Positions 1 to 64,000 of a stretch of 64,000 nt of DNA are shown piece by piece. Each line of letters starts with the position of its first letter. Position 1 is the first letter of the stretch. The position numbers and the translations under genes were made by a program. The notes beneath the pieces were generated by a model that searched no databases, was not told the DNA's origin, and was given only the letters and a program-made list of their open reading frames with translations. The DNA comes from Indioceanicola profundi (GTDB lineage Bacteria; Pseudomonadota; Alphaproteobacteria; Azospirillales; Azospirillaceae): NCBI RefSeq assembly GCF_003568845.1, contig NZ_CP030126.1, positions 2,011,001 through 2,075,000 of the forward strand, in the 5' to 3' direction.

Positions 1-497
1 GCGGCCAGCCGTCCGGCCATCGTCTGCGCACGCCGTTCCGCCTCCGGCCCATGGGCGATCACCCAGGCATCGCCCGCCACATGGTCAAAAGCCGCCACCG
101 TGTCGTACAGGCCGACCGCCATGTCCGGGAGGTCAAGCCCGACCGACTGCGGCTCCGGCAGCCGCTCCAGCCAACCACCCAATTCGTATCCCAGATATCC
201 GGCAAGGCCGCCCTGGAACGGCGGCAGCCCCGGCACCGCCGCCCGCCGCGGGCCGAGCAGCTGCTCCAGAAGGGAGAAGGGCTCTCCTTCCACAGGGCGG
301 CCGTCCAGCAGCACCCGGCCGCCCCGGACATCCAGCCAGGCTTCAGGAGCGGCGCAGATATAGGAATACCGTGCCCGGCCCGGATCCTCCGCAGCGGCCC
401 CGTCCAACAGGATAGCGCCAGCCTCCCCCGCCAGGGCGGCGAAGGCGGCGGCCGGATCGGCGGCCGGGATCGGCAGGATGACGGGCTGCGGACTCAT
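1..497 (-). CDS. pabB: Aminodeoxychorismate synthase component I, N-terminal part (partial)
   Basis: The gene starts at 497 on the minus strand and runs off the left edge, so only about 165 N-terminal residues are visible. The protein begins MSPQPVILPIP and carries the RARYSYIC and PFQGGLAGYLGYELGG segments typical of the N-terminal domain of the PabB/TrpE family. PabB makes 4-amino-4-deoxychorismate from chorismate and ammonia for folate synthesis. The catalytic C-terminal domain lies outside the window, so anthranilate synthase component I (TrpE) cannot be strictly excluded, although the short N-terminus favours PabB. It is divergent from sppA, with a 158-base gap. Confidence 0.8.
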   Translation of the reverse strand, partial: MSPQPVILPIPAADPAAAFAALAGEAGAILLDGAAAEDPGRARYSYICAAPEAWLDVRGGRVLLDGRPVEGEPFSLLEQLLGPRRAAVPGLPPFQGGLAGYLGYELGGWLERLPEPQSVGLDLPDMAVGLYDTVAAFDHVAGDAWVIAHGPEAERRAQTMAGRLA

Positions 498-655
498 GGC
501 CGGGACCATAGACGGATGCGGCCCGCCCAACAACGGGCCTCCCGGCGCCTGTCGTCGCGCAGTCGCATGCCAGGATGGAAAACTGCTCCGGCTTACTCCA
601 TTCTGCGCGCGCCGGGGTCTTTCCCCGCGCCAACCGTCAGGAGAGTTCGTCCTTC

Positions 656-2470
656 ATGATGCGGATCATCGTCAGGATTTTCGCGGTCGTAGGCTTCCTC
701 GTCGTGCTGCTGTTCGGCGGGATGGTGGCGGCCCTGTGGGCCTTCGCCCCCGGAGCGCCGGAAGTGCCGGAGCGCGTCGTGCTCGAATTCGATTTTGAGA
801 CTCCGCTGCTGGAAAAGACGCCGGAGGACCCGCTGGCCGGCCTGCTCGGCGGGCACAATCCCACTGTGCGGGAGCTGGTGGCGGCCATCGACCGGGCGGC
901 AAAGGATGATCGCGTCAAGGGGCTGGTCGGCCGCATCGGCGACTCCACCGTGGGCTGGGGCGCGACCCAGGAGCTGCGCGACGCCGTCGGCCGCTTCCGG
1001 CAGAGCGGCAAGTTCGCCCTGATCCATTCCGAAAGCTTCGGCGAAGCAGGTTCCGGGATGCTCAGCTACTATCTGGCTTCCGCCTTCGACGAGGTCTGGA
1101 TGCAGCCGGTGGGCACGCTGGGCGTCAACGGCATCGCGGCGGAGCTGCAGGTCTATGGCGGCACGCTGGAAAAGATCTACGTCCAGCCGGAATTCGCCAA
1201 GCGGCATGAGTACAAGACCGCCGCCGAGACCTTCATGGAGCGGGAGCCGACCCAGGCCAACCAGGAGATGACGGCCTCCCTGATCGGCGATCTCTTCGAC
1301 CAATGGGTGGCCGGCGTCGCCAGCTCCCGGAACCTCGATGCGGAAGGGGTGCGGGCCGCCGTCGACCGGGCGCCGCTGCTGGACCGTGAGGCTCTGGAGT
1401 TCAAGCTCATCGACCGGCTGGCCTATTATGACGAGCTGACCCAGACCGCCATGGACCGCGCCTTCACCAGCGGCGACGGGCCGGCGCCGGAGGAGATGGA
1501 CCTGCTGGATTATGCCGGCATCGCCGATCCCACGCCGCCGTCCGACGCGCCCGCCGTGGCGGTGATCATCGGCTCCGGCCCGATCTACCGCGGCGAAGGA
1601 AACGTGGACCCGCTGTCGGGTGAACAGAGCTTCGGCCCCGCCAGCATCGCGGAGGCATTCGACAAGGCGGTGGAGAATGAGAGTGTCCGCGGCATCCTGT
1701 TCCGGGTGGACAGCCCCGGCGGCTCCCCCGTCGGGTCGGAGGTGGTGCGCCGCGCCGTGCAGAGGGCCCGCGAGGCCGGCAAGCCGGTGGTGATCTCGAT
1801 GGGCGACGTGGCCGGTTCCGGCGGCTACTGGGTCGCCATGGACGCCGACCGCATCGTGGCCCAGCCCGGAACCCTGACGGGCTCCATCGGCGTGCTGTAC
1901 GGCAAGCTGGTGACCAGCGGACTTCAGGAATGGGCCGGCGTCGGCACCGCCCGGATCGAGGTCGGGGCCAATGCCGGCATGTGGTCCTCCAACTCGTCCT
2001 TCAGCGAGAGCGAGCAGGAGCGGCTGAACGTCATGCTGGACGACATCTACGCCCGCTTCACCGCCGGCGTCGCCAACGGCCGCAAGCTTCCGCTGGAGAA
2101 GGTGCAGGAGATCGCGCGCGGTCGGGTCTATACCGGCCGGCAGGCGCAGGAGATCGGACTGGTGGATGCGCTGGGCGGCTACGACGTGGCCCTGGCCCAG
2201 CTCCGCGAGGTGATGGGGCTGGCCCCCGACGCGCCGGTTCGCACCCTCCTCTTTCCGGAGAGCAAGAGCCAGTTCGCCTATGTCATGGACCTGATCAGCG
2301 GCGACGTCCGCGCCGACATCGCCGCGGGACTGCTGAGCCGATCCTTCGGCGATGTGCTGGTAGGGGCGCGGCCGGTGATGAAGACCCTGGCCCCCTGGCT
2401 CGCTGCCCCCTCGCCGGAGGAGACCATCGTGATGATGCGTCCCGTTTCCATCACCGGCCAGGGTCTCTGA
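656..2470 (+). CDS. sppA: Signal peptide peptidase SppA, long (67 kDa) type
   Basis: This is a membrane-bound serine protease of family S49 that digests signal peptides left in the inner membrane. I start it at the first of two adjacent ATGs, preceded by AGGAGAG; the frame is open further upstream but has no better site. The 604-residue product has one N-terminal membrane segment (about residues 5-30) and two S49 domains, matching the long E. coli form. The general-base lysine is in HEYKTA (about K187) and the nucleophile in AGSGGYW (about S388), so the Lys/Ser dyad is intact across the two domains. A strong hairpin follows 18 bases after the stop. Confidence 0.95.
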   Translation: MMRIIVRIFAVVGFLVVLLFGGMVAALWAFAPGAPEVPERVVLEFDFETPLLEKTPEDPLAGLLGGHNPTVRELVAAIDRAAKDDRVKGLVGRIGDSTVGWGATQELRDAVGRFRQSGKFALIHSESFGEAGSGMLSYYLASAFDEVWMQPVGTLGVNGIAAELQVYGGTLEKIYVQPEFAKRHEYKTAAETFMEREPTQANQEMTASLIGDLFDQWVAGVASSRNLDAEGVRAAVDRAPLLDREALEFKLIDRLAYYDELTQTAMDRAFTSGDGPAPEEMDLLDYAGIADPTPPSDAPAVAVIIGSGPIYRGEGNVDPLSGEQSFGPASIAEAFDKAVENESVRGILFRVDSPGGSPVGSEVVRRAVQRAREAGKPVVISMGDVAGSGGYWVAMDADRIVAQPGTLTGSIGVLYGKLVTSGLQEWAGVGTARIEVGANAGMWSSNSSFSESEQERLNVMLDDIYARFTAGVANGRKLPLEKVQEIARGRVYTGRQAQEIGLVDALGGYDVALAQLREVMGLAPDAPVRTLLFPESKSQFAYVMDLISGDVRADIAAGLLSRSFGDVLVGARPVMKTLAPWLAAPSPEETIVMMRPVSITGQGL

Positions 2471-2488
2471 CGGAACCGTCCGGATGGG

Positions 2489-2511
2489 GGGAGCCGGTCA
2501 CGCCGGCTCCC
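2489..2511 (+). terminator. Hairpin after sppA
   Basis: A perfect 9-bp inverted repeat (GGGAGCCGG / CCGGCTCCC, 5-base loop) lies 18 bases after the sppA stop. There is no U-run, so it may act as a transcript-stabilising or imperfect terminator. It lies between convergent genes and could serve both. Confidence 0.6.
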
Positions 2512-2531
2512 ATCCTTGAAAGTACGGTCAT

Positions 2532-2879
2532 TCAGCCGATCGGCTTGGTCTCCGACGGGGTGTTGCGGCGGCCCATGGAGCCCTGATTGCGCGCCACCTC
2601 GTCCCCGCCTCCCGCCGCATCGCGGGACGAGGTCTTCGCCAGATCGACGCCCGGCGCGGCATCCGCGTGGGGCGGGGTGGCCGGCGGATTCGGCGCGCCG
2701 GGATGCTCGCCCCGGCCGCCGCCCTCGCGCGGGGCCGGTTCGGCCAGCGGGTCCATCATGGTGCCGGCGACGCGGGTGCGGGTCGGATCGCTGTCCCCAG
2801 CGCCCAGTCCACTCCGGGTCAGGCGCTTTTCCCGCTCCGTCGCCTTGTCCCGGCGGTCGTCGCCACGGTTGCTGTTCAT
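2532..2879 (-). CDS. Small hydrophilic hypothetical protein
   Basis: The predicted 115-residue protein begins MNSNRGDDRRDKATEREKR and is very polar and disordered-looking, rich in Gly, Pro, Arg and Asp, with no membrane segment. I chose this ATG rather than the longer upstream extension because an AGGAG site sits about 9 bases before it. I recognise no family; the composition resembles small stress-associated hydrophilic proteins, but that is only an impression. It is convergent with sppA and downstream of tlyA's 3' side. Coding status is likely but not certain. Confidence 0.5.
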   Translation of the reverse strand: MNSNRGDDRRDKATEREKRLTRSGLGAGDSDPTRTRVAGTMMDPLAEPAPREGGGRGEHPGAPNPPATPPHADAAPGVDLAKTSSRDAAGGGDEVARNQGSMGRRNTPSETKPIG

Positions 2880-2938
2880 CGTGCCAAGCTCCTGTAATTG
2901 CTTGTTCGGCGACAGCCAACAGGATAGGACGGCCCCCC

Positions 2939-3688
2939 TCACGCGGTTCGGCGACCGCAAATAAGAAATTCCTTATTTCCCTCCGGGCCGGTGATCGGGC
3001 TTTCCGTGATGCCCAGCACGATCCAGCCGGGCCGGGCCGCCAGCCAAGCCTGGATGCGGTCGCAGACCTCCTGGTGAAGCTCCGGCTCCCGCACCACCCC
3101 GCCCTTGCCGACGCGGCCCTTGCCGACCTCGAACTGCGGTTTGATCAGGGCCGCCAGCCACGCGCCGGGCCGGGTCAGGTCCAGGGCCGCGGGCAGCACC
3201 GTCTCCAGCCCGATGAAGCTGGCATCGCAGACCACCATGTCCAGCGGTTCCGGTATCTGCTCCGCCGTCAGATGGCGGGCATTCGTCTTCTCCATCACCA
3301 CGACGCGGGGGTCTTCCCGCAGCTTCCAGGCCAGTTGCCCATGGCCCACATCCACGGCATAGACCTTGGCCGCGCCGCGGCTCAGCAGCACGTCGGTGAA
3401 GCCGCCGGTGGAAGCGCCGACGTCGATGGCGGTCAGTCCGGTTGGATCGATCCCGAAATGATCCAGCGCCTTCACCAGCTTCAACCCGCCCCGGCTGACC
3501 CAGGGATGGTCCTGGCCCTTGACGGTCAGAGCCAGATCGGGGGCGACCTGCTCGCCCGGCTTGGCGATGCGGCGGGTATCGGCATAGACCAGCCCGGCCA
3601 TGACCAGGGCCTGGGCCTTGGCGCGGCTTTCAGCCAGCCCGCGTTCCACCAACGCCTGATCCACCCTGACTTTCGGCTGTTTGGACAT
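2939..3688 (-). CDS. tlyA: TlyA family rRNA (cytidine-2'-O)-methyltransferase / hemolysin A
   Basis: The 249-residue protein has an N-terminal S4 RNA-binding domain (about residues 6-65; VDQALVERGLAESRAKAQAL) followed by an FtsJ-like Rossmann methyltransferase domain. The SAM-binding motif is DVGASTGGFTD (about residues 89-99), and the conserved SRGGLKL and PQFEVGKG segments are present. Family members methylate 2'-O positions in 16S/23S rRNA; some are described as hemolysins. In many alphaproteobacteria tlyA follows dxs, whereas here dxs lies 8 kb away on the other strand, so the usual cluster is split. Confidence 0.93.
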   Translation of the reverse strand: MSKQPKVRVDQALVERGLAESRAKAQALVMAGLVYADTRRIAKPGEQVAPDLALTVKGQDHPWVSRGGLKLVKALDHFGIDPTGLTAIDVGASTGGFTDVLLSRGAAKVYAVDVGHGQLAWKLREDPRVVVMEKTNARHLTAEQIPEPLDMVVCDASFIGLETVLPAALDLTRPGAWLAALIKPQFEVGKGRVGKGGVVREPELHQEVCDRIQAWLAARPGWIVLGITESPITGPEGNKEFLICGRRTA

Positions 3689-3748
3689 GCTTCACGACTT
3701 CGTGGTATGGGGACGGAAGATAGGTTCACACATTCGGTTCGGCCCGCC

Positions 3749-3895
3749 ATGAAGCGCCTGCGCACCGCCCTCCCCGCCATCCTGCTGGCCTCGCTCGCCC
3801 TGCTGACCGCCTGCAACACGGTGGAAGGGATCGGCAAGGACCTGCAACGGGCCGGTGAGGCGATCGAGGGCGCCGGCGAGAAGGGCAAGAGATAA
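3749..3895 (+). CDS. Entericidin-like small lipoprotein
   Basis: A 48-residue protein with a basic start (MKRLRT), a hydrophobic signal segment and a lipobox LLTAC (Cys at about residue 21). The mature part contains VEGIGKDLQRAGEAIEGAG, the signature of the entericidin A/B family. In enterobacteria these lipoproteins form an antidote/toxin pair linked to stationary-phase lysis; in alphaproteobacteria single copies are common and their role is unclear. It is divergent from tlyA with a 60-base gap. The family call rests on this short motif and the lipobox. Confidence 0.85.
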   Translation: MKRLRTALPAILLASLALLTACNTVEGIGKDLQRAGEAIEGAGEKGKR

Positions 3896-3925
3896 CCGCC
3901 ACCGGCGGCCGGGGTCAAACGCCCC

Positions 3926-4858
3926 TCACCCGCCCTTCAGCACCGTCAGGCTCTCATCCCAGTACGGCACCGGGCCGAAACGGCCGGTCATGAAGTCCAC
4001 GAAGGCGCGGACCTTGGGGCTGAGGTGGCGGTTGGCGGGGTAGACGCAGTGGACGGCGCTGGGCTCCACCATATGGTCCAGCAGGCAGGGAGCCAGCCGT
4101 CCCGCGGTCAAATCCTCCCCCACGATGAAGGTCGGCATGATGACGATGCCGCAGCCGCCCGCCGCGGCCTGCCGCAGCACGTCGCCATTGTTGGCCTTGA
4201 TCCGGCCATTGACCTTGATATGCACCAGCTCGTTGGAGCCCGGCTTGGCGCGGAAGGTCCATTCGTCGCGCTGGGAGCCGGTATAGATCAGGCAGTCGTG
4301 ATTGGTCAGGTCCTGGGGAATGCCGGGACGGCCGCGCCGCTTGAAATAGTCCGGGCTGGCGCAGACCACCATGCGGGCCGGGCAGATGCGCCGCGCGATC
4401 AGCGAGCTGTCCTTCAGCCGTCCGATGCGCACCGCCAGATCGTACCCCTCCTCCACCAGATCGACGAAGCGGTCGGACAGCTCCATATCCACCTCCACCT
4501 CCGGGTAGCGGCTCATGAAGTCGCAGAGCGCGCCGCCAAGATGCCGGAAGCCGAAGGACATGGGGGCCGCGATCTTAAGCACGCCGCGAGGGGCCGCATG
4601 CTCGTCGGTGACGCTACGCTCCGCATCCTCCAGATCGGCCAGGATCTGGGAGATGCGCTGGTAGAAGCCCTGGCCCACCTGGGTCAGGCTGATGGACCGG
4701 GTGGTGCGGTGGAACAGCCGCGCGCCGAGCTGCTCCTCCAGCTCCGCGATGCGGCGGCTGGCGGCGGATTTCGAAAGGTTCAGCTTTTCCGCGGCACGGG
4801 TGAAGCTTCTCGCCTCCGCCACCAGAGTGAACAGCCGCAGATCCTCCAGCCTCTCCAT
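3926..4858 (-). CDS. LysR family transcriptional regulator
   Basis: The 310-residue protein has the N-terminal winged helix-turn-helix of LysR regulators (about residues 1-60; [20 protein letters not shown]) and a periplasmic-binding-protein-like effector domain. The ATG is preceded by GGAGATGAGG. It is divergently transcribed from the wrbA gene with a 169-base gap, the classical LysR layout, so wrbA is the most likely target. Sequence character resembles the large group of LysR proteins regulating quinone or aromatic stress genes, but the ligand cannot be told from sequence. Confidence 0.93.
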
Positions 4859-5027
4859 CGCCCCTCATCTCCGCCTGCGGTTCGCCCATTGTCCCCCTGA
4901 CGGCAACGAACCGGTGCAATTGTGGCGGATTATCGGGCGGCGGGCAACGCGCTATCTGTTGCGGCGTGGACGGAAGGACAGCGTCGCTGTTGTCGGCCCG
5001 TCACCTGAAACGCAGGAGGTCTTCCCG

Positions 5028-5627
5028 ATGACCAAGGTTCTCGTCCTCTATTATTCCAGCTACGGCCATATCGAGCAGATGGCCAACGCCATCGCCGAGG
5101 GCGCGCGGTCCGAAGGCGCCGAGGTGACCGTGAAGCGGGTGCCGGAGCTGGTGCCGGAGGAAGTCGCCCGGAACGCAGGCATGAAGCTTGAGCAGGCGGC
5201 CCCGATTGCAACCGTCGCGGAGCTTCCGGAGTACGATGCCATCATCGTGGGCGCGCCCACCCGCTATGGCCGCATGCCCAGCCAGATGGCCAATTTCTGG
5301 GACCAGACCGGCGGGCTGTGGGTCAAGGGCGCGCTGGTCGGCAAGGTCGGCGCGGCTTTCACCTCCACCGCCTCCCAGCATGGCGGTCAGGAGACCACCC
5401 TGTTCAGCGTGATCACCAACCTGATGCATCACGGCATGGTCATCGCCGGCCTGCCCTACAGCTATCCCGGCCAGATGGGCGTGGAAGAGGTGAAGGGCGG
5501 CACCCCCTACGGCGCCAGCACCCTGGCCGACGGCGACGGCAGCCGCCAGCCCAGCGAGGTGGAGCTGGGCGGGGCCCGCTTCCAGGGCGCCCATGTGGCG
5601 AAGATCGCCGCCAAGCTGAAGGGCTGA
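5028..5627 (+). CDS. wrbA: NAD(P)H:quinone oxidoreductase, WrbA family flavoprotein
   Basis: The 199-residue flavodoxin-fold protein opens with [16 protein letters not shown], the FMN phosphate-binding loop, and carries the WrbA-specific segments [25 protein letters not shown] and GTPYGAST. WrbA enzymes reduce quinones by two electrons with NAD(P)H and so avoid semiquinone radicals. The start ATG follows GGAGG by 9 bases. The divergent LysR gene is its probable regulator. Length matches the E. coli enzyme (198 residues). Confidence 0.95.
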
Positions 5628-5638
5628 GGCGGAACACC

Positions 5639-5731
5639 GTAGGTCGGATCGAGGGCATGGCCCGACGATCCGACACAGCGGTGCAGAACGCTGGAACCGT
5701 GTCGGATCGGCGCTCCGCTTGATCCGGCCCA
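5639..5731. repeat. Bipartite hairpin repeat, copy 1
   Basis: The wrbA-pirin gap holds two successive imperfect hairpins. The first pairs GTCGGATC-GAGGGC with GCCCGAC-GATCCGAC, and the second starts GTGTCGGATC and ends TTGATCCGG. The same architecture recurs at 27723-27819, where the outer ends GTAGGTCGGAT / ATCCGACCTAC are fully complementary. This looks like a REP/BIME-type dispersed element; the right end of this copy has decayed. Confidence 0.7.
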
Positions 5732-5791
5732 CGGCCCGCAAACGAGTTCAACCGGCCGCCTCAGGAGAGGGGCCAGACAAGGAGACGTGTC

Positions 5792-6502
5792 ATGATCGAG
5801 CGTCGTACGTTCAACAGCCTGGGCGGCGCCAGGTTCGGCTGGCTGGATGCCAAGCATCATTTCAGCTTCGGCCACTACCACGATCCGAAGCGGGTTCATT
5901 GGGGACCTCTGCGGGTCTGGAACGATGACACCATCGCGGCCGGCACCGGCTTCGACCCGCACCCGCACAAGGACATGGAGATCATCACCTATGTTCGGAA
6001 GGGGGCCATCACCCACCAGGATTTTCTGGGCAATGAGGGCCGCACAGAGGCGGGCGACGTGCAGGTGATGTCCGCCGGCACCGGCATCGTCCATGCCGAG
6101 TACAACCGCGAGCCGGGCGAGACCCAGATTTTCCAGATCTGGATCATCCCGAACAAGGCCGGCGTCGCCCCCCGCTGGGAGGCCCGCCAGTTCCCGAAGG
6201 GCGAGGCCGCCGGCGAGTTGGTGGTGCTGGCGTCCGGCCGGATCAAGCATGCCGACACGGACGCGCTGATGATCCATCAGGACGCGGCCCTGCTGGGCGC
6301 GACTCTGCCCGCCGGCAAGACCGTGACCTACGAGGTCGGCGACCGTCTGGCCTATCTGGTTCCCGCCCGCGGCAAGGTGCGGGTGAACGGGATCGAACTC
6401 GACGCCCGCGACGGTGCGGCCGTCAGGGATGAGCCGACCCTGACCATCGAGGCGCTGGAGGAAGCCGAAATCCTCCTGGCCGACCTGCCAAAGGCGGCGT
6501 AA
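5792..6502 (+). CDS. Pirin family protein (YhhW-like)
   Basis: The 236-residue bicupin protein keeps all four metal ligands of the pirin/YhhW family: His57 and His59 in FDPHPHKDME, and His101 and Glu103 in GIVHAEYN. Characterised relatives show quercetin 2,3-dioxygenase activity in vitro, but the physiological substrate is generally unknown. An AGGAG-like site and the motif start MIERRTFNSLGGA support the chosen ATG. A strong terminator follows, so it is probably transcribed alone. Confidence 0.92.
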   Translation: MIERRTFNSLGGARFGWLDAKHHFSFGHYHDPKRVHWGPLRVWNDDTIAAGTGFDPHPHKDMEIITYVRKGAITHQDFLGNEGRTEAGDVQVMSAGTGIVHAEYNREPGETQIFQIWIIPNKAGVAPRWEARQFPKGEAAGELVVLASGRIKHADTDALMIHQDAALLGATLPAGKTVTYEVGDRLAYLVPARGKVRVNGIELDARDGAAVRDEPTLTIEALEEAEILLADLPKAA

Positions 6503-6522
6503 CGGAACAGTGCCTGTGCGGG

Positions 6523-6550
6523 AGGGCGGGTCCGAAAGGGCCCGCCCTTT
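6523..6550 (+). terminator. Rho-independent terminator after the pirin gene
   Basis: An 11-bp stem (AGGGCGGGTCC with GGGCCCGCCCT, one G-U pair) closed by a GAAA loop is followed by TTTCC, 20 bases downstream of the pirin stop codon. Confidence 0.85.
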
Positions 6551-6693
6551 CCGTGCTGGCCGGAACCGCAGGGCAGAGAAGCTCCCGGCATGGATGCGGA
6601 GGGCTGCCCGCCGCCCTATGCTGCATCGGCCCGCCTGGACGGCGGAGACACTTGGACGATAGAGACTCCTGGACAGTCGAAAGGCGCACCGAC

Positions 6694-7101
6694 ATGACCC
6701 GCACCGACCGCACCGCCTCCGCCCTTCTCCTGCTCGCCGGCCTGTTCGGCGCGTTGGCGGTGGCCTGCGGGGCCTATGCGGCGCACGGGCTGGAAGCGGC
6801 CAAGGGGCCGCGGGCGGTGGAGCTGTGGGGGACGGCAAGCCAGTATCAGATGGTGCATGCGCTCGCCATCGCAGGCGTCGTGGCGCTGCGGCAGCGCGCC
6901 CCGGCCGGCGCGGGCCTGCTGGCCGCGGCGGGCTGGCTGTTCGTGCTGGGCTGCATCCTGTTTCCGGGCGCGCTCTACCTGCTGGGCTGGCAGGGGCCGA
7001 GCGTGCTGGGCGCGGTAGCGCCCATCGGCGGGCTGGGCTTCATCCTGGGCTGGCTGCTGCTGGCCGCCGCCGGCGTCCGGGGGGCGGGCGCCGGTTCATA
7101 G
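6694..7101 (+). CDS. DUF423 family membrane protein
   Basis: The 135-residue protein has about four hydrophobic helices and the DUF423 (YgdD/YwdK) hallmarks: GALAVACGAYAAHGL near the N-terminus, TASQYQMVHALAI in the middle and FPGALYLL followed by PIGGLGFILGW. It is an inner-membrane protein of unknown biochemical role. The ATG was chosen because the predicted first helix starts soon after it. Nothing in the context assigns a function. Confidence 0.9.
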   Translation: MTRTDRTASALLLLAGLFGALAVACGAYAAHGLEAAKGPRAVELWGTASQYQMVHALAIAGVVALRQRAPAGAGLLAAAGWLFVLGCILFPGALYLLGWQGPSVLGAVAPIGGLGFILGWLLLAAAGVRGAGAGS

Positions 7102-7122
7102 CAGCGCGGCAGCCGACGGGTT

Positions 7123-7464
7123 TCAGCCCACGGCTTCCGGCACCTTGGCCTTCGGCGTGCTGGCGGATTTGGCCCCGCAGCAGATTTCGTGAAGCGTGTG
7201 CATCACGACCACCGCCTCTTCGCCGTTCAGCGAGTAATAGATGGTCTGGGCGCTGCGGCGGGTCTTCACCAGATTGTCCTTGCGCAGCCGTGCCAGATGC
7301 TGCGACAGGGCGGACTGGGATAGATCCACCAGCTTCTCAAGCTCCCCCACCGACCGCTCGCCATCCACCAGATGGCAGAGGATCAAGAGGCGCTTTTCGT
7401 TGCCGATCGCCTTGAGGAGAGCGGCAGCCTTGTGTGCGTTGACTTTGAGGCGTTCGATGTCCAT
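7123..7464 (-). CDS. ArsR family regulator of the BigR/SqrR/YgaV (sulfide/persulfide sensor) type
   Basis: This 113-residue winged-helix repressor has the fold and spacing of the thiol-based BigR/SqrR/YgaV subgroup: AAALLKAIGNEKRLLILC near the N-terminus, LSQSALSQHLARLRKDNLV as the recognition helix, and a cysteine in each of the two positions used by that group (C30, and C95/C96 near the C-terminus). Family members sense reactive sulfur species by forming a tetrasulfide or disulfide link and control sulfide detoxification genes. It is divergent from tusA, a sulfur-relay gene, across 92 bases containing an AT-rich palindrome. The sensor assignment is inference from the cysteines and neighbour. 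Confidence 0.85.
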   Translation of the reverse strand: MDIERLKVNAHKAAALLKAIGNEKRLLILCHLVDGERSVGELEKLVDLSQSALSQHLARLRKDNLVKTRRSAQTIYYSLNGEEAVVVMHTLHEICCGAKSASTPKAKVPEAVG

Positions 7465-7508
7465 AGGCAGGGAAATCGTCCGGGCTCACGGGGCGTCAAG
7501 CCTGCCCC

Positions 7509-7524
7509 GGTAAAAATTTTCACC
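7509..7524. promoter_or_regulatory. Candidate operator of the ArsR/BigR-type regulator
   Basis: The sequence GGTAAAAATTTTCACC is a near-perfect 16-base palindrome and an AT-rich island in a GC-rich genome. It lies in the 92-base gap between the divergent regulator and tusA, 33 bases before the tusA start and 45 bases before the regulator start. BigR-type repressors bind AT-rich palindromes of similar form. Confidence 0.5.
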
Positions 7525-7556
7525 CGGTAGGAACACCATCTGAAAGCAGGGCGCAC

Positions 7557-7793
7557 ATGGCCGATCTGGTGGAACAGGAACTGGACTGCACCGGGCTGAT
7601 CTGCCCCCTGCCCGTGCTGCGGGCACGCAAGCGGCTGAAGGATGTCGCCCCCGGCGGAGTGCTCTCCGTCACCGCCACCGACAAGGCCGCGCCCAAGGAT
7701 TTCGCCACCTTCTGCCGGGAGGCCGGGCATGAGCTGCTGTCCTCCACCGAGCAGGACGGCGTCTATCGGTTCCGCATCCGCAAGGGCGGCTGA
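7557..7793 (+). CDS. tusA: TusA family sulfurtransferase / sulfur carrier
   Basis: The 78-residue protein carries the TusA signature LDCTGLICPLPVLRARKRL with the persulfide-forming Cys16 in the CPLP motif. TusA proteins accept sulfane sulfur and pass it on for tRNA thiolation, molybdenum cofactor or sulfur oxidation pathways. Its divergent neighbour is a BigR-like regulator, suggesting sulfide-responsive expression. It is followed by a histone-deacetylase-family gene 100 bases downstream. The family is certain; the specific pathway is not, and relatives TusD/E or sulfide oxidation partners are absent from the window. Confidence 0.9.
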   Translation: MADLVEQELDCTGLICPLPVLRARKRLKDVAPGGVLSVTATDKAAPKDFATFCREAGHELLSSTEQDGVYRFRIRKGG

Positions 7794-7893
7794 TCCGGCT
7801 TCGGGTCCCGCGTTGCGCCCGTGACACTTTCCCCATGAAACCGCGCGCGGTTTGGGGAATGATAGGCGGTGAGGAAACGAACCCGGAAGAATC

Positions 7894-8823
7894 ATGCACA
7901 CCGCGCTCTTTTTCCATCCTGCCTGCCTGGAGCACGACACCGGCGAGGGGCATCCCGAATGCGCCCAGCGGGTGCGGGCCGTGCTCGCGGCGCTGGAGGA
8001 TGAGGCCTTCATGTTCCTGGATCGGCGGGAGGCGCCGCGCGCCACGCGGGACCAGTTGCTGCGCGTCCACCCCGCCCACCATATCGACGGCGTGCTGGCC
8101 AAGGTGCCCAAGGAAGGCTCGGCCAGCATCGATGACGATACCTGGCTGTCCCCCGGCTCGGGCGAGGCGGCGCTGCGGGCGGCCGGCGCGGTGGTCGGTG
8201 CGGTGGATGCCGTCTGCACGGGCGAGGTGCGGAACGCCTTCTGCGCCGTGCGCCCGCCGGGCCACCATGCGGAACCGGACCAGGCCATGGGCTTCTGCCT
8301 GTTCAACAGCATCGCCGTGGGGGCCGCCCATGCCCGCGCCGTCCACGGGCTGGAGCGTGTCGCCATCATCGATTTCGACGTCCATCACGGCAACGGCACC
8401 CAGACCGTGGCGGAAGGCGATCCGAACCTCTTCTACGGCTCCACCCACCAGTGGCCGCTTTATCCCGGCACCGGGGCCGCGAAGGAGCATGGCAAGTACA
8501 ACAATGTCGTGAACGCCTGCCTGCCCCCCATGTCCGGCAGCCCGGAGTTCCGGATGGCCGTGCAGAGCCAGCTCCTGCCCGCCATCGACGCCTTCCGGCC
8601 GGACCTCATCATGATCTCCGCCGGCTTCGACGCCCACACCCGCGATCCCCTCGCCGGTCTTCACCTGATGGAAGACGATTACGCCTGGGTCACCGGAAAG
8701 CTGTGCGAGCTGGCGGCGAAGCATTGCGACGGCCGGGTCGTTTCGGCGCTCGAAGGCGGCTACGACCTGATCGCCCTGGCAAACAGCTCTGCGGCCCACG
8801 TCAAGTCACTGATGGTCGCGTAG
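7894..8823 (+). CDS. Histone deacetylase family protein (AcuC/APAH-like amidohydrolase)
   Basis: The 309-residue zinc hydrolase has all the family blocks: GHPECAQRV, AVRPPGHHAEPDQAMGFC with the tandem catalytic histidines, IIDFDVHHGNGTQ with the zinc-binding Asp and His, and ISAGFDAHTRDP with the second metal Asp. Bacterial members deacetylate small molecules such as acetylpolyamines or acetyl-lysine proteins; the substrate here is unknown. The ATG follows GGAAGA. It lies directly before xseB-ispA-dxs and may be co-transcribed with them, although a hairpin stands between. Confidence 0.92.
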   Translation: MHTALFFHPACLEHDTGEGHPECAQRVRAVLAALEDEAFMFLDRREAPRATRDQLLRVHPAHHIDGVLAKVPKEGSASIDDDTWLSPGSGEAALRAAGAVVGAVDAVCTGEVRNAFCAVRPPGHHAEPDQAMGFCLFNSIAVGAAHARAVHGLERVAIIDFDVHHGNGTQTVAEGDPNLFYGSTHQWPLYPGTGAAKEHGKYNNVVNACLPPMSGSPEFRMAVQSQLLPAIDAFRPDLIMISAGFDAHTRDPLAGLHLMEDDYAWVTGKLCELAAKHCDGRVVSALEGGYDLIALANSSAAHVKSLMVA

Positions 8824-8847
8824 TATGGCCTAGGGCCATCGGGCTAG

Positions 8848-8872
8848 CCGCGGCAAGGCTTGCTTGCCGCGG
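8848..8872 (+). terminator. Hairpin between the deacetylase-like gene and xseB
   Basis: A perfect 10-bp inverted repeat (CCGCGGCAAG / CTTGCCGCGG, 5-base loop) begins 25 bases after the stop. No U-run follows, so it may be an attenuating or RNA-stabilising hairpin. Confidence 0.5.
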
Positions 8873-8918
8873 TATGTCCGCCCTATTGTCCGCCTTTCCA
8901 AAACCTGCCTGACGACCG

Positions 8919-9164
8919 ATGACCGACCTGCCTGCCGATATCGCCCAGATGTCCTTCGAGGACGCCCTTGCGGAGCTTGAGCGCATCGTGCGCCAGTTGG
9001 AGGAGGGCAAGGCCAAGCTGGACGACGCCATCCGCCATTATGAGCGCGGAACCCTGCTGAAGCGGCATTGCGAGTTGAAGCTGCGGGAAGCGCAAGCCAA
9101 AATCGATCGGATCACCGTCGCCGCCGATGGAACGGTGGGCGCCGAGCCCGCCCGCCTGGACTGA
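8919..9164 (+). CDS. xseB: Exodeoxyribonuclease VII small subunit
   Basis: The 81-residue protein has the diagnostic core SFEDALAELERIVRQLEEG followed by LDDAIRHYERGTLLKRHCE of XseB. With XseA it forms exonuclease VII, which degrades single-stranded DNA to oligonucleotides. It heads the conserved alphaproteobacterial run xseB-ispA-dxs, which combines DNA repair and isoprenoid synthesis; the ispA start is 46 bases downstream. Confidence 0.95.
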   Translation: MTDLPADIAQMSFEDALAELERIVRQLEEGKAKLDDAIRHYERGTLLKRHCELKLREAQAKIDRITVAADGTVGAEPARLD

Positions 9165-9210
9165 CGCGCCCGGACCTTCCGCCCTGCCGCTCCACCTGCC
9201 GGATATGTAG

Positions 9211-10110
9211 ATGCCCAGCCTGCCGAAATCCCTGCAAACCGCCATGGCGGATACTGTCGAGCAGGTGGAAGCCGCGATCGACGTGCTGCTGCCCCGGACC
9301 GATCTGGCCGAGGCCAAGCTGTATGACGCCATGCGCTACGGTTGTCTCGGCGGCGGCAAGCGGCTGCGCCCTTTCCTGGTGATGGAGAGCGCGCGCATGT
9401 TCGGGGTGAACCCGGCCTGCGCCCTGCGCACGGCCGCGGCAGTGGAGTTCATCCATTGCTACAGCCTGATCCATGACGATCTGCCGGCCATGGACAATGC
9501 CGATCTGCGGCGCGGCCGCCGGACGGTTCACCTGGAATTCGACGAGGCGACGGCGATCCTGGCCGGCGACGGGCTGCTGACCGCGGCGTTCGAGATCCTG
9601 TCCGACCCGGAAACGCATGAGGACCCGTCCGTTCGCTGCAAGCTGGTGGCGGCGCTGGCACGCGCCGCCGGCCCGCGCGGCATGGTCGGCGGACAGATGC
9701 TTGACCTTATCGCGGAAACGACCACCTTCGACATCGGCGCCATCACCCGGCTGCAGCGGATGAAGACCGGCGACATGATCGCCTTCTCCGCCACGGCCGG
9801 CGCCATCCTGGGCAGGGCCAGCCCGGCGCATCTGCATTCGCTCCAGGCCTATGCCCACGATCTGGGTCTGGCCTTCCAGATCGCCGACGATCTGCTGGAC
9901 GTGGAAGGCACCGAGGAGGAAACCGGCAAGCCCGTTCAACGGGACGAGCAGGCCGGCAAGGCCACTTTCGTCTCCATCCTGGGGGTGGAGCGGGCGCGCG
10001 ACCAGGCCGGCCGGCTGGCCGAACAGGCCTCTCGCCATCTGGAGATATTCGGTGACCGTGCGGATATGCTGAAAGAGGTCGCCCGTTTCGTGGTTGAACG
10101 GCGGACTTGA
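9211..10110 (+). CDS. ispA: Farnesyl/geranyl diphosphate synthase
   Basis: The 299-residue trans-prenyltransferase has the GGGKRLRP segment, the first Asp-rich motif DDLPAMD (D89-D95) and the second Asp-rich motif in FQIADDLLD (D226-D230), the metal-binding sites for condensing isopentenyl and allylic diphosphates. Length and context between xseB and dxs identify IspA. An alternative in-frame ATG at 9244 exists, but the upstream start fits family length. The product feeds quinone, hopanoid or carotenoid and undecaprenyl synthesis; Dxs from the next gene supplies the start of the pathway. Confidence 0.95.
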   Translation: MPSLPKSLQTAMADTVEQVEAAIDVLLPRTDLAEAKLYDAMRYGCLGGGKRLRPFLVMESARMFGVNPACALRTAAAVEFIHCYSLIHDDLPAMDNADLRRGRRTVHLEFDEATAILAGDGLLTAAFEILSDPETHEDPSVRCKLVAALARAAGPRGMVGGQMLDLIAETTTFDIGAITRLQRMKTGDMIAFSATAGAILGRASPAHLHSLQAYAHDLGLAFQIADDLLDVEGTEEETGKPVQRDEQAGKATFVSILGVERARDQAGRLAEQASRHLEIFGDRADMLKEVARFVVERRT

Positions 10111-10161
10111 AGGTTGCCGCCACGCATCCACGTGTTTTGAGTACTGGAAGGAAACTTCACC

Positions 10162-12084
10162 ATGGCGCAGTCCAAGACGCCGCTGCTCGATCAGTGCCCG
10201 ACGCCGGAGAAGCTGCGCAAGCTGGCCCCATCCCAGCTCCGCCAGCTGGCCGACGAGCTGCGGGCGGAGACGATCGACGCGGTGTCCGTCACTGGCGGGC
10301 ATCTGGGCGCAGGGCTGGGCGTGGTCGAGTTGACCGTGGCGCTGCACTATGTGTTCAGCACGCCGGCGGACCGGCTGATCTGGGACGTCGGGCACCAGTG
10401 CTATCCGCACAAGATCCTCACCGGACGGCGTGACCGCATCCGCACCCTGCGCATGGGCGGCGGTCTGTCCGGCTTCACCAAGCGGTCGGAGAGCGAGTAC
10501 GACCCGTTCGGCGCCGCCCACAGCTCCACCAGCATTTCCGCCGGCCTCGGCATGGCGGTGGCGCGTGACCTCGCGGGCCGCCGGAACAATGTCATCGCCG
10601 TGATCGGCGACGGCTCCATCTCCGCCGGCATGGCCTATGAGGCGATGAACAATGCCGGGGCGATGAACAGCCGGCTGATCGTCATCCTGAACGACAACGA
10701 CATGTCCATCGCGCCGCCCGTGGGCGCGATGAGCGGGTACCTGTCCCGGCTGATCTCCTCCAAATCCTACCGGGGCCTGCGCGATCTCGGCAAGCAGGTG
10801 GCCGGCGTGCTGCCGCGCCCCTTGCAGACCGCCGCCCGCCGGGCGGAGGAATATGCCCGCGGCATGGTCACCGGCGGCACCCTGTTCGAGGAGATGGGCT
10901 TCTATTATGTCGGCCCCATCGACGGGCACAATCTCGACCACCTGCTGCCCATCCTGGAGAACATCCGGGATGATGAGGGTGACGGGCCGGTCCTGATCCA
11001 TTGCGTCACGCAGAAGGGCCGCGGCTACGCCCCGGCGGAGGCGAGCGCCGACAAGCTGCACGCCGTCAGCAAGTTCGACGTCATCACCGGCGCCCAGACC
11101 AAGGCCAAGGCCAATGCGCCGAGCTATACCAAGGTCTTCGCCCAGAGCCTGATCTCCGAGGCGGGCCGCGACCCGCGCATCGTGGCGATCAACGCCGCCA
11201 TGCCGTCCGGCACCGGGCTGGACCTGTTCGAGAAGGCCTATCCGGACCGCTGCTTCGATGTCGGCATCGCCGAACAGCACGCGGTCACCTTCGCCGCCGG
11301 CCTGGCGACGGAAGGGTTCCGGCCGTTCTGCGCCATCTATTCCACCTTCCTTCAGCGCGCCTACGATCAGGTCGTGCACGATGTCGCCATCCAGAACCTG
11401 CCGGTGCGCTTCGCCATCGACCGGGCCGGGCTGGTCGGGGCCGACGGCGCCACCCATGCCGGCAGCTTCGATGTCGCCTATCTGGGCTGCCTGCCCAACA
11501 TGGTGGTGATGGCCGCGGCGGACGAAGCGGAGCTGGTGCATATGGTGGCCACTGCCGCCGCCTATGATGCCGGCCCTATCGCCTTCCGCTATCCGCGCGG
11601 AGAGGGTGTCGGCGTCGACATGCCGGATCAGGGCGTGCCGCTGGAGATCGGCAAGGGCCGCATTGTCCGCCAGGGCGCCAAGGTCGCCATCCTCTCCCTC
11701 GGCGCGCGTCTGAAGGAGGCGCTGGTGGCGGCTGAGGATCTGGCTGCCCGCGGCCTGTCCACCACCGTGGCCGACGCCCGCTTCGCCAAGCCGCTGGATG
11801 AGGAGCTGATCCGCCGGCTGGCGGCGGAGCATGAGGTGCTGATCACCATCGAGGAGGGCTCGGTCGGCGGGTTCGGCAGCTTCGTGCTGGGCTTCCTGGC
11901 CAATAACGGCCTGTTGGAGCATGGCCTCAAGGTCCGCACCATGACCCTGCCGGACGTGTTCCAGGACCATGACACGCCCGAGAAGCAGTATGAGGAAGCC
12001 GGCCTCACCGCCCCGCACATCGTGACGACGGCGCTGAAGGCGCTCGGCATCGACCAGGCGAAGCCCCAGCCGGCAAGGGCCTAA
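10162..12084 (+). CDS. dxs: 1-deoxy-D-xylulose-5-phosphate synthase
   Basis: The 640-residue thiamine diphosphate enzyme condenses pyruvate with glyceraldehyde-3-phosphate, the first step of the MEP isoprenoid pathway. It shows the N-terminal [17 protein letters not shown] block, the ThDP/Mg motif starting at GDGS (G149-G151), the catalytic glutamate in GIAEQHAV (E371) and a C-terminal transketolase domain with [10 protein letters not shown]. The ATG is preceded by AAGGAAA. It lies 51 bases after ispA, so the two are probably co-transcribed. Its stop codon overlaps the end of the convergent HEPN gene by 4 bases. Confidence 0.97.
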
Positions 12085-12464
12085 TCGCCCGGAAGGCTCA
12101 GAAAGCGGCGGACTTCAGCGATGAAGGCCGCCGCATTTTCCAGATGTGGCTGCACCTCCTCCAGGGAGAGCTGCCGTCCGGAATAATCGGCATCCTGCCG
12201 GAGCGCGAAGGCGTAGCTGTACATTTCAAAATAGCCGACCGCGATGTGGCCAGGTTTGACGAAGTTCTGAGCGAACATGGTCCGCACGCCGGCATGCGTT
12301 CTGGGCGTGATGCCGATGGAGAGCAGCGCTGCGGATGCGCCGTGGAACATCGCGTAATAGGCGCGGCTCAATCCGATGTCGGCGAATCCGCCTTCAATGT
12401 TATAGCGGGCCGCTTCCAGATTACGCTTCCCGATCGCAAGCAGGTCCTCGACTGTCAGCGCCAA
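12081..12464 (-). CDS. HEPN domain protein, probable toxin of an MNT/HEPN pair
   Basis: The 127-residue all-alpha protein contains the HEPN motif R-x6-H as R34 to H41 in SRAYYAMFH, the ribonuclease-type catalytic signature of HepT-like toxins. It also has the usual paired-helix layout with FAQNFVKPG and a downstream segment containing Tyr residues. It lies 2 bases after a minimal nucleotidyltransferase gene on the same strand, the order found in MntA/HepT systems where the nucleotidyltransferase neutralises the toxin by AMP transfer. Some such proteins lack toxicity, so toxin activity is inference. Confidence 0.85.
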
Positions 12465-12466
12465 GT

Positions 12467-12784
12467 TCAGATCCTCACGCCTTCGTGCATCACATTCCGA
12501 TAGAATGCGTGGGAAAGCTCCACATCCGCCGATGTACGCATCACAGGCGTAATCGCCACGCCGTGCCGGATATCCAGTGCCGTGGTCAGGTGAACGACCC
12601 GTTGCAATTCCCGGACGGTGTCGAACGGCTCCCTCAGCACAACGAGCACGTCGATATCGCTCTCCGGGCCGGAATCGCCGCGGGCTTGGCTGCCATAGAG
12701 GATGACGCGGTCCAGCCGGTCGCCATACAGCTCCTCGAGCCCGGCCTTCAATTCATCCAGGATGGGGCGGATGCGTGGGTTCAT
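12467..12784 (-). CDS. Minimal nucleotidyltransferase (MntA-like antitoxin)
   Basis: The 105-residue protein contains the signature G-S-x10-D-x-D as G31, S32, D43 and D45 in YGSQARGDSGPESDIDVLV, the pattern of the DNA polymerase beta-like nucleotidyltransferase family used by AMP-transferring MntA antitoxins. I prefer the ATG at 12784 over an in-frame start 36 bases upstream, because it gives the usual short N-terminus and follows GGGA. The HEPN partner follows after 2 bases. Together they form a plausible MNT/HEPN toxin-antitoxin pair at the 3' end of dxs. Confidence 0.85.
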   Translation of the reverse strand: MNPRIRPILDELKAGLEELYGDRLDRVILYGSQARGDSGPESDIDVLVVLREPFDTVRELQRVVHLTTALDIRHGVAITPVMRTSADVELSHAFYRNVMHEGVRI

Positions 12785-12827
12785 GGTCCCAGGATAACAC
12801 GGCCGCCCCTTCCCGCGCACGGCCCGT

Positions 12828-15100
12828 TCAAGCCCCGATCAGCCGCCCGGCGGCACAGGCCGGCATGGGCCGGCCGAACAGGAAGCCCTGGAGGAAGCCG
12901 CAGCCGAGCCGGGTGAGTTCATCGGCCTGCGCCGCCGTCTCCACCCCTTCCGCCACCACTTCGATCTCCAACTGCTGGGCCAGGGCCATCATGGTCCGCA
13001 GGATGGTGCGGCTCTCGAACCGCTCGATCATGCTCTTCACAAAGGCCCGGTCGATCTTCAGAAAATCGAAGGGCAGAGTCTGGAGATAGCTCAGGTTCGA
13101 GTAGCCGGTCCCGAAGTCATCCATGGACAGCCGGATGCCGAGGTCGCGCAGCCCGGACAGAACCAGCGCCGCATGGTCGGGGTCGGAGATGATGGTGCTT
13201 TCCGTCACCTCCAGCTTCAGCCAGGAGGGATCGACGCCACATTCCTCGATAACAGTCTGGACCCCCTCAAGGAAGCCCGGCTCTGAAAGCTGGGCGGCGG
13301 AGATGTTGACGGACACCCAGGGGCGGTGCCGGGGCGACGCCCTGTGCCACGCGGCCGCCTGCCGCGCCGCTTCGCGCAGCACCCAGCTTCCGATGGGAAC
13401 GATCAGCCCGGTCTCCTCCGCCGTGGGGATGAAGGCGGCCGGGGCGATGGTGCCCCGCGTCGGGTGGTTCCAGCGGATCAGGGCCTCCAGCGCCACCACC
13501 TGCCGGTCGGCAGCATTGACGATGGGCTGGTAATAGAGCTCGAACTGGTTCTGCTTCAGCGCGGCGTTGAGTTCGATGGTCAGCCCCAGCCGCCCAGGCG
13601 CCTCGGCCTCTCCAACCACCACCTCCGTCAGCCGGCCGAAGGTCCGCTTGGCCTGCTGCATGGCGTCCTCCGCCCGCGCCAGCAGCTCCTCCGCATGCAG
13701 CCCTGCCTTGCCGCACCAGGCGAGGCCGGGGATGGCGAGCGGATGTACCTCCCGCCCGGCCAGCATGATGGGCGCGCCCAGCGCCGTTGCGATTTCCCGC
13801 AACCGGCCGCGGGCCAGCTCGATGGGCAGGCCGGGCAGCAGCACCGCGAACTGGTCGCCGCCGATGCGGGCGCAGAGGCCGGGTCCGCCCGCCGCCGCGG
13901 CCAGCCGTTCAGCCGTCGCCGCCAGCAGCCGGTCCCCCAGGACACGCCCAGCTCGTGATTGATGTCGCGGAACCGGCGCAGGTCGATGGTGGCGACGGAG
14001 CAGGCATCGATCGCTCCGGCCGCCATGCGGGCAAGCTGGGCATCGATGGCAGCCACGAAGCCGGAACGGTTCAACAGTCCGGTGGCGCGGTCATGGGTCC
14101 GGTCCTTCACCAGCTCGTCGAAGAGCAGCACATTGTCCAGCCCCACCGCGATCATGCGCAGGAACAGCTCCAGCAGCTTCCGTTCCGCCTCCAGTCCGCT
14201 GCCGTCCGCCATCGGAGACGGCGCGTCGCCGGCATGTTCGGCGTGGAGTACGCCGACCACCCCGCGCGACACCCGGACATGCAGGGTCATCCAGCCTTCG
14301 CCGGAACCATGCTCCCCCGCGGCCAGGCAGGACAGGATTCGCCGCCGCTGCTCCGGGCCGATGGCGGCAGCCAGCAGGCCGGGCGGAATGCGTTCGTCCG
14401 TGGAGGCCAGCAGACGCGGCTCCACCGGCCCCGCCGGTTCCGCTCCCTCCCCAGCCTCTTCCCCCAGGGCCGCCATACAGAGCAGGACGTCCCAGTCCCC
14501 GCCCAGCAGATTTCGGAACTGTCTCACCGCGCCGCTGGCGAACCTGTCCGGGCATCGTTCCCCGAACAGGGCGGCCGTCGCGTCGAGTACCTGTTGCAGG
14601 CCGCGCCGCCCCCGCTCCATCCCGCAGACCTGTTCATAGCCGCGCAGGGCGACCAGAACAGTGGTGGCAAGGCGTTGAGAGGTAAGCTCAACCTTTGCAC
14701 GATAATCATTGATGTCATAGGCAGCCACCACCGACCGTTCCGGCGCCTGCCCCGCCTGACCGGTGCGCAGGACGATCCGGACCAGCCGGTTCCCGATCTC
14801 CTCGCGGATGCGGCGCGCGAGCTGGAGGCCGGCATCGTCCGTCTCCATGACCACGTCCAGGAGGATCAGCGCCAGATCCGGCGTGGCGCGGACCATGGCC
14901 TCTCCTTCGGCGGCGGAATGGGCGCTCAGGAACTCCAGCGGTCGGCCGAAGGGACACAGCCCGCGCAAGGCGATGCGGGTAACCTGGTGTACCTCGGGGT
15001 CATCGTCGATGATCAGAACCCGCCATGGCGCAACGTCGGCGACCGGCAGGGCTTCCACCTCCGGCGCCTCCGGCGCGAACAGCAGCTCGTCATCGGTCAT
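12828..15100 (-). pseudogene. Receiver-DUF3369-GGDEF-EAL protein, broken by a frameshift
   Basis: Read as one gene, this encodes about 757 residues: a receiver domain (LIIDDDPEVHQ, phospho-Asp in LLDVVM, Lys in YRAK), a DUF3369 sensory domain, a GGDEF domain and an EAL domain. Reading frame is lost in a run of five C at 13934-13938; adding one C restores the frame in ...GVSWGDRLL. The upstream part is 13939-15100 and the downstream part 12828-13933. The GGDEF signature is IGGDQF, so cyclase activity is doubtful. The EAL domain keeps ALEALIRW, EVTEST, DDFGTGYSN and EGVE, so it could hydrolyse c-di-GMP if made. Sequencing error is possible. Confidence 0.8.
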
Positions 15101-15271
15101 CACAACCCCCGGTACGTATTACCTCTTTCTAGCATAGCCGAAAGGGGTTGTCGCCATCCCGTATCACAGCTCCGTCCACAAGCTGCCCCGGGATCGCCAC
15201 TTGCCCCATTACAGGGCGGTGCTTAGGTTGCGCCCACGCTCCCTCCTCGACCCGATGAGCCGGCATCCCGC

Positions 15272-17836
15272 ATGGGTAATCTCGTCCACACCCTTTTCGC
15301 GCTCGCGGGCCTGCTGGCGGTCGTCAGCTTCCTGCCGCCGCTGGCCCAAAGGCTGCGCCTGCCCTATACGGTGCTGCTGGCCGTCGTCGGCGTGGCCATC
15401 GGCACGGCTATCCATCTGGGCCGTCAGACCTATGGCCTGGGCGCGCCGGTGCTGGACGTGGAACTCAGCGGACTGGGGCCGGTTGGCGATTTCCTGGCGG
15501 CGCTGGGGGATTTGAAGCTCACCTCCGCCGCCTTCCTGCACATATTCCTGCCGGTGCTGCTGTTCGACATGGCCCTCTCGGTCAATGTCCGCCGCCTGAT
15601 GGACGACCTCTGGCCAATCCTGCTGCTGGCCGTGGTCGCGGTGCTGCTCAGCACCGCCATCTCGGGCCTGGGCATGTGGGGGGCGTGGTATCTCTGGAAC
15701 GGCGTCTGGTCCACGCAGGAGCTGGTGGTCTGCCTGATGCTGGCGGCCATCGTCGCCACCACCGACCCCGCCGCCGTTGTCGGCATCTTCCGCGACCTCG
15801 GCGCGCCGCGGCGGCTGTCGATCCTGGTCGAGGGCGAAAGCCTGTTCAACGACGCCGCCGCCATCGCCCTGTTCACCTTGCTGCTGGGCATGGTCACCGC
15901 CGGCGCGGCCGGCGCCAACGGGGCGGACATCGGGGCCGCGGCCGTGGCCTTCCTGGTCAAGTTCCTGGGCGGTCTTGCCGTGGGCTATGTGCTGGGATGG
16001 GTGGCCATGATGGTGGTGACCCCGCTGCACGACCAGCCGCAGGCGGAGATCACGGTCACCGTCAGCCTCGCCTATCTGGCCTTTATCGTCGCGGAAACCT
16101 ATGCCGGCGTGTCCGGCGTGGTGGCCGTGGTCACCGCCGGGCTCGTCGTCTCGGCCGAGGGGCGGACCCGCATCAGCCCGGAAAGCTGGGGCGGGCTGCA
16201 GCAGGTGTGGAGCCAGTTGGGCTTCTGGGCCAACTCGCTGATTTTCATCCTGGCCTCCATGCTGGTGCCACCCACCCTGATGGGGGCGACCTGGGGGCAT
16301 GTGCTGATCCTGGCCGCCCTGATCGTCTCCGCCCTGGTGGCGCGCGCCCTGGTGATCTACGGCATGCTGCCGGCGCTCACCGCCGTAGGGGCTGCCGACC
16401 GGATCAGCAACCCGTACAAGGCGGTGATGCTCTGGGGCGGGCTGCGGGGCGCCGTGTCCCTCGCCCTGGGGCTGGCGGTTTCGGAGAACCAGGCCGTCTC
16501 GGACGATACGCGCAGCCTCGTCGCCGTGGTGGTCACCGGCTTCGTCCTGTTCACCCTGTTCGTCCAGGGCACCACCCTGCGTCCCCTGATCCGGCTGCTG
16601 GGCATCGACAAGCTCTCCCCGCTGGAGCTGATCCTGCGCAACCGGGCGCTCGGCCTGTCGCTGGGCGACGTCCGCAAGGAGGTGGAGCGGACCGCCAACG
16701 ACTTCCACATGGACCCGGCCCCGGCCGTGCAGCCCCTGCTGGAGCGCGGGGCGGAACTGGCGCAGGAGCAGTTGGACCTTGAAGCGCGCCACGGCGGCCT
16801 GTCCGCGGACGACCGCATCTATATCGGCCTGTCCACCCTGGCCCGGCGGGAGGAGGAGCTGTATCTGGACCTGTTCCGGGACGGAGTGATCTCCCGCCGG
16901 ATCGTGCAGATCCTCACCACCCAGGCCGGTCGCCTGCAAGATGCGGTGAAAACGGGCGGACAGTCCGGCTACGTCAAGGCCTCGGGCAAATTCCTGCGCC
17001 TGTCGCGCCGGCTCCGCTCCGCCCTGCTGCTGCACCGCCGGTTCGGCATCCAACGCGCCCTCGCCGCCCGGCTGACGGAACGTTTCGCCATGCTGCTGAC
17101 CCTGCGGCTGGTGCTTCAGGCGCTGCTGCGCTTCAATGGGGAGCGGCTGGCCCCCATGCTGGGCCGCGACGCTGCCGCAACCCTTTCCGGCCTGCTGGAG
17201 CGGCGACAGATCGCCGTGGAGGAGGCGCTGGAGGCGTTGCGCCTGCAATACCCCACCTATGCCGAAGCGGTGCAGGAGCGCTATCTGGCCCGCGCCGGCC
17301 TGCGCTTCGAGGAGCGGTCGCTGAACCTCCTGTTCGAGGAGGCGCTGATCAGCCGCGAAATCCTCCAGGACCTGAGCCGCGAGCTACGCGAACGCAGGCG
17401 GGAGGTGGAGCGGCCGCCGGCACTGGACCTGGGTCTTTCCACCTCCGAGCTGGTTGACCGCGTCTCCCTCTTCTCCGGCCTGCCGGAGGACCGGCTGAAG
17501 CGGATCGAGAAGCTGTTCCGTCCCCGTCTGACCGTGCCCGACGAGATCATCGTCCGCCGCGGCGAGCGGGGCGACTCCATGTATGTGGTCGCCTCCGGCG
17601 CCGTGCTGGTCAAGGTGCCCGGACTGGCCCATCCGGTGCGGCTGGGCAGCGGCGACGTGTTCGGGGAGATGGCGCTGCTCTATGACGAGCCGCGCAACGC
17701 CGACGTGATCTCGAGCGCCTATTGCCGGCTGCTGGTTCTCCAGCGGCGCGATCTGGCCCGCCTCTTCGAGGAAGACCCCGCCCTGCGCGCCCACTTCTAC
17801 GACGTTGCCGTCCGGCGACTTCCGAGGGCAGGCTAG
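15272..17836 (+). CDS. CPA1-type Na+/H+ antiporter with C-terminal cyclic-nucleotide-binding domain
   Basis: The 854-residue protein starts with about 12 transmembrane helices of the monovalent cation:proton antiporter-1 family, including the ion-binding ND pair (N193-D194) in EGESLFNDAAAIALF and the TTDPAAVVGIF motif. A roughly 300-residue cytoplasmic alpha-helical region follows. The last 120 residues form a cyclic-nucleotide-binding fold, with the phosphate-binding cassette GDVFGEMAL (E799) and Arg in DEPRNAD (R808). Such fusions resemble SOS1/NhaP-type exchangers gated by nucleotide or pH. No clear ribosome-binding site precedes the ATG. Confidence 0.9.
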   Translation: MGNLVHTLFALAGLLAVVSFLPPLAQRLRLPYTVLLAVVGVAIGTAIHLGRQTYGLGAPVLDVELSGLGPVGDFLAALGDLKLTSAAFLHIFLPVLLFDMALSVNVRRLMDDLWPILLLAVVAVLLSTAISGLGMWGAWYLWNGVWSTQELVVCLMLAAIVATTDPAAVVGIFRDLGAPRRLSILVEGESLFNDAAAIALFTLLLGMVTAGAAGANGADIGAAAVAFLVKFLGGLAVGYVLGWVAMMVVTPLHDQPQAEITVTVSLAYLAFIVAETYAGVSGVVAVVTAGLVVSAEGRTRISPESWGGLQQVWSQLGFWANSLIFILASMLVPPTLMGATWGHVLILAALIVSALVARALVIYGMLPALTAVGAADRISNPYKAVMLWGGLRGAVSLALGLAVSENQAVSDDTRSLVAVVVTGFVLFTLFVQGTTLRPLIRLLGIDKLSPLELILRNRALGLSLGDVRKEVERTANDFHMDPAPAVQPLLERGAELAQEQLDLEARHGGLSADDRIYIGLSTLARREEELYLDLFRDGVISRRIVQILTTQAGRLQDAVKTGGQSGYVKASGKFLRLSRRLRSALLLHRRFGIQRALAARLTERFAMLLTLRLVLQALLRFNGERLAPMLGRDAAATLSGLLERRQIAVEEALEALRLQYPTYAEAVQERYLARAGLRFEERSLNLLFEEALISREILQDLSRELRERRREVERPPALDLGLSTSELVDRVSLFSGLPEDRLKRIEKLFRPRLTVPDEIIVRRGERGDSMYVVASGAVLVKVPGLAHPVRLGSGDVFGEMALLYDEPRNADVISSAYCRLLVLQRRDLARLFEEDPALRAHFYDVAVRRLPRAG

Positions 17837-17875
17837 CAGCCGTCGGTCAGGCGGCCCCCCGCCGATCCTCCAGCG

Positions 17876-18250
17876 TCAGCTTGGCAAGTAGCCGGACCTG
17901 GTTTCGCCGGCCGCCTGTGCCAAACTGTCGAGCCGGCGCAATACCCGCCGTGGCAGAGAGACATTGATCCGCTCCACCGTGTCGTCCAGCAATGCGGGGT
18001 CGACAGTCATGAAGCCGAATGTCCAGCCTTTGAAATCCGGGTTCGCACGGATCGCGTCCAGTGACGAGGGGGCCGGAACAGCGGTGACGGCATCCAGGGC
18101 CGCGTCGACCCAGGCCGCCGCAGCCTCCTCGGCAGCTTGAATGGCTTCGTCCAGGCTTTCGCCGGCCGAGAAGCACCCTGGCAGATCGTGCACTACGACG
18201 CCAAAAGCTGTTTCCCCGCTGCCCGGTTCGATCGCGATGGGATAGCGCAT
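17876..18250 (-). CDS. hicB: HicB family antitoxin, C-terminus altered by a frameshift
   Basis: The protein has the HicB partial RNase-H-like fold (PGCFSAGESLDEAIQAAEEA) and a ribbon-helix-helix DNA-binding tail (RINVSLPRRVLRRLDSLAQ). In the current frame it ends in GETRSGYLPS at residue 124. A second frame continues smoothly as LAKLTLEDRRGAA to a stop at 17847, so one base appears to be missing around 17881-17892 and about 12 residues are lost or replaced. HicB neutralises HicA, and with its tail represses the operon. Whether the truncated form still works cannot be told from sequence. Confidence 0.82.
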   Translation of the reverse strand: MRYPIAIEPGSGETAFGVVVHDLPGCFSAGESLDEAIQAAEEAAAAWVDAALDAVTAVPAPSSLDAIRANPDFKGWTFGFMTVDPALLDDTVERINVSLPRRVLRRLDSLAQAAGETRSGYLPS

Positions 18251-18260
18251 CGACCCCTCC

Positions 18261-18440
18261 TCAGAGCCTCGCCTGCATGCGGATCGCCGTCATAAGCCCG
18301 GTCCCGAGGTCTTTCTTCGGGTGCGGTACAACCAAGTGGCCGGGACGATCAGGATGTTTGAAGACGTGATGGGACCCGCGGACCCGATCCGGCATCCAAC
18401 CTGCTGCTTTCAACTCGCGTATCAGGTCCGCGCCCCTCAT
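18261..18440 (-). CDS. hicA: HicA family mRNA interferase toxin
   Basis: The 59-residue protein matches the length and pattern of HicA: LIRELKAAGWMPDRVRGSHH with the catalytic His (about H24), followed by FKHPDRPGHLVVPHPKKDLG. HicA has a double-stranded-RNA-binding fold and cleaves mRNA. The start at 18440 gives the family-typical N-terminus; in-frame codons up to 18 bases further upstream look like extension. hicA precedes hicB on the minus strand, as usual for this system, with a 10-base gap. Confidence 0.9.
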   Translation of the reverse strand: MRGADLIRELKAAGWMPDRVRGSHHVFKHPDRPGHLVVPHPKKDLGTGLMTAIRMQARL

Positions 18441-18489
18441 GGCGCACATCACACACACGCCGCTTTGCCCCAGCTAGCCGGGGCCCGCC

Positions 18490-20157
18490 TCACCCCTCGG
18501 CCAAGGGCAGGCGGATCAGCATGCTGAGGCCGCCCTCGTCGCGGTTGCGGGCTTCCACCGTGCCGCCGATGGCTTCGGCGTTGCGGCGCACGACCCACAG
18601 GCCGATGCCGTAATGGGCCATGCCGTCTTCTCCCGCGCGCACCGGCAGGTTGGCGCCGCCCTGCCCGCCGCCGCTTCCGCCGGGACGCTGGGAGAAATAG
18701 CGCTCGAATATCTTGTCCAGGTTCGACGGCTCGACGCCCGGCCCCTCATCGTCGATGGTGAACTCGACGGACTTGCCGACACGACGCAGAGCCACCCTCA
18801 GCACCCCGCCGGGCGGCGAGAAGCTGATGGCGTTGTCGATGACGTTCTCGACGATGGTTTCCAGCAGATCCTCGCCGGCCCGGACCACCTGCCCCCGCTC
18901 CACCCGCGGGGCGAGATGAACCTGCCTCTCCTCCAATACGCCGCGGTAGCCCAGCAGCACCCGCTCCAGCAGGGCGGAGAAGTCGATGCGCTGGCGCGGC
19001 GGCTCCAGCAGGTCGGCCGCCGTCTCGTCCATACGGCGGACGAAGGAGACCAGCCCGTCCAGCCGTTCCACCGACGTCTCGATCATGTCCAGGGCGCGGC
19101 GACCGCGGGTATCCTCCGCCGGGACGATGCGCTTCAGAGGCTCCACGGCCTGCCGGATGATGGCGATCGGCGTCTTGAAGGCGTGGGCGTTGTCCTCCGC
19201 GGCGCGGCGGAGATTGACGGCGGAGTTGTGCAGCGTGGCGACCAACCGGTCGAAATCCTCCGCCACCGGAGCCAGCTCCGGCACCGTGTTGTGGGCGGTG
19301 AAGGTCAGCCCCCGGCCGCGCGGATCGGCGCCGCGGGACTGCACCAGATTGCGGGCCAGATCGCCGAAGCGGCGCAGGTTGCGCCAGATCTCCAGCATCA
19401 GCACCATGACGATGGCGGCCATGGCCAGATAGATCAGGGCGGCAGCCTGGACTTCCGGCGTCTTCCAGTAGGGCCGGCTCGTCCCCCCGAAGGCATCCGC
19501 CGTGTGGGAGGTGACGACGGCCCAGCAGCCCATTTCCGTCTGCACCGGGGCGATGGAGGTCAGCAGTTCCAGCCCGCCCTTCTCGGTCGGCACCGGGATG
19601 GCCAGCGGCTGGTCGCCGGCGCAGCTCGCCGCCAGACGGACCAGGACGCCCTGCTTGATGAGGCGCTGCCGCTCCAGATCCAGCATGGCGGTGGAAACCG
19701 CGGGAGCCGAGGCGACGTAGTAGAAGGCCTCGCCGGTTCGGCCCTTGGCGGTGCTGGGCCGCAGCAGCAGGCGGACACGGGTGTGCTCATCGGCGAAGCG
19801 GTTCAGCAGGTCGCTCAGCCCCGTCAGGGCGGAACCGTCCAGCCGCTGCAGCTCCGGCGCCAGGGCGCGGGAGATGAGCTGGCCCTGCTGCTGGGCGCTT
19901 CGCAGCAGCAGGATCTGGTTCTGCTGGTCGGCCTCGCGGAACCGCTCATAGACCAGTACCGGCACGGCCAGGAAGACGAGCCCGACCAGCACCAGCCGCC
20001 CGGCCAGCGACCGGGCGAGCAGGGAAAGCCTGCCGCGCCGCCGGCCGGGACGGGACGATTCGTCTTCCCGCCTGGACGTATGTCCGTCCATGACGGCCGC
20101 CCGCGGAACCGGCGCGGAAGGCGCCGCCTGATGGGGAACGGGCTGGTGCACCGACAC
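18490..20157 (-). CDS. Sensor histidine kinase
   Basis: The 555-residue membrane kinase has two transmembrane segments (about residues 51-70 and 238-258) flanking a periplasmic sensor region of about 165 residues. A linker follows, then the phospho-acceptor His325 in DNAHAFKTP, an N-box ENVIDNAISFSPP, a G1 box DDEGPGV and GIGLWVVRRNAE. A Gly-rich insert interrupts the region before GIGL. I start at GTG 20157; an ATG at 20091 is an alternative. It is 20 bases downstream of the response regulator gene, and the two form a two-component pair. The stimulus is unknown. Confidence 0.9.
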   Translation of the reverse strand: MSVHQPVPHQAAPSAPVPRAAVMDGHTSRREDESSRPGRRRGRLSLLARSLAGRLVLVGLVFLAVPVLVYERFREADQQNQILLLRSAQQQGQLISRALAPELQRLDGSALTGLSDLLNRFADEHTRVRLLLRPSTAKGRTGEAFYYVASAPAVSTAMLDLERQRLIKQGVLVRLAASCAGDQPLAIPVPTEKGGLELLTSIAPVQTEMGCWAVVTSHTADAFGGTSRPYWKTPEVQAAALIYLAMAAIVMVLMLEIWRNLRRFGDLARNLVQSRGADPRGRGLTFTAHNTVPELAPVAEDFDRLVATLHNSAVNLRRAAEDNAHAFKTPIAIIRQAVEPLKRIVPAEDTRGRRALDMIETSVERLDGLVSFVRRMDETAADLLEPPRQRIDFSALLERVLLGYRGVLEERQVHLAPRVERGQVVRAGEDLLETIVENVIDNAISFSPPGGVLRVALRRVGKSVEFTIDDEGPGVEPSNLDKIFERYFSQRPGGSGGGQGGANLPVRAGEDGMAHYGIGLWVVRRNAEAIGGTVEARNRDEGGLSMLIRLPLAEG

Positions 20158-20177
20158 GATGGATCAGGCGGCGCCGG

Positions 20178-20963
20178 TCAGGCGCGGTCCTTCGGCGCGC
20201 CGGTCAGCTCGGCCGGGTGCCGGTCGGACCAGCGATAGCCGAAGCCGGGATAGTTCTCGATCTCGTCGAAGCCGGTGTCGACGGCGCGGAACTTGTGGCG
20301 GATGCGCTTGATGAAAGCGCGGACATTGGCGCGGTAGCCGGCCGGGCCGTAGCCCGCCACGAAATCCTTGCCATGCACCAGATCGTAGAGGTCGCGGTAG
20401 GAGACGTCCTCCCCGGCCCGGGTCGCCATCAGCTTCACGATGTTGAATTCGGTCAGCGTCAGGTCGATGCGGGTGTCCTTCCAGAAGGCGCGCGCCACGT
20501 CCAGACGCAGCTCCAGCGAGCCGCGGCGGTAGACCTGCCCCAGGAGCTCGTTGTTGACGGCGTTGGGCTGCGCCTCCTCGGCGGTCGGCTTGCGGCCCTG
20601 GATGATGAGCTGCATGCGCTTCAGCAGGATCGGCAGGGAGCGCGACTTCTCCACGAAGTCCACGGCTCCGCCGGTCAGCGCCGTCTCCTCATAGATCTGG
20701 TCGGACAGCACGGTCAGGAAGATGACCGGAATGTCGATGTCGCGGGCCCGGAGCTGGCGCAGCGTCTCGATCCCGTCCATGCGGGGCATGCGCCAGTCCA
20801 GCAGGATCAGGTCGGCGGAGCCGCCATTGATGAAATAGTCCAGGGCGGTGTGGCCGCGGTCGAACGGCACGACCTCGAACCCCTCGTCCGAGAGGTTCAT
20901 GCCGAGCGATTCCCGAAACAGATCGTCGTCATCCACCAGTGCGATGCGAGCGAGGGGCATCAT
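20178..20963 (-). CDS. Response regulator transcription factor, winged-helix output
   Basis: The 261-residue protein has a receiver domain (acidic pair in VDDDD, phospho-Asp56 in LLDWRMP, Thr in FLT, Lys106 in VEKS) and a C-terminal OmpR/PhoB-type winged helix (LTLTEFNIVKLMATRAGE, NYPGFGYRW). The receiver is reminiscent of the ChvI group, but the fit is loose and I give no gene symbol. I start at ATG 20963, preceded by GAGGGAAA; the longer upstream extension would overlap the preceding gene by far more. The start overlaps the end of the upstream gene by 35 bases, suggesting translational coupling. Confidence 0.88.
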   Translation of the reverse strand: MMPLARIALVDDDDLFRESLGMNLSDEGFEVVPFDRGHTALDYFINGGSADLILLDWRMPRMDGIETLRQLRARDIDIPVIFLTVLSDQIYEETALTGGAVDFVEKSRSLPILLKRMQLIIQGRKPTAEEAQPNAVNNELLGQVYRRGSLELRLDVARAFWKDTRIDLTLTEFNIVKLMATRAGEDVSYRDLYDLVHGKDFVAGYGPAGYRANVRAFIKRIRHKFRAVDTGFDEIENYPGFGYRWSDRHPAELTGAPKDRA

Positions 20964-21618
20964 GCTGATTTCCCTCTCCCCAGGCCTGGGCGACAAGTTC
21001 GGCAAGGCATTGCTGATCGACATCGGGCTGCTCGTCCGTGCTGGTGAGTTCATAGGACAACGTTCGGAAGTCCCGCGTGGTCATTTCCATGAACATGAAC
21101 ACGCGAAGGACACAGCGTTCGCTGGCGTACTGCCAGGTCTTCGCCGGCGGAATCTCCTGGGTCCAGGCTGGCTGGCCCAGGAGGTCCAGCGTCTCCGCTT
21201 CGGTCATGCCGACCAGGACGCCGGGATCGATCTTCGCCGCCACCGCCGCGGTCTGCTGGCTGGCGGCATCCACCGGTTCCGGCCGCTGCTGCGGCAGGAC
21301 CACGGCGGGAATGGCGACGGGCTTCGGCTTGGGCTTCGCCTTCGGAACCGGCGAGGTGGGCGCCAGCGCCGGTGCCGGGTCCGGCGGCGGCAGAACGGCC
21401 ACCTGCGTGTTCAGCGGCTGCGCCTGCTCCTGCGGCCGCTCGGCGCAGCTTACCAGGAGGCCGGCAGCCACCAGCAGCGCCATCGCGCAGCTCAGCAGGC
21501 CGTTCAGCCCACGCCCATGGGCGCCGCAGACCGCGGATGCGGCCTTCGCCACCGCCACTGGCGTTGCGCCGCCGGGAAATTCCCGCAGCGCCGGATTGCT
21601 GTCCGCCGTCTGAAACAC
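20929..21618 (-). CDS. Unknown membrane-anchored protein preceding the two-component pair
   Basis: I predict a 229-residue protein starting at GTG 21618, chosen because GGAGGA lies 10 bases upstream. The N-terminal 40 residues are polar. Then comes a hydrophobic stretch ending in a lipobox-like LLVSC; a proline/alanine-rich linker with a KAKPKPKPVAIP segment; and a C-terminal domain with VGMTEAETLDLLGQPAW and ERCVLRVFMFME, which recalls SmpA/OmlA-like or copper-resistance-like small domains without clear identity. Whether it is processed as a lipoprotein depends on the true start. It overlaps the response regulator by 35 bases, so it is part of the same operon and may be its sensor accessory. 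Confidence 0.6.
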   Translation of the reverse strand: MFQTADSNPALREFPGGATPVAVAKAASAVCGAHGRGLNGLLSCAMALLVAAGLLVSCAERPQEQAQPLNTQVAVLPPPDPAPALAPTSPVPKAKPKPKPVAIPAVVLPQQRPEPVDAASQQTAAVAAKIDPGVLVGMTEAETLDLLGQPAWTQEIPPAKTWQYASERCVLRVFMFMEMTTRDFRTLSYELTSTDEQPDVDQQCLAELVAQAWGEGNQHDAPRSHRTGG

Positions 21619-22476
21619 GTACCACCGTCCTCCTGCCAAGGTCCGAAGGCTTTCCGCGAACGGAGACAAAATCATGTCGTAGATGCGACAAAACTTCGAC
21701 CCGTGAACAGTCTTTCTTAGGACCAAAATTGGCCTGGATGGTGAATTGTCGGTTAAGAAAAGCTGGCCTACCCCCTTTTCGTTGCAACGCGGAGCGTACA
21801 AACCTTCGGTGGGGGTAGACCCCTAGCCCTGTTACGGCCGAGACGTTGCCTTCTATTGCATTCCGCCCTGAATTGCCCGTGAGAATAGGGAGTCATCTAC
21901 TCCATTATTGTGGACAAATTCAGCCGAAGTCGAGACAGAGACGTGCCGTTTCCAAGGCACTGGAGGGACAAGGCGAATCGCAAGGGTCCGACAGCGAAGC
22001 GGCGGGTTCCGGAGACCGGAGCCCGCCGCTGTCCCGCCATGGACCGGTGCCGCCGAAACGTACCTGATCCTGGACTTACCGCCATTCGCTGGCGCTCAGC
22101 CGGATGGGCACAGGCTGTTGCGATGAGTCCGCCCTGGGCGGCGCATGAAGCCCTGCCGCAAATGATCCGGCCGTGTTTCCGGCCATGTGGGACACAGGCC
22201 GGCATGTTCCCCGTTATGACGGATGCGCTCCGCCGCCCGGGTATGGGAAGCCTGACTCGCCTGTCCCGCGGGGTCAACGGCCAGGACGGCATGGCGCGCC
22301 GCGTCCGCTACCCGGCACGCACATGGCTCCGGCCTGTCTCCTTCCCGGCAGCGGATGGCGCAAACGCGCCGGGCGGAACGGAGTGTGCCTCGTCCTGTTA
22401 AGCGACGGAATCCCAGCCCACGCCGAAAGCGGCGCAGGGCATGACAGGCACACGAACAAGCTCAAGGAGGCCTCGA
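21619..22476. other. 858-base region without a recognisable gene
   Basis: This is the longest apparently non-coding stretch of the window. Its left half is AT-richer than average and contains the upstream region of the minus-strand two-component operon, with inverted copies CTACCCCC (21768-21775) and GGGGGTAG (21811-21818) that could pair. The right half holds the candidate EcfG promoter of the plus-strand stress operon. Several open frames cross it, the longest plus-strand one spanning 21910-22401, but none has a good ribosome-binding site or a recognisable product. A small RNA cannot be excluded. Confidence 0.5.
22375..22399 (+). promoter_or_regulatory. Candidate EcfG-type (general stress response) promoter
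   Basis: GGAAC at 22375-22379 and TGTT at 22396-22399 are separated by 16 bases, one mismatch from the alphaproteobacterial EcfG consensus GGAAC-N16/17-CGTT. It ends 77 bases before the start of a stress-type operon whose gene families are typical EcfG targets. Confidence 0.55.
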
Positions 22477-23829
22477 ATGGCGATGGGCGACACCACCGGC
22501 TCCGCAGGACGTGGATCGCAAGACCAGAATGGCAACCGCGCCGAGCGTGAGGCGAAGGAGAAAGCCACCCAGGCCAAGCAGGCCGCGTCCGATACGACGA
22601 ACGACCTGAAGGCGCAGGCGCAGCACAAGGGCGAGGAGTTGACCGAGGCCGCGAAGGAGCGGGCCCGCGAGACCTTCAATCGCCAGCAGAGCTTCGCCGC
22701 CAGCCAGATCGAAGGCGTGGCTCACGCGCTGCGTCAGGCGGCCGACCAGCTGAACAAGGAAGACCAGGGTATGACGGCCCGCTATGTGGGCGAGGCCGCC
22801 AGCCGGGTCGAGCGTTTCGCCGACACGGTGCGCGACCGCAACCTGGACGACCTGCTGGCCCAGACCGAGCGCTTCGCCCGGCGTCAGCCGGAGCTGTTCC
22901 TGGGCGGCGCGCTGTTGGCCGGCATGGCGCTGGGCCGCTTCCTCCGCGCCTCCTCCCACCGCGGCCATGTCCGCAGCCAAGCAGCGTCCGGCACGGGCGG
23001 CAGCTATGGAAGCAGCAGCTACGGCGGCGGCAGCTATGGCCGGTCCATGGGCGCTGGAGGCGCCGGGGGCCGCCCTTTCGGGGCTAGCCGCACCGGCGGC
23101 GCTGGCTATGGGTCCAGCGGATATGCCGGTGCGCGCGGCCGCGCCTACAATGCCGACGACGGCGACGATGCCGCCAGCTACGGCTCGTCCGGCGGCATGG
23201 ACGAGATGACCCGGCGCATGCGGACCCACAGCTCCCGCGCCGACGAGTATGCGCACTATCCGGCGGCCGACGGGCTCGCGGGGCGCAACACCCCCGATCC
23301 GCTTGGCAGCACCTCTTCCACCGGGCTTGAGGGCGGGGGAGGCATGGGCTTTTCGGCCGGCGGTTCCGGCGGCGGCACAGGCGGCGGAAGCGGTCCGGGC
23401 GCCACCGGTTCCGACCAGCGCACGACGGCCATGAACCTCAGCAACCAGCCCTCCTCCATGGGTGCGGGGGCCGGCGGCCGCGGCGCGCCGACCGGCGGTA
23501 CCGGTGCAGGCGGTCTGGGCGATACCGGCACCAGCCGTATGGCGGGCACGCCGGGCTCCACCGGGGTCGGCTTCGGCGCCGGCAAGGCCGGTGAGGCGGG
23601 CGGCGCGGGCGGCGGTCTCGGCACCGGGGCGGCCACGACGGGCCAGCAGACCCCCGGCGGCAAGGGTACGACGACCACCAACCCGACCAGCGGCAGCACC
23701 ATGACCAGCGGCGGCGGCAAGAGCGGCGGCTCCACCGCGCCGAGCGACAGCGCGCTGGGCACCCATGGCATCGGGTCCGAACGTGCGGCCGGGAACGACA
23801 AGTCCGGCGGCAAGAAGGACAAGGCATGA
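22477..23829 (+). CDS. Nutrient-deprivation-induced-type glycine-rich membrane protein
   Basis: The 450-residue protein has three parts. The N-terminal 115 residues form a polar amphipathic helix region (AEREAKEKATQAKQAASD). A conserved block follows with FAASQIEGVAHALRQAADQL, RYVGEAASRVERFAD and RRQPELFLGGALLAGMALGRFL, the last a membrane helix at about residues 145-160. The remaining 280 residues are low-complexity Gly/Ser/Thr/Ala. The middle block resembles the nutrient-deprivation-induced (Ndi) proteins of rhizobia. AAGGAGG precedes the ATG by 7 bases. It is the first gene of a four-gene operon and overlaps the next one by 4 bases. Biochemical function is unknown. Confidence 0.8.
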   Translation: MAMGDTTGSAGRGSQDQNGNRAEREAKEKATQAKQAASDTTNDLKAQAQHKGEELTEAAKERARETFNRQQSFAASQIEGVAHALRQAADQLNKEDQGMTARYVGEAASRVERFADTVRDRNLDDLLAQTERFARRQPELFLGGALLAGMALGRFLRASSHRGHVRSQAASGTGGSYGSSSYGGGSYGRSMGAGGAGGRPFGASRTGGAGYGSSGYAGARGRAYNADDGDDAASYGSSGGMDEMTRRMRTHSSRADEYAHYPAADGLAGRNTPDPLGSTSSTGLEGGGGMGFSAGGSGGGTGGGSGPGATGSDQRTTAMNLSNQPSSMGAGAGGRGAPTGGTGAGGLGDTGTSRMAGTPGSTGVGFGAGKAGEAGGAGGGLGTGAATTGQQTPGGKGTTTTNPTSGSTMTSGGGKSGGSTAPSDSALGTHGIGSERAAGNDKSGGKKDKA

Positions 23830-24053
23830 GCAGCGACCGTAAGTCGGATGTCGTGACCCCGCGCGAGCGCAGCGACGCCGCGCGGGAGCACAACCCCCAC
23901 CCGGCCTCCGGTCCGGCTGTCGGAGCCCGTCACCGGCCGGGCGCCCATGACGATCAGACCGGGCAGACCGGCATGAACAGCACGGCCGACCGCGACCTCC
24001 AGCAGAAGCCGGCCAAGCCCACGACCACCCGTCCAGGAGGGTTCAGCCCATGA
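23826..24053 (+). CDS. Small hydrophilic protein in the stress operon
   Basis: A 75-residue polar protein rich in Arg, Asp, Pro and Thr, with no membrane helix or recognised domain. Its start codon overlaps the upstream stop (ATGA at 23826-23829) and its stop overlaps the next start (24050-24053), so translation is probably coupled on both sides. That layout is the main evidence that it is real. No family is recognised. Confidence 0.6.
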   Translation: MSSDRKSDVVTPRERSDAAREHNPHPASGPAVGARHRPGAHDDQTGQTGMNSTADRDLQQKPAKPTTTRPGGFSP

Positions 24054-24505
24054 CCGTGTATAATGATCCTGCCGGGCCCGACCGCCCCGAGCGCATTGAC
24101 CCGGCCGGCGTGGAGCCGGCCCGCGACGACCGTCCGCTGACGTCGCTGTTCAGCGAGCTTGCAACCGAGACCTCCGCCCTGATCCGCAAAGAGATCGAGC
24201 TGGGCAAGGCGGAGCTGTCCGAGAAGGCCGCGCAGGCCGGCAAGGGCGCCGCGAGTCTGGCGATCGGCGGGGCCGTGGCCTACACCGGCGTGATCTTCCT
24301 GCTTCTGGCCCTGACCTTCGGTCTGGCCAACTGGCTGCCGCTCTGGGCGTCGGCGCTGATCGTCGGCGGCCTGGTGCTGATCGTCGGCCTGGTCATGCTC
24401 GCCAGCGGTCGGAACAAGCTGAAGGCGAGCAATCTCGCCCCCAACCGCACCATCGAAACCATCAAGGACGACGGCCGCTGGGCCAAGGCCCAGGTCGGAC
24501 GCTGA
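24050..24505 (+). CDS. Phage-holin-superfamily III (DUF1469) membrane protein
   Basis: The 151-residue protein has a charged helix (LFSELATETSALIRKEIELGKAELSEKAAQ) followed by two hydrophobic helices, about residues 70-95 and 96-120, the architecture of the Actinobacteria/Holin-X Phage_holin_3_6 family. Despite the name there is no phage context. In alphaproteobacteria these genes sit with DUF3618-type and Ndi-type proteins in stress operons. It is translationally coupled to the small protein before it and is followed after 120 bases by the fourth gene of the group. Confidence 0.85.
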   Translation: MTVYNDPAGPDRPERIDPAGVEPARDDRPLTSLFSELATETSALIRKEIELGKAELSEKAAQAGKGAASLAIGGAVAYTGVIFLLLALTFGLANWLPLWASALIVGGLVLIVGLVMLASGRNKLKASNLAPNRTIETIKDDGRWAKAQVGR

Positions 24506-24625
24506 TCCCGTCGATTCCGTCCGCAAGGACGGCCGTACAGGACCCGCGGGCCGGGGCCAACAACGTCCAACCAGCGTCCGGCCTCACCGGGCAGCGGCCC
24601 GGTGGACGACGGAAGGAGGAAGAAG

Positions 24626-25462
24626 ATGACTTATCAGACGGAAGCCCCCGACTATCGCAGCGCCTACCGCGACTTCGATTACGAGGACGACCACGACGAC
24701 CGCGACTGGGACGACCGGATCGAGGATACGATCAAGGACAACAAGCTGCCTCTGGCCCTGATCGGGCTGGGCATCGGCTGGATGCTGCTGTCCAGCGCCC
24801 GCGAGACGGAAATGTACCAGCAGTACAGCCACCAGATGTCGGACCGCACCCGCGGCCTGCGTCAGCGCGCCCGCAGCACCTTCGACGACTACCGGAACCG
24901 CGCCGAAAGCGCCGTCGGCCGGAGCAGCGGCGACAAGGGCAGCGGGTCCAGCACCGATGCCGGCTATGACCGCATCGCCGACTACGACGCCCGCCAGGAC
25001 TATGCTTCCAACAGCGGTTCGGGCAGCAGCTGGCGCAGCGGCATGAGCGAGCGCTACGGCCATGTGACCGACCGCGCCCGCGGCATGGGCCGCAATACCT
25101 CCATGCGGGCGCGTCAGGTCGGCCGGTCCTTCTGGGACATGGTGGATGAGCATCCGCTGGCGGTGGGGCTGATGGGCGTTGCCCTGGGCGCCGCGATGGG
25201 CGCCAGCCTGCCGGCCACCGAGACTGAGGATGAGTGGCTGGGCGATTACCGCGACCGCACCATGGACCAGCTCTGGTCGCGCGGTCAGGAGACCGCCCGC
25301 CAGGCCACCGACGTGGCCAAGGAAGCGGTCAGCGCCGGCGCGCACGCCGCCCGCGAGACGGCCGAGCGCCGCGCCGAGGAGCAAGGCCTGACCGGAAATG
25401 GCGGCAACGGCTCCACGTCGAGCACGGGCAATGGCAGCACGGGCAGCAGCAACAAGTCCTGA
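24626..25462 (+). CDS. DUF3618-like membrane-associated stress protein
   Basis: The 278-residue protein begins with an acidic Tyr/Asp-rich stretch, a hydrophobic segment LPLALIGLGIGWMLLSS (about residues 49-65), a long Arg/Asp/Ser-rich region, a second hydrophobic segment PLAVGLMGVALGAAMGASLP near residue 190, and a Gly/Ser/Asn-rich tail. This matches the pattern of DUF3618-containing proteins found beside the phage-holin-superfamily gene. AAGGAGG lies 8 bases before the ATG. It ends the operon, and a strong terminator follows. Confidence 0.7.
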   Translation: MTYQTEAPDYRSAYRDFDYEDDHDDRDWDDRIEDTIKDNKLPLALIGLGIGWMLLSSARETEMYQQYSHQMSDRTRGLRQRARSTFDDYRNRAESAVGRSSGDKGSGSSTDAGYDRIADYDARQDYASNSGSGSSWRSGMSERYGHVTDRARGMGRNTSMRARQVGRSFWDMVDEHPLAVGLMGVALGAAMGASLPATETEDEWLGDYRDRTMDQLWSRGQETARQATDVAKEAVSAGAHAARETAERRAEEQGLTGNGGNGSTSSTGNGSTGSSNKS

Positions 25463-25500
25463 CGCACAGCGCTCCCGCAATCACTGGTCAATCGACCCCG

Positions 25501-25532
25501 AGCCCCGCGCCCACCCGGCGCGGGGCTTTTTC
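25501..25532 (+). terminator. Rho-independent terminator after the stress operon
   Basis: An 11-bp stem AGCCCCGCGCC / GGCGCGGGGCT with a CACCC loop is followed directly by TTTTT, 38 bases after the stop of the last stress gene. Confidence 0.92.
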
Positions 25533-25597
25533 CGTCAAATACTTGGGCCATGCAAGGCACCCTCTCCGCCGATGCATGGCCGCGGACCCGATACGGC

Positions 25598-25697
25598 TTG
25601 ACTGAACGCTCCGCAGCGCACACTTAAAGCGTACTGAATTGGTCCGGATTGGAAACCCCGATCCGGACCCGCTTTCCGCCGCGGGAGGAGCCCGGAC
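25598..25697 (+). promoter_or_regulatory. Probable promoter region of the suf operon
   Basis: A TTGACT box at 25598-25603 lies about 100 bases before the Rrf2 start, and an AT-richer segment containing TTAAAG follows about 20 bases later. The spacing to a -10 element is not ideal, so the boxes are tentative. Autoregulation by the first gene product is expected for SUF regulators. Confidence 0.4.
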
Positions 25698-26174
25698 ATG
25701 ATCAGGCTCAGCAAGCTGACCGACTATGCCGTCGTCGTCCTGACGGAGATGACCAGGGTGGAGCCCGGCACGGGCAAGCCCGCCGTCTTCACCGCGCCGG
25801 CGCTGGCCGACCGCACGGCCGCACCCGTGCCGACGGTGCAGAAGGTGCTGAAGCTGCTGGCCCGGGACGGCATCGTGGTCTCCACGCGCGGGGCCGCGGG
25901 CGGCTACAGCCTGGCTCGGCCGGCCGACCGCATCTCGGTCGCGGAGATCATCACCGCCATCGATGGCCCGATCGCGCTGACCGACTGCGTGGATGGCGGC
26001 GAGGGAAGCTGCGGCGTCCAGCCGCTGTGCCCCATGCGGGGCAACTGGGACAAGGTGAACCGGGCGGTCCGCACCGCCCTGGACGGGGTTTCGCTGGCCG
26101 ATATGGCCGTGCCGTCCCTGCCCGCCTTCGAGGTCACGGCCAAGTCGGCGCGCGGCGCCGTGATGGCCGGCTGA
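25698..26174 (+). CDS. Rrf2 family Fe-S assembly regulator (SUF operon regulator)
   Basis: The 158-residue winged-helix protein (LSKLTDYAVVVLTEM, GAAGGYSLAR) has three cysteines, C97, C105 and C111 in DCVDGGEGSC...LCPMRG, the cluster-binding pattern of the IscR/SUF-regulator branch, here with spacing 7 and 5. It heads the suf operon, 53 bases before sufB. Such regulators bind a [2Fe-2S] cluster and repress suf genes when clusters are plentiful. The gene layout and the Cys triad make the assignment strong; the exact DNA site is not identified. Confidence 0.92.
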   Translation: MIRLSKLTDYAVVVLTEMTRVEPGTGKPAVFTAPALADRTAAPVPTVQKVLKLLARDGIVVSTRGAAGGYSLARPADRISVAEIITAIDGPIALTDCVDGGEGSCGVQPLCPMRGNWDKVNRAVRTALDGVSLADMAVPSLPAFEVTAKSARGAVMAG

Positions 26175-26227
26175 CCCGGCGGACGGAACGGTAGAGCACA
26201 CAGGTTCGAGCAAGAGGGACGAGGCAC

Positions 26228-27709
<1,482 letters not shown>

Positions 27710-27722
27710 GGAAAGCAAGCCC

Positions 27723-27819
27723 GTAGGTCGGATTAGCGGGCAACCGCCCGCGTAATCCGACGCTCCCTGGTGCGAGGAACGATGTCGGATCACGGCGCAT
27801 CGCGCCTGATCCGACCTAC
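27723..27819. repeat. Bipartite hairpin repeat, copy 2, between sufB and sufC
   Basis: Two adjacent hairpins form this element: GTCGGATTA-GCGGGC pairs with GCCCGC-GTAATCCGAC, and GTCGGATCA-CGGCGC pairs with GCGCC-TGATCCGAC. The outermost ends GTAGGTCGGAT and ATCCGACCTAC are exact reverse complements. A diverged copy sits at 5639-5731. It looks like a REP/BIME-type element inserted into an operon. Confidence 0.8.
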
Positions 27820-27839
27820 CAATGAACGGATGTCACGTC

Positions 27840-28598
<759 letters not shown>

Positions 28599-28618
28599 CG
28601 GCAGGAGGAGCGGCCATC

Positions 28619-29491
28619 GTGGCCCACGAACCGCGCATCACGCTGGAATTGGGGACGGATGCCGCCGCGGCCGCCATGGCCGTGGTGCTGCCGGGCCTGG
28701 GCGCGTTCAACGCGACCCGGCTGCCGGCGCCCGCCACCCGGTACGGCGTGCTGGCGCGGGACATGGGCACGGATGCGGTCCTGGCCGGGATCAGCGTCGT
28801 GGTCTACGGCACCATCGGCTACAGCCACTGGGCCGGCTGGGCTGTTCCGGCGGCGGAGGGCGGCCCGGCCTTGCCTGCCGTCGTGACGCGCGCCGCCCGG
28901 GCCGCCCAGGTCCGCGGCTGCACCCGGCTGGAGGCGCATGTCCGCGCCCATGACGACATGTCGCCCTATGAGGCGCTGGGCTTCCGCCCCACGGTCCGGG
29001 TGCCCGACCATATCGCCGGCGGCGACTATACGGTCATGGCGCTGGAGCTTCCTGCCGACCTGCCGCCCGCCATTCCGGAGGGCGTGTCGCTGGAGCTGCG
29101 GGAGCCGATCTCCCGCCTCTTGGCCGGCGAGATGTGGACCCGCCTGGACCGCCGCCGCCAGTCCCGCCTGCCGGAACGGCCGCGCTGGGCCTGCGCCCTG
29201 GTCCGCCAGAGCGAAACCGTGATGGGCGGCGCCCTCTGCTACGGCACGGCCGGCGACTTCATGGTGGACATGGTCTGGCTGGACGAGACGCTCCGCGGCC
29301 GCAACCTCGGCCTGGAGATGTTGACCCGCGCCCTGGAGGCCGGGCGGGACATGGGCTGCACCCGCGCGGGCGTGGAGACCATGGACTGCCAAGCGCCGGG
29401 CTTCTACCCCAAGGCCGGCTTCGCCCCCATCGCCTATGTTCCGAGCGACGTGCCCGGCATGGGCATGACCTTCTTCCGCATGCGGCTTTGA
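28619..29491 (+). CDS. GNAT-type N-acetyltransferase with degenerate first half, inside the suf operon
   Basis: The 290-residue protein starts at GTG with an AGGAGGAG site and has two halves resembling GNAT domains. The first half is weak but ends in YEALGFRPTVRVPDH; the second has a clear acetyl-CoA motif, RGRNLGLEMLTRALE, followed by CQAPGFYPKAGF. It lies between sufC and sufD, with 20 and 26 base gaps, so it must be co-transcribed. I know no Suf role for a GNAT protein; the acceptor is unknown. Being inside the operon suggests a function linked to cluster assembly or its stress conditions. Confidence 0.8.
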   Translation: MAHEPRITLELGTDAAAAAMAVVLPGLGAFNATRLPAPATRYGVLARDMGTDAVLAGISVVVYGTIGYSHWAGWAVPAAEGGPALPAVVTRAARAAQVRGCTRLEAHVRAHDDMSPYEALGFRPTVRVPDHIAGGDYTVMALELPADLPPAIPEGVSLELREPISRLLAGEMWTRLDRRRQSRLPERPRWACALVRQSETVMGGALCYGTAGDFMVDMVWLDETLRGRNLGLEMLTRALEAGRDMGCTRAGVETMDCQAPGFYPKAGFAPIAYVPSDVPGMGMTFFRMRL

Positions 29492-29517
29492 GCCGGCAGA
29501 TAGCAAGTCGAACGATC

Positions 29518-30843
29518 ATGACGAACGAAACGACCCAGACCCCGGCGCCCGTCCAGGCCTATCTCGACCAGTACAAGGCCGCCCTCGGCAGCCTGCCCGG
29601 CACCGGCCTGCCCTGGCTGACGGAGCTGCGCGCGGCGGGCATCGACCGGTTCGCCAAGACCGGCTTCCCCACCCAGCGGAACGAGGCGTACCGCTTCACC
29701 AGCCTGCGCGCGCTGGAACGGCAGAACTTCGCCGTGGCCCCCCGCGGCGGCGCAGCCGTGGTGCCGGAGCAGGTACCGGTCGTGGTGGAGGGCAGCCACC
29801 GGCTGGTCTTCGTGAATGGCCGCTTCGACGCCGCCCTGTCCAGCATCGGCAACCTGCCCCAGGGCGTGGTGCTGGAGAGCATGGCCGCGGCCCTGACCGG
29901 CAATCCGGAGCTGGTGGCCGAGAATCTTGGCCGCACCGCCACCCTGGACGGGCACCCGCTTCTGGCCTTGAACATGGCCTTCCTGGGCGACGGCGTCGTG
30001 CTGCGCATTCCCCGCGGCACGGTCGTGCGGGAACCGGTGGAGCTGACCTTCCTGGCCGCCGAGGGGGCTGAAGGCCAGTCCTGGCATCCCCGCATCCTGG
30101 TCCTGGCGGAGCAGAATTGCGAGGCCACGCTGGTGGAGCAGCATCTGTCCCTGGCCGGCGGCCGCTACTTCGCCAACGTGGCGGCGGAGATCGTGGTGGG
30201 TTCCGGTGCCCGCATCCGCCACTACAAGCATCAGGGGGAAGGCCCGGACGCCATCCACATGGCGACCGTCACCACCCGCATCGCCCGCGACGCCACCTAT
30301 GACAGCTTCACGCTGAACACCGGCTCCATCCTGTGCCGGCATGAGGCGCGGACCCTGCTGGACGATGTGAACGGCTCCTGCCATGTCTCCGGCGCCTATG
30401 CCGTGCGCGGCAAGCAGCACACCGACTTCACCAGCTTCATCGACCATGTGAAGCCGCACTGCACCAGCCGCCAGGTGGTGAAGGGCGCCATCGACGATGA
30501 GGCCCGCGCCGTCTTCCAGGGCAAGATCGTGGTGCGGCCGGACGCGCAGAAGACCGACGGCTACCAGCTCAACCGCGCCCTGCTCCTGTCCGACCGGGCG
30601 GAGATCAACGCGAAGCCGGAGCTGGAGATCTATGCCGACGACGTGAAGTGCAGCCACGGGGCGACAGCAGGCGAGCTGGACGACGCCCAGCTCTTCTACC
30701 TGCGCGCCCGCGGCATCCCGCTGGAGCAGGCCCGCGGCCTGCTGATCGCCGCCTTCCTGGACGAGGCGATGGAGGAGATCGCGGACGAGACCGTGCGCGC
30801 CGTCCTCCAGTCCCGCGTCCACGCCTGGCTGGGGGCGCGCTGA
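29518..30843 (+). CDS. sufD: Fe-S cluster assembly protein SufD
   Basis: The 441-residue beta-helix protein shows GFPTQRNEAYRFTSLRAL near the start, HPRILVLAEQNCEATLVEQH, and the C-terminal block RALLLSDRAEINAKPELEIYADDVKCSHGAT shared by SufD. It pairs with SufB in the SufBC2D scaffold. I start at MTNETTQ, since upstream in-frame sequence is coding for the preceding gene. Its stop is 3 bases before the next GNAT gene. Confidence 0.95.
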   Translation: MTNETTQTPAPVQAYLDQYKAALGSLPGTGLPWLTELRAAGIDRFAKTGFPTQRNEAYRFTSLRALERQNFAVAPRGGAAVVPEQVPVVVEGSHRLVFVNGRFDAALSSIGNLPQGVVLESMAAALTGNPELVAENLGRTATLDGHPLLALNMAFLGDGVVLRIPRGTVVREPVELTFLAAEGAEGQSWHPRILVLAEQNCEATLVEQHLSLAGGRYFANVAAEIVVGSGARIRHYKHQGEGPDAIHMATVTTRIARDATYDSFTLNTGSILCRHEARTLLDDVNGSCHVSGAYAVRGKQHTDFTSFIDHVKPHCTSRQVVKGAIDDEARAVFQGKIVVRPDAQKTDGYQLNRALLLSDRAEINAKPELEIYADDVKCSHGATAGELDDAQLFYLRARGIPLEQARGLLIAAFLDEAMEEIADETVRAVLQSRVHAWLGAR

Positions 30844-30846
30844 GCC

Positions 30847-31725
30847 ATGCCGGCCCTCGCCGCCCCCGACATCCGCATCACGGTGCAGCGCCCGCCGGTC
30901 CAGTCGGACACGGCGTGGATCGACGCGGCCGTGGCGCGGCAGGAGGTGGCGGTGCTGGGCGGCTCCCGCCGGCCTGTGGGCATCTTCGCCCGCGACGCGC
31001 AGGGCCGGGTGACGGGCGGCATCAGCGCCCAGCGGATCGGGCCGGACTTCTATGTCCATCTCCTGTGGGTGGACAGCGCCTTGCGCGGCACGGGGCTTGG
31101 CCGGGCGTTGATGCTGGCCGCGGAGCATGCCGCCCATGCCCGCGGGGCGAAGCGCATCTTCCTGAACACCATCACCTTCCAGGCGCCCGGCTTCTACGCC
31201 CGTCTGGGCTATGCGGAGGAAGGGCGGCTGGTGGATTTCATCCAGGGCAGCGACCGGCATTATTTCCGGAAAAGTGTCGCGGCCGTCCCCCTTCCCGCTC
31301 TGCCCGCCGGCCTTGCCCTGGACATCACCGACAGCCCCGCCAAGGCGGACGTCCAGGCGATCGACGACGGCCTGACGGCGCATTGGAACGAGCACGCCGC
31401 CCCCTATGAGGAGATCGCCGCCCTGGCCCGCGGGGCCTCTGGCGCGCTGGTCGCCGGGGCCGTCGGCGTGCTGGACAATGGCAGCTTCACCCTGGTCCAC
31501 ATCTGGACGAGGGAAGAGGCCCGCGGCCAGGGTCTGGGCCGCCGGCTGGCGCGGGAGCTGGAGGATGCGGCGCGGGCCGCGCGCTGCCGCCACGCCACCG
31601 CCTATCCCATGGACTGGCAGTCGCCCGGCTTCTTCGAACGGCTGGGCTACGCCGCCCTGTTCCGGGTGAACGATTACACCGCCGGCCACGGCCGGACCTG
31701 GATGCGCAAGGATCTGAGTGCATGA
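30847..31725 (+). CDS. Tandem GNAT N-acetyltransferase, inside the suf operon
   Basis: The 292-residue protein contains two successive GNAT folds. The first shows YVHLLWVDSALRGTGLGRALM then APGFYARLGYAEE; the second shows IWTREEARGQGLGRRLARE then SPGFFERLGYAALF. Both have the R/Q-x-x-G-x-G/A acetyl-CoA loop. It starts 3 bases after the sufD stop and overlaps sufS by ATGA, so translation is coupled on both sides. It is the second double-GNAT gene in this operon, and the two resemble each other in layout, which hints at ancient duplication. Substrate unknown. Confidence 0.85.
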   Translation: MPALAAPDIRITVQRPPVQSDTAWIDAAVARQEVAVLGGSRRPVGIFARDAQGRVTGGISAQRIGPDFYVHLLWVDSALRGTGLGRALMLAAEHAAHARGAKRIFLNTITFQAPGFYARLGYAEEGRLVDFIQGSDRHYFRKSVAAVPLPALPAGLALDITDSPAKADVQAIDDGLTAHWNEHAAPYEEIAALARGASGALVAGAVGVLDNGSFTLVHIWTREEARGQGLGRRLARELEDAARAARCRHATAYPMDWQSPGFFERLGYAALFRVNDYTAGHGRTWMRKDLSA

Positions 31726-33011
31726 GCAACACCGCGCCCCTTGGGACCGCCACGGCTCCCCACGGCAGCAACGCGCCCTATGACGTGATGCGCGTCCGCC
31801 AGGATTTCCCGATCCTGTCCCGTCTGGTGCATGAGAAGCCGGGCCGTCCGGGCAAGCCCCTGGTCTATCTGGACAATGCCGCCAGCGCGCAGAAGCCGCG
31901 GCAGGTGATCGACGCCATGTCCCGCCTGCTGGAGGAGGATTACGCCAATGTCCATCGCGGCGTCCATTTCCTCTCCCAGCGCTCCACCGACCTGTACGAG
32001 GCCACGCGCGACAAGGTCGCCGCCTTCCTGAACGCGCCCAGCCGGGAGAACATCGTCTTCACCCGCAACGCGACGGAGGCGATCAACCTCGTCGCCCAGA
32101 GCTGGGGCGGGAAGCATCTGAAGGCCGGCGACACCGTGCTGCTGTCGCATATGGAGCACCACGCCAACATCGTGCCCTGGCAGCTCCTGCGCGACCGGAT
32201 CGGCATCGGCATCAAGGTGGTGCCGGTGCTGGACGACGGCGCGCTGGACATGGACGCCTATGCGGACATGCTGACCGACGACGTCAAGCTGGTCGCCATC
32301 ACCCATGCCAGCAACGTGCTGGGCACGGTGAACCCGGCCAGGGAGATCGTCCGGCTGGCCCGCGCCAAAGACAAGACCGTGCTGCTGGACGGCAGCCAGG
32401 CCGCAGTCCACATGCCGGTGGATGTGCAGTCCATCGATCCGGACCTCTATGTCTTCACCGGCCACAAGCTGTACGGCCCGACTGGCATCGGCGCGCTCTA
32501 CGGCCGGAAGGAGGTTCTGGACTCCATGCCGCCCTACCAGGGCGGCGGCGACATGATCTCCACCGTCACCTTCGAGAAGACTACCTACCGGGAAGCTCCC
32601 TACCGCTTCGAGGCCGGCACCCCGCCGATCATCGAGGGGGTGGGATTGGGGGCCGCCATCGACTATGTGAAGGAGATCGGAATGGACGCCATCATGGCCC
32701 ATGAGCAGCGCCTGCTGGCGCATGCCATGGACCGGCTGGCGGACATCGAGGGGCTGCGCCTGATCGGCACGGCGCCCGGCAAGGCGGCCATCATCAGCTT
32801 CACCATCGACGGCATCCACCCGCACGACATCGGCACGCTGCTCGACCGCGCCGGCGTCGCCGTCCGGGTGGGCCGCCACTGCACGGAGCCCTTGATGGAG
32901 CGGTTCGGCGTCGGGGCCACGGCGCGGGCCAGCTTCGGGCTCTACAACACCGAGGACGAGGCCGCGATGCTGGCGGACGCCGTCCGCGCGGCGAAGGATT
33001 TCTGGGGGTAA
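31722..33011 (+). CDS. sufS: Cysteine desulfurase SufS
   Basis: The 429-residue PLP enzyme takes sulfur from cysteine for cluster assembly. It has the SufS/CsdA class II features: the PLP lysine in GHKLYGPTG (about K249), active cysteine in GRHCTEPLM (about C387), and YLDNAAS near the N-terminus. The extra 20-30 N-terminal residues before the usual start are short and could be trimmed by choosing a later start; the ATG overlapping the upstream gene is supported by its position. SufU follows 3 bases after the stop. Confidence 0.96.
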   Translation: MSNTAPLGTATAPHGSNAPYDVMRVRQDFPILSRLVHEKPGRPGKPLVYLDNAASAQKPRQVIDAMSRLLEEDYANVHRGVHFLSQRSTDLYEATRDKVAAFLNAPSRENIVFTRNATEAINLVAQSWGGKHLKAGDTVLLSHMEHHANIVPWQLLRDRIGIGIKVVPVLDDGALDMDAYADMLTDDVKLVAITHASNVLGTVNPAREIVRLARAKDKTVLLDGSQAAVHMPVDVQSIDPDLYVFTGHKLYGPTGIGALYGRKEVLDSMPPYQGGGDMISTVTFEKTTYREAPYRFEAGTPPIIEGVGLGAAIDYVKEIGMDAIMAHEQRLLAHAMDRLADIEGLRLIGTAPGKAAIISFTIDGIHPHDIGTLLDRAGVAVRVGRHCTEPLMERFGVGATARASFGLYNTEDEAAMLADAVRAAKDFWG

Positions 33012-33014
33012 GGC

Positions 33015-33497
33015 ATGTTCGACGATCTACGTGACCTCTACCAGGAAGTGATCCTGGACCATGGCAAGAACCCGCGGAACTTCGGCAAGCCGGCCAGCTT
33101 CAACCGCACGGCCCGGGGCGACAACCCCATGTGCGGCGACAAGATCACCGTCTATCTGACGGTGGGCGAGGACGGGATCATCCAGGATGCCGGCTTCGAC
33201 GGCCGCGGCTGCGCCATCAGCCAGGCCAGCGCCAGCCTGATGACGGAGATCCTGAAGGGCAAGCCGGTGAAGGAAGCGGAAGCCCTGTTCGGCAGCTTTC
33301 ACGACATGTGCACCAAGGATGATGAGGAGTGGACCGACCACGGCCCCGTCGATCCCGATGCCATGGACAAGCTGCAGGTCATGTCTGGGGTGCGCGAATT
33401 CCCGATGCGGGTGAAATGCGCCACGCTGGCCTGGCACACCATGAACGCCGCGGTGCATGGCGAGGCCGTGACCTCCACCGAAAACGCCGCGTTCTGA
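33015..33497 (+). CDS. sufU: Fe-S scaffold / zinc-dependent sulfurtransferase SufU
   Basis: The 160-residue IscU-like protein has the three zinc/cluster cysteines at C40 (NPMCGDK), C66 (GRGCAIS) and C135 (VKCATLAW) and Asp42. Its extra loop between C66 and C135, about 20 residues longer than IscU, is the mark of the SufU branch, which takes the persulfide from SufS instead of SufE. An extra Cys99 lies in that loop. Absence of sufE from the operon fits. Confidence 0.93.
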   Translation: MFDDLRDLYQEVILDHGKNPRNFGKPASFNRTARGDNPMCGDKITVYLTVGEDGIIQDAGFDGRGCAISQASASLMTEILKGKPVKEAEALFGSFHDMCTKDDEEWTDHGPVDPDAMDKLQVMSGVREFPMRVKCATLAWHTMNAAVHGEAVTSTENAAF

Positions 33498-33510
33498 GAG
33501 AGGGGAAGAG

Positions 33511-33900
33511 ATGAGTTCCATTGAACGACCGATCGCCCCCGACGTCACCATGGGCGCCCCGGTGGACATTCCGGAGGGGGAGCGGCTGCCGCCCGACGCG
33601 CCGCTCCACGACCGCGTGATTGAGGCGCTGAAGACCGTCTACGACCCCGAAATCCCGGTGAACATCTATGAACTCGGCCTTGTCTATAAGTGCGAGGTGG
33701 ATGAGGACGGCGATGTCGACATCGAGATGACCCTGACCGCCCCCGGCTGCCCTGTGGCCGGCGAGATGCCCGGCCAGGTCCAGGGCGTCGTGCGCCAAGT
33801 CGAGGGCGTCGGCGACGTGCAGGTCGAAATCGTCTGGGAGCCGGCCTGGGACCCCAGCCGCATGTCCGACGAGGCCCGGCTGACCCTGGGAATGTTCTGA
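33511..33900 (+). CDS. sufT: SUF system protein SufT (MIP18/DUF59 family)
   Basis: The 129-residue protein has the DUF59 motif VYDPEIPVNIYELGLVYKC and the C-terminal block TLTAPGCPVAGEMP, with the conserved Cys, followed by VWEPAWDPSRMSDEARLTLGM. SufT-like proteins help mature Fe-S proteins in bacteria and belong to the family of the eukaryotic CIA targeting factor MIP18. It starts 13 bases after sufU and is read with it. Confidence 0.93.
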   Translation: MSSIERPIAPDVTMGAPVDIPEGERLPPDAPLHDRVIEALKTVYDPEIPVNIYELGLVYKCEVDEDGDVDIEMTLTAPGCPVAGEMPGQVQGVVRQVEGVGDVQVEIVWEPAWDPSRMSDEARLTLGMF

Positions 33901-33984
33901 TTTCGTGCCGTCCGGCGTTGCTGGACGGTACTTCTCAACCGTCATCCCGGTCGGGCAACATGGATGAAAACGGAGGGTATCGCC

Positions 33985-34335
33985 ATGACCACCCTTAAGG
34001 AGCGCCCCAAGGCGCTCACCATCACCGACGCGGCGGCCGAGCGCGTGAAGTCGCTGATCGCCAAGGCGGACAAGCCGATCATCGGGCTGCGCGTCGGCGT
34101 CAAGGCGCGCGGCTGCTCCGGCATGAGCTACTTTGTAGAATATGCCGAGGAGAAGAAGAAGTTCGAGGAGGTGGTGGAGGACAAGGGCGTCACCATCCTG
34201 ATCGACCCCGCGGCCACCATGTTCCTGCTGGGCTCGGAGATGGATTACCAGGACGACAAGTTCCAGTCCGGCTTCACCTTCAAGAACCCGAACGAGAAGG
34301 CCCGTTGCGGCTGCGGCGAGAGCTTCACCGTCTGA
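33985..34335 (+). CDS. sufA: A-type Fe-S carrier (SufA/ErpA-like)
   Basis: The 116-residue protein has the three conserved A-type carrier cysteines at C44 (ARGCSGMSY), C108 and C110 (RCGCGESF) that bind or deliver clusters. I start at the ATG at 33985 with CGGAGGGT 8 bases upstream rather than the in-frame ATG at 33964. A-type carriers move assembled clusters from SufBCD to target apoproteins. It is the last gene of the operon, 84 bases after sufT. Confidence 0.93.
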   Translation: MTTLKERPKALTITDAAAERVKSLIAKADKPIIGLRVGVKARGCSGMSYFVEYAEEKKKFEEVVEDKGVTILIDPAATMFLLGSEMDYQDDKFQSGFTFKNPNEKARCGCGESFTV

Positions 34336-34347
34336 TCCGGCTGCCCG

Positions 34348-34899
34348 TCAGGCGGCCGGCTCCGCAGTTTCCAGATCCGCCATCTCGGCCTCGCCGACGA
34401 TGAACCCGGCGGAGGGGGCGAACCTCCCCTCCACCCTGGCCTTGAACTCAAGGCCGGACCGCGCGAACCCATGGACCATCCGCCCCTGCTCCCCCGCCTG
34501 TCCCCCGGGCATGCGGGACAGGGCCGATGGCAAGGACGGGTTCATCACCCTCACCCGCCATAGCCGGTCATAGCGCTGCCATTCCTGGTCCGCCATGCCG
34601 ATCACCTGCTTGGGCTGCCGCTTCAGCGCCTCGATGCGCTGCTCCGCCTCTTCCGTCGACCGGTTGATCCCGTGGATCGCCTCCTCCGCCTCCTCGATGG
34701 CCTGACGGATCGCCGCCTCGTCCCGGCGGGCAAGGCGCAGCTCGGCGGCGGCGGCATTCTTCTCATCCACCGCGGCAGCGATCCGCCGTTCCGTCCGCTT
34801 GATTACCCTGTGCAGCCGCCGGGCCGACAGCACCATGCCGGCCCCGCCCAGGGCCAGGGCGAGAAAGCTGACCACATGCATCCAGGTGATGACGATCAT
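34348..34899 (-). CDS. Unknown membrane-anchored coiled-coil protein, second of a pair
   Basis: The 183-residue protein starts at MIVITWMHVV with one N-terminal membrane helix (about residues 5-25), then a charged alpha-helical region from about residue 30 to 95 rich in Ala, Glu, Arg and Gln that should form a coiled coil (AAVDEKNAAAAELRLARRDE), then a domain ending in FAPSAGFIVGEAEMADLE. Its start overlaps the stop of the upstream gene by 4 bases. The partner shows the same order of parts and a similar end, AAKGYSVGEM. I recognise no named family. Confidence 0.75.
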   Translation of the reverse strand: MIVITWMHVVSFLALALGGAGMVLSARRLHRVIKRTERRIAAAVDEKNAAAAELRLARRDEAAIRQAIEEAEEAIHGINRSTEEAEQRIEALKRQPKQVIGMADQEWQRYDRLWRVRVMNPSLPSALSRMPGGQAGEQGRMVHGFARSGLEFKARVEGRFAPSAGFIVGEAEMADLETAEPAA

Positions 34900-35513
34900 C
34901 GGCCGTATCCCGCCTCCGCCCGCGCTTCCGGGGCCGAACTGGCGGCGGCCGGGCGGACCATCGGCTTGGCCGCGACCTGAACCTGGGTCATTTCGCCGAC
35001 GGAATAGCCCTTGGCCGCCGGAAATGCCGATTGCAGCATGGACCGCGCTGCACGTTCCTGGGAGGCCCAGATCCGCACCACATTGCCATATCGCCAGATG
35101 CAGGGCGCGCTGTCGAAATCCTTGTGGGAGGCATCCGCGAAGCGCCGGTGGCTGACCCTGGCGATGAAGAGTTGGCTGCCCAGCGCCGCTTCCCCGAGTT
35201 CGTGCAAGACCTCGACCCGGTCGCTTTCCAGCGCGGCCAACGTCATCTCCGTGCGGCTGAGCTTGGATTTCAGGCGGAACCGCTCGGCGTTCCGGCGCTC
35301 GCGCAGCACCGCCTGCCGCCGGTTGCCCTCGAGCGTACGGACGGTGAGATTGCGCGTCCGCGTGATCTCCACCTTGATGGCCGCGTAATCGGCGATCCAC
35401 TCATAGATATCGGGCAGCACGATGCGCAGCAGCTCCATCACGATGGCCGCCGCAAGGCAGGCCGCCGCGAGGGACAGCACGACGACATCGGAGTCCGCGA
35501 TCTGAAGGTACAT
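34896..35513 (-). CDS. Unknown membrane-anchored coiled-coil protein, first of a pair
   Basis: The 205-residue protein has an N-terminal transmembrane helix (VVVLSLAAACLAAAIVMELL, about residues 10-30), an Arg/Glu-rich helical region (residues 50-115, ERRNAERFRLKSKLSRTEMT), and a C-terminal domain with WRYGNVVRIWASQERAARSM and SAFPAAKGYSVGEM. It shares with the downstream gene an ordering of membrane anchor, coiled coil and a small C-terminal domain with a similar ending. The pair is translationally coupled and divergent from pepN with a 197-base gap. Function unknown; a membrane-attached heteromeric assembly is only a guess. Confidence 0.75.
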   Translation of the reverse strand: MYLQIADSDVVVLSLAAACLAAAIVMELLRIVLPDIYEWIADYAAIKVEITRTRNLTVRTLEGNRRQAVLRERRNAERFRLKSKLSRTEMTLAALESDRVEVLHELGEAALGSQLFIARVSHRRFADASHKDFDSAPCIWRYGNVVRIWASQERAARSMLQSAFPAAKGYSVGEMTQVQVAAKPMVRPAAASSAPEARAEAGYGR

Positions 35514-35710
35514 CCTGCTCCCCGCATGCCGCCTTCCGGTGGCATCATAGGACGCAACGGCCGCGGACCCGACCCACTCTTTACGTCGAAAACTATTGGG
35601 GTATGCAGCGCCTCCATTCGGAGTGCGGCTTGCTGGCGTGACACGGCCCCGGCCCTCGCCTATTCTCCGCCCCGGACGAACATTCCCGGTACCCTCGAGG
35701 AAACGGACCT

Positions 35711-38368
35711 ATGGACAAGGGCACGCCGAAGGCCATCCAGCTCAAGAATTACGCGCCCCCGGCCTGGCTGGTGGACACGATCAGCCTGCATTTCGACCTG
35801 CGGGACGGCGGCACCACCGTGACCTCCCGCATGGGCGTGCGGCAGAACCCGGCCCGCGCCGCGGAAGGCCCGGCCCCGCTGGTGCTGGACGGCCAGGATA
35901 TGGAGCTGGTGTCGGTCGCCATCGGCAACCGCGTGCTCTCCCCCGACGAATATGCCGTCACCCCGGACGGCCTCAGCATCTTCAAGCTGCCGGCCGCCGC
36001 GGATGTGGAGATCGTGACCCGCATCCGGCCGGAGGAGAACACGGCGCTGGAGGGGCTCTACAAATCCTCGGGCAACTACACCACTCAGTGCGAGGCCGAG
36101 GGCTTCCGCAAGATCACCTACTTCCCCGACCGTCCCGACGTGATGGCGAAGTACACGGTGACGCTGGAGGCCGACAAGGACTCCTGCCCGGTGCTGCTGT
36201 CCAACGGCAACCGCGTCGATGGCGGGGAGGCCGCGGAGGGCCGCCACTGGGCGCGGTGGGAGGACCCGTGGCCGAAGCCGGCCTATCTGTTCGCGCTGGT
36301 CGCCGGCAAGCTGGTCCATGTGGAGGACCGGTTCCGCACCCGTTCCGGCCGGGACGTGCAGCTCCGCATCTATGTAGAGCCCGGCAATGAGGACAAGTGC
36401 GCCCACGCCATGGAAAGCCTGAAGAAGTCCATGAAGTGGGATGAGGACGTCTACGGGCTGGAATACGATCTGGACGAGTTCAACATCGTCGCCGTCTCCG
36501 ACTTCAACATGGGGGCGATGGAGAACAAGGGCCTGAACATCTTCAATACGAAGTACATCCTCGCCCGCCCCGACACCGCCACTGATACCGACTTCCTGGG
36601 CATCGAGGCCGTGGTGGCGCACGAGTATTTCCATAACTGGACCGGCAACCGCGTCACCTGCCGCGACTGGTTCCAGCTCTCTCTCAAGGAGGGGCTGACC
36701 GTCTTCCGCGACCACCAGTTCAGCGCGGACATGAACTCCGCCCCCGTCCAGCGCATCCAGGAAGTCAGCCGGCTGCGCCAGATCCAGTTCGCGGAGGATG
36801 CCGGCCCCACCGCGCACCCCGTCCGCCCGGACAGCTATATCGAGATCAACAACTTCTACACCCCCACCGTCTATGAGAAGGGGGCGGAAGTCCTGCGCAT
36901 GTACCACACGCTCCTCGGGGCGGCAGGCTACCGCAAGGGCATCGACCTGTATTTCCAGCGGCATGACGGCCAGGCCGTCACCACCGACGACTTCCTGGCG
37001 GCCATGCGGGACGCCAATCCGGAGGTCGAGGTGGATTGGGAGCAGTTCCGGCTCTGGTATTCCCAGGCCGGCACGCCGGTGGTGGATGGCGAGGCGGAGT
37101 ATGACGCCGCGTCCCGGACCTACCGCCTGACCCTGACCCAGACCGTCCCGGCCACCCCCGGCCAGCCGGTAAAGCAGCCCATGCTGATTCCGGTCTCCCT
37201 CGGCCTCGTCGGGCCGGATGGGGAGGACATCCCGCTGCGCCTCTGCGGGGAGGATGAGCAGGGTCAAACCAGCCGGGTGGTGCAGTTCACCCAGGCGCAG
37301 CAGACCTTCATCTTCCGCGACGTGCCGGCAAAGCCGGTGCCGTCCCTGTTCCGCGGCTTCTCCTCCCCGGTGAAGCTGCGCTTCGGCTATTCGGACGCCG
37401 ATCTGACCTTCCTCATGGCCCATGACAGCGACGCCTTCAACCGGTGGGAGGCCGGGCAGACCCTGTCCACCCGTCTGATCCTGTCGCTGGTGGCGCAGCG
37501 TGCCGCGGGCCAGGAGCTGCGGGTGCCGGATTCCTATGTGGAGGCCATGGCCGCCACGCTGGACCGCGCGTCCGAGGACCCGTTCTTCGCCTCGCTGGTC
37601 CTCTCCCTGCCCAGCGAGAACTATCTCGGCCAGCAGATGCCGGTAGTGGATGTGGACGGCATCCACGCCGCCCGCAGCCTGGTCCGCCGCACCGTCGGCA
37701 CCCGCCTGCGTGACAGACTCCTGACCACCTATGACGCCAACCGGCAGCAGGGCGAGTTCTCCATCACGCCGGATGCGATCGGCCGGCGCGCCCTGAAGAA
37801 TGCGGCCCTCTCCTATCTGATGACGGCGGAGGATGCGGAGGCCGGCAAGCTGGCCCTGGCCCAGTACCGCGCCGGCGGAGCCATGACCGACGTCCTGGCC
37901 GCCCTCACCGCCATCGCGGAAAGCGACCTGCCGGAACGCGACGAGGTGCTGGAGGATTTCGCCCAGCGCTGGAAGGGCGAGGCCCTGGTCATGGACAAAT
38001 GGTTCATGGTCCAGGCCATGGTCAGCCGTCCGGAGACGGTGGAGCGGGTCACGGCCCTGCTGCAGCATCCCGGCTTCAGCATCAAGAACCCCAACAAGGT
38101 CTATGCCCTGGTGGGCGGCTTCGCCGGGAACCCGGTCTGCTTCCACGCGGAGGATGGCAGCGGCTACGCCTTCCTGGCCGACCGGGTGATCGAGCTGGAC
38201 CGTCTGAACCCGCAGGTCGCCAGCCGCATGGCCAAGCCCTTCGCCCGCTGGCGCCAGTACGACCCCGTCCGCCAGTCCCACGCCCAGCGCGAACTGCAAC
38301 GCATCAAATCCACTGAGGGCCTGTCGCCCGACGTGTACGAGATCGTGTCGCGGAGCCTGGAGGGCTGA
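35711..38368 (+). CDS. pepN: Aminopeptidase N (M1 family)
   Basis: The 885-residue metalloprotease has the exopeptidase motif GAMEN (residues 268-272), the zinc motif HEYFH (H304, E305, H308) and the third ligand Glu327 in LKEGLTVF, all intact. It removes N-terminal residues from peptides in the cytoplasm. Length fits E. coli PepN (870 residues). GAGGAAACGG precedes the start. It is followed by repeat sequences and two macrodomain genes, which are separate units. Confidence 0.97.
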   Translation: MDKGTPKAIQLKNYAPPAWLVDTISLHFDLRDGGTTVTSRMGVRQNPARAAEGPAPLVLDGQDMELVSVAIGNRVLSPDEYAVTPDGLSIFKLPAAADVEIVTRIRPEENTALEGLYKSSGNYTTQCEAEGFRKITYFPDRPDVMAKYTVTLEADKDSCPVLLSNGNRVDGGEAAEGRHWARWEDPWPKPAYLFALVAGKLVHVEDRFRTRSGRDVQLRIYVEPGNEDKCAHAMESLKKSMKWDEDVYGLEYDLDEFNIVAVSDFNMGAMENKGLNIFNTKYILARPDTATDTDFLGIEAVVAHEYFHNWTGNRVTCRDWFQLSLKEGLTVFRDHQFSADMNSAPVQRIQEVSRLRQIQFAEDAGPTAHPVRPDSYIEINNFYTPTVYEKGAEVLRMYHTLLGAAGYRKGIDLYFQRHDGQAVTTDDFLAAMRDANPEVEVDWEQFRLWYSQAGTPVVDGEAEYDAASRTYRLTLTQTVPATPGQPVKQPMLIPVSLGLVGPDGEDIPLRLCGEDEQGQTSRVVQFTQAQQTFIFRDVPAKPVPSLFRGFSSPVKLRFGYSDADLTFLMAHDSDAFNRWEAGQTLSTRLILSLVAQRAAGQELRVPDSYVEAMAATLDRASEDPFFASLVLSLPSENYLGQQMPVVDVDGIHAARSLVRRTVGTRLRDRLLTTYDANRQQGEFSITPDAIGRRALKNAALSYLMTAEDAEAGKLALAQYRAGGAMTDVLAALTAIAESDLPERDEVLEDFAQRWKGEALVMDKWFMVQAMVSRPETVERVTALLQHPGFSIKNPNKVYALVGGFAGNPVCFHAEDGSGYAFLADRVIELDRLNPQVASRMAKPFARWRQYDPVRQSHAQRELQRIKSTEGLSPDVYEIVSRSLEG

Positions 38369-38392
38369 CCACCCGTCGACACCGCCAATCGT

Positions 38393-38435
38393 CCTCGCCC
38401 TGGCCACCTTCGGCAACGACCGGCTCAGGGCGAGG
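38393..38435. repeat. Long hairpin after pepN
   Basis: A perfect 10-bp stem CCTCGCCCTG / CAGGGCGAGG flanks a 23-base loop. It begins 25 bases after the pepN stop and probably ends transcription or belongs to a dispersed repeat family. Confidence 0.6.
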
Positions 38436-38465
38436 GTGACTGAAGCTCCACTCCCCCTCCTCTCC

Positions 38466-38491
38466 GTCACCCCGGCTTCCGCCGGGATGAC
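38466..38491. repeat. Short palindromic repeat, copy 1
   Basis: The 26-base inverted repeat GTCACCCCGGC-TTCC-GCCGGGATGAC resembles widespread proteobacterial palindromes. A second copy is at 53000-53025. Confidence 0.65.
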
Positions 38492-38526
38492 GGGAAAAAG
38501 GTGAACCACCACCCGCAGGAATGCCC

Positions 38527-39033
38527 ATGACCACCCTCACCGTCCTGCAAGGCGACATCACCACCCTGGACGTGGACGCCATCGTGAACGCCGCGAATGC
38601 CCAGTTGGCGGGCGGCGGCGGGGTGGATGGGGCGATCCACCGGGCGGCGGGCCATGCGCAGCTCCAGGCGGCGCTGCGCCCCTTCGGCGGCTGCCGCACC
38701 GGCGACGCCGTGATCACGCCGGGCTTCAATCTCAAGGCCCGCCACATCATCCATACCGTCGGCCCGGTCTGGCAAGGCGGCGCGCGGGGGGAGCCGGAGC
38801 TTCTGGCCTCCTGCTACCGCCGCAGCCTGGAACTGGCGCTGGAGCATGCTCTCACCACCGTGGCCTTCCCCGCCATCTCCACCGGCATCTATGGCTACCC
38901 GCCGGAACGGGCCGCCCCGCTGGCGGTCGCCACGGTACGTGATTTCACCACCGCCAATCCCGGCCTCCGCGAAGTGATCTTCTGCTGCTTCAGCGCCGAA
39001 AGCGCCGAGCTGCACCGCAAGGCCCTGACGTAG
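38527..39033 (+). CDS. Macrodomain protein (ADP-ribose deacetylase-like)
   Basis: The 168-residue protein is a single macrodomain with the catalytic/substrate residues of YmdB-type enzymes: N21 and N24 in [10 protein letters not shown]34 in [14 protein letters not shown], and the phosphate loop ISTGIYGYP. Members hydrolyse O-acetyl-ADP-ribose or remove ADP-ribose from proteins. The ATG at 38527 has AGGA 6 bases upstream; an ATG at 38521 lies too close to that site. A paralog follows after 129 bases. Confidence 0.92.
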
Positions 39034-39162
39034 GCCCCCGGCGCTGGCCCGTCACGCGAAGCGTGGCCGACATAGCGCGCCCTACCCCGCAAACCGCTCC
39101 ACCCAACCCCCTTCCCCTTCCGCGCCTGGATGTGTAGCTCTGGCGCGGCGTTTCCGTGACCG

Positions 39163-39693
39163 ATGAGGCAGACCTTGACCCGTACCACGCTGACCGTCCT
39201 GCAAGGCGACATCACGACCCTGTCGGTGGACGCCATCGTGAATGCGGCAGCGCCCGGCCTGGGCGGCGGCACCGGCGTGTCCCGCGCCATCCATGACGCG
39301 GCCGGCCCGGACCTGTTCGAGGCCGCCACCAAGCTGGACCCGGTCGGCCGCGGCGATGCTGCGGCCACGCCCGGCTTCGCCCTTCCGGCCCGTTGGGTGA
39401 TCCATGCCGTCGGCCCGGTTTTCGTCACCGGCGCCTTGGGGGAGGACAAGGTTCTGGGCAAGACCTACCGCCGCGCGCTTGAGGTCGCCCGCGACATCGG
39501 CGCCCGCACCGTGGCCTTCCCGGCCATCTCCACCGGCGCCTACCGCTTCCCCCGCGACCTCGCCGCCCGCATCGCCGTGGACAGCGTGCGCGCCACCCTG
39601 GAAGGTCTGCCCGACGTATTCGACGAGATCATCTTCTGCTGCCGGTCGGAGGAGAGCGCCGCCTTCCACCAGGCCGCCCTGGCAGGGGCCTGA
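39163..39693 (+). CDS. Second macrodomain protein, catalytic positions altered
   Basis: The 176-residue paralog is clearly related to the preceding protein ([33 protein letters not shown]), but the Asn following NAA is replaced by Ala (A30) and the catalytic Asp by Ser (S40, in GGTGVSRAIH). The binding loop ISTGAY is kept, so it may still bind ADP-ribose without hydrolysing it. It was probably produced by tandem duplication. Upstream context suggests joint or separate expression; no promoter was identified in the 129-base gap. Confidence 0.85.
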   Translation: MRQTLTRTTLTVLQGDITTLSVDAIVNAAAPGLGGGTGVSRAIHDAAGPDLFEAATKLDPVGRGDAAATPGFALPARWVIHAVGPVFVTGALGEDKVLGKTYRRALEVARDIGARTVAFPAISTGAYRFPRDLAARIAVDSVRATLEGLPDVFDEIIFCCRSEESAAFHQAALAGA

Positions 39694-39752
39694 ACCGGCT
39701 CACGGTCCGGCACAACGTCGGTGACATTATTCCTATTTCCATGCCATGTTAT

Positions 39753-39776
39753 CCGCCGGCCTCACCGGGCCGGCGG
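39753..39776. terminator. Hairpin between convergent macrodomain and hypothetical genes
   Basis: A perfect 9-bp stem CCGCCGGCC / GGCCGGCGG with a 6-base loop is followed by TTCTTG. It begins 60 bases after the plus-strand macrodomain gene and lies downstream of the minus-strand gene, so it can serve either transcript. Confidence 0.6.
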
Positions 39777-39884
39777 TTCTTGAACAGGATGAAATCGGGC
39801 GATCCCCGCCCTCTTGACGCAACACCTTGCGATCTGTGGTGCCTTTGGTGCGTTAAGCGTGCGGCTGCGACGGCCGCCCCACTC

Positions 39885-40256
39885 TTACTCCACCGGTGCG
39901 ATGCTCACGATCTTGAAGGGGCGCTGCACGCCGTCATGCTCGGTGACGGACATGTATTCGCCCTCGATGAAGGTATGGCCTTCGAAGCGGAAGATCGGCT
40001 CATCCTCGCCGGCCTCCAGCCCGTCATAGTGGAAGTACCATTTGCCGCCCTGGTTGATCAGGCGGCCATGCTCCTCGGGCTCCGCCGCCCAGAAGCGCCG
40101 CACGGTGCAGCGGTCCTTGCCACTGTTCCAGCCCTCCTGGTCCAGGTGCCCGTCATCGGTCAGCGGGGCCACGAACTCATAGCCCCGGTCATTGGCGCCC
40201 TGGGGAAACTCCTCCTCCGTGCGGGCCAGTTCCAGGCGGATCATCTTCAACGGCAT
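39885..40256 (-). CDS. Conserved hypothetical protein
   Basis: The 123-residue acidic protein starts MPLKMIRLELART, with AAGGGAAGA before the ATG. It has RRFWAAEPEEHG, a WYFHYDG segment, and HTFIEGEYMSVTEHDG near the C-terminus. Proteins of this pattern occur widely in alphaproteobacteria without an assigned function. It is the last gene of the minus-strand group, 69 bases downstream of the universal stress protein gene, and may be co-expressed with it. Confidence 0.75.
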   Translation of the reverse strand: MPLKMIRLELARTEEEFPQGANDRGYEFVAPLTDDGHLDQEGWNSGKDRCTVRRFWAAEPEEHGRLINQGGKWYFHYDGLEAGEDEPIFRFEGHTFIEGEYMSVTEHDGVQRPFKIVSIAPVE

Positions 40257-40325
40257 TCCATCTTCCCTTTCTTGCGGCGCCCCGCGGCCCGGCACGGGAC
40301 CGATCCGCGGGTTCCTTCGGCGGGT

Positions 40326-41192
40326 TCAATGGGCCATCAACACCGGGCAGGTGGCATTGTTCAGGACATGGCGGGTAACACCGCCCAGGATCAGCTCCCG
40401 AAGGCGGGACGTGCCGTAGCCGCCCATCACCAGCAGGTCGGCATCCACCTCCGCCGCGGCCCGCAGCAGGGCTGCCCCGACGCTTTCGCCGGAGGTCGCG
40501 ACCTCCCGCACCTTGGCCCGCACGCCGTGCCAGGCGAGATACCCGGCCAGCTCGGCGGCGGAGGCGGGGTCCGTCTTTCCCGTCGGGGCGGTCAGGATGT
40601 GAACCTCGTCGGCCCGCGTGATGACGCCCATGGAGAAGCCCACGGCCCGCGCCGCCTCGGCCCCGCCGTTCCAGGCGATGGCGATGCGCCGGCCCACGGT
40701 CGCGGGCGGCAGGTCCGGCGCGATCAGCAATGGCCGTCCACTGGTCAGGAGTGCGGCTTCCAGCATCACCACGGCATCGACGCTGGCGGATTCCGGCGTA
40801 TGCGGGAAGACGGTCAGATCGGCCAGCCGGGCGGCCCCGGCCACCATGGCTTCGCACCGGCCGGTCTTTTCCACCCAGGCGGCGGTGGGGCCTCCCGGGC
40901 CGGGCGCGGCATCGGCCAGGGTCGCGCCTGCGGCAAGGCGCTGCTCCTCGAATAACCGGCGGGCTGCGGCGGAGCGGGCATTGTTGTCCCGCTCCGCATT
41001 GTCCATGACCTCCTGTACCAGCGCGCCGGAAATCCCCTCTCCCAGCATGGGAATGGTCTCATTGGGGTCCGTGCGGACGAACAGCGCCTCCACATGCGCT
41101 TCCGCCGGCCAGGCAAGCGCGAAGGCGGTGGCGATCGCTGCCGCATCCGCCTTCCCGGTCCCCAGAACACAGACGATCTTCTTGAACGGCAT
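40326..41192 (-). CDS. Universal stress protein with two USP domains
   Basis: The 288-residue protein is a tandem USP. The second domain keeps the ATP-binding loop G-x2-G-x9-G-S/T-type as MGGYGTSRLRELILGGVT, whereas the first domain is more diverged. Tandem USPs act in hypoxia, energy stress and long-term survival in other bacteria. AAGGGGA precedes the ATG. An FNR/FixK-like palindrome lies 58 bases upstream, inside the end of the preceding gene, so it could be induced by oxygen limitation. Confidence 0.93.
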   Translation of the reverse strand: MPFKKIVCVLGTGKADAAAIATAFALAWPAEAHVEALFVRTDPNETIPMLGEGISGALVQEVMDNAERDNNARSAAARRLFEEQRLAAGATLADAAPGPGGPTAAWVEKTGRCEAMVAGAARLADLTVFPHTPESASVDAVVMLEAALLTSGRPLLIAPDLPPATVGRRIAIAWNGGAEAARAVGFSMGVITRADEVHILTAPTGKTDPASAAELAGYLAWHGVRAKVREVATSGESVGAALLRAAAEVDADLLVMGGYGTSRLRELILGGVTRHVLNNATCPVLMAH

Positions 41193-41246
41193 GGCCGGTC
41201 CCCTTCTGAATGCAGGAGGAAAACCTAGAACCGCGCCGGCGTCGGC

Positions 41247-42857
41247 TCATTGACGTGCGTCAAGCGCCGCACCTGCCCGGCCCCGCTCCTCCGGCAACAG
41301 CCGCCGGGCCGCCTCGGCCACCTCCTCCGAAGGGCCTTCTGCGGACAGGACCCGCCAATCCATCCCGCCAAGGTCGAAGCCGGCTTGAAGCCGTACAATG
41401 TCCGCCGTGGCGTCGGATGCGTCGCCGGTCCGGGCCTCGACCCGGGCAAGCTGGGTGCTCTGCTCCGCACTCAGCCACAATCCTGTGAAGGGCTGGCCGA
41501 CGGCACGGGCTACCTCCCCAATGGCGGCGCGCTGCTCCGGCCGGGCATAGACCCCGTCGCAGATCACGGCATGCCCGCTGTCCAGCACCTGTCCGGCAAG
41601 GGCCGCCATCTCCGCATAGACTCGGTCGGTCACCGCCTCGCCGTACCCTTCGGGACCCAACCGGGCCAATTCGTCCACGCCCAGCATGCGCTTGCGCAGC
41701 ACGTCGGACCGCAGCACGACTGCCCCCGGCGCCGGCCCGGTTCCGGGCGCCAGAAGGCGGGCCAGCATAGTCTTCCCTGTTCCCGACAGCCCGCCGATGG
41801 CGATGAGGCCGGCCTGGCCGGGCTCCGCCACCCGCAGGGCGAGGTCCAGGTACGACAAGGCCTCCCGGCGCAGCTCCGCCGCCTCCTCCGCCTTGCTCCT
41901 GCCGGCTGCCATGGTCGCGGTGATGTGGGCCCGAATGCCGGCGCGGATGCCGAGGAACAGCGGCAGCAATGCCAGCCCGGCCGCATCGCCGCTCCGCTCC
42001 AGATATCGGTTGAACAGCGCATTCGCCAGGGGACGGAGCCGCCGATGCTCCAGATCCATCAGCAGGAAGGCCAGATCGTACAGCACGTCGCAGATTGCAT
42101 AGGCCTCGTCGAACTCGATGCAGTCGAACGGCACCGGACGGCCGTCCTGCAGGACGATGTTCCGCAGATGCAGGTCGCCATGGCAGTGCCGCACCTGGCC
42201 GGCATCCCGCCGCCGATCCATCAGCTGGGCATGCCGATCCAGCGCCCCGGCCAGCACGGCGGACAGCCGCCGCACCTGCCGTTCCGGGAAGATGTCCGGA
42301 AAGGCCTGCAGCCGCTCGATGACCCCAACGGCGATGTTCCGCATCGCAGCCGCCCCGGCCCCGTCGGGCCGGGGTTCCGCCTCTTCGTGGAAGGCGGCGA
42401 CCGCGTCGGCCAGATCGCGCATCAGGGCCGGGGTCAGGTCCCCACGCGCCGCAATCCGGTCCAGCAGACATTCCTGGTCGAAGCGCCGCATGACCACCAA
42501 CCATTCGATGGGCCGCCCGGTTATCTCCTCTCCCGGTCCAGACAGCGTCAGCCGGCCGTCCTCATCCGCCACGACCGCGCCGAGGCCGAGATAGATGCCG
42601 GGCGCCGTCCGCCGGTTCAGCTCCACCTCCGCCACGCAGGCCCGGCGGCGGAGATCCAGGGTGGAGAAATCGAGAAAGGGGAAACGCACGGCCTTCTTGA
42701 TCTTGTAGGCCAGCCCGCCGGCGAGGAACACTGCCGCCCCGTGCGTGTCCAGCCGCATGACGTCCTGCCCGCCATGGGGCGCCGGGTTGCCGAGGAAATC
42801 GAATATCCGCTCCTGGGCTGGAATGGCCTCGGCAGGAATGGGTTGCTTGTCGGTCAT
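41247..42857 (-). CDS. Aminoglycoside-phosphotransferase-like kinase fused to a P-loop ATPase
   Basis: The 536-residue protein joins an N-terminal APH/choline-kinase-like domain (Brenner motif CHGDLHLRNIV and DCIEFDE, the metal-binding Asp) to a C-terminal AAA/P-loop domain with Walker A GGLSGTGKT (about residues 355-363, Lys362). This arrangement matches proteins like mycobacterial Rv2004c. Despite the name it is unlikely to confer drug resistance. The adjacent USP gene repeats the Rv2004c-Rv2005c neighbourhood. Role and substrate are unknown. Confidence 0.9.
   Translation of the reverse strand: MTDKQPIPAEAIPAQERIFDFLGNPAPHGGQDVMRLDTHGAAVFLAGGLAYKIKKAVRFPFLDFSTLDLRRRACVAEVELNRRTAPGIYLGLGAVVADEDGRLTLSGPGEEITGRPIEWLVVMRRFDQECLLDRIAARGDLTPALMRDLADAVAAFHEEAEPRPDGAGAAAMRNIAVGVIERLQAFPDIFPERQVRRLSAVLAGALDRHAQLMDRRRDAGQVRHCHGDLHLRNIVLQDGRPVPFDCIEFDEAYAICDVLYDLAFLLMDLEHRRLRPLANALFNRYLERSGDAAGLALLPLFLGIRAGIRAHITATMAAGRSKAEEAAELRREALSYLDLALRVAEPGQAGLIAIGGLSGTGKTMLARLLAPGTGPAPGAVVLRSDVLRKRMLGVDELARLGPEGYGEAVTDRVYAEMAALAGQVLDSGHAVICDGVYARPEQRAAIGEVARAVGQPFTGLWLSAEQSTQLARVEARTGDASDATADIVRLQAGFDLGGMDWRVLSAEGPSEEVAEAARRLLPEERGRAGAALDARQ
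41250..41263 (-). promoter_or_regulatory. Candidate FNR/FixK-type box upstream of the USP gene
   Basis: TTGACGTGCGTCAA fits the TTG-N8-CAA core of alphaproteobacterial FNR/FixK/NnrR regulators and is a nearly perfect palindrome. It lies 58 bases before the USP start and overlaps the last codons of the upstream kinase gene. Confidence 0.5.
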
Positions 42858-43009
42858 GGTTCGGCTCTGTCCGCAATGGCTTCCCCTTGGGATGAGGTGG
42901 TGTCAGCCCTGCCATTCGCAATGCGGGAACGGAAGCGCGGGCCATGGGCGTTGACAGGAGCGCCACCGCACCGCACGCTTTCGTTTCGCAGCGCAGCAGG
43001 AAAAGCCCG

Positions 43010-46000
43010 ATGCCCAAGAAGGCCCGCATGGAGCTGGAGAATTCCCCCCCGCCCCAGGACACCGCCGTCGCCACGGCGACCCGGAATGGGACCGGACCTG
43101 TTCCGGCTCCGGCGGAAGCCGGGGATGAGCGGAAAATCCTGTCTGCGGCCGCCACCGTCTCCCCCCTTCTGGCCCGCCCTGCGGCCCGTTTCGCACTTCC
43201 ATCCAAATCCCAGGCGCCTGCCCTCGCGGCCGAGCTGGCAGAGGCGCTGGAGATGTACGGGCGGCAGACGGAGACCGATCCCTTCGCAAACCCGGTGCTT
43301 CTGCTGGGCCTGGACGTCTCGCGCCGGCTGCGTGCCGGGACCCTGGCCTTGGGCGATGTGGAGCAGCTCATCCAGTACCTTTCGGCGGAAGGCTTCCTGG
43401 CCCGCGCCAAGCGGCTCGGCTCCTATCTGGGGGAGGCCGATCCGGAGGCCAACACCAGCCGGCTGGAGGAGCTGATCGAGGCCCTCGCCTCGGCCAGCGG
43501 CGATTTCAGCCGCTTCGCCGCGACGGTGGAGCGGGAGTCCTTCGGCATCGTCATCACCGCCCACCCCACTTTCAGCCTGTCGGGCGAGCTGATGGAGATC
43601 CTGGCCTGCCTCGCCACCGGCCGGGATGCGGAGGGCGCGGCGCTCACGCCGAAGAAGCGGGAGGCGCTGGTCCGCCGCATGGCGTCGCTGGAGCACGCGC
43701 CGGAGGAGATGACCCTGGCGCGGGAGCATGCGCTCTCCCTCACCGCCATCGCCAACATCCAGTCCGCCCTGCGCACCCTCTATGCCGTGGTGCTGCGCGT
43801 CGCCCGCCGGCACTGGCCCGACCGCTGGATGGAGTTGACGCCCCGCATGATCACGGTGGCGAGCTGGGTCGGCTACGACCTGGACGGCCGCTCCGACATC
43901 CGCTGGTCGGACACGCTGCACAAGCGGCTGATCGTGCAGAAATGCCAGCTCCGCCACTATCTGGCGGAACTGCGGGAGATCGCGGGCGCCATGCCCCGGC
44001 AGGAGGACCTCCGCCACACGCTGGAGCTGATCGAAAGCCGGCTGGCCCTGGCGCTGAACCAGGTGACGGATGAGATCGCCGCCTTTGGCGGGCACGATGC
44101 GGCCACCGACGTCGCCCATATCCAGCGCATCGCCCGCCGGATGCATGAGGGGCTGCCGCTGCGGCTGGTCGAGGCCGGGCACGCGATCGAGCTGATCGAC
44201 CGGGCCATCCGCCTGACCGGGGAGGCCGCGCAGGACGCGGCCGCCGCCGACACCGTCGAGCGGTTGGCCGTGCTGCGGGCGGAGCTGGCAAATTACGGGC
44301 TGGGCATGGCGCATACCCATGTCCGCATCAACTCCACCCAGCTCCACAACGCCATCCGCAAGACCGTGGGCATGGAGACGGAGCCGGACGATCCCCGCTA
44401 CCGCCAGTCCTTCCTGACCAAGGTCACGGAGCTGCTGGACGGGGTTCGGCCGGCGAAGATCAATTTCGGCAGCATCATCGCCGAACGCACCAGCGCCAAG
44501 CGCCTGTTCATGGTGGTGGCGCAGATGCTGAAATATTCCGACGCCACCACCCCGGTGCGCTTCCTGGTGGCGGAGAGCGAATCGGCCTTCACCGTTCTGA
44601 CCGCCCTCTACTATGCCCGCCTGTTCGGGGTGGACGACCGGGTGGACATCAGCCCGCTGTTCGAGACGGAGAAGGCGCTGGAGGTCGGCAGCCGGGTGAT
44701 CGAGCAGTTGCTGGACAACCCGCACTACCGCGACTATGTGCGCCGCCGCGGCCGGCTTTGCATCCAGACCGGTTATTCGGACGCCGGCCGCTATCTGGGC
44801 CAGATCCCCGCCGGGGCCAGCATCGAACGGCTGCGGCTGCGCATCCTGCGCCTGTTCGCCCAGCGGGAGATGACCGATGTGCAGCTCGTCATCTTCGACA
44901 CCCATGGCGAAAGCATCGGCCGCGGCGGGCATCCCGGCGGCTTCCGCGACCGGCTGGCCTATGTCAGCCCGCCGGCCACGCTGAACTTCGCCGCCAGCAA
45001 CGGCGTCGCCCTGAAGCAGGAGGTCAGCTTCCAGGGCGGCGACGGCTATCTGTACTTCGTGACCCCGGCCGGCGCGCTCGCCGCCGTTACCCGCATCGCG
45101 GAATATCTCTGGGGGACGGAGAAGCCGGCGCTGGAGGACGACCCGTTCTACGCCGACGCCGACTACATCCGGGAGGTGTTCACCACCATCAAGACCTTCC
45201 AGGTCGGGCTGGTGGAGGACCCCAATTACGGGGCCCTGCTGGCCGCCTTCGGCACCAACCTGCTCTACCCCTCCGGCAGCCGCGCCATCAAGCGGCAGGT
45301 CGAATCGGCGGAGGACGGGCCGGAGGAGGTCATGGCCTCCCGCTTCCGCGCCATCCCGCACAACGCCATCCTGCTGCAGATGGGGATCGCGGCCAACGTC
45401 CTGTCCGGCGCCGGTGAGGCCATCGACCGCGACCCGGACCATTTCCGCAGCCTCTACGAGGCGTCGCCCCGCTTCCGCCAGCTCATCGGCCTGCTCCAGT
45501 ACGGGGTGGCGGTGGCGAGCCCGGATGCCCTGCGCGCCTATATCGACAGCCTGGACCCGGCCCTGTGGCTGACCCTGGCCGCCCGTGCCAAGGACCCGGC
45601 GGATGCGGAGGAGCTGCGCCGCGTGGCCGGCTATCTGGAGGAATCGCCGACCCACGCCCGCCTCATCAAGGTGTTCCGCCGCCTCTACCGCGACTTCGCC
45701 CTGCTGAGCACGAACCTGGAGCGGGCCGGCGCCCTGCCCCCGCAGGACGGGGAGGCCCGCACCGCCCTGGCCCTGCTGCACGCGCTGCGGCTGGCCCTGC
45801 TGCACGAGGTGTTCCGGCTGGCCACCCATGTGCCCCAGTTCTCCAGCCAGCACGCCGTCAGCCACCGCCGGCTGGTCGGTCGGCTGCTGCATCTGGACGT
45901 GCCCTGGGCGATGGAGCTGCTGTCCCAGATCTTCCCCGCCACCACCGACACCGCGCTTGGCGGCGATTTCGGGGAGCCGGCGACCTATGTCAGCGATGAG

Positions 46001-46114
46001 AGCCAGGACTACAGCCAGGAGAATGAGCGCATCTTCCGCCCGATCTCCAACATCTACGAGCTGATCCGCCGCACCGGCAACGCGGTGAGCCAGCGGATCG
46101 GCTTCTTCGGCTAG
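43010..46114 (+). CDS. Phosphoenolpyruvate-carboxylase-family protein, divergent
   Basis: The 1034-residue protein, longer than typical bacterial PEPC (about 880-930), shows recognisable PEPC blocks: VITAHPTFS with the catalytic-type His (about H185), WVGYDLDGRSD, QTGYSDAGRYLG, and ESIGRGGHPGG (about R638). It diverges from the canonical signature at TAHPTE (Glu to Phe) and at GYSDSGKDAG, where Lys and Asp are changed, and it lacks the terminal QNTG. So bicarbonate carboxylation of PEP is plausible but not assured. I start at ATG 43010 with GCAGGA 8-10 bases upstream; an ATG at 42944 would extend it by 22 residues. Confidence 0.75.
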   Translation: MPKKARMELENSPPPQDTAVATATRNGTGPVPAPAEAGDERKILSAAATVSPLLARPAARFALPSKSQAPALAAELAEALEMYGRQTETDPFANPVLLLGLDVSRRLRAGTLALGDVEQLIQYLSAEGFLARAKRLGSYLGEADPEANTSRLEELIEALASASGDFSRFAATVERESFGIVITAHPTFSLSGELMEILACLATGRDAEGAALTPKKREALVRRMASLEHAPEEMTLAREHALSLTAIANIQSALRTLYAVVLRVARRHWPDRWMELTPRMITVASWVGYDLDGRSDIRWSDTLHKRLIVQKCQLRHYLAELREIAGAMPRQEDLRHTLELIESRLALALNQVTDEIAAFGGHDAATDVAHIQRIARRMHEGLPLRLVEAGHAIELIDRAIRLTGEAAQDAAAADTVERLAVLRAELANYGLGMAHTHVRINSTQLHNAIRKTVGMETEPDDPRYRQSFLTKVTELLDGVRPAKINFGSIIAERTSAKRLFMVVAQMLKYSDATTPVRFLVAESESAFTVLTALYYARLFGVDDRVDISPLFETEKALEVGSRVIEQLLDNPHYRDYVRRRGRLCIQTGYSDAGRYLGQIPAGASIERLRLRILRLFAQREMTDVQLVIFDTHGESIGRGGHPGGFRDRLAYVSPPATLNFAASNGVALKQEVSFQGGDGYLYFVTPAGALAAVTRIAEYLWGTEKPALEDDPFYADADYIREVFTTIKTFQVGLVEDPNYGALLAAFGTNLLYPSGSRAIKRQVESAEDGPEEVMASRFRAIPHNAILLQMGIAANVLSGAGEAIDRDPDHFRSLYEASPRFRQLIGLLQYGVAVASPDALRAYIDSLDPALWLTLAARAKDPADAEELRRVAGYLEESPTHARLIKVFRRLYRDFALLSTNLERAGALPPQDGEARTALALLHALRLALLHEVFRLATHVPQFSSQHAVSHRRLVGRLLHLDVPWAMELLSQIFPATTDTALGGDFGEPATYVSDESQDYSQENERIFRPISNIYELIRRTGNAVSQRIGFFG

Positions 46115-46123
46115 GGAAGCCGG

Positions 46124-47260
46124 TCAGGAGCCTGTGCGCAGGCAGCCGTCGCAGGGCATCCAGCCCAGCCAGCCGGCGTGCAGGCTCATGATGTAGAGCC
46201 GGTCTTCCAGCTCCAGCACGCCGGTGGATTCCGGGTAGGCGCCGCTGGGGTCCTGGAGGTCGGCCACGATCCCGCCCTGCTCGTCGAAGGCGATGACATG
46301 GCCGTACGGCTTCGGCACCGGCCAGAGCGAGCGCGGCAGGCGCATCGTGACCTTGCGCAGCTCCGGGCTGCCGGCCAGCCTGTCCACCACGGGGCTGCGC
46401 GGCTTGGCGAAGCCCAGCCAGATGCGCCCGTCCCGCCCCCGCAGCAGATTGTCCGGATAGCCCGGCAGATTGTCCAACAGCACCGCCGCCCGCCCGTCCG
46501 GGGCCGCCGCGCCGAGGTTGCGGGCGCTGGCGTCCACGGTCCAGACGCGATAGCGCCCGGTCTCGTTGACGAACAGCGTCCGCCCGTCCTGCGACAGGGC
46601 GATGCCGTTGGCGAAGGACAGGCCGCCCAGCACAAGCTCCGTCGTGCCCGCGCCGGGATCGTGGACCAGCACGCTGCCGGTGGCGGAATTCTCCAGGATA
46701 TCCATCACGCTTGCCTGGAACGTCCCGCCCCATTCGGCCGGCGCGAAGCGGGCGGAGGCGTCGGTGAAGTAGATTTTCCCGTCGCCTGCCACCGCGACCC
46801 CGTCGGCGTAGCGGATCGGCTGCGCCGTCCCGTCCGGCCCGGCGAAGCTGTCGGCCAGCACCCGCACCGCCCCGTCCGGCGCGATGGCGAGCAGGCCCAG
46901 CTCGGCGTCCGCCGCGATCAGGTTGCCGTCCGCGTCGAAGTCGAAGCCCAGCACCCGCCCTCCGGTCCTCGCGAACAGCTCCAGCCCCGTCCCGTCGGGC
47001 CGCATGCGCAGGATTTCGCCGGACAGGACGGTGAGATAGACCTTCCCGTCGGGGCCGAGCGCCACATGCTCCGGCCCCTCCTGCCCGTTCAGCTCGATCC
47101 GTTGAAGCCCCGCCAGCCGCTCATTCACCGCATGCGGGCCGGCATAGCCGGGATTCTCCGGTGCCGCCCAGGCCACGGGCTCCACCGGCACCGGCCATGC
47201 CGCCAGATACCCCGCCCCCGCCAGCACGGCCACTCCCGCCGCCACCGCCAGACCCCGCAT
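46124..47260 (-). CDS. Strictosidine-synthase / SMP-30-like beta-propeller protein, membrane anchored
   Basis: The 378-residue protein has an N-terminal hydrophobic segment (LAVAAGVAVLAGAGYLAAW, about residues 4-22) and then six-bladed-propeller repeats, with EGPEHVALGPDGKVYL, YADGVAVAGDGKIYFTDA and FANGIALSQDGRTLFV, characteristic of strictosidine-synthase-like/SMP-30 hydrolases. The plant enzyme's catalytic role does not transfer; bacterial members are probably periplasmic hydrolases or lactonases. It ends 9 bases from the end of the convergent PEPC-like gene. Confidence 0.85.
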   Translation of the reverse strand: MRGLAVAAGVAVLAGAGYLAAWPVPVEPVAWAAPENPGYAGPHAVNERLAGLQRIELNGQEGPEHVALGPDGKVYLTVLSGEILRMRPDGTGLELFARTGGRVLGFDFDADGNLIAADAELGLLAIAPDGAVRVLADSFAGPDGTAQPIRYADGVAVAGDGKIYFTDASARFAPAEWGGTFQASVMDILENSATGSVLVHDPGAGTTELVLGGLSFANGIALSQDGRTLFVNETGRYRVWTVDASARNLGAAAPDGRAAVLLDNLPGYPDNLLRGRDGRIWLGFAKPRSPVVDRLAGSPELRKVTMRLPRSLWPVPKPYGHVIAFDEQGGIVADLQDPSGAYPESTGVLELEDRLYIMSLHAGWLGWMPCDGCLRTGS

Positions 47261-47355
47261 CGCACCGCCTCCCCGATCTGCATCGTTAGGGCAGCCTTAG
47301 CGTATCCCGGCACCGAAGGGAATCGGCGCGGCCGGAAGGGGTGCGGATGTGCGGA

Positions 47356-48159
47356 TCAGGGCCGCGGCGTGCGGAGGTCGCCGCTGACGCCGGTATCGCC
47401 CGGCCCGGCCTGCGCTTCCATATCGGGGCCGGCGCCGATGGCCGCCAGCAGATGCTTCGCCACCAGTTCGGAGGATTGCGGGTTCTGCCCGGTGATCAGA
47501 TTGCCGTCGCGCACGGCGAAGGGCTGCCAGTCCGGCCCCTTCTTGATCCTGGCCCCCAGCCCCCGCAGCCTGCTTTCCAGCAGGAAGGGCACGGTGTCGG
47601 CCAGCCGCACCCCATGTTCCTCACTGTCCGTGAAGGCGCTGACGCGCTTGCCCTCCACCACCGGCCGGCCATCGGCGCGCTTGGCCGTGACCAGCCCCGC
47701 CGGCCCATGGCAGACCGCGGCGACGATGCGGCCGTCATCGATGTAGGAGCCGACCAGCACGGCCAGCGTGTCGCTGGCCGGCAGGTCCCACATGGTGCCA
47801 TGCCCGCCCGGCAGCAGCAGGGCGTCATGCGGCTGGCGCGAAGCCTCTTCCACCGAGGGGGTGCTGCGCGCGGCCTCCATGGCTTTGGAGTCGTCCAGGA
47901 AGCGGCGGACGCTGGCCGGCACTTCCTCCTGCTGTTCCGCCGGCTGCTCGCCGCTGCCGTCGCCGGCCTGGGCCGGGATGCTGCGCGGGTCGAACGGGAT
48001 CTGCCCGCCCGCGATGCTGGCCAGCGTCACCTCCGCCCCGCCATCCAGCAGGGCGTAATAGGGGGTCGCCAGCTCCTCCAGCCAGACGCCGGTCTTCTCC
48101 CCGCCGCCGCCCATCTCTGCATGTGAGGTGGTGACGATCAGTACGCGCTTGCGATCCAT
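47356..48159 (-). CDS. DJ-1/PfpI family protein, Hsp31-like
   Basis: The 267-residue protein starts MDRKRVLIVTTSHAEMG with AAGGAGA before the ATG. It has DALLLPGGHGTMWDLP and a nucleophile elbow AAVCHGPAGLV with the reactive Cys followed by His, the catalytic pair of the class I glutamine-amidotransferase-like DJ-1/PfpI family. The type is closest to Hsp31/YhbO-like chaperone or glyoxalase proteins. It is divergent from glpD across 99 bases. Confidence 0.9.
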   Translation of the reverse strand: MDRKRVLIVTTSHAEMGGGGEKTGVWLEELATPYYALLDGGAEVTLASIAGGQIPFDPRSIPAQAGDGSGEQPAEQQEEVPASVRRFLDDSKAMEAARSTPSVEEASRQPHDALLLPGGHGTMWDLPASDTLAVLVGSYIDDGRIVAAVCHGPAGLVTAKRADGRPVVEGKRVSAFTDSEEHGVRLADTVPFLLESRLRGLGARIKKGPDWQPFAVRDGNLITGQNPQSSELVAKHLLAAIGAGPDMEAQAGPGDTGVSGDLRTPRP

Positions 48160-48258
48160 GCTCCGTCTCCTTGCTGCCTTGAGCCCTGCGAACATGAACA
48201 GGGGCGCGACGTTCCGCTGTGCGTGTAGAGTGTGCAGGAGTTCTGGAGGGGAGGCTTC

Positions 48259-49818
48259 ATGCACGGGTCCCGAGCGGCGGAGGCCGATCTTCTGGTCATC
48301 GGCGGCGGCATCAACGGGGCCGGCATCGCCCGCGACGCCGCCGGACGCGGCCTCTCCGTCATCCTGTGCGAGCAGGGCGATCTGGCCCGGGCAACCTCAT
48401 CCGCCAGCACCAAGCTGATCCATGGCGGTCTCCGCTATCTAGAGCATTACGAGTTCCGCCTGGTGCGGGAGGCGCTGATAGAGCGGGAGGTGCTTCTGCG
48501 CCTCGCCTCGCACATCATCCGGCCCCTGCGCTTCGTGCTGCCGCATGAGCGGTCGATGCGGCCGGCCTGGCTGCTGCGGCTGGGGCTCTTCCTGTACGAC
48601 CATCTCGGCGGGCGAAGGCGGCTGCCGGGCTCCGGCACCATCGACCTGCGCCGGCACCCGGCGGGAGAGCCCCTGGCGCGGCACCTCACCCAAGGCTTCG
48701 AATATTCGGACTGCTGGGTGGAGGACAGCCGGCTGGTGGTGCTGAACGCCATGGACGCACGGGAGCGCGGGGCCGACATCCTGACCCGCACCCGCCTCGT
48801 CTCCACCCGGCGGCAGGGCGGGCTGTGGCAGGCGGAGCTGGAGGATATTTCCACAGGGCACCGGTATGGCATCGGCGCGCGGGCATTGGTGAACGCCGCC
48901 GGCCCCTGGGTCGGGCAGGTGCTGGTCGGGGAGATCGGGGCCGCGTCCCGGCACAGGGTCCGGCTGGTCAAGGGCAGCCACATCGTCGTGCCCCGCATCT
49001 ACCCCGGCGATCACGCCTACATCTTCCAGAACCCCGACCGCCGAATCGTCTTCGCCATCCCCTATGAGGGGCGCTTCACCCTGATCGGCACGACGGATGT
49101 GGACCATGCCGGCGATCCCGCCGCGGCGGAGATCGGGCCGGAGGAGGTCAAGTATCTCTGCCGCTCCGTCTCCGCCTATCTGGCCCGGCCTGTGACGCCG
49201 GAGATGGTGGTCTGGAGCTACAGCGGCGTCCGCCCGCTCCAGGCCGATGAGAAGGGGGAGGCTTCGGCCGTTACCCGCGACTATGTGCTGGAACTGGACG
49301 AGGCCCCTGGCCCGCCGCTGCTGAGCGTGTTCGGCGGCAAGATCACGACCTACCGCCGGCTGTCGGAGCATGCCATGGAGCTGCTGCTGCCCAAGCTGGG
49401 CCGCAAGGCGGCGCCCTGGACCGGCACCGCCCCGCTGCCGGGCGGCGACATGCCGGGAGCTGATTTCAGCCGCTTCCTGGCCGATCTAATGGGCCGTTAC
49501 CCCTGGCTGCCCGCCGCCCTGGCCCGCCGCTACGCCCGTTCCTACGGCACCCGCACCAACCGTCTACTCGACGGATGCCATGGCATGGAAAACCTCGGCC
49601 GCGACCTTGGCGGCGGCGTACATGAGGCGGAGCTGGCCTATGCCGTCGCGGAGGAGTTCGTTCGGACAGGAGAGGATTTCCTCTGGCGGCGCACCCGCCT
49701 CGGCCTGCATCTGGACGCCGCCGCCCTCGACGCGGTCACCGGCTGGATCGCGGCGCGCGGCGGCGGCCGCCGCGCCGCTGTCAGTCCGCGGGTAGCCGTC
49801 CGCCGATCTCAGCCGTGA
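48259..49818 (+). CDS. glpD: Aerobic glycerol-3-phosphate dehydrogenase
   Basis: The 519-residue FAD-dependent enzyme oxidises sn-glycerol-3-phosphate to dihydroxyacetone phosphate and passes electrons to the quinone pool. The FAD-binding motif LVIGGGINGAGIARDAAGR begins at residue 12, and SSASTKLIHGGLRYLEHYEF plus the DAO-family C-terminal blocks are present. GAGGGGAGG precedes the ATG at 48259. Its end overlaps the end of the convergent IclR gene by 38 bases. No glpK or glpF is adjacent. Confidence 0.95.
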   Translation: MHGSRAAEADLLVIGGGINGAGIARDAAGRGLSVILCEQGDLARATSSASTKLIHGGLRYLEHYEFRLVREALIEREVLLRLASHIIRPLRFVLPHERSMRPAWLLRLGLFLYDHLGGRRRLPGSGTIDLRRHPAGEPLARHLTQGFEYSDCWVEDSRLVVLNAMDARERGADILTRTRLVSTRRQGGLWQAELEDISTGHRYGIGARALVNAAGPWVGQVLVGEIGAASRHRVRLVKGSHIVVPRIYPGDHAYIFQNPDRRIVFAIPYEGRFTLIGTTDVDHAGDPAAAEIGPEEVKYLCRSVSAYLARPVTPEMVVWSYSGVRPLQADEKGEASAVTRDYVLELDEAPGPPLLSVFGGKITTYRRLSEHAMELLLPKLGRKAAPWTGTAPLPGGDMPGADFSRFLADLMGRYPWLPAALARRYARSYGTRTNRLLDGCHGMENLGRDLGGGVHEAELAYAVAEEFVRTGEDFLWRRTRLGLHLDAAALDAVTGWIAARGGGRRAAVSPRVAVRRSQP

Positions 49819-50623
49819 TCCGGCCCGCCGCTTCCCGCACCAACTCGCCCAGATGCGGCATGCGCTCATCCGTGATGCGCGCCATGGGTCCAGCGACGGA
49901 GATGGCGCAGGCGGGGTCGCCATGTTCGTTGAACACCACGGCGGCGACGCAGCGCAGCCCCACCGCATGCTCCTCGTCATCGATGGCGTAGCCCCGTTCG
50001 CGGATGCCGACCAGATCGGCGCGAAGCACATCCTCCTTCGTCAGGGTCCGGTGCGTCATGGGCGGCAGGCCGTAGCGGGCCAGCACCCGCGCCAGCTCCC
50101 CCTCCCCTGTCGCGGAGAGCAGCGCCTTGCCGACGCCGGAGCAGTGCAGCGGCACCCGCGCCCCCATACGGGCGAAGCTGCGCATCATCTCCCGGCATTC
50201 CACCTGGGACAGGTAGACGGCGACGCCCTGGTCCTCCACGGCCAAGCTCACCGTCTCCCCGCTGCGCTCCATCAGCGTGCGCATATGGGGACGGGCCATC
50301 TGGACCACGTTGCGGGTCTTCAGGAATCCGCTGCCAGCGATGAAGGCCTGCACACCGACCGACCAGAGCCGCGGCTCCGGATCGAAGCGCACATAGCGTT
50401 CCGATTCGAGTGAGGTCAGCAGCCGGTGCGCGGTGGAGCCGGCAAGGCCGGTGGCCTGCGCCACCTCCGTCAGCGACATGCCGCCTTCCGCCCGGGACAA
50501 CAGGTTCAGGATGGACAACGCCCGGCCCAGCACCTGCACCTGTCCGCCCCGCTCCGCCATGTCGGGAGCAGTCTTTTCGGCGCTGTCTGCCGGTAGCGGC
50601 ACCTTCCCTTTCAGCCGCGCCAC
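49781..50623 (-). CDS. IclR family transcriptional regulator
   Basis: The 280-residue protein has an N-terminal winged helix (LGRALSILNLLSRAEGGMSLTEVAQATGL, about residues 33-60) and an IclR effector domain with the conserved VPLHCSGVGKALL. It starts at GTG 50623, with AGGAGG 8 bases upstream. It is divergent from glcB and glcG, separated by 179 bases containing two symmetric TTCCA/TGGAA sites. By position it is the probable regulator of glyoxylate/malate synthase genes. Its 3' end overlaps glpD. Confidence 0.92.
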   Translation of the reverse strand: MARLKGKVPLPADSAEKTAPDMAERGGQVQVLGRALSILNLLSRAEGGMSLTEVAQATGLAGSTAHRLLTSLESERYVRFDPEPRLWSVGVQAFIAGSGFLKTRNVVQMARPHMRTLMERSGETVSLAVEDQGVAVYLSQVECREMMRSFARMGARVPLHCSGVGKALLSATGEGELARVLARYGLPPMTHRTLTKEDVLRADLVGIRERGYAIDDEEHAVGLRCVAAVVFNEHGDPACAISVAGPMARITDERMPHLGELVREAAGRITAEIGGRLPAD

Positions 50624-50696
50624 AGACGTGCCCTCCTAGCCTTCCAGCGCCTATCCATTCCGCCTACTCCCTTGGTGAAAGAGGATAATCCCTCAC

Positions 50697-50726
50697 ATTC
50701 CACATCGTGGAATACCTTCCATGGAA
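50697..50726. promoter_or_regulatory. Candidate IclR-type operator pair between the regulator and glcB
   Basis: Two nested symmetric sites lie 17 bases apart in centre: ATTCCAC-ATC-GTGGAAT (50697-50713) and TTCCATGGAA (50717-50726). Both use TTCCA/TGGAA half-sites and sit 77-106 bases before the glcB start and about 74-103 bases from the regulator start. Confidence 0.6.
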
Positions 50727-50802
50727 CGTTGCCAGCCGCAAGCGGTCAAGCGTATAGCTCAGCCGAGACGGCATAATCCGCCCCCATGCAGAAGGAATCG
50801 CC

Positions 50803-52969
50803 ATGTCCAGCCACATCGATGTGCACGGCCTGAAGGTCGATCAGGAACTCCACAGCTTCATCGAGAATGAGGCGCTGCCCGGCACCGGGGTCGAGCCGGC
50901 GGCCTTCTGGTCCGGCTTCGCCGCCATCTTCACCGATCTGACGCCGGTGAACCGCACGCTGCTGAAGAAGCGCGACGACATCCAGGCGCGGATCGACCAG
51001 TGGCATCGGGAGCACAAGGGCGCCATCGACCAGGACGCCTATGAGGACTTCCTGAAGGAGATCGGCTATCTGGTGCCGGAGGGGCCGGACTTCACCATCG
51101 GCACCGGGAATGTGGATGAGGAGGTGGCCAGGGTCGCCGGGCCGCAGCTTGTCGTGCCGGTGATGAACACCCGCTTCGCGCTGAACGCCGCCAATGCCCG
51201 CTGGGGCAGCCTGTATGACGCCCTGTACGGCACCGACGCGCTGGGCGATGTGGGCGACCCGGGCGTCAAAGGATACGACCCGGTGCGGGGCGCCGCCGTC
51301 ATCGCCAAGGGCCGCGAGGTGCTGGACCAGGCGGCGCCGCTGTCCGGGGCCAGCCATGCCGATGTCGGCGGGTATGGCATTAACCACGGCACGCTGATCG
51401 CGCACCTGACCAGCGGCGGGCAGGTGGGGCTGGCCAACCCCTCCCAGTTCGCCGGCTTCCGTGGCGAGGAGGCCTCCCCCAGCGCCATCCTGCTGAAGAA
51501 CAACGGCCTTCATCTGGAGATCGTGATCGATCGCAGCCACCGCATCGGCAAGGACGATCAGGCCGGCGTCGCCGATATCGTGGTCGAATCCGCGCTGACC
51601 ACCATCATGGACTGCGAGGATTCCATCGCCGCGGTGGACCCGCAGGACAAGGTCGCCGTCTACCGCAACTGGCTGGGCCTGATGCGCGGCGACCTGACCG
51701 CCAGCTTCGACAAGGGCGGCAAGATGCTGGAGCGGGCGCTGAATCCCGACCGCACCTATACCGACCCGAATGGGGCCGAGCTGAGCCTTCATGGCCGCTC
51801 GCTGATGTTCATCCGCAATGTCGGCCACCTGATGACCACCGACGCCGTGCTGCTGCCCGATGGGTCGGAGGCGCCGGGAGGGCATCCTGGACGGCATCGT
51901 CACCAGCCTGGCGGCGCTGCACGATCTGAAGGCGCTGGGCAAGTACCGGAACAGCCGCGCCGGCTCCGTCTACATCGTGAAGCCGAAGATGCACGGGCCG
52001 GAGGAAGTCGCCTTCGCCGGCACGATCTTCGATCGGGTGGAGGATGTGCTGGGCCTTGCCCGCAACACCCTGAAGATCGGCATCATGGATGAGGAGCGCC
52101 GGACCACGGTGAACCTGAAGGAGTGCATCCGCGCCGTGAAGGACCGGGTCTGCTTCATCAACACCGGCTTCCTGGACCGCACCGGCGACGAGATCCACAC
52201 CTCCATGCAGGCCGGGGCCATGATCCGCAAGGGGGACATGAAGTCCACCGCCTGGATCCAGGCCTATGAGAATTCCAACGTCGATATCGGGCTGGCCTGC
52301 GGCTTCCGCGGCAAGGCGCAGATCGGCAAGGGAATGTGGGCCATGCCGGACCGGATGGCCGACATGCTGAAGACCAAGATCGGCCATCCCATGGCCGGCG
52401 CCAACACGGCCTGGGTCCCCTCCCCCACCGCCGCCACGCTGCATGCCCTGCACTACCATCAGGTCAATGTGGCCCAGCGCCAGGAGGAGCTGTCGAAGCG
52501 CAGCCGCGCCTCGGTCCGCGACATCCTCACCATCCCGCTGGCCAATGGCATCAACTGGTCGGAGGACGAGGTCCGGCAGGAGCTGGAGAACAACGCCCAG
52601 GGCATCCTGGGCTACGTGGTCCGCTGGGTCGACCAGGGCGTCGGCTGCTCCAAGGTGCCGGACATCCACAATGTCGGGCTGATGGAGGACCGGGCCACGC
52701 TCCGCATCTCCTCCCAGCACATCGCCAACTGGCTGGAGCATGGCGTCTGCACGCCCGATCAGGTCATGGACGTGATGAAGCGCATGGCCAAGGTGGTGGA
52801 TGAGCAGAATGCGGGCGACCCGCTGTACCAGCCCATGGCCGGCAACTTCGAGAACAGCATCGCCTTCCAGGCCGCTTGCGACCTGGTCTTCAAGGGCGTG
52901 GAGCAGCCCAACGGCTACACCGAGCCCCTGCTGCACATGCATCGCCGCCGGGTGAAGCAGGCGGCGTAA
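50803..52969 (+). pseudogene. glcB: Malate synthase G, interrupted by a single-base frameshift
   Basis: Read across the frameshift the gene would encode about 721 residues, the normal length of GlcB (E. coli 723). It makes malate from glyoxylate and acetyl-CoA. The 5' frame runs to about residue 357 in ...LLPDGSEAP. Near 51876-51878 a run GGG appears to contain one extra G, after which the correct frame, [14 protein letters not shown], continues to 52969. Both halves carry family signatures: DCEDSIAAVDPQDK upstream and [12 protein letters not shown] downstream. It may be a sequencing error or a true disruption. The IclR regulator and glcG flank it. Confidence 0.9.
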
Positions 52970-52999
52970 TAAGGCGCTGCTGATCACCTGCCCTGTTCC

Positions 53000-53025
53000 G
53001 TCATCCCGTCGAGAGCCGGGGTGAC
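53000..53025. repeat. Short palindromic repeat, copy 2
   Basis: GTCATCCCG...CGGGGTGAC forms a 26-base inverted repeat like the one at 38466-38491. It lies between glcB and glcG. Confidence 0.6.
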
Positions 53026-53076
53026 GGTTCGGGGGTACACGACCGGTTCCAATCCACTGCGTTCCCGGAGTTTCGA

Positions 53077-53487
53077 ATGCTCACCAAACCCGCCCTGTCC
53101 ATCTCGGACGCCAAGAAGATCGCCGCCGCCGCCGTTGAAGAGGCGGAGAAGAATGGCTGGACCGTGGTGGTCGCCATCATCGATGACGGCGGCAACCTGA
53201 TGTATCTGGAGAAGATGGACGGCACCCAGCTCGGCTCCGTCGTCGTGGCGCAGGAGAAGGGCCGCACCGCCCTGCTGTTCAAGCGCCCCAGCAAGGCGCT
53301 GGAGGATGCGGTGCTGGGCGGCCGGCCGGTCATGATGACCATGCCCCAGGCCACCACCATCGAGGGCGGCCTGCCGCTGACCTATCAGGGCCAGATCGTC
53401 GGGGCCATCGGCATCAGCGGCGTCCAGTCCTTCCAGGACGGCCAGATCGCCGCAGCCGGCGTCAAGGCGCTGGAAGCGCTGGCCTGA
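53077..53487 (+). CDS. glcG: GlcG/HbpS family protein
   Basis: The 136-residue protein has the GlcG/HbpS family blocks AAAAVEEAEKNGWTVVVAIID, GGNLMYLEKMDG, KGRTALLFKRPSK and GLPLTYQGQIVGAIGISG. GlcG genes sit with glycolate/glyoxylate genes in many bacteria, and family members bind haem or degrade to small ligands, but no enzymatic role is established. CGGAG precedes the ATG. Its position after glcB links it to malate synthase expression. Confidence 0.93.
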   Translation: MLTKPALSISDAKKIAAAAVEEAEKNGWTVVVAIIDDGGNLMYLEKMDGTQLGSVVVAQEKGRTALLFKRPSKALEDAVLGGRPVMMTMPQATTIEGGLPLTYQGQIVGAIGISGVQSFQDGQIAAAGVKALEALA

Positions 53488-53500
53488 GCATAAGGCAGAT

Positions 53501-53550
53501 CCCTCACCCGTGCAGTCTCCGCCCATTGGCGGCAGGCTTCAGGGTGAGGG
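53501..53550. terminator. Inverted repeat between convergent glcG and mepA
   Basis: CCCTCACCC at 53501-53509 pairs with GGGTGAGGG at 53542-53550 around a 32-base loop, which includes a smaller CGCC/GGCG arm. It starts 14 bases after the glcG stop and overlaps the last codons of mepA. Confidence 0.4.
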
Positions 53551-54393
53551 CTGGCCGAACAGGGCCAGACAGGCTGCCGGGGGCGGCGGCGGGACCGGAG
53601 GCGGTCCAGCTTCTCCCGGCGTTTCCTTCGGCGGCTCGAACCAGCTCAGCAACTCGTCGCCGCAGCCGTCACCGGGCGGCGGCGGGTTCTGCGGCGTGCA
53701 GGAGGCAGCCCCCTCGGGGCATTCCAGCCGCACATGGAAGTGGGCCGCATGGCCGAACCAGGGACGGACCTTCCGCAGCCAGGAGCGGTCGCCGCCCGCC
53801 GCCTCACACAAGGCGAGCTTGATCGCCGGATTGACGAAGATGCGGGTCACGCGCCCGTCCTCCGCTGCCAGCCGCAGCAGGCGCATCTGCCCCGGGCCGA
53901 ACCGTTCAGGGCTCACCCGTTGGGTCTCGCCATTCACCATGCTCTGGAAATCGGGTCCTTCGCGCCGGCTGCGCGGGATGCTGGGCTGGTCGATATTGAA
54001 CCAGATATCGGCATCAAGGCCGATCTGATGGCTGGCATGGTCGCCCTCCATCCGTCCGCCGAGCGGCAGCGACAGATCGCCGATGGCAAGGCGTCCCAGC
54101 CCTTCCGCCATGACGCGGTCCGCCAAGCCGGCAATGTAGTCCAGCAGCTCCGGATGACCGAAGTTCCGCCGCTCCGAGACCTTCCATATCTGATAGCCCA
54201 GCCCTTCGGGCGGCAGCTCGTGCGCCCCCTGGATGCAGCCATTGGCATAACTTCCGATTGGCTGCGACAGGTCGGGCGGAACAGCATCCAGCGTTGATCG
54301 GGATAGTGTCACCGTCTCCGCCGCTCCGGCCGGCATCAGCAGCCATGCCGCGGCGATGAGACCCGTTGCGCAGGCAAGCGGAAATCGTGCCAT
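53539..54393 (-). CDS. mepA: Penicillin-insensitive murein endopeptidase
   Basis: The 284-residue periplasmic LAS-type metallopeptidase has a signal peptide (residues 1-25, AAWLLMPAGAAE) and the zinc motif H-x6-D as H122 and D129 in SHQIGLDADIW, with the third ligand His in GHAAHFHVRLECPE. It cleaves cross-links between D-alanine and meso-diaminopimelate in peptidoglycan. The last 50 residues are proline-rich and form an unusual tail. It lies downstream of gatCA. Confidence 0.93.
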   Translation of the reverse strand: MARFPLACATGLIAAAWLLMPAGAAETVTLSRSTLDAVPPDLSQPIGSYANGCIQGAHELPPEGLGYQIWKVSERRNFGHPELLDYIAGLADRVMAEGLGRLAIGDLSLPLGGRMEGDHASHQIGLDADIWFNIDQPSIPRSRREGPDFQSMVNGETQRVSPERFGPGQMRLLRLAAEDGRVTRIFVNPAIKLALCEAAGGDRSWLRKVRPWFGHAAHFHVRLECPEGAASCTPQNPPPPGDGCGDELLSWFEPPKETPGEAGPPPVPPPPPAACLALFGQPSP

Positions 54394-54489
54394 GAGGGGT
54401 GTCCTGGGTCCGCGTATCGATCACCGGACGCAGAATGCCCCATGAGCGGCACCGGGGGCCAGACCGCTGAGCCTGCGGATGCCTGGAAC

Positions 54490-54513
54490 GAAAAAGGGCG
54501 CCCGCAGGCGCCC
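54490..54513 (-). terminator. Rho-independent terminator of the gatCA transcript
   Basis: On the minus strand a perfect 7-bp stem GGGCGCC / GGCGCCC with a 4-base loop is followed by TTTTT, 24 bases after the gatA stop. Confidence 0.9.
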
Positions 54514-54537
54514 ATTTCCAGGTCGGGAAAGCCCGGA

Positions 54538-56103
54538 TCAGCCCAGGAAGGGCGGCAGCGGCTGCGGGCCGGCGGCCTGCTCCAGGACGCCGGCCACGCG
54601 GAACAGCGTCTCCTCGTCGAACGGGCGGCCAAGGAGCTGGAGACCCAGCGGCAGGCCGTCGGCGGCGAGGCCGGCCGGAACCGACACGCCCGGCAGGCCG
54701 GCCAGGCTGGCCGGAACCGTGAAGACGTCATTCAGGTACATGGCGATGGGATCGTCCATCTTCTCCCCGATGGCGAAGGCCGTGCTGGGGGCCGTCGGGG
54801 TCAGGATGACGTCGCACTGCTCATAGGCCTTCGCGAAATCCTCCGCGATGCGGGCGCGGACCTTCTGGGCCTTGAGGTAGTAGGCGTCGTAATAGCCGGC
54901 GGAGAGCACATAGGTGCCGATCATGATGCGCCGGCGCACCTCCGCCCCGAAGCCCTCGGCGCGGGTGTTCTCGTACATCTCCTTCAAATCCTTGCCCTCG
55001 ACCCGCAGGCCGAAGCGGACACCGTCATAGCGGGCAAGGTTGGAGGAGCATTCCGCCGGGGCCACGATGTAGTAGGTCGGCAGCGCGTACTTGGTGTGCG
55101 GCAGGCTGATCTCCACCGGCACGGCGCCGGCGGCCTTCAGCCAGTCGATGCCCTGCTGCCAGACGCGCTCGATCTCCGCAGGCATGCCCTCGACCCGGTA
55201 TTCCTTCGGAATGCCGACGCGCAGGCCGCGGATGTCGCCGGTCAGCGCCGCCTCGAAGTCCGGCACCGGCATGTCCACGCTGGTGCTGTCCTTCGGGTCG
55301 AAGCCGCACATGCTCTTCAGCATGATGGCGGAGTCGCGCACCGTGCGGGTCATCGGGCCGGCCTGGTCCAGCGAGCTGGCGAAGGCCACGATGCCCCAGC
55401 GGGAGCAGCGGCCATAGGTGGGCTTGAAGCCCACGATGCCGACGAAGCTGGCCGGCTGGCGGATGGAACCGCCGGTATCGGTACCCGTGGCCGCGATTGC
55501 CGCGCGCGCCGCGACGGCCGCCGCCGACCCGCCGGAGGAGCCGCCGGGAACCAGCTTGCGCTCCCACTCCCACTCCGTCACCGGCTGGGGCTGGCGGAAG
55601 GCGTCCGCCAGCTCGTCCAACAGGCCGCCATTGGAGGTGTGCGCATCGCGCTGGGTCTTTATGCCCTTGGACCAGGGGCTGATCACCGGGCCGTAATGGC
55701 TGGTGATGTTGGCGCTGCCCATGGCGAACTCGTCCATGTTCAGCTTGCCCAGCATGACCGCACCGTCGGCGAACAGCTTCGCAGTGACCGTGCTCTCATA
55801 GGGCGGCTTGAAGCCGGTCAGGATCCTGCTGCCCGCCGTGCTGTCGACGCCTTCGGTGCAGAACAGATCCTTCACGCCGATGGGTAGCCCGTCCATGGGC
55901 CGGCCCTCGCCCTTGGCGTAGCGGGCGTCGGACGCCTCCGCCTGCCGCAGGGCGATCTCCGGCGTCTCCACCGTGTAGGCGTTCAGGCAACGGGAGTTCT
56001 CGACCGCGTGGATGTAGGCCCGGGTCAGCTCGACCGCGCTGAAGTCCTTCTTGCGCAGGCCGTCCAGGGCCTCCGCGATGGTCAGATTGGTCAGTTCGGT
56101 CAT
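54538..56103 (-). CDS. gatA: Glutamyl-tRNA(Gln) amidotransferase subunit A
   Basis: The 521-residue amidase subunit converts glutamyl-tRNA(Gln) to glutaminyl-tRNA(Gln) with GatC and GatB. The catalytic triad is intact: Lys78 in GVKDLFC, the cis-Ser in PGGSSGGS (Ser189/190), and nucleophile Ser213 in GTDTGGSIR. Compared with the S. aureus enzyme (485 residues, K79, S154, S178), about 36 extra residues lie between Lys78 and the cis-Ser (about 141-181). Its start overlaps the gatC stop (TAATG). gatB is not in the window. Confidence 0.97.
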
Positions 56104-56405
56104 TACTCGACCACCTTGGGAACGGAGAAGAAGGTTTCGGCCGCGTCGGGAGCGTTCTTCACGATCTTGTCGGGATAGCCGCCGTCGGTCACCACGTCCG
56201 CCCGGCGGCGCAGGGTCTGCGCGGCCACGCTGGTCATCGGCTCGACGCCGGCCGTATCCACCTCGTCCAGCATTTCGACCCAGCCCAGGATCTTGTTCAA
56301 CTCACCGGCAAGGTGGTCAAGTTCCTGTTCCGGCACCTTGATGCGGGCCAGATGCGCGATCTTCGCCACCTGTTCCTTGTTGAGGGCGGCCTTATCGGAC
56401 GACAT
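56103..56405 (-). CDS. gatC: Glutamyl-tRNA(Gln) amidotransferase subunit C
   Basis: The 100-residue subunit stabilises GatA and links it to GatB. It has the family core [32 protein letters not shown] and GVEPMTSV. I prefer the ATG at 56405 with GGAGAGA upstream rather than the longer in-frame start. Its stop overlaps the start of gatA by one base, so the two are coupled. Confidence 0.96.
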
Positions 56406-56518
56406 TGTGTTAAGTCTCTCCGTAATGGGGGCCATACGCCATCCCGGACAGCATATCCGGACGCATGGCGCGGCCCCTTCGGTATGACGCGAAGCGGCAG
56501 GGAAGCTAGCACCGAGCC

Positions 56519-57100
56519 ATGGCGATCCGCAACCTCATGGAACTGAAGCAGGGGCTGCCCCGGAACGGGCGGCTGATGGGGCTGGATGTGGGGGAGACCA
56601 CCATCGGTCTCTCCGTGTCCGACCCCGGCCTGTCCGTCGCCTCCCCCGTGGGCACGATCCGGCGCACCAAATTCACGCCCGACGCGCAGGAACTGGCCCG
56701 CGCCATGCGCGACCGGGACGTGAAGGCGCTGGTGATCGGCTGGCCCGTCAACATGGACGGGACGGAGGGGCCGCGCTGCGACAGCGTGCGCCAGTTCGCC
56801 AAGAACCTGCTGAAGGTGCCGGAGCTGTTCGGCGGCGAACTGGACATCGCCTTCTGGGACGAGCGCCTGTCCACCAGCGCGGTCGAGCGCATGATGATCG
56901 GCTGGGACATGACCCGGAAGCGCCGGGACGAGGTGGTGGACAAGATGGCGGCCGCCTACATCCTGCAAGGCGCGCTGGACCATCTGCGCCATGCGAGCCA
57001 AGCCGACGCCCGCGGGGCGCGCTCCAGCCTGGGCTCCGACGATGATGACGGAGACGGTGACGGCGGCGGCGATGGCGGCGGGGACGGCGGAGGCGAATGA
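56519..57100 (+). CDS. ruvX: Holliday junction resolvase-like protein RuvX (YqgF)
   Basis: The 193-residue RNase-H-fold protein has LMGLDVGETTIGLSVSD with catalytic Asp (about D23), LVIGWPVNMDGTEGPRCD, FWDERLSTSAVE and DKMAAAYILQ, where the last Asp is catalytic. YqgF-family proteins act in rRNA maturation and may resolve junctions. The final 25 residues are a run of Asp and Gly, an unusual low-complexity tail. It overlaps the next gene by 4 bases (ATGA). Confidence 0.95.
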   Translation: MAIRNLMELKQGLPRNGRLMGLDVGETTIGLSVSDPGLSVASPVGTIRRTKFTPDAQELARAMRDRDVKALVIGWPVNMDGTEGPRCDSVRQFAKNLLKVPELFGGELDIAFWDERLSTSAVERMMIGWDMTRKRRDEVVDKMAAAYILQGALDHLRHASQADARGARSSLGSDDDDGDGDGGGDGGGDGGGE

Positions 57101-58023
57101 GCGCCGTCTTCGAGGCGCTGGCGCCGATCTTCCTCATCATCGTGGCCGGTCTCGTGATGAAGCGCCGGCAACTGGTCCCGGACTCGTTCTGGGGCCCGTG
57201 CGAGATGCTGACCTTCTACGTCTTCTTCCCGGCCCTGCTGGTCGACAGCACGGCGCGGGCGGATCTGTCGGACGTTGACGTGGTCGGAATGGGCGGGGCG
57301 ATGCTGGGCGGAACGCTGGCCGCCGCAGCCCTGCTGCTGCTTGTCCGGCCATGGGTGGCCAAGGACAGCCCGGCCTTCACCTCCGTCTTCCAGGGGGCGG
57401 TGCGCATCAACACCTATGTGGGCCTGGCCGCCGTCTCCGCGCTGTACGGGACGGAGGGCAAGGCCCTGATGGCGGTGGGCATCATCTCCATCGTTCCGCT
57501 GATCAACGTCATGGCGGTGCTGGTCCTGCACCGCTGGGGCAGCGGCGGCCGGAAGGGCTGGCGGCATGTGCTGCTGTCATTGGCCAAGAACCCGCTGCTG
57601 CTGGCCGTGCTGATCGGGCTGGCGCTGAACGCTGCGGGCATCCACACGATCACGGTGGTCAGCCCGCTGATGCAGGCGCTGGGCGCCGCGGCCCTTCCCC
57701 TGGGGCTGCTGGCGGTGGGTGCCGGGCTGGATCTGGCGGCGGTGCGCCGGTCGGGGGCCGGGCTGGTCTGGTCCAGCGTGGTCCGGCTGGTCATGGTGCC
57801 CGCGATCACGGCGGCATTGGGCATCTGGGCCGGGCTGGATACCGTGCCGCTGGCGGTGATCGTGCTCTATAACGGCCTGCCGACCTCCGCCGCCTCCTAT
57901 GTCCAGTCGCGACTGATGGGTGGCGACCATGCGCTGATGGCCGGGATCATCACCGCCCAGACCCTGGCCGCGGCCGTCACCCTGCCGATCTGCCTGCTGC
58001 TGGTGGGCGGTGTGCCGGGATAG
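57097..58023 (+). CDS. AEC family (auxin efflux carrier-like) transporter
   Basis: The 308-residue membrane protein has about ten hydrophobic helices, with FLIIVAGLVMKRRQL near the start and NGLPTSAASYVQSRLMGGD near the end, the family's conserved helix-breaking motif. Members export small organic acids such as malate or malonate; the substrate here cannot be told. The start overlaps the ruvX stop by 4 bases, so translation is coupled. Confidence 0.9.
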   Translation: MSAVFEALAPIFLIIVAGLVMKRRQLVPDSFWGPCEMLTFYVFFPALLVDSTARADLSDVDVVGMGGAMLGGTLAAAALLLLVRPWVAKDSPAFTSVFQGAVRINTYVGLAAVSALYGTEGKALMAVGIISIVPLINVMAVLVLHRWGSGGRKGWRHVLLSLAKNPLLLAVLIGLALNAAGIHTITVVSPLMQALGAAALPLGLLAVGAGLDLAAVRRSGAGLVWSSVVRLVMVPAITAALGIWAGLDTVPLAVIVLYNGLPTSAASYVQSRLMGGDHALMAGIITAQTLAAAVTLPICLLLVGGVPG

Positions 58024-58029
58024 CGCGGC

Positions 58030-58356
58030 CTACAGCTTCTTCGTGACGATGCGGGCGATGCCCGACCTGGTTTCCGGCGTTTTCCCATAGGCCTGGGCCG
58101 CCTGCTCCGGTTGCTTCAGCGCCTCCATCACCCGCGTCGCGAAGCGGCCGCCATCCTGGCGGGACTGGAGGAACAGCATCACGGCGTTGCGCGCCGCGTC
58201 CTTGTCGTAGGGCTCCGTCGCCGGTGCCGCCATGGGCTTCGAGCCGGGCTGCACGCGGCGGGCGACCTGTTCCGCGCGGGCCAGCACCTCGGGGTCCAGG
58301 CGCGCACGGATGGTGCGGATCTGGCGCAGAAGCTCGGCTTTCGGGTCGGTCGGCAC
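58030..58356 (-). CDS. Small hypothetical protein
   Basis: The 108-residue protein begins at GTG 58356 with GGAGC about 9 bases upstream, giving a start VPTDPKAELLRQIRTIRARLD. It is predominantly helical and basic, with YDKDAARNAVMLFLQSRQDG and a C-terminal ARIVTKKL. I do not recognise a family. It ends 7 bases from the convergent AEC transporter gene and is divergent from the CoA-transferase gene. Confidence 0.65.
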   Translation of the reverse strand: MPTDPKAELLRQIRTIRARLDPEVLARAEQVARRVQPGSKPMAAPATEPYDKDAARNAVMLFLQSRQDGGRFATRVMEALKQPEQAAQAYGKTPETRSGIARIVTKKL

Positions 58357-58520
58357 AGGGACGGCGCTCCATTCGGGCGGGAATGCCGCCAGTGTGGGGC
58401 AAGGGCGGGGCCGCCACAAGCCCGGCGCGTAGGTCCTACCTCCCGGCCGGCGGCTTGCCCAGGCCGCACCGGCGGCCCTAAGCTGCATCATCGTTTCGTG
58501 ATGTGGATCGGACCCCGTAG

Positions 58521-59756
58521 ATGCCCCACCATACCCCGCCCGTCACCGGCCCCCTTGCCGGCCTGCGCGTCCTGGACATGAGCCGCATCCTGGCCGGGCC
58601 CAGCGCCACCCAGATGCTGGGCGACCTCGGCGCCGACGTGGTGAAGGTGGAACGGCCGGACCAGGGCGACGATACCCGGAAATGGGGCCCGCCCTATCTG
58701 AAGGATGCCGAGGGTCGGGACAGCACGGAGAGTAGCTATTACCTCTCCGCCAACCGCAACAAGCGCTCCCTCACCCTGGACTTCACCAAGCCGGAGGGGC
58801 GCGCCCTGGCGCTGCGCCTGATCGGCCATGCCGACGTGCTGGTGGAGAACTACAAGACCGGCACGCTGGCGAAGTACGGGCTGGGCTATGAGGATCTGCG
58901 CGACGCCTATCCGCGGCTGATCTATCTGTCGCTCACCGGGTTCGGCCAGACCGGCCCCTACGCCGCCCGCGCCGGCTACGATTTCCTGATCCAGGGAATG
59001 GGCGGGATCATGTCCCTGACCGGGGAGACGGAGGGGGAGCCGATGAAGGCCGGCGTCGCCATCGCCGACCTGATGGCCGGCATGTATTCCGGCGTGGCCA
59101 TCCTGGCGGCGCTGCGCCACCGCGACCAGACCGGCCGCGGCCAGCATATCGACATGTCGCTGCTGGACGCCCAGGTGGCGTGGCTGTCGAACGCCGGACA
59201 GTATTTCCTGACCAGCGGGCAGCCCACCCCGCGCTATGGCAACGGCCACCCGACCATCGTTCCCTACCAGACCTTCCGGGCGGCGGATGACTGGATCATC
59301 CTGGCCGTCGGCAATGACGAGCAGTTCCGGAAGTTCTGCGCCTTCGCCGGCAAGCCGGAGCTGGCTGCCGATCCCCGATTCGCCACCAACCGCATGCGCG
59401 TCACCAACCGGGCGGAGCTGGTGCCCATGCTGGAGGCCGTGATCGCAGCGCAGCCGACGTCGCACTGGCTGGAGGGGCTGGAGCCGCTGGGCGTTCCGGC
59501 CGGGCCGATCAACGGCATCCCCGCCGTCTTCGCCGACCCGCAGGTCCAGGCCCGCGGCATGCGGGTGGAGATGCAGCACCCGGTACGGCCCGACCCGGTT
59601 TCCCTGATCGGCAGCCCGATGAAATTCTCCAGCACGCCGGTCAATTACCGCTATGCCCCGCCCACCCTTGGCCAGCACACGGACGAGGTGCTGGGCGACT
59701 GGCTGCGCATGCAGCCGGCGGAGGTGGAGAAGCTGCGCGGCAAGGGCGTGGTTTGA
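58521..59756 (+). CDS. CaiB/BaiF family (class III) CoA transferase
   Basis: The 411-residue protein has the family N-terminus [33 protein letters not shown], the [19 protein letters not shown] block that includes the catalytic Asp, and [16 protein letters not shown]. Class III CoA transferases move CoA between carboxylic acids such as formate, oxalate, succinate or carnitine intermediates; the substrate is unresolved. It is followed after 55 bases by a dienelactone hydrolase gene. Confidence 0.93.
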
Positions 59757-59811
59757 CGAAACGGGAATGCGGCCTATCCTCCGCTCCAGTCTCAAGGATC
59801 GGAGGACGCCC

Positions 59812-60696
59812 ATGCCTACGCTGACCGGACCCGAGGATGTACAGGTGCTGAACGCGCCGCTTTCCCGCCGCACCTTCGCAATCACCAGCGTCGCCGCCGG
59901 CTTCGCCCTGTCGGTGGACCCGGCGGGCGCGCAGACCGTGATCACCACCCCGTCCGACGGGCTGGTGGCCGGTGAGGTCTCCATCCCCGTGCGGGACGGA
60001 ACCCTGCCCGCCTACCGTGCCATGCCGGAGGGGGACGGCCCCTTCCCCACCGTGCTGGTGGTGCAGGAGATTTTCGGCGTGCATGAGCATATGCAGGATG
60101 TCTGCCGCCGCTTTGCCAAGGCCGGCTATTTCGCCGTGGCGCCTGAGCTTTATGCCCGCCAGGGCGATCCGCGCACCGTGGCGGATGTGCAGACCCTGTT
60201 CTCCACCATCGTCTCCAAGGTCCCGGACGATCAGGTCATGGCCGATCTGGATGAGACGGTGGCCTGGGCCAAGGAAACCGGCAAGGCGGACACGGAGAGC
60301 CTGGGCATCACCGGCTTCTGCTGGGGCGGGCGGATCGTCTGGCTTTATGCCGCCCACAACCCCGCTCTGAAGGCAGGCGTGGCTTGGTACGGACGGCTGG
60401 TGCCGCGCGGCGAGCCCTCTCCCCTTCAGCCGCGGCATCCCATCGACTTGGCCGCCGAACTGAAGGCGCCGGTGCTGGGTCTATATGGCGGGCAGGATCA
60501 GGGCATTCCGGTCGAGACCGTGGAGCAGATGCGCGCCGCCTTGGCGGAGGCGGGCAAGACAGGGTCGGAGATCGTGGTCTATCCCGAGGCCCCCCACGGC
60601 TTCTACGCCGATTACCGCCCCAGCTTCCGCGAGGATGCGGCACAGGATGGCTGGCAGCGCTGCCTGGAGTGGTTCAAGCAGCACGGAGTCGCCTGA
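59812..60696 (+). CDS. Dienelactone hydrolase family protein with twin-arginine-type signal
   Basis: The 294-residue alpha/beta hydrolase has catalytic Cys170 in GFCWGG, Asp229 in GGQDQG and His262 in APHGF. The N-terminus carries [17 protein letters not shown], which looks like a Tat signal (an RRTF motif and a hydrophobic stretch), so the enzyme is probably exported. Relatives include carboxymethylenebutenolidase and other hydrolases. GGAGGA precedes the ATG. A strong hairpin follows. Confidence 0.9.
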
Positions 60697-60708
60697 TCGG
60701 CATGGGAA

Positions 60709-60736
60709 CGCCGGCCGGGAACGATCCCGGCCGGCG
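60709..60736. terminator. Bidirectional hairpin after the dienelactone hydrolase gene
   Basis: A perfect 12-bp stem CGCCGGCCGGGA / TCCCGGCCGGCG with an ACGA loop lies between this plus-strand gene and the convergent DUF4142 gene. Confidence 0.8.
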
Positions 60737-60759
60737 GCTTCCCGGCACCGCTATCAGGA

Positions 60760-61392
60760 TCAGTCGCTGGAAGCGGTGGCCCCGTACTCCGCCTGAAGCT
60801 CCTGCGCCATTGTCAGATGTTTCCGCAAGGCCGGGAGCTGATTGGCTGCATATTGCTGGAGCGGGTCGTTGCCGCCCCCGGAGCTTTGCGCCTGCTGCTC
60901 GAACAGCTCGATGGCGCGCTGATGCTCCTCCACCAGGATGCGGGCATATTCGGCCGCGAACTGGTCGCCGGAAAGGTCCTCCAGCATTTCCGCAGATTCC
61001 TTCTGGCGATCCGACGGTTCGTCCGGGAGGTTGAGATCATAGCTGCTTGCCATGCTCTCCACCTCCTCCTGGGCAGCCTTGTGATCCTCCAGGACATGCT
61101 CCGCCGCGGTGGTCACCCTGTCCGGCAGATCGTCCTTGTCCAGAGCCATCTCTGCGAGCTGGATCTCCGCCAGGTTCGTCTGGACCGCCTTCTTCAGGAA
61201 CGTGTGGCCCTGCTCCGTAAGCGCCATGGCGAACGCGGCCGGCATCGCGCCGCCGGGCGTGCGGACGTCCACGGGTTCGCTTGGGGTGGGGCCGGACGCG
61301 CCGTAGCTCGTCGAGTCGCTCTGTCCTTCGGCGAACGCCGCACCTGCGGTGGTGGCCAGCAGGCTTGCGGCGAAGATGGCAACGCAGCGCAT
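60760..61392 (-). CDS. DUF4142 domain protein, exported
   Basis: The 210-residue protein starts at [20 protein letters not shown], a Sec signal peptide ending near AFA-EG. The mature part has the DUF4142 (ferritin-like, four-helix) motifs [32 protein letters not shown] and [20 protein letters not shown] chose the second of two close ATGs since GGAGG is 6 bases upstream of it. Family members are stress-related outer-envelope proteins of unknown activity. Confidence 0.85.
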
Positions 61393-61539
61393 CTGCATCC
61401 TCCAGCATTTGAAAAGATGCGGTGTCAACAGCGCTCCCGGCGCATCCTCACGCGGCGGAGGGGCCGGCGCTTGCCTCCTGCGGCGGGCGGGGCCATAGTC
61501 CCGCCGACCCGCCCCAGACCGCAGCCGATATCGCCGCCC

Positions 61540-62502
61540 ATGCCGCCGCACCCCCACGATTTGGACGCCCGCGCCGATTCCCTGCCCCACCGCGACCTGC
61601 TGGGCATCCAGGGGCTGACCGCGCCGGAGATCAATCTGATCCTCGATCTGGCGGACGGCTATGTCGCCCAGAACCGCAGCGCCCGGAAGTTCAGCGACGT
61701 GCTGGCCGGGCGCACGGTGGTGAACCTCTTCTTCGAGAACTCCACCCGCACCCGCACCAGCTTCGAGCTGGCGGCCAAGCGGCTGGGCGGCGACGCCATC
61801 AATATGTCGGTGGACGGCTCGTCCGTGAAGAAGGGGGAGACCCTAATCGACACGGCGATGACCCTGAACGCCATGCATCTGGACGTGCTGGTGGTCCGCC
61901 ATCAGGAATCGGGCGCGCCGAAGCTGCTGGCCGACAAGGTGAACTGCGCCGTCATCAATGCCGGCGACGGCGCGCATGAGCACCCGACCCAGGCGCTGCT
62001 GGACGCCCTGACCATCCGTCGCCACAAGGGCAGCCTGAAGGGCCTGACTGTAGCGATCTGCGGCGACATCCTGCACAGCCGGGTAGCCCGGTCGAACATC
62101 CACCTGCTGAACATCATGGGCGCCAACGTCCGCGTCGTCGCCCCGCCCACTTTGGTGCCGTCCGGGCTGGACCGGCTTGGAGTGGAGGTCCACCACTCCA
62201 TGAAGACCGGCCTGAAGGATGCGGATATCGTCATGATGCTGCGCCTCCAGCTTGAGCGCATGCAGGGCCAGTACCTGCCCAGCCAGCGGGAGTATTTCCG
62301 CTTCTTCGGCCTGGATTACGAGAAGCTGACCGTGGCGAAGCCCGACGTGCTGGTGATGCATCCCGGCCCCATGAACCGCGGGGTGGAGATCGACAGCCTG
62401 GTAGCCGACGACATCCACCGCAGCGTGATCCTGGAGCAGGTGGAGCTTGGCGTGGCCGTGCGCATGGCCTGCCTGGACCTCCTGACCCGCACGCGGAATT
62501 GA
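61540..62502 (+). CDS. pyrB: Aspartate carbamoyltransferase catalytic subunit
   Basis: The 320-residue enzyme condenses carbamoyl phosphate and aspartate in pyrimidine synthesis. It has the carbamoyl-phosphate site STRTR (S68-R72) and HPTQ in [10 protein letters not shown], plus HPGPMNR near the C-terminus. I start at ATG 61540; the open frame extends further upstream through the DUF4142 region and is not coding. pyrI, the regulatory subunit of enteric enzymes, is absent; a dihydroorotase-like gene follows, typical of the PyrB/PyrC' type of complex. Confidence 0.96.
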
Positions 62503-62517
62503 GGAGCGGTGACCGCC

Positions 62518-63816
62518 ATGACCAATCGCACCGCCTACACCAACGCCCGCCTGCTGGACCCCGCGACCGGGTTGGACGCCATCGGGGGGCTGCTGGTCGA
62601 GGGGACGAAGATCGCCGATTTCGGCCCTGCCCTGTTCCGTGACGGGGTGCCAGAAGGCGTGGAGCGCATCGATTGCGGCGGCGCCTGCTTGGCGCCGGGC
62701 CTCGTCGACCTCCGCGCCGATGTGGGGGAGCCGGGGTTCGAGCATAACGAGACCCTGCTGACCGCCAGCCGCTCGGCCGCCGCGGGCGGCATCACGGCGC
62801 TGGCCTGCCTGCCCAACACGGACCCGGTGCTGGACGATGTGGCCGGGCTGGAATTCATCGCCCGGCGCGCCCGCGAGGTGAAGCTGGTCAAGATTTTCGC
62901 CTACGCCTCCGTCACGCGGGAGACGGCCGGGCGCGAGATCGCCGAGATGGGCCTGCTGGCGGAGGCCGGGGCGGTGGGCTTCACCGACGGCACTAGCCCG
63001 GTGACGGATGCCGGCGTGATGCGCCGGGCGCTGTCCTATGCCAAGACCTGGGGCCGGACCATCTTCCAGCATCCGGCGGAGCCGTCACTGGCCGCCGGCG
63101 GCGCGATGAATGCCGGCGAGGTCGCGACGCGCCTGGGGCTGAAGGGCATCTCCCCCATGGCCGAGATCATCATGCTGGAGCGTGATCTGCGGCTGGTGGA
63201 GATGACCGGCGGGCGCTACCACGCCGCCAACATCTCTACCGCCGAAAGCGTGGACGTGATCCGGCGGGCGAAGCGCAAGGGGCTGAAGGTCACCTGCGAT
63301 ACCGCCCCGCCCTATTTCTCCCTGACGGAGGTGGATGTCGGGGACTACCGCACCTTCTTCAAACTGTCTCCACCATTGCGCGGGGAGATGGACCGCCGCG
63401 CCATCATCGACGGGCTGGCGGACGGCACCATCGACGCCATCGCGAGCGATCATGCCCCGCGCGACCAGGATGTGAAGCGTGTGCCGTTCGGGCAGGCCGC
63501 CTTCGGCTCCGTCGGGTTCGAAACCCTGCTGCCCCTGGTGCTGGAACTTGTGCACAAGGAGCATCTCTCCCTGCTGGGTGCACTGGATACGGTGACCCGC
63601 AGGCCGGCGGATATCCTGGGGCTTAAGGGCATGGGGCGGCTTGCCAAGGGCGGTGCCGCCGATCTGGTGCTGTTCGATGCCGAGCGGCCCTGGAAGGTCG
63701 AGGCGGAGAAGCTGGCCTCAAAATCCAAGAACAGTTGCTTCGACCGCCGCCCTGTCCAGGGTATGGTGCTGCGCACCGTCGTCGATGGCCGCACCGTCCA
63801 TTCCAAGGCCGATTAA
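62518..63816 (+). CDS. pyrC: Dihydroorotase-like protein lacking the HxH metal site (PyrC' / PyrX type)
   Basis: The 432-residue amidohydrolase-fold protein follows pyrB by 15 bases and aligns with bacterial dihydroorotase, but the first metal-binding pair H-x-H is replaced by R66-A-D68 in VDLRADVGEPG. The later ASDHAPR is kept. Loss of the HxH pair is the feature of non-catalytic partners such as Pseudomonas PyrC', needed for stability of the PyrB enzyme. An authentic dihydroorotase must then be encoded elsewhere. The GTG 9 bases upstream is a less likely start. Confidence 0.88.
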   Translation: MTNRTAYTNARLLDPATGLDAIGGLLVEGTKIADFGPALFRDGVPEGVERIDCGGACLAPGLVDLRADVGEPGFEHNETLLTASRSAAAGGITALACLPNTDPVLDDVAGLEFIARRAREVKLVKIFAYASVTRETAGREIAEMGLLAEAGAVGFTDGTSPVTDAGVMRRALSYAKTWGRTIFQHPAEPSLAAGGAMNAGEVATRLGLKGISPMAEIIMLERDLRLVEMTGGRYHAANISTAESVDVIRRAKRKGLKVTCDTAPPYFSLTEVDVGDYRTFFKLSPPLRGEMDRRAIIDGLADGTIDAIASDHAPRDQDVKRVPFGQAAFGSVGFETLLPLVLELVHKEHLSLLGALDTVTRRPADILGLKGMGRLAKGGAADLVLFDAERPWKVEAEKLASKSKNSCFDRRPVQGMVLRTVVDGRTVHSKAD

Positions 63817-63828
63817 GAGCCGATCCCC

Positions 63829-64000
63829 ATGCCCGATCCGATCAGCTGGGAACTGTCCTGGCCCTATCTCCTGGCCGCCTTCGCGAGCGGGTACCTTCTG
63901 GGCTCCATCCCCTTCGGCCTGGTTCTGACCCGGCTGGCCGGCTATGGCGATATCCGGAAGATCGGCTCCGGCAATATCGGCGCGACCAACGTGCTGCGCA
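63829..64000 (+). CDS. plsY: Acyl-phosphate glycerol-3-phosphate acyltransferase PlsY, N-terminal part (partial)
   Basis: Only about 57 residues are visible; the gene runs past the right edge. The segment [17 protein letters not shown] followed by [16 protein letters not shown] is diagnostic of PlsY, a polytopic inner-membrane enzyme that makes lysophosphatidic acid from acyl phosphate. The order pyrB-pyrC'-plsY is common in alphaproteobacteria. It starts 13 bases after the preceding stop. Confidence 0.92.

Follow-up and report, generated by a model that had tools for sequence, protein, structure and literature searches.

We analysed a window of 64,000 nucleotides from the Indioceanicola profundi genome (contig C1, positions 2011001-2075000; the genome comprises 5.37 Mb in four contigs). 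Three neighbouring genes on the minus strand encode a kinase-ATPase fusion protein, a tandem universal stress protein (USP), and a small conserved protein. An earlier note, made from the sequence alone, had proposed this layout, and it is borne out by the open reading frames, by Pfam, and by a profile comparison with the solved USP 3s3t.

The kinase-ATPase gene (41247..42857) encodes 536 amino acids, with an APH-like kinase domain containing HGDLHxxN followed by a P-loop kinase domain containing GLSGTGKT. Three Pfam families scored over their cut-offs: AAA_33 (67.3 bits) and Zeta_toxin (36.8 bits), both in the same P-loop region, and APH (34.7 bits). Its matches in NCBIfam, APH-like and ModC-like, were weak and far below cut-off. 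A profile of the kinase found four matches among PDB sequences, three to CysN/CysC and one to a cytidylate kinase, all with the P-loop half. The structural model is confident overall (mean pLDDT 89.4); the exceptions are residues 1-3 and 525-536, with pLDDT below 50. In Foldseek the model matched choline-kinase/APH folds as well as small P-loop kinases; as modelled, the fold is that of a small-molecule kinase of the APH/choline-kinase type joined to a small P-loop kinase. A PEP carboxylase gene (43010-46114, plus strand) is divergent from the kinase gene, and the same neighbour is found in the loci of two genera designated g11 and g13 and in one further locus (L071).

The USP gene (40326..41192) encodes 288 amino acids and was assigned by Pfam Usp, an alignment of 12 sequences, and profile matches to the PDB. 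The Pfam Usp match covers only residues 225-287 (55.3 bits), at the C-terminus, and a profile of 12 USP relatives aligns N-terminal positions 3-58 with 3s3t, so the label "tandem" is a fair one. The last domain contains GGYGTSRLRELILGGVT and has the pattern G2xG9xGG (GGYGTSRLRELILGG), with GG in all 12 aligned sequences; the full ATP motif G2xG9xG(S/T) was found in none of these. Because GG replaces the G(S/T) of the ATP-binding class, ATP binding by this USP should not be assumed. Judged from its family, the protein may aid survival under energy stress.

The gene for the small protein (39885..40256, counted from the ATG) lies about 70 nt after the USP gene and encodes 123 amino acids; the protein was scanned as 39888-40259, one codon longer. 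It had no Pfam match at E ≤ 0.001, and a laxer scan returned only CDC48_2 at 13.6 bits, under the cut-off. Neither this protein nor the USP had an NCBIfam match at E ≤ 0.01, and Foldseek found no solved fold for the small protein at E ≤ 0.001 (best E 0.089). The model is nevertheless confident (pLDDT 89.3) and mostly beta, and the family has 26 invariant columns across 12 sequences. The gene is near the kinase gene on the same strand in eight further loci (L035, L037, L065, L066, L069, L071, L075, and L078), a count made where most family loci are too short to reveal it. Convergent with the small gene are two tandem macro-domain proteins on the plus strand (38521-39033 and 39163-39693; Pfam Macro, 151 and 107.8 bits).

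An FNR/FixK-type box, TTGACGCACGTCAA, is located on the minus strand at 41263-41250, inside the end of the kinase open reading frame. It matches the FNR/FixK consensus exactly and fits the TTGAY-N4-RTCAA palindrome exactly. Its letters are also the final kinase codons, CTT GAC GCA CGT CAA TGA, and the TGA stop touches the box. The earlier note had reported such a box 58 bases before the USP start; the box is there, and the figure differs only in how coordinates were counted, with 57 bases between the box and the ATG at 41192. The gap between the kinase stop and usp is 54 nt.

In class II FNR-dependent promoters the site is centred near -41.5, the -10 element lies 22 nt downstream, and a -35 element is not required. 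A -10-like hexamer, TAGGTT (41222..41227, minus strand), follows the box after exactly 22 nt, which is the class II spacing. Judged from the hexamer, transcription would start at 41215 on the minus strand, 23 nt before the USP ATG, and a Shine-Dalgarno-like AAGGGG can be read at 41200..41205 on the same strand. A sigma-70 scan of 39600-43050, which demands a -35, found no promoter there. A generic scan found one terminator-like site, on the opposite strand, a count below the shuffle mean of 1.4.

No other exact TTGAC-N4-GTCAA occurs in the window. With up to two mismatches allowed, the window gave 12 matches against 9.5 expected, which is chance level, and this relaxed count was set aside. A genome-wide scan for the motif combined with a search for regulators, which the earlier note had suggested, found 15 matches to TTGAY-N4-RTCAA, compared with 5 to the reversed pattern, together with one close FnrL (described below). 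About 5 of the 15 boxes are thus expected by the reversed control, and some of the 15 are inside unrelated open reading frames. Given these counts, the bare box is a moderate signal only; it is conservation and promoter geometry that make the case strong. The exact composite pattern box-N22-TANNNT occurs at three places in the genome, the usp site among them, and within one mismatch at 12 places against 1 in the reversed control. In all 12 the box is exact and any mismatch is confined to the hexamer; one of the 12 sits inside a folA-like open reading frame and is probably a chance match. Across 82 genomes of the family, the exact composite pattern was matched 261 times, with 72 genomes contributing, and its reversed control 5 times; the 22-nt spacing is therefore a family-wide promoter feature.

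The identical 14-mer lies ahead of the USP gene, at -61 to -67, in three relatives (L035, L036, and L037) whose kinases are 59-62% identical to the one described here and whose USPs are 53-55% identical. In these relatives the 14-mer is intergenic, whereas in this genome it is coding. Kinase matches were found in 73 of the 82 family genomes. The best kinase region was used for 69 of the 73, with G020, G043, G053, and G054 omitted for their fragmentary matches and second kinase copies left out except in G060. A USP gene follows the kinase gene on the same strand in 63 of these 69 genomes, and 21 of the 63 have a box with at most one mismatch within 100 nt of the USP start, four of them exact. 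Upstream regions shuffled with preservation of base composition only gave a mean of 0.14 such boxes and a maximum of 2 in 200 rounds. By genus, the box is present in g1 (1/1), g12 (1/1), g11 (10/10), g13 (5/5), and g10 (4/5), and it was found within 100 nt in none of the 41 genomes of g3 (a genus of the same family, taken to be Azospirillum) that have the pair. One Azospirillum (G024, loci L071 and L170) does carry an exact box, at -168 and so beyond the 100-nt range. Among 30 named records with the pair, at least five of which are Azospirillum records already within the g3 count, five have the box (L065, L066, L075, L078, and L093), and that of L066, an Inquilinus MAG, is exact. Of all 150 loci examined, 93 have a USP gene after the kinase gene and on its strand; some organisms are counted twice, L100 and L103 were filtered out despite having a USP, and several of the remaining loci end too early.

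The spacing was also compared among relatives. Of 24 distinct tails, 9 (g1, g12, two g11, four g13, and L065) have TANNNT at a distance of exactly 22 nt downstream of the box, against a shuffle mean of 0.21 and a maximum of 3 in 5000 rounds. Other offsets within 0-44 nt were 16 (two tails), 17 (one), 21 (two), 23 (one), and 39 (one). The hexamer pattern was absent at 22 nt from the four g10 boxes and from eight one-mismatch g11 boxes, one of which has it at 21 nt. Because the tails and the genomes share ancestry, the shuffle figures exaggerate how independent the cases are; the 22-nt tail statistics are to be taken as support and not as a probability.

The placement of the site in the end of the kinase gene is unusual, although FNR control of a USP gene is ordinary in kind. 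The kinases of the 11 aligned relatives (in an alignment of 12) end about 15 residues earlier, and residues 525-536 are among those of low pLDDT. The likeliest reading is that the kinase tail was once intergenic and has been drawn into the reading frame. The site doubles as kinase codons because the frame here runs through what is the relatives' intergenic spacer until it reaches the TGA.

A candidate regulator is encoded at C1:2856135 (L001). This FnrL-like protein has C-x2-C-x7-C near its N-terminus and a fourth cysteine, and contains cNMP-binding and Crp helix-turn-helix domains. Its recognition helix contains ETVSR, which we take as pointing to FNR. With the cluster cysteines in place, L001 is predicted to be an oxygen-sensing FNR. 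An FnrL match at E ≤ 1e-40 was found in 76 of the 82 family genomes. All 45 g3 genomes are among them, so Azospirillum has lost the site, or never had it, while keeping the regulator. In six g3 loci of 30 loci (L052, L053, L058, L059, L062, and L063), a one-mismatch FNR-type box occurs more than 1 kb before the kinase gene.

The box could also be used by another member of the CRP/FNR family, of the FixK, DNR, or NNR type, in which case the signal would be nitric oxide or a FixLJ cascade and oxygen would not be sensed directly. Binding sites for FNR, FixK, and DNR are alike, indeed nearly identical, according to the available part of one study (PMC2908626), and this genome has 13 HTH_Crp_2 matches over the cut-off. 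When these 13 proteins were compared by eye, however, L001 was the only one with both the cysteine cluster and ETVSR, and it is also the sole FnrL match in this genome at E ≤ 1e-40. We regard use of the box by another family member as unlikely.

The box, its spacing, its conservation, and the regulator gene are all observed here. Our interpretation is that the box serves a class II FNR-dependent promoter as its activator site, from which FnrL would drive transcription of usp when oxygen is low, and probably of the small gene as well; we put the probability of this reading at about 0.84. The FNR-type promoter before usp is judged real and probably functional. The mechanism would be the general one for FNR proteins. 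As oxygen falls, the FnrL-type protein would keep its cluster and dimerise, and the dimer would bind TTGAC-N4-GTCAA, centred at about -41.5, and bring RNA polymerase to TAGGTT. The induced transcript, starting about 23 nt before the USP gene, would span usp and probably the small gene, and the kinase would be transcribed from a different promoter.

The earlier note had proposed low-oxygen control for the module. That proposal is well supported for the USP, by the conserved box, the class II spacing, FnrL, and the boxes ahead of ccoN-like and hemA-like genes (below). The small gene is included by its position only, and for the kinase the proposal is not supported, the box being downstream of the kinase start. 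The kinase gene lies upstream of the promoter, which does not explain kinase expression. It could be argued that the kinase gene, usp, and the small gene form a single operon induced at low oxygen and that the kinase is FNR-controlled too, which would be compatible with a second start before usp. The frequency of the same-strand pair (93 of 150 loci) would fit such an operon, as would the 4 of the 93 loci (L037, L065, L078, and L093) in which the 300 nt ahead of the kinase gene include a box with one mismatch. The kinase start, however, precedes the conserved box, and in this genome no box with up to one mismatch was found over the 1500 nt leading up to the kinase gene; a single FNR-controlled operon appears unlikely. 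A box driving the kinase was considered as a candidate and dropped, since this genome is not among the four loci. That the box is a chance match in coding sequence, with usp read through from a kinase promoter, is very improbable: its position inside the kinase open reading frame, the roughly 5 of 15 genome boxes expected by the reversed control, and a gap of just 54 nt would allow it, but the same 14-mer recurs in relatives where it is intergenic, and the spacing and conservation statistics speak against it.

The FnrL-dependent promoter that we favour for usp has close counterparts elsewhere in the genome. An exact composite promoter precedes a lactate/malate dehydrogenase gene (L024, C1:1736037-1736050), the hexamer likewise being TAGGTT, and another precedes a gene for a 61-aa RMF-like protein (L030, G000:C2:748316-748329), whose PF04957 score of 22.0 bits is under the cut-off of 27.9. 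The distance from box to start codon is 57 nt for usp, 57 nt for the dehydrogenase gene, and 56 nt for the RMF-like gene. The last of these suggests possible ribosome hibernation at low oxygen. Boxes are also found ahead of a COX1-family (ccoN-like) gene and a hemA-like gene, named by eye and from Pfam. The ccoN-like site has no near-match hexamer at 22 nt and is outside the 12 composite places. Both ccoN and hemA are described as FnrL targets in Rhodobacter in the available part of PMC2908626. A PAS-GGDEF-EAL gene on the minus strand (L029) also has an FNR-type box, about 90 nt upstream of it.

What began as a guess at a low-oxygen box is now a defined promoter prediction that can be tested, complete with an expected transcript start, and control is indicated for the stress protein rather than for the kinase. 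The genera compared also share the genes and the regulator yet differ in the promoter, a clean case of its gain or loss. A broader and tentative idea, which we think doubtful as a whole, is that the kinase-ATPase/USP/small cluster is an ancient module for quiescence at low oxygen in the Rhodospirillales, run by FnrL here and by the unrelated DosR in mycobacteria. It would belong to a small dormancy regulon with the lactate/malate dehydrogenase and RMF-like genes, on nearly superimposable promoters; Azospirillum would have been rewired off FnrL with genes and regulator kept, and in this genome the site would have been absorbed into the kinase frame. If usp, the dehydrogenase gene, and the RMF-like gene do share this promoter, that would point to a compact regulon for survival of oxygen limitation outside the mycobacteria.

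FNR control of USPs is already established in the alphaproteobacteria. In Rhodobacter sphaeroides, the USP gene uspA (RSP_0697) is bound and activated by FnrL at TTGACatggATCAA, and uspA is a predicted core member of the alphaproteobacterial FNR regulon, as far as the accessible portions of two papers go (PMC2908626, PMC4263372). Both organisms thus have a USP gene with an FNR-type site, which is FnrL-bound in R. sphaeroides and predicted here. The surroundings differ, in that the RSP_0697 region, as described in those portions, includes ccoN and fnrL, whereas the USP gene here follows a kinase-ATPase gene and the site is in the kinase end. Three USP genes of Dinoroseobacter shibae are activated by direct FnrL action according to the part of PMC5398030 available, a likeness to the control that we predict from sequence. 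The word "phosphotransferase" is absent from the main text of PMC5398030, and the accessible part of PMC2908626 names a "putative kinase RSP0470", apparently as a FixK entry, in the stretch that separates the DNR and FNR headings. A title-level literature search found no paper title on a kinase-USP pair under FNR. In the literature searched, as far as its available text extends, we found no description of a site within the kinase gene, of the kinase-USP pair with the site in several genera, or of the absence from Azospirillum.

The other system for comparison is the Rv2004c/Rv2005c pair of Mycobacterium tuberculosis, in which the kinase-ATPase and tandem USP families are adjacent in the DosR regulon. 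From the locus numbering, the mycobacterial gene order appears to be reversed relative to that described here. The two pairs differ in regulator, a two-component DosR system in Mycobacterium and an FNR-type protein here. A USP profile matched the Mycobacterium USP structures 2jax and 3cis weakly, with E about 0.005. Rv2005c has a full G2xG9xGS motif in the available part of PMC2914252, where this USP and its 11 aligned relatives have G2xG9xGG. In both systems a tandem USP gene has a kinase-like gene as its neighbour, and expression at low oxygen, which the accessible text of PMC2914252 and PMC5483032 describes for Mycobacterium, is predicted here. The parallel drawn in the earlier note consequently holds for gene content, an APH-like and P-loop kinase fusion beside a tandem USP, and fails for the USP motif, with GG in place of GS; we regard it as a resemblance in gene content.
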